Positions 1-64,000 of a stretch of 64,000 bases of DNA are shown piece after piece. The notes beneath the pieces are model-generated. The model was not told the DNA's origin. It saw only the letters and a list, made by a program, of their open reading frames with translations, and ran no database searches. The DNA comes from an uncultured Flavobacteriales bacterium. GTDB taxonomy: Bacteria > Bacteroidota > Bacteroidia > Flavobacteriales_E > Vicingaceae. Made by a program: the position numbers and the translations under genes. Numbering within the stretch: the stretch's first letter is position 1; each line of letters starts with the position of its first letter. The stretch covers positions 1-64,000 of the forward strand of contig CAJQLW010000013.1 in the NCBI GenBank assembly GCA_905479325.1, written 5' to 3'.

Positions 1-537
1 CTGTAGTTTGTAAACCCATTTACATATGTACCACAAGCTTCAGTCAATTCAACTGTTACTGTGAAATTATCGCGATCTGGCACACAGATATTCATCTTAA
101 AGTCATTTGGATCACCATCGTTTGTGCTATCCCAGTGCCAATAAGCCCATCTTTTATTGCCATTCCAATTTGAGCAGTTAGAGGCTCTCACAGTAATTGT
201 AACGAAATTTTTATTAGCATAAGCCATGCCCGTGACGTTACCTGGATTAGTCGCTTGTGTATTGGAGCTGGAAAATATACCACCTGAAGTCGGGTAAAAA
301 CTTGTCGCCGACGATTTTCTTTGCGGTACAATTACATCCATATTTAATGGCACCCAAAGCTTAATTGGTATTTCTTTAGATCCACAGTCATTGGTGCCTG
401 AAGAGGCATTGCAGTTGTTGCCTGAGCTATTCTGTACTGGAGGATTACTTTGCCCCCCCCCACGCCGTAGAACCATTGTCGTCACAAGCAAATAAGCCTA
501 AACTAATAAGGTAAGGAACAAATCTTTTTCGTAACAT
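1..537 (-). pseudogene. Surface-type lipoprotein, partial, frameshifted at a poly-G tract
   Basis: An ATG at 537 opens a clear lipoprotein signal peptide, MLRKRFVPYLISLGLFAC, followed by acidic residues (CDDN), like the surface-export signal of Bacteroidota lipoproteins. This frame runs into nine consecutive G (plus-strand C at 453-461) and stops at 447-445 after about 30 codons. The frame that uses the same tract one base later is open to the window edge for about 150 codons. It encodes a Cys-, Asn- and Trp-containing extracellular-looking domain (for example RWAYWHWDS and two NC motifs). Eight or eleven G would join signal peptide and domain. The long frame has its own ATG at 476, but a protein from there would have no export signal. 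I do not recognise the domain. Either a phase-variable gene in the OFF state, a pseudogene, or a homopolymer error; the 3' end lies outside the window. Confidence 0.7.
453..461 (-). repeat. Poly-G homopolymer (9 G on the coding strand)
   Basis: Nine C on the plus strand, a striking run in low-GC DNA. It lies about eight codons after the lipoprotein cysteine and marks the exact place where the reading frame changes. Slipped-strand changes here would switch the downstream frame. Confidence 0.9.
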
Positions 538-587
538 ATCATGAAATTAATTAAAAAAGTAGCGAACCAACAAATTTTTCAATAAAA

Positions 588-616
588 AGGCAGCATCGTT
601 TTACTCGATGCTGCCT
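588..616 (-). terminator. Intrinsic terminator after the PKD protein gene
   Basis: Perfect 11-bp stem, AGGCAGCATCG paired with CGATGCTGCCT, with a 7-base loop. On the minus strand it is followed by a T-rich run. It sits about 30 bp past the stop codon of the gene ending at 647. Confidence 0.9.
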
Positions 617-646
617 TTCAACTATTTATTAAACTAATCTTTGAGA

Positions 647-2032
647 CTACTGCTTAACGAATTTTTTAATTTCTTGAGTAGCTCCATTGTTCAATACCAT
701 GAAATACAATCCACTTTCAAGTGAACTAATTTCAAAGTTCTTTACAATGCCTGGATTTTGGTTCAACTGCTCCATTACAATTCTTCCTGAAATATCCATA
801 ACTCTAATGTTAACACTGCTTTCTACAGATGTTAAGTCTAATGAGATTTGGTTAGTTGCAGGGTTAGGGTAAAGGTTAATGCTATTTAAATCATTCACTT
901 CAGTTAATCCTACCGCCAATGGGTTTTGAACTCTAATTCCGAAACCTGATTTTAAGTTACCAAGAGAGTCCATACCAACCGTATCGCAGAATGTAGAGGT
1001 ACAATTTAAAATTGAATCAGTAATTGTTAAGCATACAACATAAGATCCAAAATTTTGGTACTGGTGAATTGGAGTTCTACCTGAACCTGTAATTCCATCA
1101 CCAAAGTCCCAAGAGTAAAAATGCGAACCAAAGTTGCTAGAAGTGTTGTATAACACTACTCCGTAAGCTACAGAAGAATCTTTTGCTTTGGTAAAAGAAG
1201 CATTACAAGACGATGGATTTCCAATTTGAACAAAAACACTGTCAGAATAAGTTGCAGAGCAATTTGTCAACGAATCGAAGTAGTTTAATGTTACAGTATA
1301 GCTTCCGGCAGCAGCATAAGTATGTGTTGGGCTAATAGCGTTACTAAAGTTACCATCTCCAAAATTCCAGCTCATGTAAATGAATGCTCCGTTCAAAGGA
1401 TTTGATAGGTTAGTGAAACTTACAGCACCGTTACTACCAGTTTGATAGCTAAAGTTAGCGCTGCAGAAGTTTACAAAAACAGAATCTATACTCATACAAG
1501 TTGAACCCTGAGCATCTGTAACGTTTAATATTACAGCATATCCTCCCGGAGAGTTATACGTATGCGTTGGGTTAGCCATAGTTGAACTTCCTCCGTCACC
1601 AAAAGACCAAGCATAAGTAAATGGCGCTGTTCCTCCTGTAATTAAGCTTGTAAAGCTTACAGAGTTATTTGAATTAATCGTATAGCCAGTGGTTAGGTTA
1701 CAAGGCGTTGGATTTGAGCCTCCCGTTACTGTAACTGCCTTACAAATTGTGTCATAGCAAAACTGTAAACTGTCGTAAATTGTTAAACAAGCAATATAGG
1801 TTCCCGCTGAAGCGTATGTGTGGCTTGGATTTGTTCCGAATCCATTGCTGCCATCTCCGAAATTCCAATTTTGGAAAGGAGAAAAAACATTTGGAGAGTA
1901 AAAAGACGAGTCTTGAAAGTTAACGGTTAAATTGTTTATTGAAAATTGAAAGTCTGCTTGGCAAGACTGGGCATTTGTTTGTGCTGCACCCAGTATAAAA
2001 AGGGATACAATTAATAAGTAGATTTTTTTCAT
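647..2032 (-). CDS. PKD-domain protein with T9SS C-terminal sorting domain
   Basis: 461-residue secreted protein. An N-terminal signal peptide (about residues 1-22, ending TNAQ) is followed by four PKD-type Ig-like repeats. Each has the W-x-FGDG core and an HTY/HQY-type strand (NWNFGDG near 56, AWSFGDG near 141, SWNFGDG near 222, SWDFGDG near 308). The last 75 or so residues are a type A T9SS sorting domain: NLYPNPA, then a DISGRIV-type strand and an ending in IKKFVKQ. Known role of such proteins: export through the outer membrane by T9SS and attachment to the surface, or release. No catalytic domain is visible, so it may be adhesive or structural. It stands alone with its own terminator. The domain call is sure; the function is unknown. 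Confidence 0.9.
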   Translation of the reverse strand: MKKIYLLIVSLFILGAAQTNAQSCQADFQFSINNLTVNFQDSSFYSPNVFSPFQNWNFGDGSNGFGTNPSHTYASAGTYIACLTIYDSLQFCYDTICKAVTVTGGSNPTPCNLTTGYTINSNNSVSFTSLITGGTAPFTYAWSFGDGGSSTMANPTHTYNSPGGYAVILNVTDAQGSTCMSIDSVFVNFCSANFSYQTGSNGAVSFTNLSNPLNGAFIYMSWNFGDGNFSNAISPTHTYAAAGSYTVTLNYFDSLTNCSATYSDSVFVQIGNPSSCNASFTKAKDSSVAYGVVLYNTSSNFGSHFYSWDFGDGITGSGRTPIHQYQNFGSYVVCLTITDSILNCTSTFCDTVGMDSLGNLKSGFGIRVQNPLAVGLTEVNDLNSINLYPNPATNQISLDLTSVESSVNIRVMDISGRIVMEQLNQNPGIVKNFEISSLESGLYFMVLNNGATQEIKKFVKQ

Positions 2033-2104
2033 AATTGAAATTTTAAGTTTGTTTGGTTGTAATACGATAGTATAATTAGGATAGTTGGGTATGGGACTAT
2101 TATT

Positions 2105-4045
2105 TTATGCAAATGCTTGGTTTTCTTTGGTTTGGTTTTTTTTAATTAAATCTAAGGCAGTTTTCATAATTCCATTTACATCAAAACCGCACTCGGCATA
2201 CAGTTGATCTTGCGAGCCGTGTTCAATAATCGCATCTGGTATGCCTAAACGTGTCACTTTTGCTGAGTAGCCGTGGTCGGCCATGAACTCTAGTACTGCG
2301 CTTCCCATGCCTCCCATAATACAACCGTCCTCTAACGTTATTACTTTATCGAACTTGCTAAATACTTCGTGCAATAGAATTTCATCAATTGGTTTTGCAA
2401 AGCGCATATCATAAACGGCAGCATCAACCTTATGCTCTTTCTCCAACTGTTCAGCTGCTGTTAAAGCATAGTTTCCAATATGGCCAATGCTTAAAATTGC
2501 AACGTCTGAACCCGATTTCACTTTTCTACCGGTACCAATTTTTAGTTTTTTGAATGGCGTTTTCCAAACCGGCATAACACCTTCTCCTCTTGGGTAGCGA
2601 ATTACAAATGCTCCATTGTCTTCGGCTTGTGCAGTGTACATTAAGTTTCTTAATTCTTCTTCATTCATTGGTGCAGAGACAATTAAGTTCGGAATGCATC
2701 TCATGTAGGCAATGTCATACGCACCATGATGCGTTGGTCCGTCTGCACCAGCAAAGCCAGCCCGATCCAAACAAAATATAACCGGTAGTTTTTGGATGGC
2801 AACATCATGAATTACTTGATCATAGGCTCTTTGCATAAATGAAGAATAGATGTTGCAAAATGGGATGATGCCAGTTGTTGCTAGTCCTGCTGAAAAAGTA
2901 ACAGCATGTTGTTCTGCAATACCAACATCAAAAGCTCTGTCGGGCATTGCTTTCATCATAATGTTTAAGGAACTTCCCGAAGGCATTGCTGGCGTAATAC
3001 CAACTATTTTTTCATTTTTTTCAGCTAATTCAACAATGGTGTGCCCAAACACATCTTGATACTTTGGTGGTTGTGGACTATCAGGAGTAACTTTTATGAT
3101 TTCCCCTGTGTCTTTATTGAACAACCCAGGAGCATGCCATTTCGTTTGATCTTTTTCTGCTAATTCGTATCCTTTTCCTTTGGTGGTTAAAATGTGTAAA
3201 ATTTTTGGACCAGGAATTTTTTTCAAATCGTTTAGAACCTCAACCATGTGGGTTACATCGTGGCCGTCAATGGGGCCAAAATACCTAAAATTAAGAGATT
3301 CAAAAAGGTTACTCTGCTTAAGCATGGCAGATTTGATTCCGCTTTCTATCTTTTGTACAATAGCTTGAGCGTTAGGGCCAAATTTAGATACTTTACCTAA
3401 AAGTCCCCATATTTCGTCTTTTACTTTGTTATATGTAGGTGAAGTTGTAATGTCTGTTAAATATTCTTTTAACGCTCCTACATTCGGATCAATAGACATG
3501 CAGTTGTCGTTCAATACAACAATCATGTTTGAGTCTTCTACACCTCCGTGGTTTAACCCTTCGAATGCTAAGCCTGCTGTCATTGCTCCATCACCAATTA
3601 CGGCAATATGCTGTCTTTCATTATTGCCTTGTAATCTAGAACCAACTGACATTCCAAGTGCACCTGAAATTGAAGTTGAGCTGTGTCCAACGCCAAAAGT
3701 ATCGTATTCGCTTTCACTTCTTTTTGGGAAACCGCTAATGCCTTTGTATTTTCTATTGGTGTGAAAAATTTCTCTTCTTCCTGTCAATATTTTGTGCCCA
3801 TATGCTTGATGCCCAACATCCCATACAACTTGATCGTCGGGTGTGTTAAATACATAATGCAAGGCAACAGTTAGTTCAACTACACCTAAACTTGCTCCGA
3901 AGTGACCTCCTTTTACCGAAACAACATCGATTATGAATTCACGTAATTCCTTAGAGAGTTGGGGTAAATCTGCAGTTTCGAGTTTGTCCCTTAAGTCTTG
4001 AGGGAATTCAATTTGAGAGAGAAGTTTTCCGGCTTTAAAATCCAT
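2105..4045 (-). CDS. dxs: 1-deoxy-D-xylulose-5-phosphate synthase
   Basis: 646 residues, near the usual ~620-640 of DXS. It joins pyruvate and glyceraldehyde 3-phosphate with thiamine diphosphate, the first step of the MEP isoprenoid pathway, and also feeds thiamine and pyridoxal synthesis. The thiamine-diphosphate-binding motif begins GDGAMTAG near residue 150 and continues to a conserved N (NDNCMSID). The pyrimidine-binding domain has GIAEQHAVTFSAG near 377, and the transketolase C-terminal domain has YDMRFAKPID. The N-terminal VVWDVGHQAYGHKILTGR signature is typical of DXS. A TATCTTTG promoter element lies 23 bp upstream of the ATG. It appears monocistronic, between the T9SS protein and arsM. 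Confidence 0.97.
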   Translation of the reverse strand: MDFKAGKLLSQIEFPQDLRDKLETADLPQLSKELREFIIDVVSVKGGHFGASLGVVELTVALHYVFNTPDDQVVWDVGHQAYGHKILTGRREIFHTNRKYKGISGFPKRSESEYDTFGVGHSSTSISGALGMSVGSRLQGNNERQHIAVIGDGAMTAGLAFEGLNHGGVEDSNMIVVLNDNCMSIDPNVGALKEYLTDITTSPTYNKVKDEIWGLLGKVSKFGPNAQAIVQKIESGIKSAMLKQSNLFESLNFRYFGPIDGHDVTHMVEVLNDLKKIPGPKILHILTTKGKGYELAEKDQTKWHAPGLFNKDTGEIIKVTPDSPQPPKYQDVFGHTIVELAEKNEKIVGITPAMPSGSSLNIMMKAMPDRAFDVGIAEQHAVTFSAGLATTGIIPFCNIYSSFMQRAYDQVIHDVAIQKLPVIFCLDRAGFAGADGPTHHGAYDIAYMRCIPNLIVSAPMNEEELRNLMYTAQAEDNGAFVIRYPRGEGVMPVWKTPFKKLKIGTGRKVKSGSDVAILSIGHIGNYALTAAEQLEKEHKVDAAVYDMRFAKPIDEILLHEVFSKFDKVITLEDGCIMGGMGSAVLEFMADHGYSAKVTRLGIPDAIIEHGSQDQLYAECGFDVNGIMKTALDLIKKNQTKENQAFA

Positions 4046-4068
4046 ATTGGAGGTGTTTGACAGTGAAA

Positions 4069-4076
4069 CAAAGATA
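4069..4076 (-). promoter_or_regulatory. -7 promoter element of dxs
   Basis: TATCTTTG on the minus strand matches the Bacteroidota -7 consensus TAnnTTTG and lies 23 bp before the dxs start. No convincing -33 element was seen. Confidence 0.55.
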
Positions 4077-4218
4077 GGTTAAATAAGTTTTTTTAACGAA
4101 CTTTTTCTCAAACGCAACACGGCGCGAAAAGTGTCTCTCCACGGCGTTTTTTATGAATTATTAAAGAATAGGTTTTCGTGAACTTTATCCATTAGAATGA
4201 ATTCGGTGAATGTTTTGG

Positions 4219-5100
4219 TTAACAGCAGTTACTTGACGGGTCGCAGGTATTTTTAATGTCAGCCAGCTTAACGTTCGGCTTTGCTTCGGCAGAACCTTGT
4301 TTTTCTGCATATACCGTAATGCAGAAAATTCCTGTTGTTCCTGTATTGAATTCCTTTACTTCAGCCTCAGAAAGGTATTTACCAAGAATATCATCTGGAA
4401 TACTGATTGGTTTTTCTTTTTGAATTTGGATATTTTGAAATCCTTGATTGCTTATAAATTGAAAATATTCTGATTTTTGAATTGCACCTGCAACACATCC
4501 GGCATACATTTCAGCATCATTTTTTAATGCATTTGGAAGGTCTCCAACTAAAACAATATCTGAAATGCTAAAGTGGCCACCTGGTTTTAGTACCCTAGCG
4601 ATTTCTGCGATAACCTTTTGTTTGTTAGGTACTAAATTCAGTACGCAATTGCTTACAACCACATCCGCTGCTGCATCGCTAACTGGCATTGCATCAATAT
4701 CTCCTTCGCGGAACTCAACATTGTTATAGCCTAATTTCTCTGCATTTATTCTTGCCTTTTGCACCATTATTGGAGTAAAGTCAATTCTAATTACCTTTCC
4801 TTCGGGTCCGGTTTCATGACGAGCGACAAAACAATCGTTCCCAGCTCCTGATCCTAGGTCAATTACTGTGTCTTTCTTTTTAATTTTAGCAAACTGAGTT
4901 GGTAAGCCACAACCCAAACCTAGATCGGCATCCTCTAAATAGCCTTCTGTACCTGTGTAGTCGTCCATCATTATATTGTACACTTTGTTGGTAGGTGTTG
5001 TCGCTCCGCAGCATGAGGCTGCATTGTCCACTTTATCTTGTTCAGCAATCTTTGCGTATCGCTCTTTTACAATGTCTTTTAGTTCTTGTTCTGTATTCAT
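4219..5100 (-). CDS. arsM: Arsenite S-adenosylmethionine methyltransferase
   Basis: 293 residues from the ATG at 5100. An upstream in-frame start at 5145 would add 15 hydrophobic residues and run into arsR, so 5100 is preferred. ArsM methylates glutathione-bound As(III) to methylated, often volatile, arsenicals. The SAM site is VIDLGSGAGNDCF near residues 79-91. Cysteines at the family positions are visible: CC at 30-31 (SCCGA), C64 (GLGCGLP), C202 (AGCVAGA) and C260. The protein ends in a further Cys cluster (C286, C292, C293). It lies 35 bp downstream of arsR in the same direction, so the pair is probably arsenite-induced. No arsB, acr3 or arsC is in the window. Confidence 0.95.
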   Translation of the reverse strand: MNTEQELKDIVKERYAKIAEQDKVDNAASCCGATTPTNKVYNIMMDDYTGTEGYLEDADLGLGCGLPTQFAKIKKKDTVIDLGSGAGNDCFVARHETGPEGKVIRIDFTPIMVQKARINAEKLGYNNVEFREGDIDAMPVSDAAADVVVSNCVLNLVPNKQKVIAEIARVLKPGGHFSISDIVLVGDLPNALKNDAEMYAGCVAGAIQKSEYFQFISNQGFQNIQIQKEKPISIPDDILGKYLSEAEVKEFNTGTTGIFCITVYAEKQGSAEAKPNVKLADIKNTCDPSSNCC

Positions 5101-5135
5101 TTGTAGTAGGTTAAAAAGTTTAAAATTTGAGAGTA

Positions 5136-5468
5136 TTAACAGCAACTCGTTTTTTGAGTCAGGTCTTGGTCAAGAAATGGCAATAGTGTGTTTTTCATGT
5201 TATTCCAGTTCTCTTTGTTAATGCAGTAGCAAACGCTAGTTCCTTCAATGTTTCCCTGAATTAACCCGAGTTGTTTTAACTCTTTAAGGTGTTGAGAAAT
5301 GGTTGGTTGTGCAAGTCCTATTTCGTTTACCAAGTCTCCACAAACGCATGTGTCTATGTTGAAGAGATGCTGCAATATTGCCACCCTTGCAGGGTGTGCA
5401 AACGCTTTTGCAAATTTTGCAACTGTGTTTTGTTGGTCCGTAAACTTTTCCGTTTTTGTTAATCCCAT
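5136..5468 (-). CDS. arsR: ArsR/SmtB-family metalloregulator
   Basis: 110-residue winged-helix repressor. The metalloid-sensing motif resembles the ArsR ELCVCDL type: C41-V-C43-G-D-L, just before the recognition helix (QPTISQHLKELKQLGLI, about 54-70). Further Cys residues lie at 80 and 82 in the wing and at 109-110 at the end. Known role: dimers bind the operator and leave on binding As(III)/Sb(III), derepressing the operon. It is the first gene of arsR-arsM. The exact inducer cannot be read from sequence, but the arsM partner points to arsenite. Confidence 0.92.
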   Translation of the reverse strand: MGLTKTEKFTDQQNTVAKFAKAFAHPARVAILQHLFNIDTCVCGDLVNEIGLAQPTISQHLKELKQLGLIQGNIEGTSVCYCINKENWNNMKNTLLPFLDQDLTQKTSCC

Positions 5469-5523
5469 GTTAGATTAATTTGTTCATTGAAATATTACGA
5501 TTAAATAGTTATCCAATAAAAAA

Positions 5524-5550
5524 AGGCTACAAGAATAAATCTTGTAGCCT
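5524..5550 (-). terminator. Intrinsic terminator after the purF-like gene
   Basis: Ten-bp stem, AGGCTACAAG with CTTGTAGCCT and a 7-base loop, followed on the minus strand by a run of seven T. It lies 27 bp past the stop codon at 5577. Confidence 0.9.
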
Positions 5551-5576
5551 TGAGTTTTTAAGTTAGAGTGTTCGCT

Positions 5577-7475
5577 CTAGTAAGCCCGTTCGTTTCTTCC
5601 TTCGAAATAATATATGAAGCTTTTGTTCACTACTTTCATTCCACCTGGAGTGGGGTAATCACCTGTGAAATACCAATCACCAGTGTGGTTGGGTATGGCT
5701 TTGTGCAACCCTTCAATGGTTTGATAAATGATTTGCACTTCTGCATTAATACCTTTTGGAGTAAGCATTTGAGAAATTTTAGCAGAAATCTGCTCTGCTG
5801 TAAAAGGGGCGTATATTTCTTTAACGTAGTTGCGTATTTGAGATTTTGGTAAATCTTCTTGAGCTTTACATTTTTTATATACTTCCTTAATCAACTTCTC
5901 TTTGCCGGTTTCTTTAAGCAACTCAATGGTTGCTGAGAAAGCAATAAAATCACCCAATTTTGCCATGTCAATCCCATAACAATCTGGATATCTAATTTGA
6001 GGTGCAGAAGAAGCAATAATGATTTTTTTCGGCCCTAAACGGTCTAAAATCCGAAGTATACTTTGTTTCAGAGTAGTTCCTCTTACAATTGAATCGTCAA
6101 TTACTACTAAGTTATCTACCCCTTTATTAATGGTGCCGTAAGTTATGTCGTAAACGTGCGTAACCAAATCATCTCTAGCTTCATCTTGAGTAATAAAGGT
6201 TCTTAGTTTGGCGTCTTTTATTGCAATTTTTTCTACCCTTGCGCGAATGTCTAGAATCTCATCTAGCTTTTCTTGAGTGTTTTCTTTCAGTTCAAGAATT
6301 TTTCGCTTTTTAACAACATTCAAATAGCTTTCAATGCCATTTACCATGCCGTAAAATGAAGTTTCTGCGGTATTGGGAATAAAAGAAAAAACTGAGTTTT
6401 TTACATCGTTGTTAATTCCTTTCAGTATTTCTGGAACAATTGATCTACCTAATTCTTTTCGTTCTTCGTAAATGTCTTGGTCGCTTCCTCTCGAAAAGTA
6501 AATTCGCTCAAAAGAACATGCTTTTTTCTCAAGAGGCTCTTTTATTTGCTTGAATTTTACTTCTCCATTCTTTTTGATAATGATGGCTTTTCCAGGATCT
6601 AGCTCATGCACTTCTTCCGCCGATACGTTAAAGGCAGTTTGAATCGCAGGTCGTTCTGAGGTTACCACTACAACTTCGTCGTTCTCAAAATAAAATGCAG
6701 GTCTAATTCCTGATGGATCTCTCAACACAAAAGCATCTCCATGACCAATCATACCTGCCATAGTGTATCCACCATCCCAATCTGTCGATGCATTTTTCAA
6801 AATTTTATGAACCTTCATGTTTTTCGCAATCAGTCCTGAAATCTCTTTTTTAGCATAGCCCAGTTGTTTGTATTTTTTATACAATTTTTGGTTTTCCATG
6901 TCTAAGAAATGACCAATCTTTTCCAATACAGTAACCGTGTCTGATTGCTCTTTTGGGTGTTGCCCCAAATCTACCAACAGGTTGAAAAGTTCGTCAACGT
7001 TAGTTAAATTGAAGTTTCCGGCAACTACAAGATTTCTCGTCATCCAGTTATTTTGGCGCAAAAACGGGTGACAACTCTCGATGCTATTTCTACCAAATGT
7101 TCCATAGCGCAAGTGGCCTAAAAGAACTTCTCCTGTAAAACCTACATTTTTTTTCAGGTAGTTCACATCCTTTAGCAACTCTGGGTTTTCATCCTGAACC
7201 TCTGCTAAACGACCGTTAATTTTTTCAAAGATTTCTTTGATGGGTTGGTTGCTATTCGACCTTACTCTACTGATGTAGCGATCTCCAGGTTCCATATCAA
7301 GCTTAATGTTTGCAACACCGGCTCCATCTTGTCCTCTGTTGTGTTGTTTCTCCATTAATAAATACAGCATGTTTAGCCCGTAAGCGGCTGTGCCATATTT
7401 TTCTATGTAGTAATCTAGTGGTTTCTTTAAGCGAATTAATGCTATGCCGCATTCGTGTTTTATTTGATCGCTCAT
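5577..7475 (-). CDS. purF: PurF-type amidophosphoribosyltransferase, long Bacteroidota form
   Basis: 632 residues, versus about 470-510 for classical PurF. It has an N-terminal class II glutamine amidotransferase domain: after a short propeptide comes C9-G-I, the expected nucleophile, then NRGQDGAG near 46 and GHLRYGT near 122. The phosphoribosyltransferase domain carries the PRPP loop VVIDDSIVRGTT near residue 470. Predicted reaction: PRPP plus glutamine to 5-phosphoribosylamine, the first step of purine synthesis. Extra length lies in inserts between the two domains and before the PRPP loop. A shorter purF paralogue elsewhere in the genome is possible, so the exact role of this long form is inferred. 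It has its own promoter element and terminator. Confidence 0.85.
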   Translation of the reverse strand: MSDQIKHECGIALIRLKKPLDYYIEKYGTAAYGLNMLYLLMEKQHNRGQDGAGVANIKLDMEPGDRYISRVRSNSNQPIKEIFEKINGRLAEVQDENPELLKDVNYLKKNVGFTGEVLLGHLRYGTFGRNSIESCHPFLRQNNWMTRNLVVAGNFNLTNVDELFNLLVDLGQHPKEQSDTVTVLEKIGHFLDMENQKLYKKYKQLGYAKKEISGLIAKNMKVHKILKNASTDWDGGYTMAGMIGHGDAFVLRDPSGIRPAFYFENDEVVVVTSERPAIQTAFNVSAEEVHELDPGKAIIIKKNGEVKFKQIKEPLEKKACSFERIYFSRGSDQDIYEERKELGRSIVPEILKGINNDVKNSVFSFIPNTAETSFYGMVNGIESYLNVVKKRKILELKENTQEKLDEILDIRARVEKIAIKDAKLRTFITQDEARDDLVTHVYDITYGTINKGVDNLVVIDDSIVRGTTLKQSILRILDRLGPKKIIIASSAPQIRYPDCYGIDMAKLGDFIAFSATIELLKETGKEKLIKEVYKKCKAQEDLPKSQIRNYVKEIYAPFTAEQISAKISQMLTPKGINAEVQIIYQTIEGLHKAIPNHTGDWYFTGDYPTPGGMKVVNKSFIYYFEGRNERAY

Positions 7476-7515
7476 GGGGTTGAAGAGGATAAAATGATTA
7501 TCAAAAAATGAATGG

Positions 7516-7523
7516 CAAAGGTA
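7516..7523 (-). promoter_or_regulatory. -7 promoter element of the purF-like gene
   Basis: TACCTTTG on the minus strand, 40 bp before the start codon; matches TAnnTTTG. Confidence 0.5.
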
Positions 7524-7571
7524 AAAATACTTTTCGGTCTATTGACCTTTGAAAACGATACGAAACAAATA

Positions 7572-9158
7572 TTACTGCTTAATAATCCATATAATTTCTT
7601 TATCCCAATTTTGCCGAATATCAATGGGCTCATTGTAAATAATGACTCGTTCTGGATGTCTCTTTTCGTATAAATTCCCTGAATCCCACTTGCCGTTGTT
7701 ATTTTCATCAGCAATTAGCTTAAGTCCATATTTAGCTGCAGGTAAGTGGTTAAATGTATATAAAGTGTCAGTGGTAAAGTATTCTTTTAAAATTTCTCCT
7801 TTAGAATTGGTTAACTGTAAAATTAAATTCTGTTCATTTAGCTCCTTTATTTTAACCAATAAGTTTCCAAAATCGTCAGGAGTGTTAAAAAATAGACCAA
7901 TACTGATACTGTCGTTACTTTTTCCGTAAATATCTTCAAATGCATTTGGTAGAATACTTAAAAGGAGGTTAGTTGCTTCAGAATTAGCAATCGATAGCAT
8001 GGCACTTTTACTGTTGATTGTATCCACTGTAACAGTAAATTCAACTCGGTTCGAATCGCTATCTAAAATTGAAATTGAATCTGTTAAAATTGCTCGTAAC
8101 GGGCGATTGAAACTCAACTGAATGGGTTCGAAAAAGTTCTGCTTGCCTTGTAATTTGTTCGTTAGCTCTAGTGTTAAACTGTCGTTTAACATACTTGGGG
8201 TAAACTTTACTGTATCAGAAAAGCTCCCTTGCCTTACTTCAAGTTTTAATTTTGTAGCCGAAGTTTCCTTGTGCCAAATGGTAAGCTTATTTTCTTTTGT
8301 TTCGGTATACTGCACAAAGTTTTCAATCGTAGTGTCAATGAGTTGAAGGGCTACGTTCTCAGGTTTAATTTTAAATGTTAATTCTAAAGCGTTCTCTTGT
8401 ACCTTTTGCTTTTCAATGAATTGGTTCGTATCTGGAAGGGAGAAGCTAAACAATTGTACTTTTTTTTGTGAATCAACTGGGTTAACTAAATTTGACAAAA
8501 AGCCGATTTTTTCATCTGGGCGGTCGTAGAGGTAATTGTCATTTTTATCTACTAACGAGTATAGCTTATAGTCGCCCGCAGCGAGGTTGGTGAAATAAAA
8601 ACTACCTTCTTCGTTTGCTCTGCTTACGTAGGTTGGCAATTGTTTGCTTATCGCTGAATCTTCTGAAGTTGCAGGATAGAGTAGGAGTACAGCTTCTTTT
8701 TCGGCAGTTAGTTCAAATGCATCAACAACTCGACCAGATAGCGTTAACGAGTCAATTACAGGGCCAGTAGAAAACACGTATTGAAAATTTTCTAATGGAT
8801 TCCCTTCGTTTAAATCAACAATGGCATTGCCGAAATTGAAAACATAAGTAGTGTTTTCTTTTAAGGTATCCCTTATGGTAAAGGTCAACTTTTTGCCTTT
8901 GATTTTATTTTCTAATGAGTACTTTAATGGGGGAGATACAAGCAGTTGTTCTTTTAAATTTATCAACACTACGTATTCATCAAACTCTAAGGTAAAACTG
9001 CTGGCGCTAAAGTTGAGTGATTGATTTTCAGGAGAAAGGGACAAAACACTAGGTGGAGTTCTATCTGGCTCACCTCCCGTAGGTGCAACAACTTGGGCAC
9101 AAGAAACAATGAGGCTGATAAAGCTGATGAATAAAAGGGGTTTGATTTTTTTTACCAC
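7572..9158 (-). CDS. Lipoprotein with N-terminal Big_5/SbsA-type Ig-like domain
   Basis: 528 residues. The signal peptide ends with the lipobox IVSC, followed by APTGGEPDRTPPSV, a hallmark of a Bacteroidota lipoprotein family with one N-terminal SbsA-type Ig-like domain. That domain covers about residues 30-135 (SPENQSLNFSASSFTLEFDEYV). The middle has a carboxypeptidase-like regulatory or prealbumin-like segment (about 140-220, GDYKLYSLVDKNDNYLYDRPDE). The rest is beta-rich and ends with another DENNNGKWDSG-type segment. It probably sits in the outer membrane; its function is not known to me. Its start overlaps the stop of the upstream msrC gene by 7 bp, indicating co-transcription with comF and msrC. 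Confidence 0.8.
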   Translation of the reverse strand: MVKKIKPLLFISFISLIVSCAQVVAPTGGEPDRTPPSVLSLSPENQSLNFSASSFTLEFDEYVVLINLKEQLLVSPPLKYSLENKIKGKKLTFTIRDTLKENTTYVFNFGNAIVDLNEGNPLENFQYVFSTGPVIDSLTLSGRVVDAFELTAEKEAVLLLYPATSEDSAISKQLPTYVSRANEEGSFYFTNLAAGDYKLYSLVDKNDNYLYDRPDEKIGFLSNLVNPVDSQKKVQLFSFSLPDTNQFIEKQKVQENALELTFKIKPENVALQLIDTTIENFVQYTETKENKLTIWHKETSATKLKLEVRQGSFSDTVKFTPSMLNDSLTLELTNKLQGKQNFFEPIQLSFNRPLRAILTDSISILDSDSNRVEFTVTVDTINSKSAMLSIANSEATNLLLSILPNAFEDIYGKSNDSISIGLFFNTPDDFGNLLVKIKELNEQNLILQLTNSKGEILKEYFTTDTLYTFNHLPAAKYGLKLIADENNNGKWDSGNLYEKRHPERVIIYNEPIDIRQNWDKEIIWIIKQ

Positions 9159-9634
9159 TGCATTGCAATTATTTGAGCTAATTGTTCTAAGTATTGTTGA
9201 TCAATTTTGTCGAAGTTATTTAATGTATCACTATCGGCATCAAGTACAGCAACAACTTCGCCATTTTTGATAATTGGAACAACAATTTCCGATTTTGACA
9301 AACTACTACAAGCAATATGACCTGGAAATTCATCAACATTCGGTACAACAATGGTTTTAGCTTCTTCAAAACTTTTGCCACACACGCCTTTGCCAGGTTT
9401 TATTCTAGTGCAAGCAAGTGGACCTTGAAAGGGACCCAAAACGAGTTCGTCTGACTTGAATTCATAAAAACCCACCCATAAAAAATAAAACGCCTCTTTG
9501 AGCACTGCAGCAACGTTTGCTAAGTTGGCTATTCGGTCTGTTTCAAATTCAATTAGAGCCTTTATTTGTGGCAATAGTTGTTCATATTGTTTAGCCCTTG
9601 TTGCATTTTTATCAAATAGAATAGATTCAGCCAT
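9152..9634 (-). CDS. msrC: GAF-domain free methionine-(R)-sulfoxide reductase
   Basis: 160 residues from the ATG at 9634. A TTG at 9643 would overlap the promoter element and is not preferred. The protein is essentially one GAF domain. It keeps the three cysteines of the fRMsr family: LACTRI, GKGVCG and HIACSS (C75, C85 and C109 from this start). Known reaction: reduces free L-methionine-(R)-sulfoxide using thioredoxin-type donors. The final stretch, VLDADSDTLNNFDKID, is characteristic. A TACTTTTG element lies just 6 bp before the ATG, overlapping the end of comF. The gene can therefore be transcribed separately as well as with comF. Confidence 0.88.
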   Translation of the reverse strand: MAESILFDKNATRAKQYEQLLPQIKALIEFETDRIANLANVAAVLKEAFYFLWVGFYEFKSDELVLGPFQGPLACTRIKPGKGVCGKSFEEAKTIVVPNVDEFPGHIACSSLSKSEIVVPIIKNGEVVAVLDADSDTLNNFDKIDQQYLEQLAQIIAMQW

Positions 9635-9640
9635 AGCCTG

Positions 9641-9648
9641 CAAAAGTA
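9641..9648 (-). promoter_or_regulatory. -7 promoter element close to the msrC start
   Basis: TACTTTTG on the minus strand ends 6 bp before the ATG at 9634. Such spacing predicts a leader of only a few bases or none. Confidence 0.5.
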
Positions 9649-9649
9649 G

Positions 9650-10330
9650 CTAATAACTCACCGAAATTGTGAGTAAACTTAATTTCAACCCTTCAATTTT
9701 TTGCAGTTGAGTTGCGCAGGCTTCAAGCGTTGATCCAGTTGTAACCACATCGTCAACTAGCAATATGTGTTTTCCTTTTAATTTATTTTTATTAAGAAGG
9801 TTAAATGTATTTGTTACGTTTTCATATCGCTCAAACCTTCTTTTTCTGGTTTGGCTAGAAGTATGCTGTTCCTTAACAATTGAATCAAAATCAATGGCAA
9901 TTTCTGTTATGTTTTGAATTCCCTGTGCAATGTAATGACTTTGATTGTATCCGCGAGTTTTTTGTTTTTTAGCGTGAATAGGCACTGGAATAATCACATC
10001 GATATCATTAAAAAAGTCAGTAGTTCCAATTTCTAGGGCGGCTAGTTCGCCTAAGGTAAGGCCAACATCTTTTATTCCTTTATACTTTAAGGCATGCAAT
10101 AAATGTTGCATTTTCCCTTTTTTTTCGAATTTGGTGAAGGCTGTTGCTTTTTCAAATTCAACTCTACCCCAAAAAAGTTGCTGTATCGGATTGTTTTGAA
10201 ATTCACGAATGTTCAAATAAGCTAATTCGGCTCGGCAAGTGACACAAATGTCCTGTAATTCTCCATTTATGGCTTCACCACAGGCGTAGCAAATTTTAGG
10301 GTAAATAAGATTAAACAATGCCCTGAACAT
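9650..10330 (-). CDS. comF: ComF-family phosphoribosyltransferase-like protein
   Basis: 226 residues with the ComF layout: a short N-terminal zinc finger of two Cys pairs (CYAC near residue 14 and CVTC near 29) and a C-terminal type I phosphoribosyltransferase fold. The PRPP-loop motif is ILLVDDVVTTGSTLEAC near 190. The KKQKTRGYNQSH segment is a conserved ComF signature. In naturally competent bacteria ComF acts in the cytoplasm in DNA uptake and processing; its enzymatic activity is not settled. It is the first gene of a probable comF-msrC-lipoprotein run and is divergent from the gene at 10361 across about 30 bp. Confidence 0.9.
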   Translation of the reverse strand: MFRALFNLIYPKICYACGEAINGELQDICVTCRAELAYLNIREFQNNPIQQLFWGRVEFEKATAFTKFEKKGKMQHLLHALKYKGIKDVGLTLGELAALEIGTTDFFNDIDVIIPVPIHAKKQKTRGYNQSHYIAQGIQNITEIAIDFDSIVKEQHTSSQTRKRRFERYENVTNTFNLLNKNKLKGKHILLVDDVVTTGSTLEACATQLQKIEGLKLSLLTISVSY

Positions 10331-10346
10331 CCTCTAAATTTACTAT

Positions 10347-10354
10347 TATATTTG
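10347..10354 (+). promoter_or_regulatory. -7 promoter element of the coiled-coil membrane protein
   Basis: TATATTTG, 6 bp before the ATG at 10361. It overlaps the nominal earlier start at 10352, which argues for the later ATG. Confidence 0.55.
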
Positions 10355-10360
10355 CACGAT

Positions 10361-11290
10361 ATGGCAGAAAATAATTCCAATCAAGAAGCCGCTTCGGCGA
10401 ATAAAATAAACAAGGTACTTGTTGCACTAGTTATCCTTTTGTCCTTGGCGTTAGGAGTAACGCTTTGGCAGTTTTTTGACTTGCGTAAGACCGCAGCTCA
10501 ACGTGGTTCTGAGATAGAAATTATGGCAGATGAGCGAGGTGAATTGCAAAATGAGCTAGAGCAAATGTTGAACGAGTTGGATACAATGGAAACGGCCAAC
10601 GATTCAATGAAGGTGGAACTCTCTAATCGTAAAAACGAGATTGAAGACTTGCTTGCAAAAGTGAAAGACAAAGATTTTGCCATTTACAAGTTGAGAAAAG
10701 AGACTAAAACTCTTCGTACAATCATGCAAGGTTATGTAGTTGTTATTGATTCCATAAATACGCTGAATGTTGGACTGAGGAATGAAAATGCCCAAGTTAG
10801 AAGTACATTAAGAGAGGAGCGCAGTAGGGCGAAAGAATTGCAACAGACCAATGAAAACTTGTCGAGTAAGGTAGCTCTGGCAAGTCGGCTTGATGTTTCA
10901 GAAGTTCGGGTATTTGGGGTTAATGTGAAAAGGGACATGACGGGCAAAGAAATCGATCGCGCAAGAAGAACAGACAAAATCAGGGTCTGTTTTAAACTGA
11001 ATGAGAATAGAGTTGCAAAAGCAGGAAGTAAACCTCTTTATTTGAGAATTATAGCACCAGATGGCAATATTTTAACTGCAGAAGATGTTGACGACAGTCG
11101 TTTTGAGTTTAATGGAGGAAAAGGCTATTACTCTGGTAAAAAAGAGGTAGAGTATAATCAGTCGGAACAAGAAGTTTGTGTTGATTGGGCAAAGCCGTCA
11201 AACTATGGAGAAGTACTTCCTGGAGTTTATCAATTGTATTTGTATGCTGAAGACTACGAAATGGCTGCTGTTAGTTACGAGTTGAAATAG
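10361..11290 (+). CDS. Single-pass membrane protein with periplasmic coiled coil
   Basis: 309 residues from the ATG at 10361; an upstream start at 10352 lies inside the promoter element. A short cytoplasmic N-terminus is followed by one membrane helix (about residues 19-39, VLVALVILLSLALGVTLWQFF). A long heptad-rich coiled coil follows (about 45-170), then a globular beta-rich C-terminal domain (about 175-309). This contains conserved-looking LYLRIIAPDGNIL and VLPGVYQLYLYAED stretches. I recognise it only as a type found across Bacteroidota; no enzyme motif is visible. A cell-envelope scaffold role is conceivable. Its 3' end overlaps the convergent cupin gene by 20 bp. Confidence 0.75.
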   Translation: MAENNSNQEAASANKINKVLVALVILLSLALGVTLWQFFDLRKTAAQRGSEIEIMADERGELQNELEQMLNELDTMETANDSMKVELSNRKNEIEDLLAKVKDKDFAIYKLRKETKTLRTIMQGYVVVIDSINTLNVGLRNENAQVRSTLREERSRAKELQQTNENLSSKVALASRLDVSEVRVFGVNVKRDMTGKEIDRARRTDKIRVCFKLNENRVAKAGSKPLYLRIIAPDGNILTAEDVDDSRFEFNGGKGYYSGKKEVEYNQSEQEVCVDWAKPSNYGEVLPGVYQLYLYAEDYEMAAVSYELK

Positions 11291-12344
11291 GCTTACTCTC
11301 TTTAATTTCTTTTTTATATTTCTCAAGTTGGCCATATTCAGCCATGTGAATCAAGTTTATATCTTGTTTGTATAATTTATATGCTTTCCAGATTGGTGGG
11401 TTCTTTGCAATGGTATCTAGAAACGAATAAAACGGGGAAATTTTATAACAATAGAGAGGGGGAAGCCAGCGATATCCAACGCCAATTGATTCGCCAATAT
11501 TTTGAACGGCATGCCAGTAAAAAGGAGGGTTCCACAGCACATCTCCCGGTTTTAAATGAACTTCAAAACTATCAATGTATTCATACAAACTATACGGCGC
11601 GCCAAAGTCGGGCTCAAAGGGATTAAAAGGCTTGTTGTCTTTTCTTATGGGTGCGCCTCGATATACATTAGCTACTGGCAAGGGGTCAATTATAGCGGTA
11701 TGGTCAGAGTGATACAACCTCCATTTCTTTTAGCCAACAACTTGAGTGAATAAATTACATTGATTGGCGTTGTGTAAGTTGGTTAGCGTTTTATCTCCTC
11801 CAATAAAAACCTGAAAAGCTTCAAAGGCTGTGAGCGGATTTCTTCTTTCTCTAAGCCATTTGTAATCAAAATCTAAAATGTGTTCAGGGTGTTTCTCCAG
11901 AAGAGGATAAAAACGATAATACTTTCCACTTCCTTTTTTTACTCCTTCAATAATGTCTGCGAGCGTCATTCTTTGGTAAGGCATAGCCATATCATCTTGG
12001 TCAACAACAACAATTTCATCGTTGCCGTGCAATTTGTCAAAATAGTCTAAGCTCCAGTTTTTAACACAATCCCAGTCTTTCGCAACTCCTTCAAGTACAA
12101 CAGGAATTCCTTTTTTAACATAATGATTTTTAAACTCCTCTAATGATAAGTCGGCTCTTCGTTCAATTGGAAAAACTTGACCTTTTCCCTCTTTTTTAAG
12201 TGTCTGGAAAAGATTCCGGTAAAAATTTCTTCGACTTTTTTCGGTGAGCTTATATCCCAATTCCCTGCCTAGAATATGATCAATGAACTGATAGATCCCA
12301 TAGTGGAATCGTTGGCCATCTGATATTCGTTTCTTGATCGGCAT
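11271..12344 (-). pseudogene. Cupin-like (JmjC/cupin_8) protein interrupted by an in-frame TAA
   Basis: Two open segments, 12344-11733 and 11729-11271, lie in the same frame, separated only by a TAA at codon 205 (11732-11730). Read through, they form a 357-codon cupin_8/JmjC-like protein whose core runs continuously across the stop: TNLHNANQCNLFTQVVG, stop, KKWRLYHSDH. The conserved fold ends with PGDVLWNPPFYWHAV, whose H278 is the distal metal ligand. Homologues usually have a residue such as Glu at the stop position. The HxD metal motif is also changed: H191-N-A193, so the acidic Fe(II) ligand is missing. Function, if any, may not be oxygenase catalysis. Either a recent nonsense mutation or a base error; no frameshift is needed. 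Confidence 0.8.
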
Positions 12345-12381
12345 CGGTGAATTTGAGTATTTAGCAGATACTATTTTGAGG

Positions 12382-15300
12382 TTATCGTTGAATTATAAAT
12401 TTTTCAACCTTTGTTACACCATCTTTATTTATGTGGATGTAATAAATTCCATTTGCAAAATTTTCTACGTTAAGTTTGGTTTTGCTATGATGTTGGCTAT
12501 TCAACAAGCCCGATGATATGGTTCTACCCATTCCATCGTAAATGTTCCAATTGCTATTCATTAATCCGTTTGTTTCAAGTGTTACAACATTATTGGCTGG
12601 ATTTGGATAAAGAGAAACACTTTCGCTTAATTTTATTTCGTCAACACCTACTGTTGTTGGGATAGTGAAGTTATAACTAAAGCCATCACCAAAATCTGGC
12701 TCAAAAATTTTGAGGGTTGAACCCGTTAAATTCTTGATTCTTATAGATCCATTACCACTCGAATTAGCGAAAAATGAAAGGCCATCGTCATTCGTATCAA
12801 AAACATTGATTGAATAGCAGCCGGCAGTTAAATTAAAAGTATCTCGATAGGTTGTGTTATTACCTAAACCTGAGCGCTGAACTAAAACAGACCCACTCTC
12901 ATCTTGCACATTATAACTACTTTGAAATCCTGCTAAATTTGTTGTGAATTCCAATATAAGCCCGGAGCCAAGCACTTCTGATGCTGAAAAATTTCTTCCT
13001 ATAGCATTGTTATGAACATACTGATCAGCAACGCCATTGGTGGAAAGTATTTGAGCGGAGAATGTATTTGTTCCGTTTGTTAAGCTATTCCAAAAGTTTA
13101 CAGGAGTAGGTAAAGAAATTGTGGTTTTTTCTAAAAAGTTCAAATTCCCGGTCCAAGTATAGTTGGCTTTTACTCCATTATTAATAATGTATTCAATAAC
13201 AATAGTTGTAATTGGAGTTGATCCTGAATTTTGGATTTCTATTTCAGCTCCATTACAAACTGGATTAGATCTTCCAAATTGAATATGATTCGTGGGTGAA
13301 ATTACCTCTGTAATTCTTCCGTCAAGTGAGAAATTTGGAGAGCCATAAGATACTAGTTGATTATTTACGATATACCTTGAGTCTCCTGAAGCTGTGGTAA
13401 CTCCATAGTCGACTTGAACGGTATCTGCACTGCCGATTAAGTTGGTTATGTCATACTCTGCAACATCAGAAGGAGCTCCCGGGCACCATCCAGCTCGATC
13501 ATAAATCCAGGTACCCCCTTGAGGGAAAACTGGATTCTCGGCACATTCGCTCCACACGTTTCGATTAAATTCTATCGGCCCGCCATTAATGTTGATGTAG
13601 TGGTTTCTTGGAATAAATTCTCCTTGTTGGCCATGACCTGTAATTACTGACCTAATCTTAAACTGTCGGGCTGAGGTATCGAGTTGTATTGTTTTTGGTT
13701 CGAAAAACGAGTTGTTTAAGATAGAAGCATAAGCAGTGCTTGTCACAGGCCAAATCTGGTCTATTTTTATAACATCTCTTGGAGGTGTGCCAACAATAAA
13801 CAAGAATTGAATGTCCATTTCTTCCTGATTTTGACCGCCTCTCTCTAACGTCATTCTGCGAGGGCCTCTTAACAATGGAAGAAAATCACTCATGTCAAAA
13901 TACCAAGCTTTACCATCAACTCCCAAATCTAAATTTATACCATATGGTGTAACGAAAGACATGATTTCTACTTTGGCCGCACTTCTTCGGAAGTAAGACA
14001 GTGTAGAAGGAGTAATTTGAATTGTATTTAAAGAAGGACTTGTTGATACAACTCCTCCATTTAGATCAAATAATACGTTATTTTCTGGCCAATAATTTGT
14101 TGTGACTACGCCAATACTATCGGAGAAAACTGTTCCGGGATTGCTGTAAATAGTTCTCTCATTAACTATAAATGGATCGTAATAAGTTGTGTCAACTAAT
14201 GTATCGTTGCTTATTGTCAAGTTATAGTTTCCCTGATAAAGTTTAATATTTGGTTTTGTTGATGAAGGTGAAAATTCTTTAAAATGCTCTGCTCCGGAAA
14301 AGACTGAAAAGGTGTTTTGCGAGAAGTAAGTCGCATCTCTATTATTTGGGCTATTATCCCTTACTATTGTGCTTCTTGAGTCAATATTGTACTCTAATTC
14401 TAATGCAGCATAATTTGGATGAGTACTGGTTATGGTTTTATATCTCCACTGGTCAATAGTTGAAACAGATAATTCAGTAGACCATATTCTAACGTTGTCT
14501 ACTTGTCCATTCCAATAGCGATTATGAAAACCTTTTGAAATTTGAACTGGCAAAGATTGGCCTGTGTTCACTAAAATATTTGAAATTCCTGAAGGATTGT
14601 CTCTCACTCCATCAACATAGAATTTGAAGTTATACATGGTTGCTCCATTAAAGGTCACTGCAACATGGTGCCATTTGTCGTCATTCAATATTGCAGTTCC
14701 AATTATAGAACCACCATTCACTTCAACTCTCAATTTTCCTGAACCGTCCAATTTGAAGATAAACTTTTCTCCACTACTATTTCTACCCCAACTCACGATG
14801 TCATCATCTACTGCACTTGTTTTTATCCATGCTTCAATGGTTCGAGAGTTTGAACCAGAAATTCCGAGATAACTGTTTGCCGCAACGTAATTGTTAGGCG
14901 CTAAGTCTAACGCATAATCGTTTGAGGTAGTAATTTGCTGCGTTTGACTCGTTGTATCAGACTGCAACTGCAAAGTTGAAGCTCCAAATCCCAGTATGTA
15001 GGAAAGTTCTACTAATAAATTTGAGGTCCCATTCCAGTTAAATGGGCTGTAAAATTGAACTCTATTATCGCCATTATTTACAGCGTAATTATGATAATAT
15101 ACTTCTAGTAGGTTTCTAAAATCTGCGCTATCTGGGTTAACCAAATTAGTTAATGCGGTATGCTTCAGCTTCACTCTAAATTGAGATAAGTTTGAGTTGC
15201 TGGCAAGATTGTTAAAGCTTAATCCATCGATGTCTCCTGCTACTAGCCCTCCGCTTAACAATTCGGCGCTAGTTAATAGTATGTAGTTTTTCCCTCCATT

Positions 15301-15789
15301 ACCAATAGGATTAAAAGTTAACGAGTCAATACTGTTTCCAGATCCAATTGCCGCTGTATCTTCATTCACAATAGATTGAAGAGTTACATTTTTTTGGACC
15401 GTTGGTATACCATTCCAAGTAGGTAGAGTACTATAAACTCCACTTGAGTTGGTATCTGGAAATATACTGTATCGCGAAATACTACTTGCACTTGAGTCTG
15501 CCTTTGTTGAATCTGTAACATAAGTATTACAAGAGTAATCCCACTCTCCACAACCTAGATTTCTTTGTGCTCCTGTGGATACTAATCCGTTTTTACAACG
15601 CATTGCATATCGCATGATCACCTTTTCAAAAGAAAGGGAAGCATTGGTTGGAAAATTGGCTACTACACTTCTTGAGGAATTAGCGTAGTCTAAAACTGGA
15701 ACAACAATAGTATCTCCAATACTTTGCGCTTTAAATTTAACAGTTAAGACTAAGAGTATTGAAAGGAGAATTAGGTTTACTTTTTTCAT
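12382..15789 (-). CDS. PNGase F-like T9SS-secreted protein with inserted LamG domain
   Basis: 1135 residues with a signal peptide (1-21). Two regions resemble the two domains of Elizabethkingia PNGase F, which removes N-glycans by cleaving the Asn-glycan amide. Region one (about 25-95) has C80-GEWD, where D84 matches catalytic Asp60. Region two (about 605-820) has MTLE649, matching Glu118; GHGQQGE724, matching Glu206; and the signature DRAGWCPG (764-771). Between them lies a long insert including a LamG/concanavalin-like domain (about 295-450: IEAWIKT, WHHVAVTF, NVRIWS). A beta domain with DTNDDGLSFFA precedes a T9SS type A sorting domain (SLYPNPA to FIIQR, about 1060-1135). Likely a surface or released glycan-active enzyme. 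The catalytic alignment is from memory of the PNGase F sequence, so activity is inferred. Confidence 0.82.
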   Translation of the reverse strand: MKKVNLILLSILLVLTVKFKAQSIGDTIVVPVLDYANSSRSVVANFPTNASLSFEKVIMRYAMRCKNGLVSTGAQRNLGCGEWDYSCNTYVTDSTKADSSASSISRYSIFPDTNSSGVYSTLPTWNGIPTVQKNVTLQSIVNEDTAAIGSGNSIDSLTFNPIGNGGKNYILLTSAELLSGGLVAGDIDGLSFNNLASNSNLSQFRVKLKHTALTNLVNPDSADFRNLLEVYYHNYAVNNGDNRVQFYSPFNWNGTSNLLVELSYILGFGASTLQLQSDTTSQTQQITTSNDYALDLAPNNYVAANSYLGISGSNSRTIEAWIKTSAVDDDIVSWGRNSSGEKFIFKLDGSGKLRVEVNGGSIIGTAILNDDKWHHVAVTFNGATMYNFKFYVDGVRDNPSGISNILVNTGQSLPVQISKGFHNRYWNGQVDNVRIWSTELSVSTIDQWRYKTITSTHPNYAALELEYNIDSRSTIVRDNSPNNRDATYFSQNTFSVFSGAEHFKEFSPSSTKPNIKLYQGNYNLTISNDTLVDTTYYDPFIVNERTIYSNPGTVFSDSIGVVTTNYWPENNVLFDLNGGVVSTSPSLNTIQITPSTLSYFRRSAAKVEIMSFVTPYGINLDLGVDGKAWYFDMSDFLPLLRGPRRMTLERGGQNQEEMDIQFLFIVGTPPRDVIKIDQIWPVTSTAYASILNNSFFEPKTIQLDTSARQFKIRSVITGHGQQGEFIPRNHYININGGPIEFNRNVWSECAENPVFPQGGTWIYDRAGWCPGAPSDVAEYDITNLIGSADTVQVDYGVTTASGDSRYIVNNQLVSYGSPNFSLDGRITEVISPTNHIQFGRSNPVCNGAEIEIQNSGSTPITTIVIEYIINNGVKANYTWTGNLNFLEKTTISLPTPVNFWNSLTNGTNTFSAQILSTNGVADQYVHNNAIGRNFSASEVLGSGLILEFTTNLAGFQSSYNVQDESGSVLVQRSGLGNNTTYRDTFNLTAGCYSINVFDTNDDGLSFFANSSGNGSIRIKNLTGSTLKIFEPDFGDGFSYNFTIPTTVGVDEIKLSESVSLYPNPANNVVTLETNGLMNSNWNIYDGMGRTISSGLLNSQHHSKTKLNVENFANGIYYIHINKDGVTKVEKFIIQR

Positions 15790-15863
15790 GTGCTACTTTT
15801 CAGAACCTTAAAATTAGCGATACTTATTTACATGAAAACATAGAAAGAGCTGCAAAATAAAAA

Positions 15864-15890
15864 AGCCTCGCTTCAAATAGAAGCGAGGCT
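15864..15890 (-). terminator. Intrinsic terminator of the ATP synthase operon
   Basis: Perfect 11-bp stem, AGCCTCGCTTC with GAAGCGAGGCT, 5-base loop, then T-rich on the minus strand. It lies 23 bp past the atpG stop. Confidence 0.92.
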
Positions 15891-15912
15891 TTGTATTGTA
15901 CAAGTATTTTTA

Positions 15913-16797
15913 CTAATCGTTCAATGCTTCTGCACCACCAACAATTTCTAGAATTTCGTTGGTAATAGACGCTTGTCTTGCTTTGTTGTATACAAGCTTC
16001 AAGTCGTTAATTAAATCAGATGCATTGTCAGTTGCTTTGTGCATTGCTGTCATTCTAGCTCCATGTTCAGAGGCATGAGAATCTAATAATGCTTTAAACA
16101 ACTGCAATTTGATTGACTTTGGAATCAGTTCTTCAACGATAAACTCCTTCGATGGCTCATAAATGTAGTCTGAAGCCACATTGCTTGAATCGTCAGATTC
16201 ATTCGCGACAATCGGCATCATTTGCTCTACCATTACATTTTGAACAGCCGCATTCACAAATTCATTGTAAATAATTACAATTTCATCAAATTGCTTGTAT
16301 TCGAAGGCTCTCATTATTTTAGATGCTACTTTAGAAACTCTGTTAAAAGTTAAATCATCAAATAGGGTATCTAATTTACCTGGGAGCGTAGTTCCTTTAA
16401 TGTTATAGTCAGTTTTTTTGAAGTAATCATCAGCTTTTTTACCAATTGCCAATACGGTAATGTCTTTACCAGCGTATTTTTCTTTGATAATTCTGTTGGT
16501 TTCTTTAATGATGTTTGCATTAAAGGCACCTGCAAGACCTCTGTTTGAAGTAATTGGAATAAGCAATACTCTTTTTACTTCTCTGTGTTCCGCATAGATA
16601 CTTCCTTCATCTCCATCTACGTTCGTGCTCAAATTTCCAAGCAATTCTTTTAGCTTGTTTGCGTAAGGTCTCATTTGCGTGATTGCATCTTGAGCTCTTC
16701 TCAATTTGGCTGCAGACACCATCTTCATGGCAGAAGTAATCTGCCTTGTAGATGATACCGAAGTAATCCTATTTCGTATTTCTTTTAAATTTGCCAT
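15913..16797 (-). CDS. atpG: ATP synthase F1 gamma subunit
   Basis: 294 residues, usual length. The gamma subunit is the rotating central stalk that couples proton flow in Fo to catalysis in the alpha3-beta3 head. The N-terminal helix LKEIRNRITSVSSTRQITSAMKMVS and the C-terminal helix with ARQASITNEILEIVGGAEAL are the family signatures; SNRGLAGAFN is the conserved middle motif. Last gene of the operon atpB-E-F-H-A-G, 26 bp after atpA, followed by a strong terminator. Confidence 0.98.
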   Translation of the reverse strand: MANLKEIRNRITSVSSTRQITSAMKMVSAAKLRRAQDAITQMRPYANKLKELLGNLSTNVDGDEGSIYAEHREVKRVLLIPITSNRGLAGAFNANIIKETNRIIKEKYAGKDITVLAIGKKADDYFKKTDYNIKGTTLPGKLDTLFDDLTFNRVSKVASKIMRAFEYKQFDEIVIIYNEFVNAAVQNVMVEQMMPIVANESDDSSNVASDYIYEPSKEFIVEELIPKSIKLQLFKALLDSHASEHGARMTAMHKATDNASDLINDLKLVYNKARQASITNEILEIVGGAEALND

Positions 16798-16823
16798 GTT
16801 TTAGCTACTATTTAGCTAGTTGA

Positions 16824-18404
16824 TTAAGCAGTATAATTAACGCTTAAATCAGCAGCTACTTTTTCTAAAATTGAAGTTTCAGCGTCTGTATACTTTCCTG
16901 CTTTTAATGCATCTAACGTATCTCTGTGCTTAGCATTTAAGTAATCTAAATATTCTACTTCAAATTTTCTCACTTGGTTTACTGGAATACTTTTCAATAA
17001 TCCTTTTACTCCAAGGTGAATAATTGCAACTTGATTTTCAACTGACATTGGAGAGTTTTGCGCTTGCTTCAAAATCTCAACGTTTCTAGCTCCTTTATCT
17101 AAAACAGACTTTGTTGCAGCATCAAGGTCAGAACCAAATTTAGAGAATGCCTCTAATTCACGGTATTGCGCTTGATCTAACTTTAATGTTCCTGCTACCT
17201 TTTTCATTGATTTAATTTGAGCAGAACCACCAACTCTAGATACTGAGATACCCACGTTAATCGCAGGTCGCACACCAGAAAGGAATAAGTTTGACTCTAA
17301 GAAAATCTGACCATCTGTAATTGAAATTACGTTGGTAGGAATGTATGCAGAAACGTCACCTGCTTGTGTTTCAATAATTGGAAGTGCAGTAATTGATCCA
17401 CCACCTTTTACTTTATCTTTTAATGAAGGAGGTAAATCGTTCATTTGAGAAGCAATGGTATCATCGTTAATCACTTTTGCAGCTCTTTCCAATAATCTTG
17501 AGTGAAGGTAAAATACATCACCTGGGTATGCCTCACGACCTGGAGGACGTCTCAATAACAAAGAAACCTCACGGTAAGCAACTGCTTGTTTTGATAAATC
17601 ATCAAAAACAATTAAAGCAGGTCTTCCTGTGTCTCTAAAATATTCAGCAATTGCAGCACCTGTAAATGGAGCATAAAATTGCATTGGAGCTGGGTCAGAT
17701 GCATTTGCAGCAACAATAGTGGTGTAAGCCATAGCGCCTGCATCTTCTAATGTTTTTACAATTCCTGCAACAGTAGATCCTTTTTGACCAATAGCAACGT
17801 ACACACAGTATACGGTCTCGCCTCTGTCGTAAAATTCTTTTTGATTAATAATGGTGTCAATCGCTACAGTTGTTTTTCCTGTTTGTCTATCACCAATAAT
17901 AAGCTCTCTTTGTCCTCTTCCTACAGGAATCATTGAGTCAATTGACTTAATACCTGTTTGAAGTGGTTCGTTTACCGGTTGACGGTAAATTACACCTGGT
18001 GCTTTTCTTTCAATCGGCATTTCAAATGTTTCACCTTGAATAGGTCCTTTACCATCGATAGGAGTTCCAAGAGTATCAACAACTCTTCCTAACATTCCTT
18101 CACCAACATTAACAGAAGCAATTCTTCCTGTTCTTTTTACCGTATCACCTTCTCTAACTTTGTTAGAAGAACCTAATAATACAGCACCTACGTTATCTTC
18201 TTCTAAGTTTAGAACGATACCCATAAGTCCATTGTCAAATTCAATCAGCTCACCTGATTGCACTTGCGACATTCCGTAGATTCTAGCAATACCATCACCT
18301 ACGAAAAGCACAGTCCCTACTTCTTGTAAGTCTGCTTCGGTTTTTACACCTGCTAATTGATCTCTAAGAATTGCAGAAACTTCTGCCGGATTTACTTCAG
18401 CCAT
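16824..18404 (-). CDS. atpA: ATP synthase F1 alpha subunit
   Basis: 526 residues. Non-catalytic nucleotide-binding subunit of the F1 hexamer. The P-loop GDRQTGKT is near residue 171. The arginine-finger region reads [10 protein letters not shown], and the N-terminal barrel has [10 protein letters not shown]. It is 14 bp downstream of atpH. The catalytic beta subunit (atpD) and epsilon (atpC) are absent from this operon, as is usual in Bacteroidota where they form a separate locus. Confidence 0.98.
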
Positions 18405-18418
18405 TTTTATCTGATTTT

Positions 18419-18961
18419 TTATGCTTGTACTAATTCTTGTTTAATAGTGTTTAACTGACCTTTAATGCTTGCATCTAATTGCTTATCGCCAATGCGCAAG
18501 ATCATTCCGCCAATTAAAGACTCATCCACTTTTTCTGCTAATTCTACAGCAGCAAATGAATAATCATTTTTTATTTTTGATATCAAGTCAGCTCTCAAAG
18601 CATCTGTTAATGAAACAGCGCTTGTGACGCTAACTACAGCAATATTTTTAATGCCATTGTAAAGTGATATGAACTCTTCACAAATTGCATACAGAATTGC
18701 CTCTCGTTTATGAGCAACAACTTGTTGTAATAACAATAATGTAAGCCCATCAACTTTTTTGTCGAAAATAGCCGTTAAAACACTACTCTTTTTATCACCC
18801 TTAATAATGGGGTTTTGAAGCATTAATGCTAAGTCTTTGTTCTCGGCAATGGTGTTATGAATCAACTTCATGTCAACAATTGCAGCCTCTAAAAGATTTC
18901 TCTCTTGGGCCAATTGTTGGAATGCTTTCGCATATCTTATTGCTGCTCTAACTCCTTTCAT
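18419..18961 (-). CDS. atpH: ATP synthase F1 delta subunit
   Basis: 180 residues, standard OSCP/delta length. It links the top of F1 to the b-subunit stator. The N-terminal helical domain begins [14 protein letters not shown], and the C-terminal domain has [25 protein letters not shown], a well-conserved delta signature. Spaced 6 bp from atpF and 14 bp from atpA. Confidence 0.97.
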
Positions 18962-18967
18962 GTCTTC

Positions 18968-19468
18968 TTAATTCAAGTTGGCATTTTTCATGGCAGCAGA
19001 AATAATTTCTTGCTGCTTTGCATCTGAAGAAACCTCACTTTTAATGATTTTCTCTGCAATTTCAATAGATAATTCAGCAACTTGGCTTTTCAATTCATTA
19101 ACAGCAGCGTTTCTTTCTGCTTGAATTGCAGCCTTTGCAGCTTCAATCATTTTAGCTCCTTCTTCTTTCGCTTTATCTTTTGCTTCAGAAATCATTTTGT
19201 CTTTCGCCTCTCTAGCTTCTTTTACAATCTGTTCTCTTTCCATTCTAGCTTCAGCTAATAATACCTTGTTGTCTTCTTTCAACTGACGCATTTGCTCTTT
19301 TGCCTTCTCAGCAGATTCTAATCCTTCACGAATAGATTCTTCTCTGTTGATTACTGAATTCAAAATTGGCTTCCAAGCGTATTTTCTGAGTAAAAATAAT
19401 AACACTAGGAATAAAAATGTTTGCCAGAAAAACAAACCTATTTCAAACTTATCTAATAACTTTTCCAT
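18968..19468 (-). CDS. atpF: ATP synthase Fo b subunit
   Basis: 166 residues: one N-terminal membrane helix (about 9-28, GLFFWQTFLFLVLLFLLRKY) followed by a long charged, alanine-rich coiled coil that forms the peripheral stator. The motif KPILNSVINREESIREGLE after the membrane helix is typical. Expected to dimerise and bind delta. Lies between atpE (67 bp gap) and atpH. Confidence 0.97.
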   Translation of the reverse strand: MEKLLDKFEIGLFFWQTFLFLVLLFLLRKYAWKPILNSVINREESIREGLESAEKAKEQMRQLKEDNKVLLAEARMEREQIVKEAREAKDKMISEAKDKAKEEGAKMIEAAKAAIQAERNAAVNELKSQVAELSIEIAEKIIKSEVSSDAKQQEIISAAMKNANLN

Positions 19469-19535
19469 TTTTATTTTTTAAAGTATAAATAGAACTGCAG
19501 CCAACCGCTGCAGTTCTATCTAGAGAATTTAGTGA

Positions 19536-19742
<207 letters not shown>

Positions 19743-19756
19743 TTAAAAAATACTAA

Positions 19757-20827
19757 TTAGTGATGATCGTCATGTTCTGCAACCGCACCGCCGAAATAAA
19801 GGGCAGTTAACATCGTAAAGATGTATGCTTGAAGAAATGCAACCAAAAGTTCAATGATTGATAAAAATAATGTTAATCCTAAAAATGCTCCTCGTGCAAA
19901 CCAATTGGTAAATACATATAATAATCCAATTAGACTCATCATTACTACGTGACCCGCAGTCATGTTAGCAAACAATCGGATCATTAATGCAAATGGCTTA
20001 ATGAAAATTCCCAATAACTCAATTGGAGCTAGAATAATCTTCATTGGCACTGGAACTCCTGGCATCCAAAAGATATGACCCCAATAATTTTTGTTTCCAG
20101 AGAAAGTGGTTATAATGAACGTAATGATTGCCAAACAAAAAGTTACAGCAATGTTGTTCGTTACACCGATTCCAAAAGGAGTCATTCCTCCTAAGTTTAA
20201 AAACCAAATAAAGAAAAACACGGTTAACAAGTAACCCATAAATTTTCGGTAATGCTTTTTTCCAATGTTTGGAATTGCAATTTCATCTCTAACAAAAATC
20301 ACTAAAGGCTCTAAAAATCTACCAATCTTGTTTGGAATTGGACCTTTTTTGTATGACTTCGCGAAGCTTCTAAACAGTAAAAAGATGATTAGCCCGAAAA
20401 TAATAATTGATGCAACGTTTTTAGTTATTGAAAAATTTAACGGCTTCACTTGTGTTGGGTGGTAATATTCTCCCATGGTGATGGTGCCTTCAGCATCTGT
20501 TCTATAAATCTTGTTGTTGTGAATCTTATAATACTTGCCATTCGATTCAGCTACTGTTTCTCCATGATGAAATTTAGAAGAGGAAAAAACATGTAATCCT
20601 TCATCTATTAAAATAATAGGAAGAGGGAACTCAAGTCCTGCAGCATGCCAAATAGAAAAGTCATAAGAATCTTCTAAATGATGATTTATATATGCTTTGA
20701 TTTCGCTTTTGGTGTTGTCTTCACTTACCGTTGAGTCGTTACTGTGAGATGATTCAGCAGCAATAGCAGAGAAAGGCACTATGAATAGTGCAAAAAACAA
20801 ACTAAATAATATCTTTTTTCCCGTCAT
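19757..20827 (-). CDS. atpB: ATP synthase Fo a subunit with N-terminal extension
   Basis: 356 residues, about 85-100 longer than E. coli subunit a. The extension starts with a signal-like segment (1-23) and a periplasm-type region rich in Ser, His and Asp, as in other Bacteroidota. The conserved membrane part has FIKPFALMIRLFANMTAGHV, with the essential Arg that faces the c-ring, and later LLVAFLQAYIFTMLTALYFG. The protein forms the proton half-channels. First gene of the ATP synthase operon, with a TACTTTTG promoter element 35 bp upstream. Confidence 0.96.
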   Translation of the reverse strand: MTGKKILFSLFFALFIVPFSAIAAESSHSNDSTVSEDNTKSEIKAYINHHLEDSYDFSIWHAAGLEFPLPIILIDEGLHVFSSSKFHHGETVAESNGKYYKIHNNKIYRTDAEGTITMGEYYHPTQVKPLNFSITKNVASIIIFGLIIFLLFRSFAKSYKKGPIPNKIGRFLEPLVIFVRDEIAIPNIGKKHYRKFMGYLLTVFFFIWFLNLGGMTPFGIGVTNNIAVTFCLAIITFIITTFSGNKNYWGHIFWMPGVPVPMKIILAPIELLGIFIKPFALMIRLFANMTAGHVVMMSLIGLLYVFTNWFARGAFLGLTLFLSIIELLVAFLQAYIFTMLTALYFGGAVAEHDDHH

Positions 20828-20862
20828 TTTTAAGATTCCAAAAAAGGGTTTTTATTCGGGCG

Positions 20863-20870
20863 CAAAAGTA
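20863..20870 (-). promoter_or_regulatory. -7 promoter element of the atpB operon
   Basis: TACTTTTG on the minus strand, 35 bp before atpB, in the gap after the small membrane protein gene. Suggests that the structural ATP synthase genes can be transcribed without the genes upstream. Confidence 0.55.
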
Positions 20871-20934
20871 GTGAAATAAATTTGGGTTCTAGGCCTAGAA
20901 ATGGACTTAATTTTTCGAAAATTCAACTTTACGA

Positions 20935-21333
20935 TTAGGAGCGATTTAAAAGTCTGACAAGTACTATTGTCTCAAAGGTGAGACATATGCCATAAGGGAT
21001 AAAAAATGCACAGAACTCACCAGTACTACTTTCCCCGTCCAATTTGTAAAATGGGTTAAAAAATATCATGAATACTGCCATCTTTAAAAAGAAACCACCT
21101 AAAAATATAAAACCAATACTTTGGCTCTTTTTGTCTTTCATATAGACAATAATTGCATACGTTAATAAGACAAGAAGGTAGTTGGTAATATAGGATGGTA
21201 CAATTAAATTTTCCAACCAGCTCCTTTCTAAATACGATAAGACAGCTTGATGCAAGCCAAAAACTGCAAGTAATAGAAATATTAATTGAAGGGAAAAAGA
21301 AAATAAATTTTTAATCATTTTTATCTTCTTCAT
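20935..21333 (-). CDS. Small four-helix membrane protein near the ATP synthase operon
   Basis: 132 residues with four predicted membrane helices (about 10-30, 43-65, 72-92 and 107-128). It resembles a Bacteroidota family, DUF6168 as I recall it, found next to atpB. The position is that of AtpI, which helps c-ring assembly in other bacteria, so an assembly role is possible but unproven. The start at 21333 overlaps the stop of atpZ by 23 bp; a second Met at 21318 would give an 8-bp overlap. Either way it is translationally coupled to atpZ. Confidence 0.75.
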   Translation of the reverse strand: MKKIKMIKNLFSFSLQLIFLLLAVFGLHQAVLSYLERSWLENLIVPSYITNYLLVLLTYAIIVYMKDKKSQSIGFIFLGGFFLKMAVFMIFFNPFYKLDGESSTGEFCAFFIPYGICLTFETIVLVRLLNRS

Positions 21334-21550
21334 TTAAACGATTTACCTGTTTTAGTAAACTATAAAATGAAAGCACAACACCAAGAAGAGTTAAACCAAT
21401 AGTCCAATAATTTTCTTCAACAGTGTATTTCTGGTCGAGGTATTTACCCAAATAAGAGAAAAGATAGATGGTAATGCCCATCTGCGCAGCAAAACCGGTA
21501 AGAGCTAAAAATCTAGGCCGTTTTTTCTTTTGATCCTTCTCTGCTGCCAT
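21311..21550 (-). CDS. atpZ: AtpZ/AtpI-like ATP synthase accessory protein
   Basis: 79 residues: a basic N-terminus (KDQKKKRPRF) and two membrane helices separated by a short loop containing GKYLDQKY. This is the AtpZ pattern (F0F1-ATPase subunit family). AtpZ is known from other bacteria as an accessory protein encoded ahead of atpB and implicated in ATP synthase assembly or ion supply. Its start lies inside the 3' end of the bactofilin gene (38-bp overlap), so bactofilin, atpZ and the small membrane protein appear to form one transcript. Confidence 0.85.
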   Translation of the reverse strand: MAAEKDQKKKRPRFLALTGFAAQMGITIYLFSYLGKYLDQKYTVEENYWTIGLTLLGVVLSFYSLLKQVNRLNEEDKND

Positions 21551-21932
21551 TTTTAATTCCTTTTATAACAGCTCCCATTTTGCAACTTCCCGAGAAGTTT
21601 GCACCCGGCTCAATTTGTAACTTATTAGTGGTAATGTCTCCTACCAAATTAGCAGTCGACTTTAAGCTTAGTAGTTCATTAACGATAGTAGTTCCTTTGA
21701 TATCGCCAAAAATCGTAGCGTGGGCACATTCAATTGTGCCTTCAATTAGCCCACCTTCTCCAACAACAACTTTTCCAGATGATTTCAAGTTGCCAAAAAG
21801 CTTCCCGTCAATTCGAATGTCTTCTTTGCAATTAATATCTCCGTTAATTTCAGTACCAGTTCTGATAATGTTGATTGCTGAAGAATCTACTTCGTTATTT
21901 CTTGCCATGTTATTTGAGTTACGCTTAAACAT
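21513..21932 (-). CDS. Bactofilin family cytoskeletal protein
   Basis: 139 residues with the bactofilin (DUF583) beta-helix across about 25-120. Regular repeats are visible: INGDINCKEDIRIDGKLFGNL, KVVVGEGGLIEGTIECAHATIFGDIKG and LKSTANLVGDI. The termini are short and disordered. Bactofilins polymerise without nucleotide and organise cell-shape or envelope machinery at the inner membrane. The start at 21932 is supported by a TACTTTTG element 7 bp upstream; a second Met at residue 9 is less likely. First gene of bactofilin-atpZ-small membrane protein. Confidence 0.93.
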   Translation of the reverse strand: MFKRNSNNMARNNEVDSSAINIIRTGTEINGDINCKEDIRIDGKLFGNLKSSGKVVVGEGGLIEGTIECAHATIFGDIKGTTIVNELLSLKSTANLVGDITTNKLQIEPGANFSGSCKMGAVIKGIKNGSREGSKEKTA

Positions 21933-21939
21933 ATTGCTA

Positions 21940-21947
21940 CAAAAGTA
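21940..21947 (-). promoter_or_regulatory. -7 promoter element close to the bactofilin start
   Basis: TACTTTTG on the minus strand, 7 bp before the ATG at 21932; predicts a very short leader. Confidence 0.55.
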
Positions 21948-21979
21948 ATATTTAATTAAAAACTATTATCTGTTTTATT

Positions 21980-24571
21980 TTAAAGCTGATAGTTACCTTG
22001 AAAGAATTCTAAATATTCTTGTTCATTTTTACTCTGAAATAATTTTCGAAAGTTCGCATTCGAAATAAGGTATTCTTGTCCATTAAATTGACTAACAACA
22101 GTGCTTACCGCAGGATCATTGCGAATAGCTTTAAGATACCGTATTGCATCAGCTTCCGTTTGAAACCCTCTAATTAAAAACATTGTTTTATCGCCTAATG
22201 CTGATTCTGTAACCGTTAATCGAATTTCTCTAAAAGAGTTTTTGTTAAAGTTGGCGAGCTTATTTTTTAAGACGCTGAAACCGGCATTTTCAGTTTGCTT
22301 GGCCGAAGCTATAACCATGTGCTCACCTTCACCATCTCTCACATAGGTTACCTTGGGAGCGTTATTCGTTTTGGTGCCGCTACCTGCTATTTGCTGGTTT
22401 AAAAAATTGAGCATTTCCTGTGCCCTGGCTTGTTCGGGTGTTTTAGAATGATCCTTAATTAGTTTTTCTAGTGCAGTTTTAAATGCAGTTTTTGACTGTG
22501 ATTGCCCGATTGACTGTGCCTTCAATAAATCAAACTTTGCTTTTAAATGGTTTTCACTGAAGGAGCGATCAGCCTTTTCGCAACTATTGATAACGTCTCC
22601 ATATAAACCATATTTATAAAGTTTATAAGTAGATACATAAAACTCTTCCACTTTCTCTTTGGTTGCTTTAGACTCTTTGCTGTAGTTGGGGTTTTTAATT
22701 AAGTACGCATATTCGCTAAATGGGTGGTTGTCTAACACCCACTTTTTTTCAACCTCGGCCTTTTCTTCATACTCATTCAATTTGTAAATTCTGTATAGCT
22801 GATAGTGAGAGGGCAGGTTATATTGGGAAGTGTCATATTGCACCGTAACACGCTCATACGATTTGATTGCGTTGCTGTAATCTTTAAAACTTTCCTTAAA
22901 AATTGTGCCCACATTAAATAATGCTTCGGCTACTTTTGCGTGCGCTTTAAGTTGTTCTTTGTAATCTTTAGGAATGGCTTCTAGATAAAAATTGGGGTTA
23001 TAGCGCTCCGCTTGTTCCAATGAATCTTCTCTTGCAGCTTCTTGCTTTTCCGGATCAAGTTTTTCAACAACCCTAGCAGTTCCACTATTTTTTCTTCTCC
23101 AGTTGTCTGCTAATTGAATATCTCCCCAGGTAGACTTAAAAGTATTTATGCCAAGAGATAAAGTTGTTGGGTTGTAGAAGTACCACTTCCCTTTTCTTCC
23201 ACCGCCTGCAACATTGATTAAGCCAGGGTTGGTTTGGTCTTGTGCTGCCTGTAATTTATCAAGCTCCGCTTGTTTTTTTCTTTCGTCTTCTTCTTTCAGT
23301 GCTTCAATAATTTTTTTTACCTTTTTTTCTCTGTCACCACTGCTTAGATTTGATAAAGCAAGCAAGCTATCTTGCAGCTGAATCACTTTTAAGTTTCTTA
23401 CTAAATCTTGTAAGCTGTTGTTTTTGTCCTCCGTTGGGTAGTACTCCGGATGTTCTTCAGGTAAAAATTGAAGTGTGCTGTCGTATCGCTCTTGTGCGGC
23501 AATGTACTCCGGTCGTTCAAAGTATAAATCGGCTAACTTTAAGTAAGAGAGTGCTTTTTGTTTTGTATTCGAAACGCTGGTGTTAATAGAGCGCTGCAGC
23601 AAAATTACCGCCATTGGCTCGTCATCTTCTTTCAGGGCTAACTCTGCAAGGGCAAAATAAATTTGGTCTTTAAATTCTTCATTTTTAATATCCTTGAGCA
23701 TTTTGTTTAGCTCTTTTTTAATCGCTTTTGTGTCACTGCCCTTTACATCAAAAGCAATTGCCCTGCTGATCCTTGCGTTGAAACGCATGGTATAATCAGG
23801 ATTGAGCTTAAGTACATTGCCATAAGCCTCTGTAGCTAACAAGAAATTCTTTTTTTCTTGATACAACTGTGCAAGAATAAATTGATACCTAACCTTTCCG
23901 TCTTTTTTTTTGGTTAGCTCAACCGCTTTTTCTAGATTTTCAATTGCTTTTTCATAGTCTTGGTCCCGTTTTATGTTAAAGTCTGCAACCGTTGCATAAT
24001 ACTCGCCAAGCGATTCTTCAGGGTACTTTTTCAAGTTGGCTTCCGCTAAATCTAGAAATTCTTCTGCTCTATCCCATTGTTGGGTTTCAATAAGTGTTTT
24101 AATCAACCAGGTAAGGCCTTGGAATCGAGCTGGGTTTTTCTTGTAATGTTGGTATACGTACAAAAACGTTTGTTCAGCTAGTCCATATTCTTGCTTGTAC
24201 AATCTAGCCTTGCCAATAAGAAAGTAACTGTCATCAATCCATTTAACGTATTCAACGTTTCTTTTGTCAATGGAATGTCGTTCAATTACCTCTGAGCATT
24301 TTTCAATGATTTTATCCATTGGTTCATACATGCTCTGCGACTTGGTCTCGTCTGGGTAAATAAAAACCGGCAGCAATTGAGTGTAATCGTCTTTGAAATC
24401 TCGCTTGAGCGTAGTTTCCTCTTTGAACATGATTTCCCCCGCGTTGAAGTAGCCGTTAAACCGCGAAGTCATGTTGTGAAAACCGCGATTTAATGCTTTG
24501 TTCTTGTCAGTAGAGCAAGAGCTTAGCAAAACCACGGTCACTAATAAAAGACGGAAAAGGGACTTGATCAA
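21980..24571 (-). CDS. porW: T9SS/gliding lipoprotein PorW/SprE
   Basis: 863 residues. The signal peptide ends in the lipobox LSSC (C19). The sequence after it, GFHNMTSRFNGYFNAGE, is the signature of PorW/SprE. Many TPR-like helical repeats follow (about 60-400 and 540-700), then a C-terminal globular region (about 770-863). Known role: periplasmic-side outer-membrane lipoprotein required for type IX secretion in Porphyromonas (PorW) and for secretion and gliding in Flavobacterium (SprE). The two T9SS cargo proteins in this window agree with an active system. No other core T9SS genes are nearby. A divergent spacer of about 150 bp separates it from the M23 peptidase gene. Confidence 0.93.
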   Translation of the reverse strand: MIKSLFRLLLVTVVLLSSCSTDKNKALNRGFHNMTSRFNGYFNAGEIMFKEETTLKRDFKDDYTQLLPVFIYPDETKSQSMYEPMDKIIEKCSEVIERHSIDKRNVEYVKWIDDSYFLIGKARLYKQEYGLAEQTFLYVYQHYKKNPARFQGLTWLIKTLIETQQWDRAEEFLDLAEANLKKYPEESLGEYYATVADFNIKRDQDYEKAIENLEKAVELTKKKDGKVRYQFILAQLYQEKKNFLLATEAYGNVLKLNPDYTMRFNARISRAIAFDVKGSDTKAIKKELNKMLKDIKNEEFKDQIYFALAELALKEDDEPMAVILLQRSINTSVSNTKQKALSYLKLADLYFERPEYIAAQERYDSTLQFLPEEHPEYYPTEDKNNSLQDLVRNLKVIQLQDSLLALSNLSSGDREKKVKKIIEALKEEDERKKQAELDKLQAAQDQTNPGLINVAGGGRKGKWYFYNPTTLSLGINTFKSTWGDIQLADNWRRKNSGTARVVEKLDPEKQEAAREDSLEQAERYNPNFYLEAIPKDYKEQLKAHAKVAEALFNVGTIFKESFKDYSNAIKSYERVTVQYDTSQYNLPSHYQLYRIYKLNEYEEKAEVEKKWVLDNHPFSEYAYLIKNPNYSKESKATKEKVEEFYVSTYKLYKYGLYGDVINSCEKADRSFSENHLKAKFDLLKAQSIGQSQSKTAFKTALEKLIKDHSKTPEQARAQEMLNFLNQQIAGSGTKTNNAPKVTYVRDGEGEHMVIASAKQTENAGFSVLKNKLANFNKNSFREIRLTVTESALGDKTMFLIRGFQTEADAIRYLKAIRNDPAVSTVVSQFNGQEYLISNANFRKLFQSKNEQEYLEFFQGNYQL

Positions 24572-24634
24572 CGAATAAATTATTTTTCAGTTAACTTCGA
24601 AATTAACAGATTAGTGTGTTACAAATCGAATTTA

Positions 24635-24642
24635 CAAAATTA
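24635..24642 (-). promoter_or_regulatory. Possible -7 element of porW
   Basis: TAATTTTG on the minus strand, 63 bp upstream of the porW start; fits TAnnTTTG but lies in AT-rich DNA. Confidence 0.35.
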
Positions 24643-24722
24643 GTTAAAGTATCATGAAAAGTACTTGGCTGATGATTGGTGTGGTATAAATATTCGGATA
24701 TTTGAAAACCCATAACTAAACC

Positions 24723-25583
24723 ATGGAAAAGGAAAATAAAAAGAAGCGAATCATAAAAAAGTTGAAAAACAAGTACCGTCTTGTTATTCTGAATGATGCA
24801 AGTTTTGAGGAGCGCTTCTCTTACCGGCTTTCTCCATTAAACCTGTTGACCCTTTTATTAACATTTGTAGTGCTTTTGATCATATTGGTTTCAGTGGTTA
24901 TTATTTACACTCCTTTGCGGGAGTCTATTCCCGGTTATACAGATGTTAGTTTGCGAGAGGATTTAATCAGCATGGTTTTTCGAGCTGATTCTTTAGAGCT
25001 TGAATTGCAGCGTAATTCAGCATATTTGAGAAACATTCAGGGAGCCTTAAAAGGAGAGTTGCCTCTTTCAAAAGATTCGATTTATAACACCAATCAAAGT
25101 ATTATCATTCCTGAAAACCCAATGTTAAAATCTAAGGAAGATTCTATGCTGAGAGAGTATGTAGAGCGAGAGGACTCCTATTCCCTTTCCGAAAATCCTG
25201 AGAATTCAACCAAACAAATTTATTTTTTCGCGCCTTTAAAAGGAACCATTACTAATGAGTTTAATCCGGGTAAGGAACATTACGGAATAGATGTAGTAGC
25301 ACCAAAAGACGAAGCAATAAAAGCAACTTTAGACGGAACGGTTGTTTTTGCAGAATGGACCGTAGAAACAGGATATGTAATACAGTTGCAACACTCAAAT
25401 AACTTGGTTTCTACCTATAAACACAATTCAGTTTTACTAAAGAAAGTAGGAGAAGAAGTGAAAGCCGGAGAAGCAATAGCCATTGTAGGAAATTCAGGAG
25501 AACTTTCATCTGGGCCGCATTTGCATTTTGAATTGTGGAAAGATGGAAAGGCTCTAAATCCTGCAGATTTTATTAATTTTTAA
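24723..25583 (+). CDS. Membrane-anchored M23 (LytM-type) peptidase
   Basis: 286 residues. A basic cytoplasmic N-terminus is followed by one membrane helix (about 39-63), a short coiled region and a C-terminal peptidase_M23 domain (about 175-286). The zinc ligands H186, D190 (HYGID) and H268 (second His of HLHF) are all present, as are H234 and H266, so it should be catalytically active. Likely cleaves peptidoglycan cross-links in the periplasm during growth or division. Followed after one base by the GH3-type gene, which starts at 25585, so the two are probably co-transcribed. Confidence 0.93.
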   Translation: MEKENKKKRIIKKLKNKYRLVILNDASFEERFSYRLSPLNLLTLLLTFVVLLIILVSVVIIYTPLRESIPGYTDVSLREDLISMVFRADSLELELQRNSAYLRNIQGALKGELPLSKDSIYNTNQSIIIPENPMLKSKEDSMLREYVEREDSYSLSENPENSTKQIYFFAPLKGTITNEFNPGKEHYGIDVVAPKDEAIKATLDGTVVFAEWTVETGYVIQLQHSNNLVSTYKHNSVLLKKVGEEVKAGEAIAIVGNSGELSSGPHLHFELWKDGKALNPADFINF

Positions 25584-25584
25584 A

Positions 25585-27072
25585 ATGGGGTTAAAAGCTA
25601 GCTTAAGTAAGCCATTTGCAAAATTGGCGGTTAAAAAAGTAAAAAAATGGGCAGCGAAGCCACTTGAAACTCAAGAAAAGGTTCTTTTAAGTCTTATTGC
25701 TGCAGCACGAAATACAGCTTTTGGAAAAGATCATGGCTTTCAAAATGTTCACAATTATGAAGATTTTAAAAATGCTGTTCCTGTAAACGATTACGAAGGT
25801 CTGCGCAGCTATGCAGATCGTGTTAAGCAAGGAGAAGCAGATGTGTTGTGGCCGGGGAAGCCGATTTATTTGAGTAAAACCTCTGGTACAACTTCTGGCG
25901 CCAAGTACATTCCCATCACCAAAGAATCTATTCCGTATCATATTCAAGCGGCTCGAGATGCCATTTTGCATTACATTGCAGAAACTGGTAATGCTAATTT
26001 TGTGAACCATAAAATGATTTTTTTGCAAGGTAGCCCTGAGTTGGATACAAGTGGACCAATTCCTGTTGGTAGGCTTTCAGGTATTGTGGCGCACCACGTT
26101 CCTGGTTATTTGCAACGGAATCGGTTACCTTCATTAAAAACTAATATCATAGACGATTGGGAAACCAAAGTAGATGCCATTTGCGAAGAAACGCTGAAAG
26201 AGCGAATGAGCTTAATTAGCGGAATTCCGCCTTGGGTTCAAATGTATTTTGAAAAGTTGATTGAAAAATCTGGTAAGGAAAGTATTCAAGACATTTTTCC
26301 TGATTTTTCTCTTTTTATTTATGGTGGCGTAAACTACGAACCCTACCGCCAAACGATGGAGAGTTTAATCGGTAAGCGAATAGATTCCATTGAATTGTAC
26401 CCGGCTTCTGAAGGGTTTATTGCCTATCAAGATTCTCAGAAAGAGGAAGGTATGCTGCTATTGTTGAATTCAGGCATTTTTTATGAATTTATTCCAGCAG
26501 AAGAGTTTGGTCGTGAAGATGCTACTCGAGTTAGTTTGGCAGGAGTGGAACTGAATCAAAATTACGTTCTTATTTTAAATACAAACGCAGGACTTTGGGG
26601 CTACAACATTGGCGATACCGTACGATTTACCTCCTTAAAACCATATCGGATTGTAGTGAGTGGTAGAATTAAACATTTTACCTCTGCTTTTGGGGAGCAC
26701 GTTATTGCTGAAGAGGTTGAAAAAGCAATTGCTTTTGCTGCTCAACAAACAGAAATTGAAGTGGTTGAATTTCATTTAGCTCCGCAAATAGAGTCTATTA
26801 ATGGAGAATTGCCTTACCATGAGTGGGCCATTGAATTTAAAGAGCAAGGTGTAAATTTTGATCGTTTTTCAAATTTGCTCAATACTAAAATGACAGAGTT
26901 AAATTCCTACTATAAAGATTTGTTGGACGGTAAAATGTTACAGCCTTTAAAAGTTACTCCCATTGCCAAAGACGGTTTTCAGAACTATATGAAGTCGAAA
27001 GGAAAGTTGGGGGGGCAGAACAAACTACCACGATTAGCAAATGATCGAAAGATTATTGAGGAGTTGGTTTAG
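25585..27072 (+). CDS. GH3-family acyl-adenylating enzyme
   Basis: 495 residues matching the GH3 auxin-responsive promoter family throughout. The ATP-binding SKTSGTTSGAKYIP motif is near residue 95, and LYPASEGFIAY is near 270. Plant GH3 enzymes join amino acids to acyl acids through acyl-adenylates; bacterial members are common in Bacteroidota but their substrates are unknown. It starts directly after the M23 peptidase gene and its 3' end overlaps the convergent SDR gene by 4 bp. Family is sure; substrate unknown. Confidence 0.9.
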   Translation: MGLKASLSKPFAKLAVKKVKKWAAKPLETQEKVLLSLIAAARNTAFGKDHGFQNVHNYEDFKNAVPVNDYEGLRSYADRVKQGEADVLWPGKPIYLSKTSGTTSGAKYIPITKESIPYHIQAARDAILHYIAETGNANFVNHKMIFLQGSPELDTSGPIPVGRLSGIVAHHVPGYLQRNRLPSLKTNIIDDWETKVDAICEETLKERMSLISGIPPWVQMYFEKLIEKSGKESIQDIFPDFSLFIYGGVNYEPYRQTMESLIGKRIDSIELYPASEGFIAYQDSQKEEGMLLLLNSGIFYEFIPAEEFGREDATRVSLAGVELNQNYVLILNTNAGLWGYNIGDTVRFTSLKPYRIVVSGRIKHFTSAFGEHVIAEEVEKAIAFAAQQTEIEVVEFHLAPQIESINGELPYHEWAIEFKEQGVNFDRFSNLLNTKMTELNSYYKDLLDGKMLQPLKVTPIAKDGFQNYMKSKGKLGGQNKLPRLANDRKIIEELV

Positions 27073-28067
27073 GTATTTGCAAACTCCTTTGTTACACTTC
27101 TCACTACGTTCTCCATCGGCTCAAACTCAAAGCTCAATTCTTTTTTTATTTTTTCAGCAGAAAAACACTTTTTCTTATACGCAGTATCAACGCTCTGCTT
27201 GGTTAGCACTGTTTTGCTACCAAAAATGAAATAACGTGCCTCATCTAATCTGCGCAGTAAATTGGCCAACCAGCGTGGAGCTTCTTTTCGTGGTGGATTT
27301 TTCCCTAATCCGAGTGCAATTTCAGAGAGCAATTTTTTAAAACTCCAATTTTCTGAAACTAAGATATACCGTTGATCAGAAATTTCTGATTTCATTAATG
27401 CATGCATCGCCTTCACCACGTCAGCCACGCCTACAAAAGCATTTTCGCCGGTAGTGTAATAGTTTAACCCGTCGTTTACCTTTTTAATAATGGCGGTGCT
27501 ACTTTCTTCCCAATTTCCAAAACCGAGTATGGTAGCAGGGTTCACAATCACGGAATTTAAACCTTCTTCCGCCGCTCGCCAAACTTCATTTTCTGCATAG
27601 TATTTGGTGATAGAATAATAAGAAGTTTCAGTGCTGTGTGTCCAAATGGCTTCTTCGTCCGTGTAGCGTCCGTCAGTATAACTGCCTAAACTAGCAACAG
27701 AACTCACGTGGCAAAACTTTTTTATGCCAAACTCTAAACTCAAATTTACCATGTTTGATGTTCCGTCTACATTAATCTCATACATTTTATCGCTCTTTCT
27801 TCTGTCGAAAGAAACGACTGCAGCGCAATGATACACATGGCTTATGCCTTCAAAAATATCTTTTAAACTGAAGTAATCGGTTATGTCGGCTTTCACCCAA
27901 TTGATTTGATTGAAAAGCTCATTAGCCTTGTAACTGGCAAAGACGTTTTTAGCTTTTTCTAAGCTAGCCATTGAACGATAAGTAGCTTTCACTTTTTCGC
28001 CGTTTTTTAACAACAAATGCAGTAAATGACTTCCTACTAATCCCGTTCCGCCGGTTACTAAAATCAT
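27069..28067 (-). CDS. NAD(P)-dependent extended SDR (epimerase/dehydratase family)
   Basis: 332 residues. The N-terminal Rossmann motif VTGGTGLVGSHLL (4-16) and the active-site YSITKYYAE (Tyr-x-x-x-Lys) near residue 151 place it in the extended short-chain dehydrogenases. It resembles members acting on sugar nucleotides, dihydroflavonol-like compounds or sterol-like substrates. The substrate cannot be read. A TACTTTTG element ends only 4 bp before the ATG. Monocistronic; converges on the GH3-type gene. Confidence 0.88.
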   Translation of the reverse strand: MILVTGGTGLVGSHLLHLLLKNGEKVKATYRSMASLEKAKNVFASYKANELFNQINWVKADITDYFSLKDIFEGISHVYHCAAVVSFDRRKSDKMYEINVDGTSNMVNLSLEFGIKKFCHVSSVASLGSYTDGRYTDEEAIWTHSTETSYYSITKYYAENEVWRAAEEGLNSVIVNPATILGFGNWEESSTAIIKKVNDGLNYYTTGENAFVGVADVVKAMHALMKSEISDQRYILVSENWSFKKLLSEIALGLGKNPPRKEAPRWLANLLRRLDEARYFIFGSKTVLTKQSVDTAYKKKCFSAEKIKKELSFEFEPMENVVRSVTKEFANT

Positions 28068-28071
28068 GCTG

Positions 28072-28079
28072 CAAAAGTA
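28072..28079 (-). promoter_or_regulatory. -7 promoter element adjacent to the SDR start
   Basis: TACTTTTG on the minus strand with only 4 bp (CAGC) to the ATG at 28067. If transcription starts a few bases after the element, the mRNA is leaderless. Confidence 0.55.
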
Positions 28080-28109
28080 GACCAGAAAAGTTTAGGATTG
28101 TTTGTGGGC

Positions 28110-28465
28110 TTCGATACAATTTTGCTCGTTCCTCTCGATACAATACTGCTAACGCAGCATCACTCAATGACCGCTCAAAATCACTCAGCCTGACAAACAT
28201 TAATCAAGTTCGGCTTTTCGATGATAATCGCTTGCCTGCTTCGACTGTTTTCTTCCTTTGGTTAGAAAAGCTCAGCAACACAAGCTCGTTTTGGGATTTT
28301 TCTTCATTCCATTTTCTTCATTGTACACTTTACATTCCATATTGCTCACCTGCCTGCCGCAGGCACGGTTCCACACTTTACATTTCTAATTCACCACTCC
28401 TCACTCTTCATTCCACATTCCTAATTCTTCATTTCTAACTCAACACTCTCCATTTACTTATCTTT
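28110..28465. repeat. Non-coding spacer with repeat-like and G-free DNA
   Basis: About 400 bp without a credible gene. It holds two copies of TCGATACAATnnTGCT (about 28110 and 28136), a perfect palindrome TGCCTGC-C-GCAGGCA at 28351-28365, and two exact copies of ACACTTTACATT (28325 and 28373, 48 bp apart). It ends in a stretch with no G on the plus strand from 28369 to 28465, made of degenerate CATTC/CACTC/TTCATT units. This resembles intergenic repeat DNA of Flavobacteriales. A short open frame across it is low-complexity and not considered a gene. Confidence 0.6.
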
Positions 28466-28466
28466 G
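28459..28466 (+). promoter_or_regulatory. -7 promoter element of tyrS
   Basis: TATCTTTG, 17 bp before the ATG at 28484, at the end of the G-free tract. Confidence 0.6.
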
Positions 28467-28483
28467 CCCGAAATTTTTTGAAA

Positions 28484-29761
28484 ATGGATTTTGTAGCAGA
28501 ATTAGAATGGAGAGGAATGATTCACAACATTACTCCGAACACGCAGGAACAGTTAAACAAGGAAATGACTACCGGTTATGTGGGTTTTGATCCAACTGCA
28601 GACTCGTTACACATTGGAAACCTGGTGCCAATTATGCTGTTAACCCATTTTCAAAATGCTGGTCACAAACCAATTGCTTTGGTTGGTGGAGCTACCGGTA
28701 TGGTAGGCGATCCATCAGGAAAATCTGAAGAGCGTAAGTTTTTGTCTGAAGAGTTGTTGAATCACAACCTAGAGTGTCAGAAAAAGCAATTGGCAAAGTT
28801 TCTCGATTTTGACTCAGATGCTAAAAATGCTGCGGAGTTGGTAAACAATTACGATTGGTTTAAAGAATTTTCGTTTTTAGATTTTTTACGAGAAGCTGGA
28901 AAGCACATCACCGTAAATTACATGATGGCGAAAGATTCAGTTAAAAAAAGACTGGAGACTGGCATTTCATTTACAGAATTCTCTTACCAGCTCATTCAAG
29001 GGTATGATTTCTTTTGGTTGAACCAGAATAAAAACTGCAAGTTGCAAATGGGTGGTTCTGACCAATGGGGAAACATTGTAACAGGAACAGAATTTATTAG
29101 AAGAAAGTCAGACAGTGAGGCGTTTGCCCTTACTTGTCCGTTAATTACAAAGGCAGACGGTAGCAAGTTCGGAAAATCTGAAGGTGGAAATGTTTGGCTA
29201 GATGCAGAGAAAACATCGCCTTACAAATTTTACCAGTTTTGGTTAAACACTTCAGATGAAGATGCAGGGAAGTACATTCGAATTTTTACGTTGAAACCTC
29301 AAGAAGAGATATTGGCGTTAGAAAAGGAACACGCTGAGGCACCACATTTAAGAGTATTGCAGAAAGCTTTGGCAGAAGACATTACCATTCGAGTTCACTC
29401 TCGAGAGGAGTTGAATAATGCGATAGCAGCTTCTAATATTTTATTTGGAAATTCAACTGCAGAAAGTTTGAAGGGATTATCTGAAAGAGATTTGTTAAGC
29501 GTTTTTGAAGGAGTTCCACAAGCGGAGATTTCTAAATCAGTGTTGGAAGAAGGGCAGGGAATAATTGATTTTACAGTGACCTCTGCGAAAGCTTTTGGTT
29601 CAAATGGCGAGGCTCGAAGAATGATTCAAAATAACGGAGTGAGTTTGAACAAGGAAAAGGTTAATCTGGAAAAAGCAGTTACCTCAGATGATTTGATTCT
29701 AGACAAATACATTTTGCTTCAAAAAGGGAAGAAAAATTATTACTTGATTACCGTTGTTTAA
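28484..29761 (+). CDS. tyrS: Tyrosyl-tRNA synthetase
   Basis: 425 residues from the ATG at 28484; a TTG two codons earlier is not needed. Class I aminoacyl-tRNA synthetase that charges tRNA-Tyr. The HIGH-type motif is LHIGN near residue 46, the KMSKS-type motif is KFGKS near 232, and a C-terminal S4 RNA-binding domain is present (about 360-425, [15 protein letters not shown]). Length is normal for the bacterial TyrRS. The lipoprotein gene downstream overlaps its stop codon. Confidence 0.98.
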
Positions 29762-30152
29762 GCAATTCAAATATAGCGTTGGGTACGTCATAGCTTTTGC
29801 GATGGTGTTTGTTGGGTGCAAGAAGAAATTATCTGACGAGGAACTCTTTGACCGTTTACACGGAAATTGGGGAGCGACCATGAAGGTTATGGAATACGAA
29901 AGTTTTCATTACGAGGTTGATTCAACGCTTTTTCATACCGAAGGCCGACGACTGGGTTTTATTTTCAGTTCAAAAGGAAACTTTCAGAAGAGTTTTGAGG
30001 GAGTTGCAGCGGGTTCTTATTGGGTGGAAGAAGGCGATTTGGTGCTTTCCACAGCCGACACAACTTCGTATGAAATATTGCACGTAAATGCCCGTAAGTT
30101 GGTACTTCAAGCAGATTCAGCTAAATTGTATTTTGAGAAGTATGTTTATTAG
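29754..30152 (+). CDS. Small lipoprotein, lipocalin-like, TTG start
   Basis: 132 residues if it starts at the TTG at 29754, which overlaps the tyrS stop by 8 bp. The first ATG comes after most of the signal peptide, so the TTG start is favoured because it gives a proper lipoprotein signal: hydrophobic core [13 protein letters not shown] followed by C22. The mature part begins [17 protein letters not shown] and is a small beta-rich domain with a single [11 protein letters not shown] strand, like lipocalin-type Bacteroidota lipoproteins. Function unknown. Translation is probably coupled to tyrS. Confidence 0.65.
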
Positions 30153-30157
30153 TTAAC

Positions 30158-31528
30158 TCACTTCAACGTATTAAAAAAAGTACGTTCCATTTCAATTGGG
30201 CCTTCAGCAAAAGCTTTGCTAATTCCGCCTTGCTCGTTAATTAAAAAGTACGAGGGAACAGTGGTTACCTGATACGCTTCTCGTAATTCATAATTTCCAC
30301 CAAAGTGCAGAAAGTCCCACTTGTAATTATTTTTTGCTACTACGGTTTGGTTAATCGTTTCGTCATCGTCTAGGTTAATGCTCACAAAGTGCACTTTGTC
30401 TCCGTATTCTTCGTGTAATTTTTGCATTACTTTCAATTCTCGTAAGCTGGGTATCGAGGCGTTTGACCAAAAACTGAGGTAGACTTGCTTGCCTCTATAA
30501 TCTTGCAATGCGTGCTTTTCTCCTTGAGCATCCAATAAGCTAAAGTTCACCGCTTGCATCGATTTGCCGTAACGTTCGAGCGCCTTCAGTATGTTGGCAG
30601 CAATTTCTCTATTCTCGTCAGACTGGCCCTTTTCCGTTATTTGCTTTAAAATTTTTTCGCTGCTTTCTTGGTTGATTACCTTTTTGTGATACACCTCATA
30701 TAATCCGAATAGCAAATACAATTCGGTTAATTCGGCACTTTCAAAGCCTTTTAAAATGTTAAGCTCCTCTAAAGCTCTGTCAAGAGACTCTTCAAACATG
30801 AGTGCTTTCATCATTTTCTGGCTGCCACTTTTTAAGGTTAACTGATCAAAGTCTTCTTGATAAAATTGAGTGAAAAAATTCATGTATTCTTTGTGCCGGT
30901 ATAAAATTGGCTGCTCTTTTATGTAGGTACTTTCAAGTGTTTTGTTGCTTCCGCCGCTAATGTCTTCCAAATTGGCTAGGGCATAGGTGATGTAGTTTTT
31001 CAAGAAAAGGTTGCTCATGCTTTCCTTCTTTTGAGTCCAAGAATTTAAAAATGCCTCCGTTTCTTTGCTTGCCCCTTTGTACATCATTTTGGCGTAGTTC
31101 GCTGCAAAAAAATCTTGATACGCCCTATTGAAACTTTTAATTTGCTGATTGAGTTCTGTTGCTTTTGGAAAAGGAAAGCTGAGGTTTAAAAACTTATTGA
31201 ACGCCTGACCTCGATTAGCTTCTTCGTCAAAGCTTAAGCCAATGTTGTAAACACTTCCAGCTTCAGCGAATAGACTAGTTTCCTTATCTTCAATTTTTAA
31301 AACAACTTGATTTATTTCAGCTAAATCAAAGCTTAGTTTAAAGTTGCCTTCAGTTATTATTTCTTCTGCTAACCACTCTTTTTCGTTGGTGATGTAATCT
31401 TTGTATACGCCAATTTTAATGGTTTTTGAGTCGAACCCTTTTATGCTCCCTTGAACTACGGTTTCTTCAGCATTCAATTGAAAACCAATAAATAATGTAA
31501 AAAAGAGAAGTAAGGTATTTCGAATCAT
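30158..31528 (-). CDS. TlpA-like thioredoxin-fold protein lacking the CxxC pair
   Basis: 456 residues. Signal peptide (1-20), an N-terminal beta domain like those of Bacteroidota TlpA-type proteins (about 21-120), a helical middle and a C-terminal thioredoxin-like domain (about 325-456). The active site that is normally W-C-x-x-C reads W354-S-N-A-S358: both cysteines are serine. The cis-proline loop TVPSYFLI (P425) and the VHFVSINLDDD strand are kept, so the fold is intact. Disulfide redox activity is therefore not expected; a binding or chaperone role is possible. Last gene of the operon from 33964, 2 bp after coaD. Confidence 0.85.
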   Translation of the reverse strand: MIRNTLLLFFTLFIGFQLNAEETVVQGSIKGFDSKTIKIGVYKDYITNEKEWLAEEIITEGNFKLSFDLAEINQVVLKIEDKETSLFAEAGSVYNIGLSFDEEANRGQAFNKFLNLSFPFPKATELNQQIKSFNRAYQDFFAANYAKMMYKGASKETEAFLNSWTQKKESMSNLFLKNYITYALANLEDISGGSNKTLESTYIKEQPILYRHKEYMNFFTQFYQEDFDQLTLKSGSQKMMKALMFEESLDRALEELNILKGFESAELTELYLLFGLYEVYHKKVINQESSEKILKQITEKGQSDENREIAANILKALERYGKSMQAVNFSLLDAQGEKHALQDYRGKQVYLSFWSNASIPSLRELKVMQKLHEEYGDKVHFVSINLDDDETINQTVVAKNNYKWDFLHFGGNYELREAYQVTTVPSYFLINEQGGISKAFAEGPIEMERTFFNTLK

Positions 31529-31530
31529 GT

Positions 31531-31989
31531 TTAGAGGGTTATTTCTTTTGGCAAAAACTGGTTCGCATCTCCACCGTGGCGAATGATATCACGCACAGTT
31601 GTTGAATTTATTGTGGCATAGTCTAATTCAGTAAACATAAAAACAGTTTCAATCTCATCGTTTAGTTTACGATTCATTTGAGCAATGGTATGCTCGTATT
31701 CGTAATCTAGCTGATTTCTTAGCCCTCTTAGAATGTATTTTGCCTGAACTTTTTCGCAATAATCAACTGTTAAGCCTTGGTACATGTCAACTTCAACAGA
31801 AGGTTCATTTGCAAAGCACTGTTCAATCCACTTTTTGCGTTGCTGCAAATCAAACATATATTGTTTAGATGAGTTGGTCCCAATGGCCACTATAATTTTG
31901 TCGAAAAGGGGTATGGCTCTTTTTACAATAGAAGTGTGGCCCAACGTAATTGGATCGAAGGAACCGGGGAATATGGCTATTTTTTTCAT
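31531..31989 (-). CDS. coaD: Phosphopantetheine adenylyltransferase
   Basis: 152 residues from the ATG at 31989. A frame open upstream to 32085 overlaps rsmD and is rejected because CoaD begins with MKKIAIFPGSFDPITLGH. Transfers AMP to 4'-phosphopantetheine, the fourth step of CoA synthesis. The T/HxGH nucleotidyltransferase motif is TLGH (15-18), and the second motif is YATINSTTVRDIIRHGGD. The conserved YILRGLRNQLDYEYE is present. The gene is 4 bp after rsmD, a frequent pairing in bacteria. Confidence 0.97.
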   Translation of the reverse strand: MKKIAIFPGSFDPITLGHTSIVKRAIPLFDKIIVAIGTNSSKQYMFDLQQRKKWIEQCFANEPSVEVDMYQGLTVDYCEKVQAKYILRGLRNQLDYEYEHTIAQMNRKLNDEIETVFMFTELDYATINSTTVRDIIRHGGDANQFLPKEITL

Positions 31990-31993
31990 GTGT

Positions 31994-32530
31994 TTAACTT
32001 TCTTCGAAGAAAGTAAAGTTAACATTTCCGAACTTTCTAGTAGAAATGAAATTGGGATGTTCTTCAAACGAGGTTTCTCTGCCATGCTCCACTACGAGTA
32101 ATCCATTTTCTGCGAGTAATCCTTTCTTAAAAATAGAAGTTGGCAAGTTGGCTGTGGCCTCTAATGCATAGGGCGGGTCGGCAAAAATGATATCGTATTG
32201 TTGGGTCAGCTTGTCCACAAATTTGAATACATCAGCTTTAATGGCCGTAATGCTATCTAGCTTTAATTCGTCAGCTGCTTTTTTAATAAATTTAATGCAA
32301 CCAACATGCTGGTCAATGGCTAAAACGGAACTTGCACCTCTGGAGGCGAATTCAAAAGTCATGTTGCCAGTGCCGGCGCATAAATCTAGCACCTTTGTAT
32401 CTTCCAACTCAATTTTGTTTCGCAGCATGTTAAACAAGCCTTCTTTGGCAAAGTCTGTTGTAGGTCTAACTGGCAGCCCTTTTGGTGGCGAAAATCTTCG
32501 TCCTTTGTGAGTTCCGCTAACTATCCGCAT
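31994..32530 (-). CDS. rsmD: 16S rRNA (guanine-966-N2)-methyltransferase
   Basis: 178 residues, usual RsmD size. The start MRIVSGTHKGRRF and RPTTDFAKEGLFN are strong family signatures. The SAM-binding VLDLCAGTGNMTFEFASRGA is near residue 44, and the catalytic DPPYAL is near 117. Methylates G966 of 16S rRNA. Overlaps the stop of the DUF3822 gene by 10 bp and precedes coaD. Confidence 0.96.
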   Translation of the reverse strand: MRIVSGTHKGRRFSPPKGLPVRPTTDFAKEGLFNMLRNKIELEDTKVLDLCAGTGNMTFEFASRGASSVLAIDQHVGCIKFIKKAADELKLDSITAIKADVFKFVDKLTQQYDIIFADPPYALEATANLPTSIFKKGLLAENGLLVVEHGRETSFEEHPNFISTRKFGNVNFTFFEES

Positions 32531-33378
32531 AAGTGCTGATGAAATAAACTAAAGTGCGAATGATTGTTTAGTTGACTTAAAACTGCTGAGAATTCAACAT
32601 TTTTTGGTTTTTCGCCAAGTGTAACCTCGTTAATGTAGGTATGCAATAATTTAAAAATGGCAGAATCTTTTTCAATCTCTCCTACCAAGATAATTGTGCT
32701 TTGTTCTCTTTCCAACTGAAGTTGCTCCATTACGTAAAGCAAATAATAAATGAAGTCTTCTTTGCTCTGATATTGAAAACTGTTAAAGAAATTCAGTTTA
32801 CCGTTGGGTGCGTAAATGACTTCAAATTGCTCGTTTTGTACATGAACTAAAAGTTCGTTCGGTTTTGGTTTGCTCAACCCAACCGCCTCTAAAATAGGCG
32901 AAGCGAAATGCAATAATTTGTAGGGAGGTAACTTTGCTTTCAGCATAAACTCCAAGCTTCGTGGAATGGCGAAAACAATAACTGCGTCGAAACTTTCCAA
33001 CTTGGTGAAGTGAAATTTAAGTTGGTGGTTTTCTTCTATAGGATGATTAAAACTCAGGTAAGTCTCTAGTTCTTTTTCTTCGAAAAGTGCTTGAGGAACT
33101 AAGGTATAAAGATTATTCGAAATGCAAACCTGAAGATCTTTCTGTGTTTGGTATTCCGGTTGTGGAATTATTTTTTCAAGATTTCTCAGCGCATCAACCC
33201 AATCGTCTGCTTTTTTAAAGTCATATTGCTCAAACGATATGTACGTTTGAGTTGCGTCATCGAAGAAACACGAAGTTAATTGGAGCCTACTAAGGTGCAA
33301 AAAGTGCTTAAGTTGAGCTGTTTTTCCGCCAAAGCGTTCGTCAAAAAATCGAAGCTGTGGGGTAAGGGGTAGCGTCAT
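32521..33378 (-). CDS. DUF3822 family protein
   Basis: 285 residues matching the Bacteroidota-specific DUF3822 family. The fold is thought to be ASKHA-like (actin/Hsp70/sugar kinase); segments such as NELLVHVQNEQFEVIYAPNGKLNFFNSF agree with a beta-rich core. No catalytic residues are obvious. In many Bacteroidota it precedes rsmD, as here, with a 10-bp overlap. Function unknown; a role in ribosome or RNA biology is only suggested by its neighbour. Confidence 0.85.
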   Translation of the reverse strand: MTLPLTPQLRFFDERFGGKTAQLKHFLHLSRLQLTSCFFDDATQTYISFEQYDFKKADDWVDALRNLEKIIPQPEYQTQKDLQVCISNNLYTLVPQALFEEKELETYLSFNHPIEENHQLKFHFTKLESFDAVIVFAIPRSLEFMLKAKLPPYKLLHFASPILEAVGLSKPKPNELLVHVQNEQFEVIYAPNGKLNFFNSFQYQSKEDFIYYLLYVMEQLQLEREQSTIILVGEIEKDSAIFKLLHTYINEVTLGEKPKNVEFSAVLSQLNNHSHFSLFHQHLCG

Positions 33379-33385
33379 GTTTCGG

Positions 33386-33964
33386 TTACCAGTTCCCAGT
33401 TGTAATAGGCTCGCTCATTGAGCCAACTTTAACAATGTCAGTTAATTTTACCGCCTCGTTTTTCGTGTTTAACCCATTATACACTTTTTCTAAGGTGGTA
33501 GAAACTTCAAAAACGTTAACGTTTACTTTATTCTTTTCAATTACACCAGCTTGTATTTTGAATTCATCTCCTCCGCTAAACGGAACATATCTTAGTGAAT
33601 CAACAGAAAAATCAGAAGGGAAAATGGTAGATGCAGGAACTAATGAAGTATCTCTAATAACAATTCCTAATTCAACCGCTTCTACTTCTGTTAACGAATC
33701 AGGCACGTTGCCAATTGCTTTAATTATGGTTAACGAATCGTTTTTCACGAAGTTGATTAATTCAGGAAAATTAGCAGCGTAGCGGCCTTTTTCTTGTTTG
33801 AACTTCTTTTGAGCATCAACTACTTCTAGCAATCTATTCTGCACAACCTCTCTTCTTTGTTGTGCCATGTCTCTGAAATCAATTTTGTTTTGAATTCCTG
33901 CGTAGATGAAATATGCTAGTGCAATTGCTATTGCGAATAAGGCTGCTTGAATACCGATTTTCAT
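33386..33964 (-). CDS. Membrane-anchored protein of unknown function, pseudopilin-like N-terminus
   Basis: 192 residues. One N-terminal membrane helix (about 5-24, IQAALFAIAIALAYFIYAGI) is followed by a helix and the segment LLEVVDAQKKFKQEKGRYAANFPEL. This echoes type IV pilin-like minor proteins (AQ..Y....G.Y), although no prepilin peptidase site is visible. The C-terminal part is beta-rich. Promoter element 28 bp upstream. First gene of an operon with DUF3822, rsmD, coaD and the TlpA-like gene. Not assigned to a function. Confidence 0.7.
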   Translation of the reverse strand: MKIGIQAALFAIAIALAYFIYAGIQNKIDFRDMAQQRREVVQNRLLEVVDAQKKFKQEKGRYAANFPELINFVKNDSLTIIKAIGNVPDSLTEVEAVELGIVIRDTSLVPASTIFPSDFSVDSLRYVPFSGGDEFKIQAGVIEKNKVNVNVFEVSTTLEKVYNGLNTKNEAVKLTDIVKVGSMSEPITTGNW

Positions 33965-33992
33965 TAATCCTATTTTTTTAGTTCTAAGCTCA

Positions 33993-34000
33993 CAAATCTA
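33993..34000 (-). promoter_or_regulatory. -7 promoter element of the DUF3822-rsmD-coaD operon
   Basis: TAGATTTG on the minus strand, 28 bp before the start at 33964. Confidence 0.5.
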
Positions 34001-34078
34001 CCATTTTTTTGATTTTATTGGAAGGACTTTATCTGTTACGATAAGGTTAAATTTACCAAACAAGAATATGTAGCTTTC

Positions 34079-35473
34079 ATGAGTGCTTTTCAGCAGAAAT
34101 TTTATAGTTTTTTACCTGGGGTTCCAACTTCCGACCAAGTTGATTTAGTGGAGCGTATGGAACGTTTTCTGTTTCAAAACGCAGCAAGATCCGGTTTTAT
34201 TATACGAGGTTATGCCGGCACGGGAAAAACGACTGCCATTGCCGCAATGATCAAAACTTTTCCCAGCTTTCAATTAAAATCTGTTTTATTAGCCCCAACA
34301 GGAAGAGCTGCAAAGGTGCTTTCTAACTTTTCTAAGAAGCCAGCTTTTACCATTCATAAAAAAATATACCAAAGCGAAAGAGGAAAAGACGGGCAAACGC
34401 ATTTTAAGTTAGGAGCGAATCTCCACACCAACACGATCTTTATTATCGATGAAGCGTCAATGATTTCTGATGGTGGCGCGCACGAACAAAGTTTGCTCGA
34501 TGATTTGATTGAATATGTGTACACCAGTAAGAATTGTCGATTAGTATTTATTGGTGACATTGCCCAGTTGCCACCTGTAGGTAAATTATTGAGCCCCGCC
34601 CTAGATCCGAAGTATTTGATGTCAAATTATTATTTGAAGCTGAAAGGAGTTGAATTATCACAAGTTATGCGGCAAGCTTCAGAGTCAGGTATTTTACACA
34701 ACGCTACCATTATTCGGAACCAAACCAAAGATAAAAAGCCGCAAATAAAATTTGAATTGAAAGATTTTGATGATATTAAACGGATTGATGGAGTAGAGTT
34801 GGAAGACGAATTGCACACTTGCTTTTCTAAATACGGGGCAGATGATACGATTGTGATTACTCGATCGAATAAAAGAGCGAATATTTTTAACCAGCAAATT
34901 AGAGTTCGAATAAAAGATTTGGACAACGAGATTGCCACTGGTGATTATCTGATGGTGGTGAAGAACAATTACTTCTGGTTAGATGAAAAATCTCCGGTAA
35001 GTTTCATTGCCAATGGAGATGTTGCTGAAGTAATGGGAATGGGTAACATTGAAGAGTTGTATGGATTTCGCTTTTTAAACGCCACTGTTCGGTTAATTGA
35101 CTATCCTACTTTACAACCCATAGATGTGAAGTTGTTGCTTGATTCCATTCATTCTGAAGCTCCTTCGCTTACCAAAGAAGACAGCCAACGCTTGTTTGAA
35201 ACGGTAATGGATGATTATGCTGAGGTAACCAACAAGCGAGTAAAGATGGAGTTGCTCAAAAAGAACCCTTATTTTAATGCACTACAAGTGAAATTTGGTT
35301 ATGCAGTAACCTGCCACAAATCACAAGGAGGGCAGTGGAAAGCCGTTTTTGTAGACCAAGGTTACCTTACGGAAGAAATGTTAGATACGGAATATGCTCG
35401 TTGGCTGTACACCGCCGTTACTAGAGCAACCGAAAAATTATATTTGGTAAATTTTAATGATCAGTTTTTTTAA
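34079..35473 (+). CDS. RecD-like ATP-dependent DNA helicase
   Basis: 464 residues, superfamily 1B. Motif I is GYAGTGKTTAIAAM near residue 44, motif II is FIIDEASMI near 121, and the C-terminal motifs end with YAVTCHKSQGGQWKAVFVD and YTAVTRATEKLYLV (UvrD_C_2). Compact RecD2/Dda-type, with no RecBC nuclease parts. Likely a 5'-3' helicase in DNA repair or replication restart. Monocistronic and divergent from the gene at 33964. Confidence 0.92.
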   Translation: MSAFQQKFYSFLPGVPTSDQVDLVERMERFLFQNAARSGFIIRGYAGTGKTTAIAAMIKTFPSFQLKSVLLAPTGRAAKVLSNFSKKPAFTIHKKIYQSERGKDGQTHFKLGANLHTNTIFIIDEASMISDGGAHEQSLLDDLIEYVYTSKNCRLVFIGDIAQLPPVGKLLSPALDPKYLMSNYYLKLKGVELSQVMRQASESGILHNATIIRNQTKDKKPQIKFELKDFDDIKRIDGVELEDELHTCFSKYGADDTIVITRSNKRANIFNQQIRVRIKDLDNEIATGDYLMVVKNNYFWLDEKSPVSFIANGDVAEVMGMGNIEELYGFRFLNATVRLIDYPTLQPIDVKLLLDSIHSEAPSLTKEDSQRLFETVMDDYAEVTNKRVKMELLKKNPYFNALQVKFGYAVTCHKSQGGQWKAVFVDQGYLTEEMLDTEYARWLYTAVTRATEKLYLVNFNDQFF

Positions 35474-35486
35474 TTAAATCAACTCT

Positions 35487-36566
35487 TTATTTCCGATTAT
35501 TCGCCTTCAAAATATTTGATATTTGTTTTGAAATGTCAATTCTCTTTTCACTGATTTGTCTCCAGATTGAACGATAGTAATACATTTCGAATATGTTTTT
35601 AATAATATGATTTTCATGCTCATTAGAAATATCACTATTCTTACGCCACAAAGTATTTTCTGTTGTATCTTTTATATAATTAAGTCCGATGAAGTCTAAT
35701 TCAATTCCAATCCACAAACAATGGTAATCTTCTTTTTTATTTTCTTGAATCGGTATCTCTTTAAATTTTAAGGAAAACAGAATCTCGGATGGTAGAATGG
35801 GAGAATTGTATGAATGTTCTATTTCTCCGTGCTCTTCGTCATTTAAAATTTCTTTATAAGCAATGCTGGTAATTGATTCTATTTGGTCATTTGAAGCTAA
35901 CCTAGAGGAATCTGTTGGATCTAGATAAAACTCTAATTTGTTGTAATCTCTTAAATACTTTTTAGAAATAGCGCTAAAGTAACTGTCCAAAATTACCATT
36001 GTATTTGAGTCTAAGGGAGAATCGACAAAAGGAATCAGTTTTTCAGGATTCTTTGGACTTCTATAAATCGGGAAAGATCTTTTAAAGCAATCTATTAAAG
36101 TTCGTTTAAGCAGAAGGGTGGTTTCTGATGGGAAGATACTTTGGTAATCTATTAGCCTCAAATAGAATGCAGGCTCAATTCCTATTTTTATTGATGTGTC
36201 AGGTCCATTGATATACGTGTATTTATCATAGTTTTTACCAAACCCAAATATGCTAAAATTTGTAAATCCATTAAATGCGACAAAGTAAATCCTGTAAGCG
36301 GTGTTTGTATCAGCTAAAATTTTTGGAGAATTTTTTAGTTCTTTTCTTATTTGCTTGAACTCAGTTTGCGTTAACGGTGCATTCTCACGAAAAAAGGTTA
36401 ACGGTTTCGTCATTCTCAATATGGAGCTGTCAAGTCCTCTGAAAAGGCTATCTTCCGCCAATGTAGGATAAAAATCTACATAGAATAGCTGATTAAAGTA
36501 CTTATCTTGAGCAGAAGCATTGAAGAAAATCCAGAATAATGAAATAAGAAGAAATAAGTTTTTCAA
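35487..36566 (-). CDS. Secreted protein of unknown function
   Basis: 359 residues with a Sec signal peptide (1-19, ending ASA-Q). No lipobox, no membrane helix after the signal, no T9SS sorting domain and no family that I recognise. The mature protein is rich in aromatic and charged residues, with two short segments that look alike (FYVDFYPTLAEDS, AFYLRLIDYQSIFPS). Only one base separates it from the upstream hydrolase-OsmC gene, so the two are co-transcribed. Could act in the periplasm. Confidence 0.65.
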   Translation of the reverse strand: MKNLFLLISLFWIFFNASAQDKYFNQLFYVDFYPTLAEDSLFRGLDSSILRMTKPLTFFRENAPLTQTEFKQIRKELKNSPKILADTNTAYRIYFVAFNGFTNFSIFGFGKNYDKYTYINGPDTSIKIGIEPAFYLRLIDYQSIFPSETTLLLKRTLIDCFKRSFPIYRSPKNPEKLIPFVDSPLDSNTMVILDSYFSAISKKYLRDYNKLEFYLDPTDSSRLASNDQIESITSIAYKEILNDEEHGEIEHSYNSPILPSEILFSLKFKEIPIQENKKEDYHCLWIGIELDFIGLNYIKDTTENTLWRKNSDISNEHENHIIKNIFEMYYYRSIWRQISEKRIDISKQISNILKANNRK

Positions 36567-36567
36567 T

Positions 36568-37779
36568 CTATTTTAATTTAGTAATTACTTTAATTTCCGA
36601 ATGCAAGGTTTTATGAACCGGGCATTTGTCGGCAATTTCCATTAGCCGTTGTTTTTGGGTTTCATCCAAGTCGCCAATCATTTCAATTTTTCTCGTAAAG
36701 TGATCAATTTTTGCACTTGATTTCTCGCAGGTTTCACAATCTTGAGCGTGATCCTTATGATGGTCTACATGAACAATCGCCTCTTGTAAGTCCCATTTCT
36801 TCCGCTTTGCATACATCTGCAAAGTCATGGAAGTGCAAGCACCTAAACTCGCACTCAGCAAGTCGTAAAGAGTAGGGCCAAGGTCGTTGCCCCCAACTTC
36901 TTCCGGCTCATCTGCTATTAAGTGATGATTACCTGCCTTAATTTGTGTGGTAAAACTTTCGTCGTCGGTTTGCACAACTACTTTACTTTGGCTTTTTAGC
37001 ACTTCCTTTTTCTGATCAGGGTTTAAGTATTTTTCTACCCAAGCAGCAATCATATTTCCGGCGTAAGTTGAATCTGCTCTCGTACTTAGCAAATGATCTG
37101 CACCGTCTAACGAAATAAAACTTTTAGGGTGAATAGCAGCCGAATAAATTTTCGCCGCATTTTCAATTCCAACAATGGTATCTTGTGGAGAGTGAAGAAT
37201 TAACAAGGCTTTTCGCAACTCTTTCGCCACCTTTTCGGGTTCATGATTTTCTAAGTCATCAATAAACCCTTTTGCAATGGTAAAGGGTCTGCCGCCAATG
37301 TTCACCGTTGCCTTGCCAGTTTTTTTGATGTCGTCAATTTTCTCTGAAAGTAACTTGGTAACGTGGTAGGGGTCAAACGGCGCACCGATGGTTACTACTG
37401 CTTCAATACAATCCAATTGCGAGCCAGCAAATAAGGCAGCCGCTCCTCCAAGCGAGTGGCCAATAATAATTTTTGGAGCTTCATAATTTTCTGTTAAGAA
37501 ATCGGCCGCTGCAAAAACATCCTGAATGTTAGAGGTAAAAGCGGTGCTTTCGAAATCTCCTTCACTTTGGCCTAAACCAGTAAAATCAAATAACAATACT
37601 GCAATTCCTTTTGAAGTTAACCCACGGCTTATGTGTTTTATGGCTAATAAATTTTTGGAACAGGTAAAGCAATGTGCAAAAATGGCAAAGGCGCTAGGTT
37701 TTTGATCTACAGGAAAGTCAATTTGTGCACTTAATTGGTAGCCGTTTTTATTGGTGAAGCTAAGTTGCTGAGATTTCAT
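36568..37779 (-). CDS. Fusion of alpha/beta hydrolase and OsmC-like domain
   Basis: 403 residues in two parts. Residues about 1-250 are an alpha/beta hydrolase with nucleophile elbow IIGHSLGGAAALF (Ser near 109) and a late HLLSTR-type His. Residues about 265-403 are an OsmC/Ohr-like domain with the two redox cysteines: one in GACTSMTLQMY and one near the end in CPVHKTLH. OsmC domains reduce organic hydroperoxides through these cysteines. The fusion is known in several bacteria; the substrate is unknown. A CETC motif between them may add another thiol pair. Confidence 0.9.
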   Translation of the reverse strand: MKSQQLSFTNKNGYQLSAQIDFPVDQKPSAFAIFAHCFTCSKNLLAIKHISRGLTSKGIAVLLFDFTGLGQSEGDFESTAFTSNIQDVFAAADFLTENYEAPKIIIGHSLGGAAALFAGSQLDCIEAVVTIGAPFDPYHVTKLLSEKIDDIKKTGKATVNIGGRPFTIAKGFIDDLENHEPEKVAKELRKALLILHSPQDTIVGIENAAKIYSAAIHPKSFISLDGADHLLSTRADSTYAGNMIAAWVEKYLNPDQKKEVLKSQSKVVVQTDDESFTTQIKAGNHHLIADEPEEVGGNDLGPTLYDLLSASLGACTSMTLQMYAKRKKWDLQEAIVHVDHHKDHAQDCETCEKSSAKIDHFTRKIEMIGDLDETQKQRLMEIADKCPVHKTLHSEIKVITKLK

Positions 37780-37913
37780 TTAGTTGGTTTTGTTGCTAAG
37801 TTAATCCTAAATTGATGCCTAAATAGTCGTCCATTTCACCTTAGTTATTGTAATTTTATACAAATGAACAGCTACTCAAATTTGCTGTTATAAGAACAAA
37901 AACAACTAAAACT

Positions 37914-38423
37914 ATGAGCAACATAAAATTTAAAGGAGACCCAATTGAAGTAAGTGGAACAATTCCAAACGTTGGAGATAAAGCAGCTGACTTTACTTTT
38001 GTTAAAGATGATTTAAGCGAAGGTTCATTAGCTGACTTTGACGGAAAGAAAAAAGTATTAATTATTGTACCTAGTTTAGATACAGGAATTTGTCAAATGG
38101 AGGCGAAAGCATTCAATGAGCAAATGGAAGGTAGAGAAGATACGGTGGGTTTAATGATTTCTAAAGATTTGCCATTTGCTATGAAGCGTTTTTGTGCATC
38201 AGAAGGCTTAGAAACCATCATCAATGCGTCTGACTTTAGATACAATGATTTTGCAAGTCAGTACAATGTAGAAATGACAAATGGACCATTAAAAGGTCTT
38301 TTTGCAAGAGTGGTGTTAGTGTTAGATAAAGACAATAACATTACCTACAAAGAAGAGGTAGATGATATTACACACGAGCCAAATTACGATGCAGCAAAAG
38401 CGGCAGTAGAGGCAATCGGATAG
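37914..38423 (+). CDS. tpx: Thiol peroxidase (atypical 2-Cys peroxiredoxin)
   Basis: 169 residues, normal Tpx length. The peroxidatic site is PSLDTGIC with C60 and T57; the resolving cysteine is C94 in MKRFCASEGLE. Both match the Tpx pattern, so an intramolecular disulfide and thioredoxin recycling are expected. Removes lipid and alkyl hydroperoxides. It follows the divergent OsmC fusion, giving two peroxide-defence genes side by side. No clear TAnnTTTG element was seen in the 130-bp gap. Confidence 0.96.
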   Translation: MSNIKFKGDPIEVSGTIPNVGDKAADFTFVKDDLSEGSLADFDGKKKVLIIVPSLDTGICQMEAKAFNEQMEGREDTVGLMISKDLPFAMKRFCASEGLETIINASDFRYNDFASQYNVEMTNGPLKGLFARVVLVLDKDNNITYKEEVDDITHEPNYDAAKAAVEAIG

Positions 38424-38444
38424 TAATATTCTTTCTAAATAAAT

Positions 38445-39116
38445 TTAATAAGTGGAGGCGAGAAGTTTTATTCTCGCCTCTATTCGTTTAGAGACTTCAG
38501 CAGCGTTGTTGTACACCATATAGTGAGTTGCGCCCTTTAGGGTTTCTGCTTGGTCAATATTTTTGATTGGAAAAATCAAATCGGCTGTTCCATGTATATG
38601 GTAAAAAGGGCATTCCAATTTTTCATCAAATTTCCAAGCCGCTATTTCTTTCACTCCCCACGCCAGCTGCTCATGGCTTGCAGCATGAATCATCGCTTCA
38701 AACAATTTATTGCCCGCCTCGTCCGACTTGTCGTAGTAGGGTTTAAAAGCAACACTGGCATCAATGGCTAACTTTGAGGCGGTCTTGTTTTTGGTAGGAA
38801 GGAGGTCCATGTATTTGAAAATACTCGGGACTTCACTTTTATTTTTTACGGTTGAAATTAAAAAGAGGTGCTCGACCTTTTTTATTCTTGAAATTTCTAC
38901 TGCTAAAATGCCGCCCAAACTCATCCCTAAAATAGAGAATGTATCATCTTCAATTTTATCAGCAAGCCGCTTCGCGTAATCTGAAATAGATTCTTTTTCT
39001 ATCGGTTGCATGTAATCCAAAAACTTAAGTTCAGCCCCTTCAATAGACAATTTGCTAAACAATCTATGATCTAGCCCTAAACCGGGAATACAGTAAATAA
39101 TAGGTTTGTTTGTCAT
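38445..39116 (-). CDS. Alpha/beta hydrolase
   Basis: 223 residues with the alpha/beta hydrolase order: oxyanion region IPGLGLDHRLF near residue 10, nucleophile elbow LGMSLGGILA (Ser near 64), acid HGTADLIFP near 170 and His in KGATHYMVYN near 194. Short form without a large lid. Substrate unknown. Its last codons overlap the hairpin that ends tpx. Confidence 0.85.
   Translation of the reverse strand: MTNKPIIYCIPGLGLDHRLFSKLSIEGAELKFLDYMQPIEKESISDYAKRLADKIEDDTFSILGMSLGGILAVEISRIKKVEHLFLISTVKNKSEVPSIFKYMDLLPTKNKTASKLAIDASVAFKPYYDKSDEAGNKLFEAMIHAASHEQLAWGVKEIAAWKFDEKLECPFYHIHGTADLIFPIKNIDQAETLKGATHYMVYNNAAEVSKRIEARIKLLASTY
38455..38480 (+). terminator. Convergent terminator of tpx inside the hydrolase 3' end
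   Basis: Perfect 10-bp stem, GAGGCGAGAA with TTCTCGCCTC and a 6-base loop. It lies 32 bp past the tpx stop and within the last codons of the hydrolase on the other strand. Downstream sequence is only moderately T-rich. Confidence 0.7.
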
Positions 39117-39129
39117 GTTGTAAAAATAA

Positions 39130-39155
39130 AAAGAACCAGCTAAAGCCGGTTCTTT
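39130..39155 (-). terminator. Intrinsic terminator after the DUF5723 gene
   Basis: Stem AAGAACCGGC with GCTGGTTCTT (one G-T wobble) on the minus strand, 4-base loop, then a T-rich run; 22 bp past the stop at 39177. Confidence 0.85.
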
Positions 39156-39176
39156 AAGGTTTCTGAAAGTTAGGTT

Positions 39177-41336
39177 TTATTGAGGCTCAGTTACAGGCTC
39201 TTCTTTTTTAGGAACTGATTGAGCTGGTGAAGGAATTGAATCAGACTTTACATTTATTTCCTTTGCTTTTTCTTCAACGGGAGTAGCTCCTGTTTTTATT
39301 ACCGAATTCAGTTTCGTTGAATCGACGGGAGTTGTTAGAGTAGAATCTATTTTCGATGGTGCTTCGCTCACTTTTTGTTCCACAGTTTTCACCGAATTTT
39401 CAAGTGGTTTTTGAAGACTGTCAGTTTTTACCTTTTCAGGAGTTGGATGAATCATCGGAGCTTCCATTTCTTTTTCAGCACTTTTCGTTTTCTCAGCTTC
39501 AGTTTGTTTTATCGAATCAGTTTGTTGTTTTATTTTCTCCTTATTTTCCTCAACCGCTTTCACCATATTTTCAATTGGTTTTTGAATACTGTCAGCTTTT
39601 ACCTTTTCAGGAGATGGATCAATCACCGGAGCTTTCATTTCTTTTTCAGCACTTTTGGTTTTCTCAGCCTCAGTTTGTTTTATTGAATCAGTTTGTTGTT
39701 TTATTTTCTCCTTATTTTCTTCAACCGCTTCAATAATTGTTTTTCCACTTTCTGTTTTTGCGGAATCTACCTTTAGGTTTACAGAGTCCATTTTTTTCTG
39801 AATAACACTATCCATTTTTTCTTCAGGAGTATGTGGTTTTTTCGGTCCCATAATGGTGTCAGGTTTCGTTGTATCTGGCACAAATGGGGTTACTTCTGGC
39901 TCATTTTGTTTGATCTCCTTTATTTCTTTTCCCTCTTTCGCTTTTTTCTCTTTTTTCGGACGTTTAGAGTCAATAACTCCATCGAATGAAGGATTGATTT
40001 CTCTCACCTTTTCGCTTCCAAATATTAAATTAATTCCTGCCCTCACCTGCGCATGTCTTGCATGTTGAGGTTGAAAAGCACTCATTACGTTGTCGCTCAC
40101 CACATAAATTTGAACCGGGCCCGGGTTGATGTTTATTCCAACTCCCAAGTTGTTAAAACTTCTGTTAATCATGCTGTAAGATGCTGCAAGGCCAATCCAT
40201 TTTGTTAACTTGTAATTAGCGCTAGCAGTGAAAGAGGGTCTGATACTACCTTTGAAGAATTCACTCTGAATTAGTCCGCCAATAACAGCCTTTTCCCCTA
40301 ACTTATAGTTGGCCCCAACGTAGAATCTTCCAACAAGTGGTGTAGTGTAACCTTCATTCGTCTCTTTTACATTAAAAGCAGACTCTAATGAATCGGCAAC
40401 ACGATCAAAGGCAGAAGTACCTGTTGTATCGTCTTGCGGAGAAAATGCATCAATCTCAATTCCATCAAAATAATATTGGCCTTTGTCAATGTTGTAATTT
40501 GTAACATTTGAACCCCAATCAATATACCCTAAGTCTATTACGCTTGCATTTATGCTTAATTTTTTGGTGAGTTCATAATTCATACCTAGGTCAATTCCAA
40601 AGCCATGGTTGTCGTTTCCTGAAATAAATCCACTTTGATCTCCCAAGCTGTCTAACGAACCAGATGTATTGATAAGAACATCTGCATTGGCTGTTAGTGC
40701 ATAGGTATTCGGGTCTGTAGTAAGCTTTAGGTCACTTCTTCTAGAATCTAAATTAGCGATGCCATATAGGTATTTAAAGCGAGCGCCCATTCTCATTCTA
40801 TTTCCAAATTGATGAGAAATTCCTACGCCATATTCTCTATAGTAATTAGCTGAAAAACAGGTGCCATTAAAATTTGCCCTGTTGTCTTGAAAAGCCAAAC
40901 TTCCATTTCCTTTATGAATAAAGGTTGCTATATCTTTCGTGTAGCTGAACCTCAAGTTTACATTTTCAGTAATGTTGAATAGTAATTGGGTTTTCTCTCC
41001 AAGTTTAAATCCAAAAGAAAGCAAATCTATTTTCGTGTTAAACGATAAGAAGTTCGTTTCTTCCAATTCAGCAATCATAGAATTGAAATCCAATCGCAGA
41101 GAATCCCCGTCTTTTTTTATAAAATCTGAATAAGCAAAACCACTGTTGCTAATACTATAGTATGAAGATGATATTGCAGGAAGTCCTATAAAAAACTTGC
41201 CATTGAACTGATTTGCAGGGTTGGAATAGGAAGACTGTGGTATGTCGTTGAAATTGAATAACGTTAAATCTTGTTGAGCCTTTGCTGCGATTGACACTAA
41301 AAGACAAAAGCAGAGTGTTAGTAGTTGATTTTTCAT
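39177..41336 (-). CDS. DUF5723-type outer-membrane beta-barrel with K/E-rich repeat tail
   Basis: 719 residues. A signal peptide (1-20) is followed by a beta-barrel region (about 22-435) of the DUF5723 type: SYSNPANQF, and many alternating strands such as GVGISHQFGNRMRMGARFKYLYG. The tail (about 440-719) is Lys-, Glu- and Pro-rich and likely extended. It includes two 57-residue tandem repeats, each starting VEENKEKIKQQTDS. No T9SS sorting domain. Likely sits in the outer membrane with its tail in the periplasm or outside; the direction is not known. Preceded, 11 bp away, by a large lipoprotein gene with which it shares a promoter. Confidence 0.8.
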   Translation of the reverse strand: MKNQLLTLCFCLLVSIAAKAQQDLTLFNFNDIPQSSYSNPANQFNGKFFIGLPAISSSYYSISNSGFAYSDFIKKDGDSLRLDFNSMIAELEETNFLSFNTKIDLLSFGFKLGEKTQLLFNITENVNLRFSYTKDIATFIHKGNGSLAFQDNRANFNGTCFSANYYREYGVGISHQFGNRMRMGARFKYLYGIANLDSRRSDLKLTTDPNTYALTANADVLINTSGSLDSLGDQSGFISGNDNHGFGIDLGMNYELTKKLSINASVIDLGYIDWGSNVTNYNIDKGQYYFDGIEIDAFSPQDDTTGTSAFDRVADSLESAFNVKETNEGYTTPLVGRFYVGANYKLGEKAVIGGLIQSEFFKGSIRPSFTASANYKLTKWIGLAASYSMINRSFNNLGVGININPGPVQIYVVSDNVMSAFQPQHARHAQVRAGINLIFGSEKVREINPSFDGVIDSKRPKKEKKAKEGKEIKEIKQNEPEVTPFVPDTTKPDTIMGPKKPHTPEEKMDSVIQKKMDSVNLKVDSAKTESGKTIIEAVEENKEKIKQQTDSIKQTEAEKTKSAEKEMKAPVIDPSPEKVKADSIQKPIENMVKAVEENKEKIKQQTDSIKQTEAEKTKSAEKEMEAPMIHPTPEKVKTDSLQKPLENSVKTVEQKVSEAPSKIDSTLTTPVDSTKLNSVIKTGATPVEEKAKEINVKSDSIPSPAQSVPKKEEPVTEPQ
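39384..39725 (-). repeat. 171-bp tandem duplication in the DUF5723 tail
   Basis: Two adjacent 171-bp copies (39725-39555 and 39554-39384), each coding 57 residues. The first 30 residues of each copy are identical in protein. Differences are concentrated in the second half (PVIDPSPEKVKAD versus PMIHPTPEKVKTD). Confidence 0.85.
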
Positions 41337-41347
41337 GTCTTTGTCTA

Positions 41348-43057
41348 TTAATCTATGCTAATGCTTGAGTTAAGAGAAATGATAATGTTTAACCTATTTG
41401 CAGAATTGAATCCAACATTTGAACTTCCTCCTGTAGTACTTGTAGACAACTTCGCAGAAAGGGCAACTTTTGTGCCTCTGGCAATTCTACCCAATCGCTG
41501 TCTATCAATACTGATATCTGTAATTTTTGTACTAAACCCTTCAGCTTCTAATAGTCCGTTCACTTGTTTGGTGGGTGCCGATGGTAAAAGCATGCCATAG
41601 CCATTCGAGTAAATTGGATTACTGGGTAGAATTAACTTTTCAAGTTCGACATTATTACTGTCTAAAAAAGTTAGTTGTAAGTCAACATCCATGGGGAACC
41701 CATTTTCAGCATAAATTCGGAGCGTTCCATCGGTTAAGTCGCTAATTTGATCCAGCAACACATCAATAGTGTCTTCTACGAAAAACCCTTGCGCTTCTCC
41801 TTCGAACGGGATTCGAAATTCTAAATCCAAACCTAAATCGCTGGTATCGGTAATAAAATTTCTACGTTCTCCATTTCTCGGAGGAATGCCGTCTGGGTTA
41901 AACTGCGCTTCAGCATCGAAAGCAATCGCCTTGGTCAAATGTGAAAGAATAGTATCGATATTACTATTATCCCTAGTTAAGGTGAAAGGTGTTTCTACCA
42001 TACCATACTTTTCAGGAAACCCAATTGTTAAGGGTGCCAAGCTATCAGGAATGATTAATTCAATATCACTAGGATTTCTGTTTGGATTAACAGCCCTAAG
42101 GTAAAGAAATTCGAATTGCATTGGACAAGAAAAGCTATTCTTAGCAATTAATTTTAAAGATGGTCTGGATATAAAAAAATCTTCTTTTCTAAACTCTTGA
42201 AAGTTTTTGAAAAAATCTATGGCTATACTATCTTTTTCCAATGCAAGTGGATTACTGCCAAGCGAACCATAAAATTCTTTAAAATCAATGTTTGTTATTG
42301 CTCCAGACATTTCTAACCGATCTTCAGGTTCACTTGCAACTCCGCTAATCAGTTGCATCGAATATTTTATGTCAATAGGAAGTGTGTTGTCCGCTGGATT
42401 ACCGTCTTTGTCTTCAGAAAGGTTTACTTGATAGCCTGCTAAATCTATAGATTGGGACCGAATGGTTGAGTCAGGGTTAGCAGCAGGGAGTGTATAATTC
42501 AATACTAAAGTATCTCCATTTGCATCGGTGAACGTTCTAAATTTTGCTTCAATATCAATGTCATAAGGAAATGAGTTTTCTAAGGTGAAGGCCAATGTTC
42601 CTGACTTTAGGGTCATACTGTCAACAATTATATCAAATCGGCTTCCGTCAATTATTTTTAACTCTGTTGGTGCTGCGTAATCAAACCTTTGACCATTGTT
42701 GAAAGGTGGACCTGGTGGAATAAATTGCAACGCGCCTCCTGAAGCTTTCGCAACCGTAAACGTATCTTTAAAGTTCTCGGTTGGAATGTTGATTACCGTT
42801 GAGGTATCCGAAGAAAGAACTGAACTTCTGTATACAATTTCTAATCCTCCGTTTGGAGTGGTAAAAATATCTCCATTGGTATCTTGTCGAATTACAATGT
42901 CAGCTAAGCTCAAGTTAGAACTCATTAATGGAATAGCCAAGTTTGGATTCCACTCACCTAGTTTCACCTTGTCAAATTCAAAATAGTCTTCTGTACAAGC
43001 ATAAAGTCCCATTGAAATAGCAATAACTAATACTATCGGTTTAAAAATATTTTTCAT
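41348..43057 (-). CDS. Large lipoprotein of unknown function, partner of DUF5723 gene
   Basis: 569 residues. The signal peptide ends in the lipobox LYAC (C21), then TEDYFEFDKVKLGEWNPNLAIPL. The mature protein is almost all beta-strand with repeated long segments, each with an alternating hydrophobic pattern such as DSMTLKSGTLAFTLENSFPYDIDI and RIYAENGFPMDVDLQLTFLDS. These look like internally repeated Ig-like domains. It ends in Ser/Thr-rich strands. I do not know its function. First gene of a two-gene operon with the DUF5723 protein (11-bp gap), with a TACATTTG element 25 bp upstream. Confidence 0.7.
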   Translation of the reverse strand: MKNIFKPIVLVIAISMGLYACTEDYFEFDKVKLGEWNPNLAIPLMSSNLSLADIVIRQDTNGDIFTTPNGGLEIVYRSSVLSSDTSTVINIPTENFKDTFTVAKASGGALQFIPPGPPFNNGQRFDYAAPTELKIIDGSRFDIIVDSMTLKSGTLAFTLENSFPYDIDIEAKFRTFTDANGDTLVLNYTLPAANPDSTIRSQSIDLAGYQVNLSEDKDGNPADNTLPIDIKYSMQLISGVASEPEDRLEMSGAITNIDFKEFYGSLGSNPLALEKDSIAIDFFKNFQEFRKEDFFISRPSLKLIAKNSFSCPMQFEFLYLRAVNPNRNPSDIELIIPDSLAPLTIGFPEKYGMVETPFTLTRDNSNIDTILSHLTKAIAFDAEAQFNPDGIPPRNGERRNFITDTSDLGLDLEFRIPFEGEAQGFFVEDTIDVLLDQISDLTDGTLRIYAENGFPMDVDLQLTFLDSNNVELEKLILPSNPIYSNGYGMLLPSAPTKQVNGLLEAEGFSTKITDISIDRQRLGRIARGTKVALSAKLSTSTTGGSSNVGFNSANRLNIIISLNSSISID

Positions 43058-43082
43058 CTACAGAAATTTGAAGTTAGTATGT

Positions 43083-43090
43083 CAAATGTA
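43083..43090 (-). promoter_or_regulatory. -7 promoter element of the lipoprotein/DUF5723 operon
   Basis: TACATTTG on the minus strand, 25 bp before the start at 43057. Confidence 0.5.
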
Positions 43091-43144
43091 GTATTTTAAG
43101 ATTTTTTAAGAGAAGCTTGTTTTTTAAAATGCAAGAAAGCTCTG

Positions 43145-43744
43145 TTAGGTTGACTGTTTCGATTCACGAAACAAGTTAAAGCTACTACGGTGATGTTCGC
43201 AGATTCCAAATTCTTTTAATGCGTTTCTGTGCTTGAGTGTGCCATAACCTTGGTTGTTTGCCCAATCGTACATGGGAAAGTCTTTCGCAATTTCCTGCAT
43301 GTATTCGTCTCTGTGGGTTTTGGCTAAAATAGAAGCAGCTGCTATGTTTTTGTACTTACCATCGCCTTTTACAATGCACGTATGCGGCACAAAATGATAA
43401 GGTGTAAAACGATTGCCATCGATTAATAAATGGTCAAAATCTACTTCAATTTGATCCAATGCCCTGTGCATGGCTAAAAAAGAGGCGTTAAGAATGTTTA
43501 TTTCGTCAATTTCTTTTGCAGAAACTACACCAACTGCCCAAGCTATTGCATTTTTTTCAATCCACAATCGAAGTTCATCTCTCGTTTTTTTACTGAGTTG
43601 CTTGGAGTCATTTAAGGCGTTATTTCGCTTTTTTGGATCTAAAATAACTGCCGCCGCATAAACAGGGCCGGCGTAGCAACCTCGTCCAGCCTCATCGCAG
43701 CCAACTTCTACTAATCCCTTGGTATAATGGTTTTTTAGTCTCAA
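43145..43744 (-). CDS. rnhB: Ribonuclease HII
   Basis: 199 residues, normal RNase HII size. Removes RNA from RNA-DNA hybrids and single ribonucleotides from DNA. The acidic catalytic set begins with GCDEAGRGCYAGPV near residue 17 and continues in the HLLIDG strand near 99. The conserved YKNIAAASILAKTHRD is near 131. Overlaps the end of the glycosyltransferase gene by 4 bp (ATGA), so translation is coupled. Last gene of the methyltransferase-glycosyltransferase-rnhB operon. Confidence 0.97.
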   Translation of the reverse strand: MRLKNHYTKGLVEVGCDEAGRGCYAGPVYAAAVILDPKKRNNALNDSKQLSKKTRDELRLWIEKNAIAWAVGVVSAKEIDEINILNASFLAMHRALDQIEVDFDHLLIDGNRFTPYHFVPHTCIVKGDGKYKNIAAASILAKTHRDEYMQEIAKDFPMYDWANNQGYGTLKHRNALKEFGICEHHRSSFNLFRESKQST

Positions 43745-44871
43745 GAGTTTAATGTCTTTTCAATACTACTCCACAATAAATCAGCGCTTTTTTGCCAAGA
43801 AAAATCATTTTTTCTCAATTTCCCTTTCTCAATTAAAGCAGCCCTTTTCTCGGGTTGACTAGCAATCAACTGCATGGCATTTGCTATTTCTTCAACATTC
43901 TTGGGGTCGCATAAAATTGCAGCATCAGCAGCCACTTCAGGCATAGATGTAACCGTAGAGGTAATAACTGCAGTTTCAGCCTGAAAAGCTTCTAAAATTG
44001 GAATTCCAAAACCTTCGAAATAGGGGAGGTAAGTAAGTGCTAAGGAGCTTGCTAATGCTTTAGAGAGTTCTTCATCAGTAAGTCTGCCCATAAAGTAAAC
44101 TTCTTGTTTAAACTTCATGGATTGGAACGTTCTTTCCAATTCCTTTGGCCACCATTTTTTATTGCCTACAACCAATAATTTAACCTTGTTTTGATCACCT
44201 GCTTTAAACTTGTCAAAAGCCAGCAATAAGTGCTCTAGGTTTTTTCGAGGGTGAATGGTGCCTATAAAAATGAAGAAGTCACTGTTTGAAGTGTGCTCTT
44301 CTTTAAATGCTATTTTTTCTTTTCTCGTTGCCGGCTTAAAAACATCATTTGCACCATTGTACACCACGTCAATTTGATTTGAAGGAATGTGGTAACAGTT
44401 TTCAATGTCTTTTTTAGAGTATTTTGAAACGGTTGCAATTCGAGTAGCTCGTTTGGCAAATTTTGGGAAGTAGTGCAAAAGGTACTTTCGATGACTCCAA
44501 ATGATGTTTTCTGGGTAATGTTCAAAGTTGAGGTCGTGCATTACCGCTAAACTCTTGCAGTTTAGTTTTGGTGGCACCCAACCTTCAGGCGATAAGAATA
44601 AATCAAATTTATTCGTGTTAATATAATTTTTTAGGCTTTTTTCGAACCAGATATACCATAAAATGGGGTGACGTGCAGGAGGACCAATGCTCACAAAGTC
44701 TACATTTTTTGGAAATTGGAAACTCTCATGATCAACCTTTCTATCAAATATGAAGGTGAACTGAACCTCTGGGTGAGCTGCTGTAATTAATTGTAAAGTT
44801 TCATAAGAAAATCGAGCAATGCCGTCCATTTTATCTGGAACCAAAAGTCTGGTATTAACGGCAATTTTCAT
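43741..44871 (-). CDS. Glycosyltransferase, GT4-type
   Basis: 376 residues, GT-B fold. The nucleotide-sugar-binding C-terminal domain has FIFIGTIHPRKNLEHLLLAF near 198 and the retaining E-x7-E motif in YFEGFGIPILEAFQAE near 287. Predicted to transfer a sugar during surface polysaccharide or LPS assembly in the cytoplasm. Encoded with a methyltransferase and next to a divergent flippase, so a small glycan-building cluster is likely; rnhB is probably only a passenger in the operon. Confidence 0.9.
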   Translation of the reverse strand: MKIAVNTRLLVPDKMDGIARFSYETLQLITAAHPEVQFTFIFDRKVDHESFQFPKNVDFVSIGPPARHPILWYIWFEKSLKNYINTNKFDLFLSPEGWVPPKLNCKSLAVMHDLNFEHYPENIIWSHRKYLLHYFPKFAKRATRIATVSKYSKKDIENCYHIPSNQIDVVYNGANDVFKPATRKEKIAFKEEHTSNSDFFIFIGTIHPRKNLEHLLLAFDKFKAGDQNKVKLLVVGNKKWWPKELERTFQSMKFKQEVYFMGRLTDEELSKALASSLALTYLPYFEGFGIPILEAFQAETAVITSTVTSMPEVAADAAILCDPKNVEEIANAMQLIASQPEKRAALIEKGKLRKNDFSWQKSADLLWSSIEKTLNS

Positions 44872-44880
44872 TGAATGAAA

Positions 44881-45699
44881 TTATGCTTTTTCTACCATGT
44901 AGTTGATTCCAAAAAAGAAATACTCTTTTAGGAAGTTATTCTTCTTCCAAATTTTTTGCTCTTTTTCTACTCTCTCTTTTGCATTTTTGTTTGGAAATGC
45001 AAATGGCAAGTAATAACGAATGTATTGAACGGTATCTTTTTCAATGTTAAATCCTTCCTTTTGAAAAGCTCTTTGCCAAGTATCTAAACTTCGAATGTTT
45101 TCATTGCCAAGTAAAATGTTCTTTTTCAGGCTCTCATCGTAAATTTCAATAATTCTTTTACTCCCTCTTTGCTTGTACAGTTTAAGGTTTTGAATGATGT
45201 TGTTTCCATTCTCTTCAATAATGAGCAACTTGCCATTCTCGCTGAGCACATTGTGTAACACTCGAAGCGCTTCGTCTAGAGGCTCTAAGTGGTGCAACGT
45301 ATCTTGAATAATGATTAAATCGTAGCTATTCGCTGCAAATTTATGGTCAAAAATATTCTCGTATGAGTAAGTGAACTTACTAACATCACCAAATTGACCC
45401 CAATATTCTAGCCTTTTCGGTATTTGGTGAATGTAATGTTCTAGTGTAGTCCCGTGTGAGGCAATTCCATTAATAGATAGAAAAATAGCCGTAGTTCCAA
45501 ACCCACATCCACAGTCCCATATTCGTAAGCTTGGGTCTGTTATGTTGTCTGCAATGTATTGCAAGCGTTGGCAGAAGTAAGCCTTACGAAATTCGAATTT
45601 CGATGGATTTTCTAAGTACTTGTAATAGTATTGTAAGTTTTCGTTGTTTTTTAACTCTTCTACAAAAAGGTCAAAAAACTGCTCAACCGTCATTTTCAT
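44881..45699 (-). CDS. Class I SAM-dependent methyltransferase
   Basis: 272 residues. SAM-binding motif I is IWDCGCGFGTTAIFL near residue 59; motif II-type LIIIQDTLHHLEPLDEALR is near 130; SENGKLLIIEENG is near 150. Resembles methyltransferases found in glycan clusters, although the substrate is not evident. It is the first gene of the operon, with TATATTTG 18 bp upstream. A second Met two codons in (MKMT) is an alternative start. Divergent from the flippase gene. Confidence 0.85.
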   Translation of the reverse strand: MKMTVEQFFDLFVEELKNNENLQYYYKYLENPSKFEFRKAYFCQRLQYIADNITDPSLRIWDCGCGFGTTAIFLSINGIASHGTTLEHYIHQIPKRLEYWGQFGDVSKFTYSYENIFDHKFAANSYDLIIIQDTLHHLEPLDEALRVLHNVLSENGKLLIIEENGNNIIQNLKLYKQRGSKRIIEIYDESLKKNILLGNENIRSLDTWQRAFQKEGFNIEKDTVQYIRYYLPFAFPNKNAKERVEKEQKIWKKNNFLKEYFFFGINYMVEKA

Positions 45700-45717
45700 G
45701 CTTCAAAATAAGGGCTG

Positions 45718-45725
45718 CAAATATA
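45718..45725 (-). promoter_or_regulatory. -7 promoter element of the methyltransferase operon
   Basis: TATATTTG on the minus strand, 18 bp before the start at 45699. Confidence 0.5.
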
Positions 45726-45793
45726 CGTTCCTCTAATAGAATTCATACGAATTCGATTGCTTTACTTTGTTCTCACTTATTTTTCGATTTCAA

Positions 45794-47233
45794 ATGCAAC
45801 GAAAATTTATTAATAATCTCATATTCATTGTTTTTCTAAATATTTTAGTTAAACCTTTTTGGATTTTAGGAATTGATGTTGCAGTACAAAATAGAGTTGG
45901 AGCGGATGAATATGGGTTGTATTACTCTGTTTTTAGTTTTAGTATCCTTTTAAATATCATTCTCGACTTTGGAATAACCAACTATAACAACCGAAACATT
46001 GCCCAACATGCGCACATGTTAAGGCGCTACTTTTCAGGTATTTTTAATGTTAAACTAATTTTAGCAATGGTGTATATGCTCGCAACGCTATTGTTTGGTT
46101 TAATTGTGGGTTACGAGGGTCGCGTTTTTTGGTTGCTATTGATCTTGGGGGTAAATCAGGTTCTAGCTTCTATGATTTTGTATCTAAGATCCAATATATC
46201 TGGTTTGCACTTATTTAAAACAGAAGGGATTCTTTCTATTATGGACAGGGTATTTATGATTGTGCTTTGTAGTGTGTTGCTTTGGAGTAGCTCTTTTGGT
46301 GAAAATTTTGTAATTGAATGGTTTGTTTACGCTCAATTTTGGGCCTATTTAATAACTGGCTTGGTAGCGTTTGTTTTGGTTTATGGCCAAGCCAAATTTT
46401 TTAGAATGAAAATTGATTTGAAATTATTCCGGGTTATTCTAAAGCAAAGTCTGCCTTTTGCCTTGTTGGTGCTTTTAATGTCCTTCTATTATCGGTTGGA
46501 TGGAGTTATGATTGAACGAATGCTTCCCGATGGCAGGATGCAGGCGGGAATTTATGCCAAATCCTACAAATTGTTTGAAGGGTTTAACATGTTTGGTTAT
46601 TTGTTTGCCGGTTTGTTGCTACCTATTTTCTCGAGAATGATTAAGCTAAACGAATCAATTTCTAAATTGCTAAAAACAGCTTTCAACTTGGTTTTTATTC
46701 CCTCTGTGGCAGCGGCGGTAGTTTGTGTGCTGTATTCTCAAGAAATCATGGCCATTTTGTTTGAAGATCAAATTTTGGAGGCGGCGGAAATATTTCCTGT
46801 GCTTATGATTTCATTTGTAGGAATTGCCTTAACCTATATATATGGAACCTTGTTAACAGCAAATGGCAGTTTAAAACAATTAAACATTGTCTCGCTCATT
46901 GGAGTTGCTGTAAATTTCGGAACAAACTGGGTAGTTATTCCAAAATATGGAGCATATGGTGCCGCGGTTGCAACCTTAGCCACTCAGGCTTTTGTAATTT
47001 TTGCTCAAATTATTCTTACCAAAAAGATTTTCAAGCTACAGTATGAATTCTCGTTTATTTTAAAGCACAGTGCCATTGTTATTTTAGGAGTAGGTACAGC
47101 AATCTTTTCTAAAAATTATGTTTCAGATTTTAGAATTCACGGTATTTTAATTCTTGGATTTTTTGCTGTGTCTAGTATTTTATTTGGACTCATTAAAAAA
47201 GAAGATGTGTTGAAATTGCTAAAGAGGGGGTAG
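45794..47233 (+). CDS. Polysaccharide flippase (Wzx/MATE-like)
   Basis: 479 residues from the ATG at 45794; a TTG at 45767 is less likely. About 12-14 membrane helices with the polysaccharide biosynthesis layout. Residues such as YRLDGVMIERML near 246 and the lengthy helices match the Wzx/PST family. Moves lipid-linked glycan units across the inner membrane. Divergently transcribed from the methyltransferase-glycosyltransferase operon, which suggests a shared pathway. The glycan itself is unknown. Confidence 0.88.
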   Translation: MQRKFINNLIFIVFLNILVKPFWILGIDVAVQNRVGADEYGLYYSVFSFSILLNIILDFGITNYNNRNIAQHAHMLRRYFSGIFNVKLILAMVYMLATLLFGLIVGYEGRVFWLLLILGVNQVLASMILYLRSNISGLHLFKTEGILSIMDRVFMIVLCSVLLWSSSFGENFVIEWFVYAQFWAYLITGLVAFVLVYGQAKFFRMKIDLKLFRVILKQSLPFALLVLLMSFYYRLDGVMIERMLPDGRMQAGIYAKSYKLFEGFNMFGYLFAGLLLPIFSRMIKLNESISKLLKTAFNLVFIPSVAAAVVCVLYSQEIMAILFEDQILEAAEIFPVLMISFVGIALTYIYGTLLTANGSLKQLNIVSLIGVAVNFGTNWVVIPKYGAYGAAVATLATQAFVIFAQIILTKKIFKLQYEFSFILKHSAIVILGVGTAIFSKNYVSDFRIHGILILGFFAVSSILFGLIKKEDVLKLLKRG

Positions 47234-47238
47234 TTGAG

Positions 47239-47823
47239 TTAAACTCTTACCCATCTCTCAAATAGCCCTTTAATTCTAGCTTCATCCTTTTCGTTGAAGG
47301 TTAGGCTAATCAGCATTCCGTCCACCGTGTTTTCAATAGTAGAATCTAAATTGTTTTTATCGATAATGGGCAAAATCGTTCCCATTAAATCAAACCCAAT
47401 TTTAAATCTTAGGGTAGCTTGGGGCTTAACTTCAATAATTTCATTTTCTTGTAACGCAAGTGCGGCGCCCAACTTATAGGCTTGTATTAAGCCACCTACG
47501 CCCAATTTAGTTCCTCCAAAATAGCGCACAACTGCAATGTAAGTATTCGTTATTCCTGCTGAACGTATTTGACCTAAAATTGGCGCTCCTGCTGAATTTG
47601 CAGGTTCTCCGTCATCATTGGCAATGTAGTATTCTTGGTCTCCCGTTCCAACTAAAAAGGCGGAGCAAATGTGTCTTGCTTTTGGGTGTTCTTCTTTAAT
47701 TTTTTCCAAACACTCTTTTACCTCTTCCTTGCTATTAATGGGAAAGGCATAACCATAAAACTTGCTTCCTTTTTCTTTAAAAAAAGAAGTGCTTGTTTTC
47801 TTTATGGTTCTAAAGGTGCTCAT
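47239..47823 (-). CDS. YigZ/IMPACT-family protein
   Basis: 194 residues. The N-terminal UPF0029 domain has KGSKFYGYAFPI near residue 19, HPKARHICSAF near 45, DDGEPANSAGAPIL near 70 and VRYFGGTKLGVGGLIQAY near 99, all YigZ signatures. A ferredoxin-like C-terminal domain follows. Structural role in the cytoplasm is not well known; the homologues are linked to translation control (IMPACT) in eukaryotes. Its start overlaps the end of the DMT transporter by 4 bp. Confidence 0.92.
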   Translation of the reverse strand: MSTFRTIKKTSTSFFKEKGSKFYGYAFPINSKEEVKECLEKIKEEHPKARHICSAFLVGTGDQEYYIANDDGEPANSAGAPILGQIRSAGITNTYIAVVRYFGGTKLGVGGLIQAYKLGAALALQENEIIEVKPQATLRFKIGFDLMGTILPIIDKNNLDSTIENTVDGMLISLTFNEKDEARIKGLFERWVRV

Positions 47824-48692
47824 ACTGAGAAAATAATAAGGCTTAACGCTAGAAGAGAAACGAAGATGCCAATCTTGTTTTTGAGTGAAAATTGCTCTTT
47901 AAAAAGGAGCAAAGAGGCTAAGGCGGTGGCCAGTACAACACCCATGTTGTTAATCGGGAAAACCACTGAACTTTCTAGCGTAGTTTGATTGAAAATTTGA
48001 ATTAAGAAAAAGATAGATCCGTAATTAATTACTCCGAGAATGACACCTCCAATCAACGTGTTTTTACTAAAGCTCCGTTTTGATTTATCGATTAGCATTA
48101 CAACAACTCCAATTGTAAATGCGGTCAAAAAAGTCAAGGCCGGAAACAATTTTGCATCAAACGAATTGGTATTCAAATAAGCATCTTGGTTATACTTTAA
48201 AAAGGTATCAATGAAGCCTGAACCTAGAAATAAAATAACCGGGATTACAAGCAGCTTCTTGTCAATTTTGTGCCCTTCAACCTTAGTTTTATACGTGGAC
48301 AAATAAACACCCAACAGAGCAAGGGCAATTCCTATAATTTTGATTGCATTTACTTCATCTTGGTAATAGAAGATGGCAAAGCTCACAGGAATAATCAACG
48401 CCATTTTGTTGGCAATGGATGCTACTGAAGCTCCTAATTTTTGAGCTGTAACTGCCATAATGTTGAACAGAGAAATAAATACAACTCCCAAAAACAAACT
48501 ATTCATAAGCCAAGGAGCAGAGGCAATTTTTGTAAAAGAAGGAGTTTCTCCTAAGGTCGCAAAACCGGTAACCCCTGCAATAAAGTAGTTGATTACAATA
48601 GCAGTAAAGGTATTGACCTTAAATCGTTCAAAAGATTTGAAAATTATAAAAATAGCCGCAGAGCATAAAATGCTAAGAATTAAATAAATCAT
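47820..48692 (-). CDS. EamA/DMT-superfamily transporter
   Basis: 290 residues, ten predicted membrane helices in two EamA-like halves (about 1-140 and 150-290). Typical features include the repeated glycine- and Ala-rich helices such as IIGIALALLGVYLS. Substrate unknown; members move amino acids, nucleosides or other small metabolites. Lies between ribD and yigZ with 4-bp overlaps at both ends, so one transcript is likely. Confidence 0.85.
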   Translation of the reverse strand: MIYLILSILCSAAIFIIFKSFERFKVNTFTAIVINYFIAGVTGFATLGETPSFTKIASAPWLMNSLFLGVVFISLFNIMAVTAQKLGASVASIANKMALIIPVSFAIFYYQDEVNAIKIIGIALALLGVYLSTYKTKVEGHKIDKKLLVIPVILFLGSGFIDTFLKYNQDAYLNTNSFDAKLFPALTFLTAFTIGVVVMLIDKSKRSFSKNTLIGGVILGVINYGSIFFLIQIFNQTTLESSVVFPINNMGVVLATALASLLLFKEQFSLKNKIGIFVSLLALSLIIFSV

Positions 48693-49720
48693 AGGTTTCT
48701 TAGTACGGTTAGCTCGTCTGATTGAATGTGTTGATGATGAACAACTGTGCCGTTTATTTTAGGTGCTGCAATGCCGTGCTTAAAAATAGCTTGTCCTTTG
48801 AAGATCCTTGCTTCGTCCCAAAGCGAAGCATGTATAAATTGTTCAAGTATGTTTGTTCCGCCTTCAACGATAAGAGATTGTAAATTTCTTTCGAAACAAA
48901 TTTTCGCAACCTGCTGCGCTAAATTTTCCCTAAAGTTTGAGGCAATGTATTCAACGTGCTCTTCTTTCTTTGATTTTTTCACGTTCAGCACAATGGTGGG
49001 TGCTTCCTTCGAATAAATAAGCGCTTCTTCAGGAATTGATAAATTTTCATCAACTACTATTCTAGTAGGGTTTTTACCCTCAACTTCTCTTGTTGTTAGT
49101 TCTGGATTGTCAACCAACGCTGTGGTTTTTCCAATTAAAATCGCAGCTTCTTCTGCGCGCCAGTTGTGCACCAGTTGCTTAGAAAGTGAACCAGTAATCC
49201 ACGTTTGTTCTTTTTTATTGTCAGTAATAAAGCCATCGGCACTTTGCGCCCATTTTAAAATAATATAGGGCCTCTTCTTTTCGTGAAAAGTAAAAAAACG
49301 TTGATTTACCGTTCGTCCTTCTTCTTCTAAAACTCCGGTTTCAACTTCAATTCCCGCGCGCTCAAGTTTCAAGATTCCGCTCCCATTCACTTCGTCAAAA
49401 GGGTCTTTGTTGCAAATAACTACCCTTTTAAAGTGATGGTGTATCAATAAATCGGCGCAAGGCGGAGTTTTGCCAGTATGCGAACAAGGCTCAAGTGTCA
49501 CGAATATGGTTGCATCTTTCAGTAATTTTTTGTCATGAACCGATGCAACAGCATTCACTTCGGCGTGGGGTTGACCGTATTTTCTGTGAAAACCTTCTCC
49601 AATAATTTTTCCTTGGTGCACAATTACAGCCCCAACTCTTGGATTTGGAGAGGTTTCAAACTTTCCTAGATTAGCCAATAGCAGCGCCCGTTGGATGTAA
49701 GTTTCATCGGATTTTTTCAC
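48689..49720 (-). CDS. ribD: Riboflavin biosynthesis bifunctional deaminase/reductase
   Basis: 343 residues starting from a GTG at 49720. The N-terminal deaminase domain has the zinc site H52-A-E54 and C79...C88 (EPCSHTGKTPPC). The C-terminal reductase domain (about 150-343) has QSADGFITD and a substrate-binding LIVEGGTNILEQF. Converts the pyrimidine intermediate of riboflavin synthesis in two steps. A TACTTTTG element ends 5 bp before the GTG, so the mRNA may be nearly leaderless. First gene of ribD-DMT-yigZ. Confidence 0.96.
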   Translation of the reverse strand: MKKSDETYIQRALLLANLGKFETSPNPRVGAVIVHQGKIIGEGFHRKYGQPHAEVNAVASVHDKKLLKDATIFVTLEPCSHTGKTPPCADLLIHHHFKRVVICNKDPFDEVNGSGILKLERAGIEVETGVLEEEGRTVNQRFFTFHEKKRPYIILKWAQSADGFITDNKKEQTWITGSLSKQLVHNWRAEEAAILIGKTTALVDNPELTTREVEGKNPTRIVVDENLSIPEEALIYSKEAPTIVLNVKKSKKEEHVEYIASNFRENLAQQVAKICFERNLQSLIVEGGTNILEQFIHASLWDEARIFKGQAIFKHGIAAPKINGTVVHHQHIQSDELTVLRNL

Positions 49721-49725
49721 AGTAC

Positions 49726-49733
49726 CAAAAGTA
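49726..49733 (-). promoter_or_regulatory. -7 promoter element close to the ribD start
   Basis: TACTTTTG on the minus strand, 5 bp before the GTG at 49720. It lies in the 57-bp divergent gap with prmC. Confidence 0.55.
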
Positions 49734-49777
49734 GATAATTTGATAACTTCACAGAATTATATAAGCGTATTCTTTCT

Positions 49778-50620
49778 ATGACAATAGCCGAGTTTTCAAA
49801 CCATTTTAAGTTAGATTTTCAAAATCAATTCAACGAAAGTGAACTCAAAAACCACCTTTCTATACTATTTGATTTTTATTTAGGCTATAATCGTGCGCAG
49901 GTGGTCATGAATGCGCAAGAGTCTATTGCTAAAGAAAAACTTGTGCAGTTGAGCTCGGCAATGGAAGAATTGAAGCTGAACAAACCGATTGACTATATTA
50001 TTAATCAGAGCATTTTTTATGGGCGGGAGTTTTTTGTGGATGAATCAGTGCTTGTTCCGCGAAGCGAGACAGAAGAATTGGTGCAATGGATTTTAGAGCG
50101 AGAAGAAACCGAGGGTAAAAGTATTCTTGACATTGGAACGGGAAGCGGTTGTATTCCAATTACTTTATTTCTAGAAGGCCGTTTCTCTAAAGTTGATGCC
50201 ACTGAGGTTTCTGAAAAAGCCGTGCAAACGGCAATAAAAAATGCGAGGTTGCTAGAAGCCGAAGTAAGGATTGATGTGCACGATATTTTGACTGAAATTC
50301 CGAATCAATTGTATGACATTGTGGTGAGTAATCCGCCTTATGTGAAACGAGAGGAATTGGAAGGCTTAGATAAAAACGTAATTGAATACGAACCTGTTAT
50401 TGCTTTAGCGCCCGAAAGTGACGACCCGCTGTTATTTTATAAACGAATGATTGTAATTGCGCCGCAAATGATTAAACCAAAAGGGATTCTTTATTGGGAA
50501 ATTCACGAAGATTTAGGCAAAGAATGTGTTGAATTGCTAGAAAACGGTGGGTTTGAACAAGTAGAATTACGGGAAGATATTTACGGTAGAGATCGAATGG
50601 TGAGAGGGGTTTTAGCTTAA
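49778..50620 (+). CDS. prmC: Release factor glutamine N5-methyltransferase
   Basis: 280 residues. Methylates the GGQ glutamine of peptide-chain release factors. SAM motif ILDIGTGSGCIPI near residue 117 and the catalytic NPPY (VVSNPPYVKREE) near 188. The N-terminal helical domain (about 1-80) is present; VPRSETEELVQW is a PrmC signature. Divergent from ribD and convergent, with 4-bp overlap, to the TMTC-like gene. Confidence 0.96.
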   Translation: MTIAEFSNHFKLDFQNQFNESELKNHLSILFDFYLGYNRAQVVMNAQESIAKEKLVQLSSAMEELKLNKPIDYIINQSIFYGREFFVDESVLVPRSETEELVQWILEREETEGKSILDIGTGSGCIPITLFLEGRFSKVDATEVSEKAVQTAIKNARLLEAEVRIDVHDILTEIPNQLYDIVVSNPPYVKREELEGLDKNVIEYEPVIALAPESDDPLLFYKRMIVIAPQMIKPKGILYWEIHEDLGKECVELLENGGFEQVELREDIYGRDRMVRGVLA

Positions 50621-52350
50621 TTGCAATTCTGGTTGTATGTTTTTCTTGCATTCGCTTCGCCTAAGTTGGCAGCTTTTAAAAAAGCACTGCAGGCGGCGTT
50701 TTTGTTTCCTATGTTTTGTTCAATTATTCCTTCTAAAAAATAGGCTCGGGCATACCTTGGGTTAATTTGTTGAGCTTTTTTGAGGTCTTGTTGTGCTAAT
50801 GTTACCTTTTGTATTTTCAGGTATGCAAAGGCTCTGTTGGTGTATGAATCTGCTCGAGGATCAAGTTTAATGCTTTCAGAATAATCAGAAATGGCTTCGT
50901 TTAAGCGGTTGAGATTAGAGAATTCATTCGCTCGATTAAAGTACGCATCAGCATGTGGTCTTAAGCGTATTGCTGTGTCAAAATCTTTTATGGCAGCACT
51001 TGAATTTCCGGCTTGAGCGTACAAGTTGCCTCTGTTGGAATAGGCGTCAGCATAGTTGGGTTGAATTTGTATGGCTTGGTTAAAATAATTGAATGCTTGC
51101 TGACTTTGATTTTGTTTTAGAGCGAAAGAGCCTAAGTTATTGTAGGCCTGAGATACGGTAGGGTGCGTTTCAATCACAGATTCCCATAATGTTTGGTCGT
51201 TCTGCCATATTTGAACGCGTTGAAAAGAAGTGGTGGTTAAAATAAAAATTGGGATTACAGCTGCTACTAAAAGGTTAGATTCTTTTACCTTCTGTAGTGC
51301 CGATCCTAAAATGAGCAACAACCCAAATAGAGGTAAGTAAATGTAACGGTCGGTGGTTATTTGGTTGCCAAACGGTACAAATTGAAGCACTAAAAATATG
51401 GTTATGATGAACCAGAAAGAACCAAAAATAATCAGTTTTTTGTTTCTAACCTTAAAAAGTCCTAAAGCGATGACTATAAGGAGAATGGGGCTGAGGTAAA
51501 ACAGAGAAGGCAAGTGACCATCGGTTAATTCAGGGTAGGGGTAAAATGCAGAAAGTGGGTACGGAAGGAGAAATTTAATGGGATAAAAAAGAAAAGAATT
51601 AGACACCAAGAAAACTCGATCTATTGAACTAAAAGCCGCGCTTAAGTCTGATAAGTGCCCCGCAGTTTCTCTCCCCAATAGAGTGACAATTCCAAAAATG
51701 AGCGATATAAGTAGAAACGGAATTTTTTGAAAGAAGAGTTTTAATTCAAATTTCGCCGAGCTGAAATAATCATAAGCAAATAGAACAATTGGGAAAATAA
51801 CCGCCGCCGATTTAGACAGGCAAGACAAAATAAACAAGACCAAACAGTAGGTCCAAAATTTAATATTTCCTTCATTTTTATACCGGATGTAAAACCAAAA
51901 TGCGAGCAAAAAAAAGAACGAAAAAAGCAAGTTGCTAAATGCTGAAACCCAAGCGACACTTTCTACCTGCATGGGATGTATTACAAAAACAGCAGTTAAC
52001 ACAACGGGAAGGTTATTTGACTTTAGGAAACTTCGTAACAATTTAAAAACGAGAAAGCTGTTTATAATGTGAAGCAAAAGAGACAAGCCATGAAAGGCTG
52101 TCGGCTTCATTCCAAAAAATGTATTTGTTGCGGCGTAAATTATTGTAGTAACTGGTTGATACATTCCCACAAAGTAGGTGGTGAATATTCCTTTTATTGA
52201 TTCGAAATTTAGCGAACGCACGAAAGGGTTTTCAACCACTTGAACATGGTCGTCGAGGTAGGTGAATGAATTGCTTAAGCCTGGCACGTAAACCACGCAA
52301 GCTAATACGATAATTGCTAACCAATAACGCGCGTTTTTACTCCATTCCAT
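50617..52350 (-). CDS. TMTC-like GT-C membrane protein with C-terminal TPRs
   Basis: 577 residues. About ten membrane helices (to about 380) are followed by a TPR array (about 385-577, with NNLGSFALKQNQ, NRGNLYAQAGNSSAAIKDFDTAIRL-type repeats). The first periplasmic loop starts YLDDHVQV with D33-D34, the acidic motif of GT-C glycosyltransferases; the overall plan matches the TMTC group of O-mannosyltransferases (family PMT/DUF1736). Likely adds a sugar to an exported protein or lipid from a polyprenyl donor. Encoded 9 bp after a TPR histidine kinase, in the fbp operon. Confidence 0.8.
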   Translation of the reverse strand: MEWSKNARYWLAIIVLACVVYVPGLSNSFTYLDDHVQVVENPFVRSLNFESIKGIFTTYFVGMYQPVTTIIYAATNTFFGMKPTAFHGLSLLLHIINSFLVFKLLRSFLKSNNLPVVLTAVFVIHPMQVESVAWVSAFSNLLFSFFFLLAFWFYIRYKNEGNIKFWTYCLVLFILSCLSKSAAVIFPIVLFAYDYFSSAKFELKLFFQKIPFLLISLIFGIVTLLGRETAGHLSDLSAAFSSIDRVFLVSNSFLFYPIKFLLPYPLSAFYPYPELTDGHLPSLFYLSPILLIVIALGLFKVRNKKLIIFGSFWFIITIFLVLQFVPFGNQITTDRYIYLPLFGLLLILGSALQKVKESNLLVAAVIPIFILTTTSFQRVQIWQNDQTLWESVIETHPTVSQAYNNLGSFALKQNQSQQAFNYFNQAIQIQPNYADAYSNRGNLYAQAGNSSAAIKDFDTAIRLRPHADAYFNRANEFSNLNRLNEAISDYSESIKLDPRADSYTNRAFAYLKIQKVTLAQQDLKKAQQINPRYARAYFLEGIIEQNIGNKNAACSAFLKAANLGEANARKTYNQNCN

Positions 52351-52359
52351 ACTATAATA

Positions 52360-54423
52360 TTACGAAATAGACCTCCACTTTATGAAGTACTGTACTCCAT
52401 TTTCATTTGTACACTCCATTTCCGCATCAAGCTGAAGTACCAGAGTATCGATCAGCAGGAAACCAAATGAATCTTGTTTTTTTACCTTATCTTCAGATTC
52501 AAAGCCAATTCCATTGTCAGCTATTTGTAAATGAATAAAATCGCCTTTTTTACGCAAGGAGATACTTATTTTCCCTTTTGTGCCCTTTGGGAAAGCGTGT
52601 TTTAAGGTATTTGAAACAATTTCGTTAATCAGCAAACCACAAGGAATAGATTCATCTAAATTTAAATTGATTTTTTCTAAATCCATATTGGCCTTTATTT
52701 TAAGTCGGTCAACTTGATAGGTTTCTATTAGTTGGTTCACCAAAACCTCAATGTATTCGCTAAATGGAGCTTCAATGCCGTCGGTTTTTTTATAAAGACT
52801 TTCATGAATTAATGACATTGAATTAATTCTGCTTTTACAGTCGGTAATAACTTTTTGAACTCTATCATCTGAAATGTATTCAGTTTGGAGGCTCAACATG
52901 CTGGAAATTACCTGTAAGTTATTTTTAACCCGATGATGAATTTCATTAAGTAGTGACTCTTTCTTTCTTAGTTCTCTTTCTACCTCTAGTTGTTTGTTTG
53001 CTAGCTTTACTGAAAGGATTCTGTTTTTGTACAAGAATACACTAACTAGAATTAATAAAAGTAGGGCAAAAGAGGCTACCAAAATAGCTACAATAAGTTG
53101 TTGTTCCTTTTTGGAACTAATCTGTTCTTGAATTGCTGTTTTTTCCTTTTCTAGTAACAATTCAAATTCCACCTGTTCAATGTGGTACTGGTGCTTTTTA
53201 GCATACTCTTTCAGAACTTTAGGGTCCAAGTCTAAGCTGTCTTCAAATTGATTGTAAATCTTTAAATAGTGGAAACTGCTATCAATACGCCCGAGTGCTT
53301 CATAAATGTTTGATAATTGCTCTGAGGCACTTTTTAAGCTTTCAAAGTGTTGGATAGAGTCAGCTATTGAATAGGCTTTATTAGCAGCTAGGAGTGACTT
53401 CTCCATATAATTTTTTCGTTGAAATATTTTCGATTGAATTAAAAACCCTTCGGAAACTCCCGCAGCATATTTCGTTTTTCTATTAGCTTTGATTGCTAGT
53501 TTATTGTAGTAGGTTGCGCTATCGTATTTCTCAATACCTAAGTAACCTTCGCTTAAAAAAAGGTATGAATTTGCTGCTTTTATATCACTGTTGTTCAGGT
53601 TAAAGTATTTTATTGCACGAAGCTGTTGATTAATACTAGTACGATATTTCTTTAACTCTAAGTTTACTAAACCAATGTTAGAAAGAGCAATATTAACTCC
53701 ACGAGTATCATCATGGGATTCAAAGCCTGCCAACGCAAGTTCATAGTACTGCATTGACTGGTCAAAATCTTCTAAAAAATAGAAAATGTTTCCTACCTGC
53801 AGGTAGCTCATCGCCAGCTTTCCTTTATTTTGTGCTGTTTTAAAAATCTCCAACGCCTTAAAAGTCCACTTTAAGGCTTCTTCATAATCTCCTTTTGCGT
53901 AATAAATACCTGACTTGTTAATGGTCAGGTTTCCTGCTTCATCATTGTTGCCTAACGTTTCGTGTAAATCAAGTGCTTGGTCGATGTGGTAATGACTGCT
54001 GTCATATTCAAAACTATGAAAGTAGTGGGGAGCCATTAATTGGTGCAAAACAGCTTTATTTTCAAGCTCATTATTTTTATTTGACTCTTTAATTCTCTTT
54101 GCAAGAAAGTTTTTGGCAATGTTGTATTGAAACGACTTTTTTAAAAATAAACTGTACGTTTTAACTACTTTTTTATAATCACCCGTATTAAGTTTATTTA
54201 AAGGTAGTTGTCTGAACTGTTTTGATGCAAAATTATAATTCAGCGTATCGCCATTTTGGTAATGAAATTCAAGTGTTTTTTGCCAGCCGTTTGCTTGTTT
54301 AATTAATTCTTCTGATTGCACCAACTCTGTTAAACTATCAGGTATTAATTCCTGAGAAAGTAGAGTTTGCTGAAAAAATAAACAAAAAAGAAAGCCAATA
54401 AAAAAAGACTTAGAATGTTTCAT
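52360..54423 (-). CDS. TPR-containing sensor histidine kinase (HisKA_2 type)
   Basis: 687 residues. A signal peptide (1-23) leads to a periplasmic TPR region (about 75-400). One membrane helix follows (about 438-462). The cytoplasmic part has the HisKA_2 phospho-acceptor EIHHRVKNNLQVISSMLS (His about 496-497) and a HATPase domain with N-box LLINEIVSNTLKHAFP near 601 and G-box IADNGIGF near 635. Such kinases are common in Bacteroidota; no partner response regulator is adjacent. It is 9 bp downstream of fbp and 9 bp ahead of the TMTC-like gene. The signal sensed is unknown. Confidence 0.9.
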   Translation of the reverse strand: MKHSKSFFIGFLFCLFFQQTLLSQELIPDSLTELVQSEELIKQANGWQKTLEFHYQNGDTLNYNFASKQFRQLPLNKLNTGDYKKVVKTYSLFLKKSFQYNIAKNFLAKRIKESNKNNELENKAVLHQLMAPHYFHSFEYDSSHYHIDQALDLHETLGNNDEAGNLTINKSGIYYAKGDYEEALKWTFKALEIFKTAQNKGKLAMSYLQVGNIFYFLEDFDQSMQYYELALAGFESHDDTRGVNIALSNIGLVNLELKKYRTSINQQLRAIKYFNLNNSDIKAANSYLFLSEGYLGIEKYDSATYYNKLAIKANRKTKYAAGVSEGFLIQSKIFQRKNYMEKSLLAANKAYSIADSIQHFESLKSASEQLSNIYEALGRIDSSFHYLKIYNQFEDSLDLDPKVLKEYAKKHQYHIEQVEFELLLEKEKTAIQEQISSKKEQQLIVAILVASFALLLLILVSVFLYKNRILSVKLANKQLEVERELRKKESLLNEIHHRVKNNLQVISSMLSLQTEYISDDRVQKVITDCKSRINSMSLIHESLYKKTDGIEAPFSEYIEVLVNQLIETYQVDRLKIKANMDLEKINLNLDESIPCGLLINEIVSNTLKHAFPKGTKGKISISLRKKGDFIHLQIADNGIGFESEDKVKKQDSFGFLLIDTLVLQLDAEMECTNENGVQYFIKWRSIS

Positions 54424-54432
54424 TCTACCGCT

Positions 54433-55431
54433 CTAATTATAAAATTCTAATAGTTTCTCAACCATTTTTTCAGAACCCATAATTGTTGGTACCCTTTGGT
54501 GTAGTTCAGTGGGTGTTACCTCCATTATTCTTTGAGTACCGGTATTTGCTGTGCCACCGGCTTGTTCCATTAAAAATGCCATAGGATTACATTCGTACAA
54601 CAAACGTAATTTACCATTGGGCGCTTTACTTGTTTCGGGGTAAATAAAAATTCCTCCCTTAATCATGTTCCTATGAAAGTCGGTTACCATTGAGCCAATG
54701 TAACGCGCAGAATAAGGTCTTTTCGTTTCTTTATCTATTTCTTTACAATAGTCAATGTAATTTTTTATTGCATCTGAACAATAGGCTAAATTCCCCTCAT
54801 TGATAGAGTAAATTTTTCCATTTTTCGGAATTGTTAGATTTGGATGTGATAAGCAAAATTCACCAATCGATGGGTCTAAAGTGAAGCCATTCACTCCATT
54901 GCCTGTAGTGTACACCAACATGGTAGAGGATCCATAAATTACGTAGCCTGCTGCTACTTGGTTTTCTCCTTTTTGTAAAAAGTCAGCCTCAGTGGCTAAA
55001 GTTCCCACTTCAGAAACTCTGCGGTAAATACTAAATATTGTCCCAATTGAAACATTCACATCAATGTTTGAAGAGCCATCGAGTGGGTCAAAAGCAACAA
55101 TGTATTTCCCGTTTTTAGAACGAAGACTGTCAAAAGCCAGAAAATCATCGTTTTCTTCCGAAGCAATTCCACATGCTTCACCCCCGTTTTTTAAGGCGGC
55201 AATAAATTGGTCGTCGGCAAAAACGTCCAACTTTTGTTGAGTTTCTCCTTGAATGTTCTCTTGGGTTGTAGCGCCTAAAATGTCAGCTAAGCCAGCTTTG
55301 TTTACCTCTCTATTCACAATTTTTGAGGCGATTACAATGTCATTTAACAATCTTGTCAATTCTCCACTTGCAAACGGAAAGTCATCTTGCTTTTCTATAA
55401 TAAACTCACTGAGTGTTTTAACTCCTGACAT
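54433..55431 (-). CDS. fbp: Fructose-1,6-bisphosphatase, class I
   Basis: 332 residues, usual class I size. Metal- and substrate-binding signature [24 protein letters not shown] near residue 114, and [22 protein letters not shown] near 242. Hydrolyses fructose 1,6-bisphosphate in gluconeogenesis. First gene of an operon with a histidine kinase and a TMTC-like protein. No clear TAnnTTTG element was found upstream. Confidence 0.97.
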
Positions 55432-55528
55432 GGCGATTTTGATTTAGTTATCTTAAAGGCGACAAATATCGTAAAATTCAAAGGTTTACTAAACTGCAAA
55501 AATTCAGATGATTTCAATGTTCAATCAC

Positions 55529-55536
55529 TAAATTTG
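55529..55536 (+). promoter_or_regulatory. -7 promoter element of the GNAT/aspartokinase operon
   Basis: TAAATTTG, 11 bp before the ATG at 55548. Confidence 0.55.
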
Positions 55537-55547
55537 CACTAAAAATC

Positions 55548-56021
55548 ATGGATTTTGTCATTCGCAAAGGTCGCAAAACCGATTGCAAGAGAACATTGGA
55601 GTTAATTCAAGAGTTAGCTGAATACGAAAAAGCGCCCAATGAGGTTACCATTAGCTTAGAAGAGTTAGAGATTGATGGTTTTGGAGAAAATAGCATTTAT
55701 GAGCTTCTTGTTGCAGAGCAAAATAACCAAATCATTGGCATTGCTTTATTTTATGAAAAATATTCAACTTGGAAGGGAAGATGTTTGTATTTAGAAGATT
55801 TAGTGGTTACAAAAGCGAAGCGGGGCATAGGCGCAGGCAAGGCATTGTTTGAAGCTGTTATTGCAGTTGCAAAAGAGAAGGAAAGTGGCAGAATGGAATG
55901 GCAGGTTTTAGACTGGAATACACCGGCAATCGATTTTTACAAATCTTATCAAGCGGAGTTAGATGGAACTTGGTTTAATGGAAGATTCACAAGAGAGCAA
56001 CTAGAGCATATTAAATTATAA
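55548..56021 (+). CDS. GNAT-family N-acetyltransferase, SSAT-like
   Basis: 157 residues. The acetyl-CoA-binding motif is KAKRGIGAGKALFEAVI near residue 93, and the C-terminal WQVLDWNTPAIDFYKSYQAE resembles the spermidine/spermine and thialysine N-acetyltransferase branch. Substrate is an inference from this similarity: likely a small amine. Its stop overlaps an out-of-frame ATG; the aspartokinase starts 4 bp later, so the pair is co-transcribed. Confidence 0.88.
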   Translation: MDFVIRKGRKTDCKRTLELIQELAEYEKAPNEVTISLEELEIDGFGENSIYELLVAEQNNQIIGIALFYEKYSTWKGRCLYLEDLVVTKAKRGIGAGKALFEAVIAVAKEKESGRMEWQVLDWNTPAIDFYKSYQAELDGTWFNGRFTREQLEHIKL

Positions 56022-56024
56022 TGG

Positions 56025-57281
56025 ATGAGAGTATTTAAATTTGGTGGAGCTTCGGTTAAAGATGCAGAAGGTGTAAAAAATGCAGCCCGAATTATAGAAA
56101 GTCACAAAGGTGATCAACTTGTTGTAATTGTTTCGGCAATGGGCAAAACAACCAATGCCTTAGAAGAATTGCTGACTTTGCATTTAACTAGAAGCGAAGC
56201 TGTTTTTCAAAAGTTAGAAGAAATCAAATCATTTCATTTTGAAATCTGCAACAATTTATTTGAGAATAAAAAAGAAGCAATTTTTCAAGAGCTACACAAT
56301 ACATTTGTAGAAGCAGAGTGGCAAATTGAAGACGAACCCATAGGTACTTCAGGGTTTGAGTATGATCAATTGATTGGCTTAGGTGAGCTTTTGTCAACAA
56401 AAATTTTGTCGGCCTATTTAAGCTCAACATTGGTAAAAAATAGTTGGATAGATGCGAGAGATGTTGTTCGAACGGACAATACATATCAGGCTGCGATAGT
56501 TGATTGGAAGGAAACAGAACAGTTAATTCAACAAAAGTTTAAGACGTTAAACGAATCAGTAATAATAACGCAAGGTTTTATTGGTTCAAGTTCTGAGAAT
56601 TTCACCACCACTTTGGGCAGAGAAGGATCAGATTTTTCTGCGGCAATATTTGCAAGCATATTAAATGCAACAGAGGTTGTAATTTGGAAAGATGTGGAGG
56701 GAATGCTAAATGCTGATCCTAAACATTACGAATCTACTGTAAAGCTTGAAAATATCTCTTATAAAGAAGCGGTAGAGTTGGCGTATTACGGCGCATCTGT
56801 AATTCACCCAAAAACCATAAAGCCCCTTGAAAATAAAGAGATACCGCTTTATGTGAAATCTTTTAAGAATCCGGCAGCAGAAGGCAGTTTAATAAATAGA
56901 GATTCATCAAGAGACAATGAAATCCCATCCTATATTCATAAAGAAAATCAAATATTAGTTTCTTTTAGTTCAAGAGATTTTGATTTTATTGACGAAAGAA
57001 AACTATCGGAACTTTTTCAACTCTTTTCAAAAATCGGGCTGTCATTTAACATTTTACAGAATTCTGCAATTAGCTTTACCGTAGCTTTTGATTACAATGA
57101 ATCTAAAATTAATCGGTTGCGAAAAGAAGTTTCAGAAAATTATAAAGTAGTGTATAATGAAGGAGCTACTTTGATTACCATTCGCCATTTTACAGAGCAG
57201 ATTATTGCAGACTTATTGAAAGGCAGAACAGTATTATTGGAACAGCGAACTCGAAGTACAGCAAGGTTTGTGTTATCTTAG
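56025..57281 (+). CDS. lysC: Aspartate kinase (monofunctional)
   Basis: 418 residues. The amino-acid kinase domain starts MRVFKFGGASVKDAEGV and includes FIGSSSENFTTTLGREGSDFSAA near 189, the aspartokinase signature. The short C-terminal part (about 300-418) contains ACT-type regulatory sequence. Phosphorylates aspartate, the first step to lysine, threonine and methionine. Shorter than the E. coli enzymes. It is followed by about 100 bp before the toxin-antitoxin pair. Confidence 0.95.
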   Translation: MRVFKFGGASVKDAEGVKNAARIIESHKGDQLVVIVSAMGKTTNALEELLTLHLTRSEAVFQKLEEIKSFHFEICNNLFENKKEAIFQELHNTFVEAEWQIEDEPIGTSGFEYDQLIGLGELLSTKILSAYLSSTLVKNSWIDARDVVRTDNTYQAAIVDWKETEQLIQQKFKTLNESVIITQGFIGSSSENFTTTLGREGSDFSAAIFASILNATEVVIWKDVEGMLNADPKHYESTVKLENISYKEAVELAYYGASVIHPKTIKPLENKEIPLYVKSFKNPAAEGSLINRDSSRDNEIPSYIHKENQILVSFSSRDFDFIDERKLSELFQLFSKIGLSFNILQNSAISFTVAFDYNESKINRLRKEVSENYKVVYNEGATLITIRHFTEQIIADLLKGRTVLLEQRTRSTARFVLS

Positions 57282-57356
57282 CTCTATTTAAGCGTTGGTA
57301 ACAAGCTGGGAAACCCGTCAACTCAAGAAAAACAGAAGATTAAATTGATAATTTTG

Positions 57357-57364
57357 TATCTTTG
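57357..57364 (+). promoter_or_regulatory. -7 promoter element of the toxin-antitoxin pair
   Basis: TATCTTTG, 17 bp before the antitoxin ATG at 57382. Confidence 0.6.
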
Positions 57365-57381
57365 ATAAAACGCTGAATAAA

Positions 57382-57615
57382 ATGAATTTAGAAGCTCGAA
57401 AAATAGAATTTGTACAAGAATTTTTAAAACTTCAAAGTGAAGAAGCTGTCTCACGTCTCGAAAAAATTTTGAAAAAAGAAAAAAACGCTTCAGACGAACG
57501 GGTATTTGAGCCTATGAATCAAGATGAACTTAATAAAAGAATTGATAAATCTGAATCTGATTTTAGAAACAATCGATTTAAAAGTAGTTCTGAACTTATA
57601 GCCAAATACGAATAA
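57382..57615 (+). CDS. Antitoxin of a RelE/ParE-type system
   Basis: 77 residues, acidic and helical, without an obvious known DNA-binding fold: MNLEARKIEFVQEFLKLQSE is an N-terminal helix of the kind seen in Bacteroidota antitoxins, and the rest (RIDKSESDFRNNRFKSSSELIAKYE) matches the usual toxin-wrapping tail. The stop codon TAA shares a base with the ATG of the toxin (TAATG), the tight overlap that is typical of such modules. It should neutralise the downstream toxin. Confidence 0.8.
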   Translation: MNLEARKIEFVQEFLKLQSEEAVSRLEKILKKEKNASDERVFEPMNQDELNKRIDKSESDFRNNRFKSSSELIAKYE

Positions 57616-57932
57616 TGACTTTGAAAATTATTTGGTCGTAATTTGCTGAAAATAAAATTGATAAAATTTACGAGTATTATGAAAAGAAGGTTAGTGCCAG
57701 GATTGCTAAAAAACTTGTGAAAGGAATTATCAACGAACCAAAAAAGTTGTTACAATCACCATTAATGGGACAAGAAGAAGAATTACTAAAACAAAGAGAA
57801 ATTCATTATCGATATTTAATATTCAAAAACTACAAACTGATTTATTCTGTGGATACAGAAAACGGTTTTATAAAAATCGCTGACGTTTTTGATACACGAC
57901 AAAATCCACCAAAAATTAAACGGACAAAATAA
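57615..57932 (+). pseudogene. RelE/ParE-type toxin with an in-frame TAA at codon 9
   Basis: From the ATG at 57615, which overlaps the antitoxin stop, the frame reads MTLKIIWS, then TAA (57639-57641), then FAENKIDKIYEYYEKKVSAR through to 57932. Without the stop this is a full RelE/ParE-type toxin of about 105 codons, with the C-terminal HYRYLIFKNYKLIYSVD and IADVFDTRQNPPK strands that are typical. The stop replaces the Asp or Glu usual in the I/V-W-S-x-F-A motif. No frameshift is involved. An internal GTG at 57717 would give a truncated protein. Probably an inactivated toxin; the antitoxin is intact. Confidence 0.82.
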
Positions 57933-57939
57933 AAGTCAG

Positions 57940-58080
57940 TTGCCAACAATTGTTACAAAGCATTGGGCGGGAAGTGCTTTTCGCAAGTTTTAAGTTCTTA
58001 GCATGTTTAGTCTCGGCGGGCAAGTTCGCAGCTCCGAAATGCCCTACGTTTCATATAAGAGCACGTTGCAACCAAAATGC
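57940..58080. repeat. Structured non-coding element after the toxin gene
   Basis: A more GC-rich stretch between the toxin and the Wzz locus. Its ends are imperfect inverted repeats: 57960-57978 (GCATTGGGCGGGAAGTGCT) and 58060-58080, whose reverse complement begins GCATTTTGG and ends GTGCT. A 10-bp palindrome AACAATTGTT lies at the left end. From memory it resembles long intergenic repeats seen beside cassette-like genes in other Bacteroidota. No credible open frame. Confidence 0.4.
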
Positions 58081-58178
58081 AGAACTGATAGTCTTACTGT
58101 TTAAATTTCTGAAAAAGAACTGTATTAACAACATATTTTAGGTGCAGAATGGATTAGAAACCTCTCTTTGTTTTTCCC

Positions 58179-58186
58179 TAAATTTG
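58179..58186 (+). promoter_or_regulatory. -7 promoter element of the Wzz/Wzy operon
   Basis: TAAATTTG, 25 bp before the ATG at 58212. Confidence 0.55.
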
Positions 58187-58211
58187 ACAACTTTAAGAAT
58201 AAGATCTAACT

Positions 58212-59204
58212 ATGAACGAACAGGCTTACGACATCAATTCAAATGGTCTAATCCACCTTCTAAGACGAAAACGAAGTATACTGTTGATTACCTCTTTATT
58301 GGCATTCATTTCTTCGGTTATTTTTTCTCTATTGATTGAAGATAAATATGAATCGTCGGTTATTTTATTTCCCTCTACTACAACTTCTATTTCGAGAGCA
58401 TTGCTAAACGATGAAAATTATAGGGAAAAGGATTTCTTGGAGTTTGGAGAAGAGGAAGAAGCTGAGCAATTAATTCAATTACTTAGTTCTGATGCAATAA
58501 GAGTCCACATTATTGAGAAATTTGATTTGATGAATCATTACGAAATTAATCCTGAGGCTGAATATCGTCAAACAAAGCTATATGAAGAGTATACAACCAA
58601 TATTAATTTTTATAGAACAAAGTTTATGTCGGTCAAAATCGAAGTGATGGATACCGACAAGGAATATGCTGCAAATATTGCAAATGAAATTTCCGTAAAA
58701 GTAGAAGAAGTGCGTTCAAATATCTTGAAGAAAGTTGCTCAGCAAGGTTTTGAAATTGTGCAGCAAGAATACAATAGCTTGGTTGCTGAAATCAATCGAA
58801 TGGAAGACACCTTGAATCAAATAAGAGCAAAAGGAGTGCAAGATTATGAGACACAGGTCGAGGTGTTAAGTAACCAGTACGGAGCAGCTCTAGTAAAGGG
58901 AAACAATGCTGCTGCTAAGGCAATTGGAGCCAAGTTAGATACCATATCTAAATATGGGGGGAAATATTTAAGTTTGGTCCAACAAATGGAATACGAAAGA
59001 GAAAAGTTAAGTGATTTAAGAAAAGTGTACGCTGAAGCACGGGTAAATGCAGAATCGACTATTGATCAGACATTTATTGTCAATCGGGCTTATGCTTCTG
59101 AAAAAGCAAGTTACCCGTTAAGGTGGTTAATTGTTGTAGCTTCAACGATTGCAACATTTCTGTTCACAATCATTGTATTAATATTATTTGACCCAAAAGA
59201 TTAG
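58212..59204 (+). CDS. Wzz-type polysaccharide chain-length determinant (first copy)
   Basis: 330 residues with the Wzz layout: a membrane helix near each end (about 23-42 and 302-325), a long periplasmic coiled-coil region between (about 130-280) and a Pro-containing motif before the second helix (YPLRWLIVVAST). No cytoplasmic tyrosine kinase domain. Controls modal length of a surface glycan made by a Wzy-type polymerase. Promoter 25 bp upstream. First gene of an operon with a second Wzz-like protein and an O-antigen polymerase/ligase. Confidence 0.9.
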   Translation: MNEQAYDINSNGLIHLLRRKRSILLITSLLAFISSVIFSLLIEDKYESSVILFPSTTTSISRALLNDENYREKDFLEFGEEEEAEQLIQLLSSDAIRVHIIEKFDLMNHYEINPEAEYRQTKLYEEYTTNINFYRTKFMSVKIEVMDTDKEYAANIANEISVKVEEVRSNILKKVAQQGFEIVQQEYNSLVAEINRMEDTLNQIRAKGVQDYETQVEVLSNQYGAALVKGNNAAAKAIGAKLDTISKYGGKYLSLVQQMEYEREKLSDLRKVYAEARVNAESTIDQTFIVNRAYASEKASYPLRWLIVVASTIATFLFTIIVLILFDPKD

Positions 59205-59207
59205 ATT

Positions 59208-60185
59208 ATGAAAGAGAATAGATCATATCAAGAGTATTTTACATCTTCATCAAAAATTTTTGAGTTTGCATTTAAAAAGTGGAAATTTTTATTAAGCGTA
59301 TTTATAGTATCCGCTATATTAGCTTTAGTTTTTTCAGGACCTAAATTTATTGCTCCAAAATTTGAGGCTCAAGCTGTTGTTTATCCAGCAAACCTAGGAG
59401 GTTATTCTGGAGAAACTAGATTAGAACAAATGTTTCAATATTTACAATCCAATGTCATAAGAGATAGCATAATCAAAAAGTTTAAATTGTATGAAGAGTA
59501 CGAAATAGATAGTACTAAGCCAACTTCAAAAAATGCTGTTATTAAAGAATATTCAAATCATATAGAATTTAATAGCACCAAGTTTGAATCAATTGAAATG
59601 CTTGCAAAGTCAAAAGATCCTAAAAAATCAAAAGCTATTCTAGATGAAGTAATTAAGTTATTAGATGAGATTATTCGCAAAACAGAAAGAGAGAAATACT
59701 ATGAACACGTAGTGATAGCTAAAAGGTTACTTGATCAAAAGAAAAATCAGCTAGATAGTATGCAAGCCATTATTACTGAACTTAGCACGAAGTATGGAAT
59801 ATTAGATTATATTGTTCAGACAGAAATGGTAACGGAAGGATATATGAAGTTTCTGCTAGAAGGGAAGAAAGGAAAAGACTTTGAAGAGGTTAAGGAGCTT
59901 TACAATAATTTAAAAAAATATGGTAGATACTACCATGATTTAAATAGTCAGTTAAATTCTATAAATAATGAGTTCCTAGGGCGCCTAAATCATTATGAAA
60001 TGTCTGTAAAAGACTACAAAAAGTATTTAACTCATTCTTATGTGATTGTTGAACCTGAAGTGCCAGACAAAAAAGTTTCTCCTGTAAGATGGTTAATTGT
60101 TGTAATGGCTTCTCTATCTTCTGTCTTGTTCACCTTTATTATTTTGTTAATTGCGGGAGCTCAGAAAGAGTCAGATGTCGAATAA
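59208..60185 (+). CDS. Wzz-type polysaccharide chain-length determinant (second copy)
   Basis: 325 residues with the same plan as the gene before: membrane helices at about 25-45 and 294-315, a coiled-coil centre and the motif VSPVRWLIVVMAS before the last helix. Only the plan and a few motifs are shared, so this is an old paralogue rather than a recent duplication. Three bases after the first copy. Two Wzz proteins may set two chain lengths or form a mixed complex. The final codons overlap the next gene by 11 bp. Confidence 0.88.
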   Translation: MKENRSYQEYFTSSSKIFEFAFKKWKFLLSVFIVSAILALVFSGPKFIAPKFEAQAVVYPANLGGYSGETRLEQMFQYLQSNVIRDSIIKKFKLYEEYEIDSTKPTSKNAVIKEYSNHIEFNSTKFESIEMLAKSKDPKKSKAILDEVIKLLDEIIRKTEREKYYEHVVIAKRLLDQKKNQLDSMQAIITELSTKYGILDYIVQTEMVTEGYMKFLLEGKKGKDFEEVKELYNNLKKYGRYYHDLNSQLNSINNEFLGRLNHYEMSVKDYKKYLTHSYVIVEPEVPDKKVSPVRWLIVVMASLSSVLFTFIILLIAGAQKESDVE

Positions 60186-61626
60186 TTTTTTAAAATCTAA
60201 CAGCGTACTATTATTGTGCTTTTTGTTCATTATGACAAATAGTGCACTTATTGCTCTTGAACAGTATTGGTTTTCATTGGTTCCATTTTTTCTGACAATT
60301 TTTATACTCGCATTTTCCTCTCTTGATAAATTATTATGGATTATTGTTTTTTCAACTCCGCTAAGTCTAAATTTGGAAGAACTTGATATTGGAGGAGTCG
60401 GAATGTTTATTCCTACCGAGCCTCTCTTGTTCGGTATGATGTTAATATTCTTCCTAAAGTTGCTGTATGAAAAGAGCTATGATAAAGCTGTCCTTAAGCA
60501 CCCAATGACGATAGCAATATTTCTTAGTTTAGCTTGGATTCTTATTACAACTTTAACTAGTACAATGCCTGTTGTTTCGATAAAATTCTTTCTAAGTCGT
60601 TTGTGGTTTCTTTCAGCAATGTTTTTTATTGGGACCCAATTATTTAAAAGTGTGGCTAACATTAGAGTGTTTTTCTGGCTGTATACAATTCCACTTTCTA
60701 TTGTCGCTATTTTTACATTTATTCATCATGGAATGAATGGTTTTGAAGAGAGAGCTGCACACTGGGTGATGCAACCTTTTTTTAAGGATCATACAGTTTA
60801 TGGAGCAGTCGTGGCAATGATGTTCCCAATTGTAATGTGTTTACTTAGTTTAAAAAGGTATAATAAGTATAAACCAATTTTAATAGCAATGCTTATTGTA
60901 ATTTCATTAGGAATTGTGTTTTCTTATGGTAGAGCAGCCTGGATTAGTTTAGTAGGTGCATTCCTTTTATCATTGATTTATAAATTAAAAATTAAAGCAT
61001 CTATAATACTGTCATTCGGGGGGCTAGTTTTATTATTTGTATTTATATTTTGGTCTAGTATTGTGGGTGTTTTAGAAGAAAACGAGCAAGATTCTACAAG
61101 TGAAAATCTAACTGAACATGTTCAATCAATTACCAATATTTCTACAGACGCTTCCAACTTAGAGCGGATCAACAGGTGGAATTCAGCAATAGAAATGTTC
61201 AAGCGTAAACCAATTCTTGGTTGGGGACCTGGTACTTATGCTTTTCAGTATGCTCCATTTCAATCTTCTGATGACATAACCATTATTAGCACAAATGCAG
61301 GAGATGGAGGTAATGCGCATTCTGAATTTATTGGGCCGTTAGCAGAACAAGGCATTCTTGGGGTATTATTTTTTATATTAATTATAGTTGTTTTTTATTC
61401 AAAAGCTTCAATATTATATAACAAATTGCCTGAGGGTGAATTACGTACTATAGTTTTTTATATAATTCTTGCTTTTACAACTTATATCATTAATGGGACT
61501 TTAAATAACTTTTTAGATACGGATAAGGCAAGTGTGCCATTTTGGGCATTTATAGCCATGATTGTGGCCATTGATCTAAATTCAAAGAAGCTTATTGCTA
61601 AAGAAACTGAGCAGCAAGAAAAGTAA
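60175..61626 (+). CDS. O-antigen polymerase/ligase (Wzy/WaaL family)
   Basis: 483 residues from the ATG at 60175; an upstream TTG at 60151 is less likely. About 10-12 membrane helices. The large periplasmic loop of the Wzy_C family is visible with RINRWNSAIEMFKRKPILGWGPG broken by GTYAFQYAPF, and the HSEFIGPLAEQGILG motif near 378. The family includes O-antigen polymerases and ligases; the Wzz neighbours favour polymerase, but ligase cannot be excluded. Its 3' end overlaps the convergent phosphatase gene. Confidence 0.85.
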   Translation: MSNNFLKSNSVLLLCFLFIMTNSALIALEQYWFSLVPFFLTIFILAFSSLDKLLWIIVFSTPLSLNLEELDIGGVGMFIPTEPLLFGMMLIFFLKLLYEKSYDKAVLKHPMTIAIFLSLAWILITTLTSTMPVVSIKFFLSRLWFLSAMFFIGTQLFKSVANIRVFFWLYTIPLSIVAIFTFIHHGMNGFEERAAHWVMQPFFKDHTVYGAVVAMMFPIVMCLLSLKRYNKYKPILIAMLIVISLGIVFSYGRAAWISLVGAFLLSLIYKLKIKASIILSFGGLVLLFVFIFWSSIVGVLEENEQDSTSENLTEHVQSITNISTDASNLERINRWNSAIEMFKRKPILGWGPGTYAFQYAPFQSSDDITIISTNAGDGGNAHSEFIGPLAEQGILGVLFFILIIVVFYSKASILYNKLPEGELRTIVFYIILAFTTYIINGTLNNFLDTDKASVPFWAFIAMIVAIDLNSKKLIAKETEQQEK

Positions 61627-62824
61627 TGTCATCGCTAAGCCCGTCTTCTCCTTTACTTTCTTCTACAAGTTGATTAAGCTTTTGAAAAATCTCGTTTAAT
61701 CCGATCGTTCCTATTAAAAGATTTGCAACTCCTTCCGCTTCTATTGTGGTCTGGAATTTCAGTTAATCCGTCAGTATAGCAAACCAACCTATCTTCTTTG
61801 TCTATTGAAATTTTCCCAACTTTAAGAGAAGGAAGATTCGGAAACATTCCCAAAATGGTGGAGCCTGTATTTAAGTAGTGATGACCTCCTCCTTTTAAAA
61901 TAAGAGGGGGTTGATGGCCACAATTTACGTAACTAAGCTCTTTATTCTTTGGTTTATAAATACCAATAAATAGGGTTATGAATTTTTCAAAATTGGCAGA
62001 CTCTATTCTTTTCTGGTTGCACAGCTCAACGAGTTCAGTTAGGTTTTCAGCTATTTGAATGTGTGCTCTTAAATTCGCTTGAAAATTTGCCATCAGTAGG
62101 GCTGCCGAAATTCCTTTGCCTGATACATCTGCAATGCAAATGGCCGTTCTGCCGTTCGAGAGAGGAATAACATCGTAATAATCACCTCCAACTTCACTGT
62201 GAGGAAGGTAAGCAGCGTGCACCTTTAAAGTGTTTGTATTTGGTAATGTCTTTGGAAATAAGAGCGTTTGCATTGTTCGAGCCAGCTCTAATTCTTTGTT
62301 AAGTGCAGCTTGTTTAATTTCTTGTTTGTACAGTCGCTTGTTTTCCAAGGCAACAACAATGATGTTAACGAGGGTTTGAATAAAGCGTAAATTTTTAATG
62401 ATGGGACTTACTTCCATCTTTTCGTCTTCTATATCTGCTAGAAGCATGAAAGCCAGTGGATGGTCTTTATGAAAAACCGGAATAGCAATTTCAAACTGCC
62501 GTAAACATTGGTTGCTATTGTTGTGGCTAATGGTTCCGATGTCTGTGAAGGATTCGACAAGATTGAAAATTTCAATCGCTTCACATTCTATTTTTTCGAT
62601 TCCCTCAGTTAAGGAAATTTTCAATTCTCTTGAATCAAAAGTGAATAAAGCTAGTTTTGCAATATTTAAATTGTCAGTAATTACAGATTTGAGAATTGTA
62701 AAGAGGCGCTCTTCTGATGAGTTGTCGTTTATTGCATTGGTAATGTGCAATAGTGTATCTAGTTTTGATTTAGATTGTTGAAGTTTTCCTTTTACCCTCC
62801 CCTCTTGGCTTTATCGTCTGTCAT
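61598..62824 (-). pseudogene. SpoIIE/PP2C-type phosphatase with two frameshifts
   Basis: The main open frame (62750-61674) codes a GAF-like sensor (about 1-140) and most of a SpoIIE/RsbU-type PP2C domain (SEVGGDYYDVIPL, ICIADVSGKGISAALLMA, VCYTDGLTE). Two breaks: upstream, an ATG at 62824 overlaps the lpxD stop as ATGA but its frame ends after 10 codons at 62794-62792; one more G in the AGGGGAGGG tract would join it to the main frame. Downstream, near 61747, the frame should change to IEAEGVANLLIGTIG and continue to DGLSDDITFLAAQFL with a stop at 61600-61598; instead it ends early and loses the catalytic Asp pair of that motif. Such enzymes act in partner-switching pathways. Inactive, or read with errors. 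Confidence 0.8.
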
Positions 62825-63753
62825 TCTTTTGCCGACTTGCTAAAAAGTTCGGGAAGTCTTCGGACGAGAGCCATCTCTTTGAATTTTGCACGACTTTCAT
62901 CTACGGGACTTCCTAAGTATGTTTTGTTGCCTTCTAGTGTTTTTCCAACTCCACTTTGTGCGTATAGCACTGTTTTATCCCCAATAGCAATTCCACTTGC
63001 AATTCCTACTTGTCCCCAAATGGTTACTTCATTCCCAATTTCTACACAACCAGCAATACCAGCTTGCGCGGCTATAAGGCATTTTTTACCAATGTAGGTA
63101 TCATGTCCAATCTGTACTAAGTTGTCTATTTTAGTTCCCTCTCCAATTGTGGTAACAGCAGTTACTCCTTTATCAATGGTACAATTTGCGCCAATTTCTA
63201 CGTTCTTTTCAATTAAAACACCGCCGTTACTGTTCAACCGATCAAAATGGGTGCCTCTATTTTTATAGTAAAACCCGAAAGAACCAATTACTGTTCCAGA
63301 TTGGATGATGACATTATCCTCTATTGTTACATCGTTTAAAATGCTAACGTTTGGAAAAATAAGGCAATTCTTTCCTATTTTGACATTGTGCCCAATGCTA
63401 ACTGACGGATGAATTTTAGTGCCTGCACCGATTTCTGTTTCCTCTTGTTGTATTTCTGAAAACAAAAAAGGGTTGAAGTAATTTAAAATGAAGTTAAAAC
63501 TCCTGAAAGGATCGTCACATATAATAATGCCCTTCCCTTCAGGAACTTCAACATCTTTGTTTATTAAAACAACAGAAGCACTGCAATTGAGTGCCTTGTC
63601 GTAATATTTTGGATGGTCCACAAATACAATATCTTCGTGCTCAACTCTATGAATTTCGTTGATTCCGGTAACAGCTAGATTTGCATCACCACTAAAAGGT
63701 GAGTCGAGCAAGGCTGCAATTGCCGATAGGGTATAAGTTTTACCTAATTTCAT
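62821..63753 (-). CDS. lpxD: LpxD-like UDP-3-O-acylglucosamine N-acyltransferase
   Basis: 310 residues: an N-terminal uridine-binding domain (about 1-100) and a left-handed beta-helix of hexapeptide repeats (about 105-270). The catalytic His candidate is H217 ([11 protein letters not shown]). LpxD adds a hydroxyacyl chain in lipid A synthesis. It is shorter than the E. coli enzyme (341). In Bacteroidota a shorter LpxD paralogue is often found beside efp, while the canonical one clusters with lpxC and lpxA, so this may be the second copy. Its stop overlaps the ATG of the phosphatase gene. Confidence 0.85.
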
Positions 63754-63756
63754 GGG

Positions 63757-64000
63757 TTATGATTTCAAACGCTCACAATAAGAGCCATCTCTAGTATCAA
63801 TTCTAATTCTGTCTCCTTCATTTATAAATAAAGGAACACGAACTTCTGCTCCAGTTTCTACTGTTGCAGGTTTGGTTGCATTGGTAGCTGTATCTCCTTT
63901 TATACCTGGCTCTGTGAACGTAATTTGTAGGTTTACAAAAGCCGGCAAATCGCAAGAAAGTGGTTTTTCCTCTTCAGCATGGTAAGTAATGTCTACCATA
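63757..64000 (-). CDS. efp: Elongation factor P, C-terminal part
   Basis: About 80 residues at the 3' end of efp; the 5' part lies beyond the window edge. The two C-terminal OB-type domains are recognisable: [21 protein letters not shown], then [35 protein letters not shown] helps ribosomes through polyproline stretches; its modified residue is in the missing part. Three bases upstream of lpxD, so the two are co-transcribed. Confidence 0.96.

Follow-up and report, generated by a model that had tools for sequence, protein, structure and literature searches.

A lipoprotein signal peptide, a nine-G tract and a change of frame

The window analysed here is the first 64 kb (64,000 nucleotides) of contig C13 in a draft assembly of 96 contigs (92% complete) from an uncultured Flavobacteriales bacterium. 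Because base 1 of the window is also base 1 of C13, the gene described below, a predicted lipoprotein gene on the minus strand, is cut at its 3′ end. Its start codon and lipoprotein signal peptide, up to the tract, lie at 462..537 (minus strand), as placed by translation, a signal-pattern scan and the best codon-usage frame. The sequence places the nine-G tract directly after it at 453..461 (minus strand), which appears as C9 on the plus strand (CCCCCCCCC). Translation from the ATG at 537-535 gives MLRKRFVPYLISLGLFAC, continued by DDNGSTAWGGAK and ended by a TAA stop at 447-445 (445..447, minus strand). The first of these segments is the signal peptide, with the lipobox LFAC; after the Cys come an acidic DDNG and a stretch ending in STAW that leads into G9, so that the tract begins 8 codons past the lipobox Cys. 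The signal peptide with its acidic motif at the ATG at 537, and the passage of its frame through nine G before it ends, had been proposed in the preliminary description and are borne out by translation.

Acidic residues after the lipobox Cys form the consensus export signal of Bacteroidota surface lipoproteins. LFAC-DDNG conforms to this predicted signal, and the relatives contain other lipoproteins with LFSC followed by acidic residues. The window contains a single match to a strict lipoprotein-signal pattern, at the gene starting at 537, vs. 0.225 per Markov-simulated sequence.

A second minus-strand frame, identified from the ORF list and codon scores, runs without a stop for 150 codons from the tract to window base 3 (3..452, incomplete) and encodes an orphan region rich in Asn, Ser, Thr and Cys. 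It has an ATG of its own at 474..476 (minus strand; read as 476-474), five codons ahead of the tract, from which an unexported product beginning MVLRRGGGQSN would be possible. The signal frame and the second frame join when the tract is one G shorter or two longer, as originally described. A codon-usage score trained on the long ORFs of the window favours the signal frame upstream of the tract (2.8, vs. –4.9 and –10.8 for the other two frames) and the second frame downstream of it (11.6 vs. –29.2 and –83.2), while the antisense frames downstream of the tract all score negatively. The switch of frame in codon bias thus falls exactly at G9 and, together with the open second frame, makes a single gene interrupted at this point the natural reading. 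G9 also lies within the range used to define hypermutable tracts (7–8 or more G/C; threshold from PMC6321876), and it sits inside a coding region where a change of length would shift the frame, as indicated by the codon bias and the 150 stop-free codons. The signal peptide further predicts an exported product, which is usual, not obligatory, for contingency loci.

The upstream neighbour (647..2032, minus strand) encodes a protein found by domain search to contain four PKD domains and a type IX secretion system (T9SS) sorting domain, and is conserved beside dxs in the nearest relatives. Between the two genes, a strong hairpin with a T tail at 585..619 (minus strand; –22.6 kcal/mol, z –7.5) is, by its folding energy, the probable terminator of the PKD gene, although a pattern scan did not report it. 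This hairpin probably sets the lipoprotein gene apart as its own transcription unit. A sigma-70 promoter scan gave no match, its consensus being different from the one Bacteroidota use, and an Rfam search likewise gave no match.

The nearest relatives by DXS are two uncultured Flavobacteriales assemblies, L248 (94%) and L249 (92%). Both keep the PKD gene (77% and 67%), directly followed by another PKD gene, and neither has the lipoprotein gene at the syntenic site. The 150-residue fragment has no usable homologue in Pfam, NCBIfam, PDB (by sequence) or 60 relatives, nor in 46 family genomes (E ≤ 1) or in collections of genome contigs, viral contigs and phages. Judged from these sequence comparisons, the lipoprotein gene is an accessory orphan. 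A search for its missing 3′ part found no overlapping contig end, and a search by way of the PKD gene found next in the relatives gave nothing; modelling the fragment with AlphaFold from its single sequence gave a meaningless structure (pLDDT 34).

Homopolymer runs in the genome, the family and a sister genus

At the window GC content of 36.6%, base composition predicts 0.024 G/C runs of at least nine in the window, and 4 of 100 shuffles match the observed window count of runs of at least eight; GGG makes up 11% of glycine codons. The whole genome (2.71 Mb) is expected to hold about 1.0–1.5 runs of at least nine and has two, a G10 and the window G9. The claim that the run is unexpected for DNA of this composition therefore stands locally but not genome-wide, where there is no excess, and the nine-G run as an anomaly of the genome was rejected. 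What matters is the position of the G9 run and not its existence.

Runs of 8 or more G/C occur at three places in the genome, two of which break a signal-peptide gene. One is the window tract; the other is a C8 at C39:32202-32209 (L006 1501-1508), which divides a protein with a signal peptide and TonB_C domains between two frames and is a second candidate switch in this genome. The best homologue of the downstream part (in G005) lies in an unbroken frame of 284 residues that has a signal peptide of its own. The third run, G10 at C3:28264-28273 (L002), lies in frame within an intact 2OG-oxygenase-like gene, whose neighbour we take, by eye, to be glycosyltransferase-like. Orthologues within the genus (82–85%) have the same Gly-Gly-Gly in mixed codons without a run, indicating that this G10 arose by synonymous change. 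Every coding run of exactly seven G/C is in an intact frame; one further run of seven, near a contig end, has no clear gene. A sample of A/T runs of at least nine in the same genome comprised 18 non-coding runs, 8 in intact frames and 1 at an apparent break, an A9 (L045 1501-1509) where a 181-codon frame ends 16 codons on and another takes over.

We then examined G/C runs of at least nine in 46 genomes of the bacterium's family (n = 116). Because an earlier codon-score classifier was too noisy, tracts were classed by ORF structure, a frame break being an ATG-started frame that ends just past the tract where another long frame begins at the tract. This placed 51 runs in non-coding DNA, 58 in intact frames and 7 at a frame break. 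All seven broken genes encode exported proteins by signal peptide, lipobox or T9SS sorting domain: the window gene (L013) and L223 are lipoproteins, and L065, L073, L131, L210 and L233 have signal peptides and/or T9SS-type sorting domains. In L073 and L131, the G9 break lies ahead of the C-terminal T9SS sorting domain, where slippage would cost the sorting end and not the whole protein. Among the intact genes that could be placed, 29 are exported and 26 are cytoplasmic or inner-membrane, the latter two groups including in-frame run carriers that are presumably exonuclease III, shikimate kinase and superoxide dismutase. Breaks therefore affect 7 of 36 exported genes vs. none of 26 cytoplasmic or inner-membrane genes (Fisher one-sided p = 0.017, or 0.035 after leaving out the tract-rich genus), in a test that rests on seven breaks and on locations assigned manually, using the N and C termini and any recognisable family. 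The 95% upper limit corresponding to 0/26 is about 11% per tract.

An assembler that miscounted such runs would break cytoplasmic genes too, so the absence of such breaks makes assembly error less likely as their usual cause, and lowers the likelihood of this explanation for the window tract. The restriction of breaks to exported genes fits phase variation and the tolerated loss of dispensable surface genes alike. One intact lipoprotein gene, L236 (genome G063), is laid out like the window gene but in frame, with C9 shortly past the lipobox Cys, about 35 codons into the open frame. Outside the sister genus described below, a by-eye count placed tracts within 60 codons of the 5′ end in about 4 of 22 exported genes, no clear excess.

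Two genomes of this sister genus, G016 and G025, contain a conserved signal-peptide sequence, NYLKISLLC..MSIF..SA.SQN, at 15 places, and nearly all of these are preceded by a C tract of 8–15 (some interrupted) between a presumptive start and the signal peptide. In four copies of this multi-copy secreted family (L348-L362, L059, L130, L135, L138, L139, L167, L209 and L218-L220) an upstream ATG is in frame, whereas most of the others are out of frame; the copy counts are approximate, since many copies lie at contig ends and two such ends (L356 and L360) look identical. Two further secreted families of the genus start with MKHL or MKYL immediately followed by C9–C12 (L134, L215, L208, L207 and L142), and the glycine-rich L207 and L142 seem to be out of frame. 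Slippage would produce just such a mixture of tract lengths among near-identical copies, and the 15-place family is, from its sequences, a strong candidate for a contingency locus. Its copies are the strongest support for G/C slippage switching within the bacterium's family and constitute stronger evidence than that of the window. A search for this gene family in the window's genome gave no matches.

Slippage switching and its alternatives

The best-supported single reading, which we put forward tentatively at close to an even chance, is that G9 is a site of slippage-driven phase variation in a lipoprotein gene that was caught in the OFF state. Replication slippage in the G tract just past the signal peptide would switch expression of the lipoprotein: in the G9 state, translation from the ATG at 537 would yield only a 30-residue stub (OFF), and a tract one G shorter or two longer would join the signal peptide and the domain after it into one protein (ON). 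Such a switch would entail a tract length that varies reversibly in the population and a domain located at the cell surface. This reading is based on what was observed: a signal peptide followed by the tract, a change of frame exactly there, and breaks confined to exported genes in the family. The candidate phase switch of the preliminary description accordingly gains partial support from the anatomy of the locus, the family comparison, the C39 break and the sister genus, and in this orphan, 3′-cut gene it stays a candidate. A frameshift fixed in a dispensable gene, or a consensus sequence wrong by one base, would look no different here.

Much of the same evidence bears on a fixed frameshift, in which a chance G run slipped once and inactivated a dispensable, recently acquired lipoprotein gene, leaving a young pseudogene without selected switching. 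The orphan gene, its absence from the syntenic site of the two nearest relatives and the agreement of the genome's run counts with composition all favour this explanation, and breaks limited to exported, often dispensable, genes would fit it equally. However, the second frame keeps 150 codons without another stop and normal codon usage, implying that any decay is very recent, and tract lengths differ between copies in the sister genus. We consider a fixed frameshift somewhat unlikely. It is also unlikely that the break is an assembly or consensus error and that an intact gene has a true tract of eight (or eleven) G: the contig end of this draft assembly is only 452 bases from the tract, where coverage may be poor, and one type of +1 error would account for both breaks in the genome, but the longer G10 of the same assembly is in frame, as are the runs of at least nine in 26 of 26 cytoplasmic or inner-membrane genes of the family.

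Finally, protein might be made despite the break: RNA polymerase or the ribosome might slip on the G run, or translation might begin at the ATG at 476-474 and give an unexported form. Long homopolymers can cause transcriptional slippage, and the second frame does have its own ATG five codons ahead of the tract; yet with a product that is not exported a complete lipoprotein signal peptide would go to waste, and the second frame has a composition that looks extracellular, so that we regard this as very improbable.

Slippage switching in a wider context

The best-documented cases of slippage phase variation come from host-adapted bacteria such as Neisseria, Campylobacter and Helicobacter, and the best-known switches of Bacteroidota, a group that includes the flavobacterium Ornithobacterium hominis, are DNA inversions. 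None of the literature searched describes switching by slippage in environmental Flavobacteriales, which does not prove that no such paper exists. It is plausible, though somewhat less likely than not, that a largely uncultured Flavobacteriales family switches lipoproteins and type IX-secreted proteins by poly-G/C contingency loci, a Bacteroidota slippage phasome. With the same reserve, such a phasome may span single orphan genes, as in the window, to multi-copy families with C8–C15 tracts, as in the sister genus. If true, this would give environmental populations a simple way of diversifying their surfaces or escaping phages, and the switching would be readable directly from existing metagenome reads; the window's own contribution is one candidate gene.

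A putative phase-variation mechanism is reported for the FSD adhesin genes of O. hominis (PMC13183296). Like the predicted product of the window gene, these adhesins are Bacteroidota surface proteins with proposed phase variation, but of a different gene family. It has been suggested that homopolymeric tracts close to the start of a gene serve prokaryotes in general as a means of inactivation, one example being the poly-A tract of inlA (PMC2831843). The window tract is similarly close to the 5′ end, where slippage would leave a short peptide; unlike that of inlA, it is a G tract.

In Campylobacter, G/C runs of 7 or more serve as the threshold for candidate phase-variable genes, and nine is the commonest length (53%) of putatively phase-variable poly-G/C tracts (PMC6321876). 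Unlike the poly-G/C contingency loci of Campylobacter, Neisseria and Helicobacter (PMC6321876, PMC3786947, PMC2823697), the window presents one orphan gene, known from one assembled tract length, in an AT-rich uncultured genome with few tracts and no rich phasome. It resembles those loci, which often encode surface proteins, in having a G/C tract in the coding frame and an apparent OFF frame, and the length of its tract is the modal length of nine in Campylobacter.
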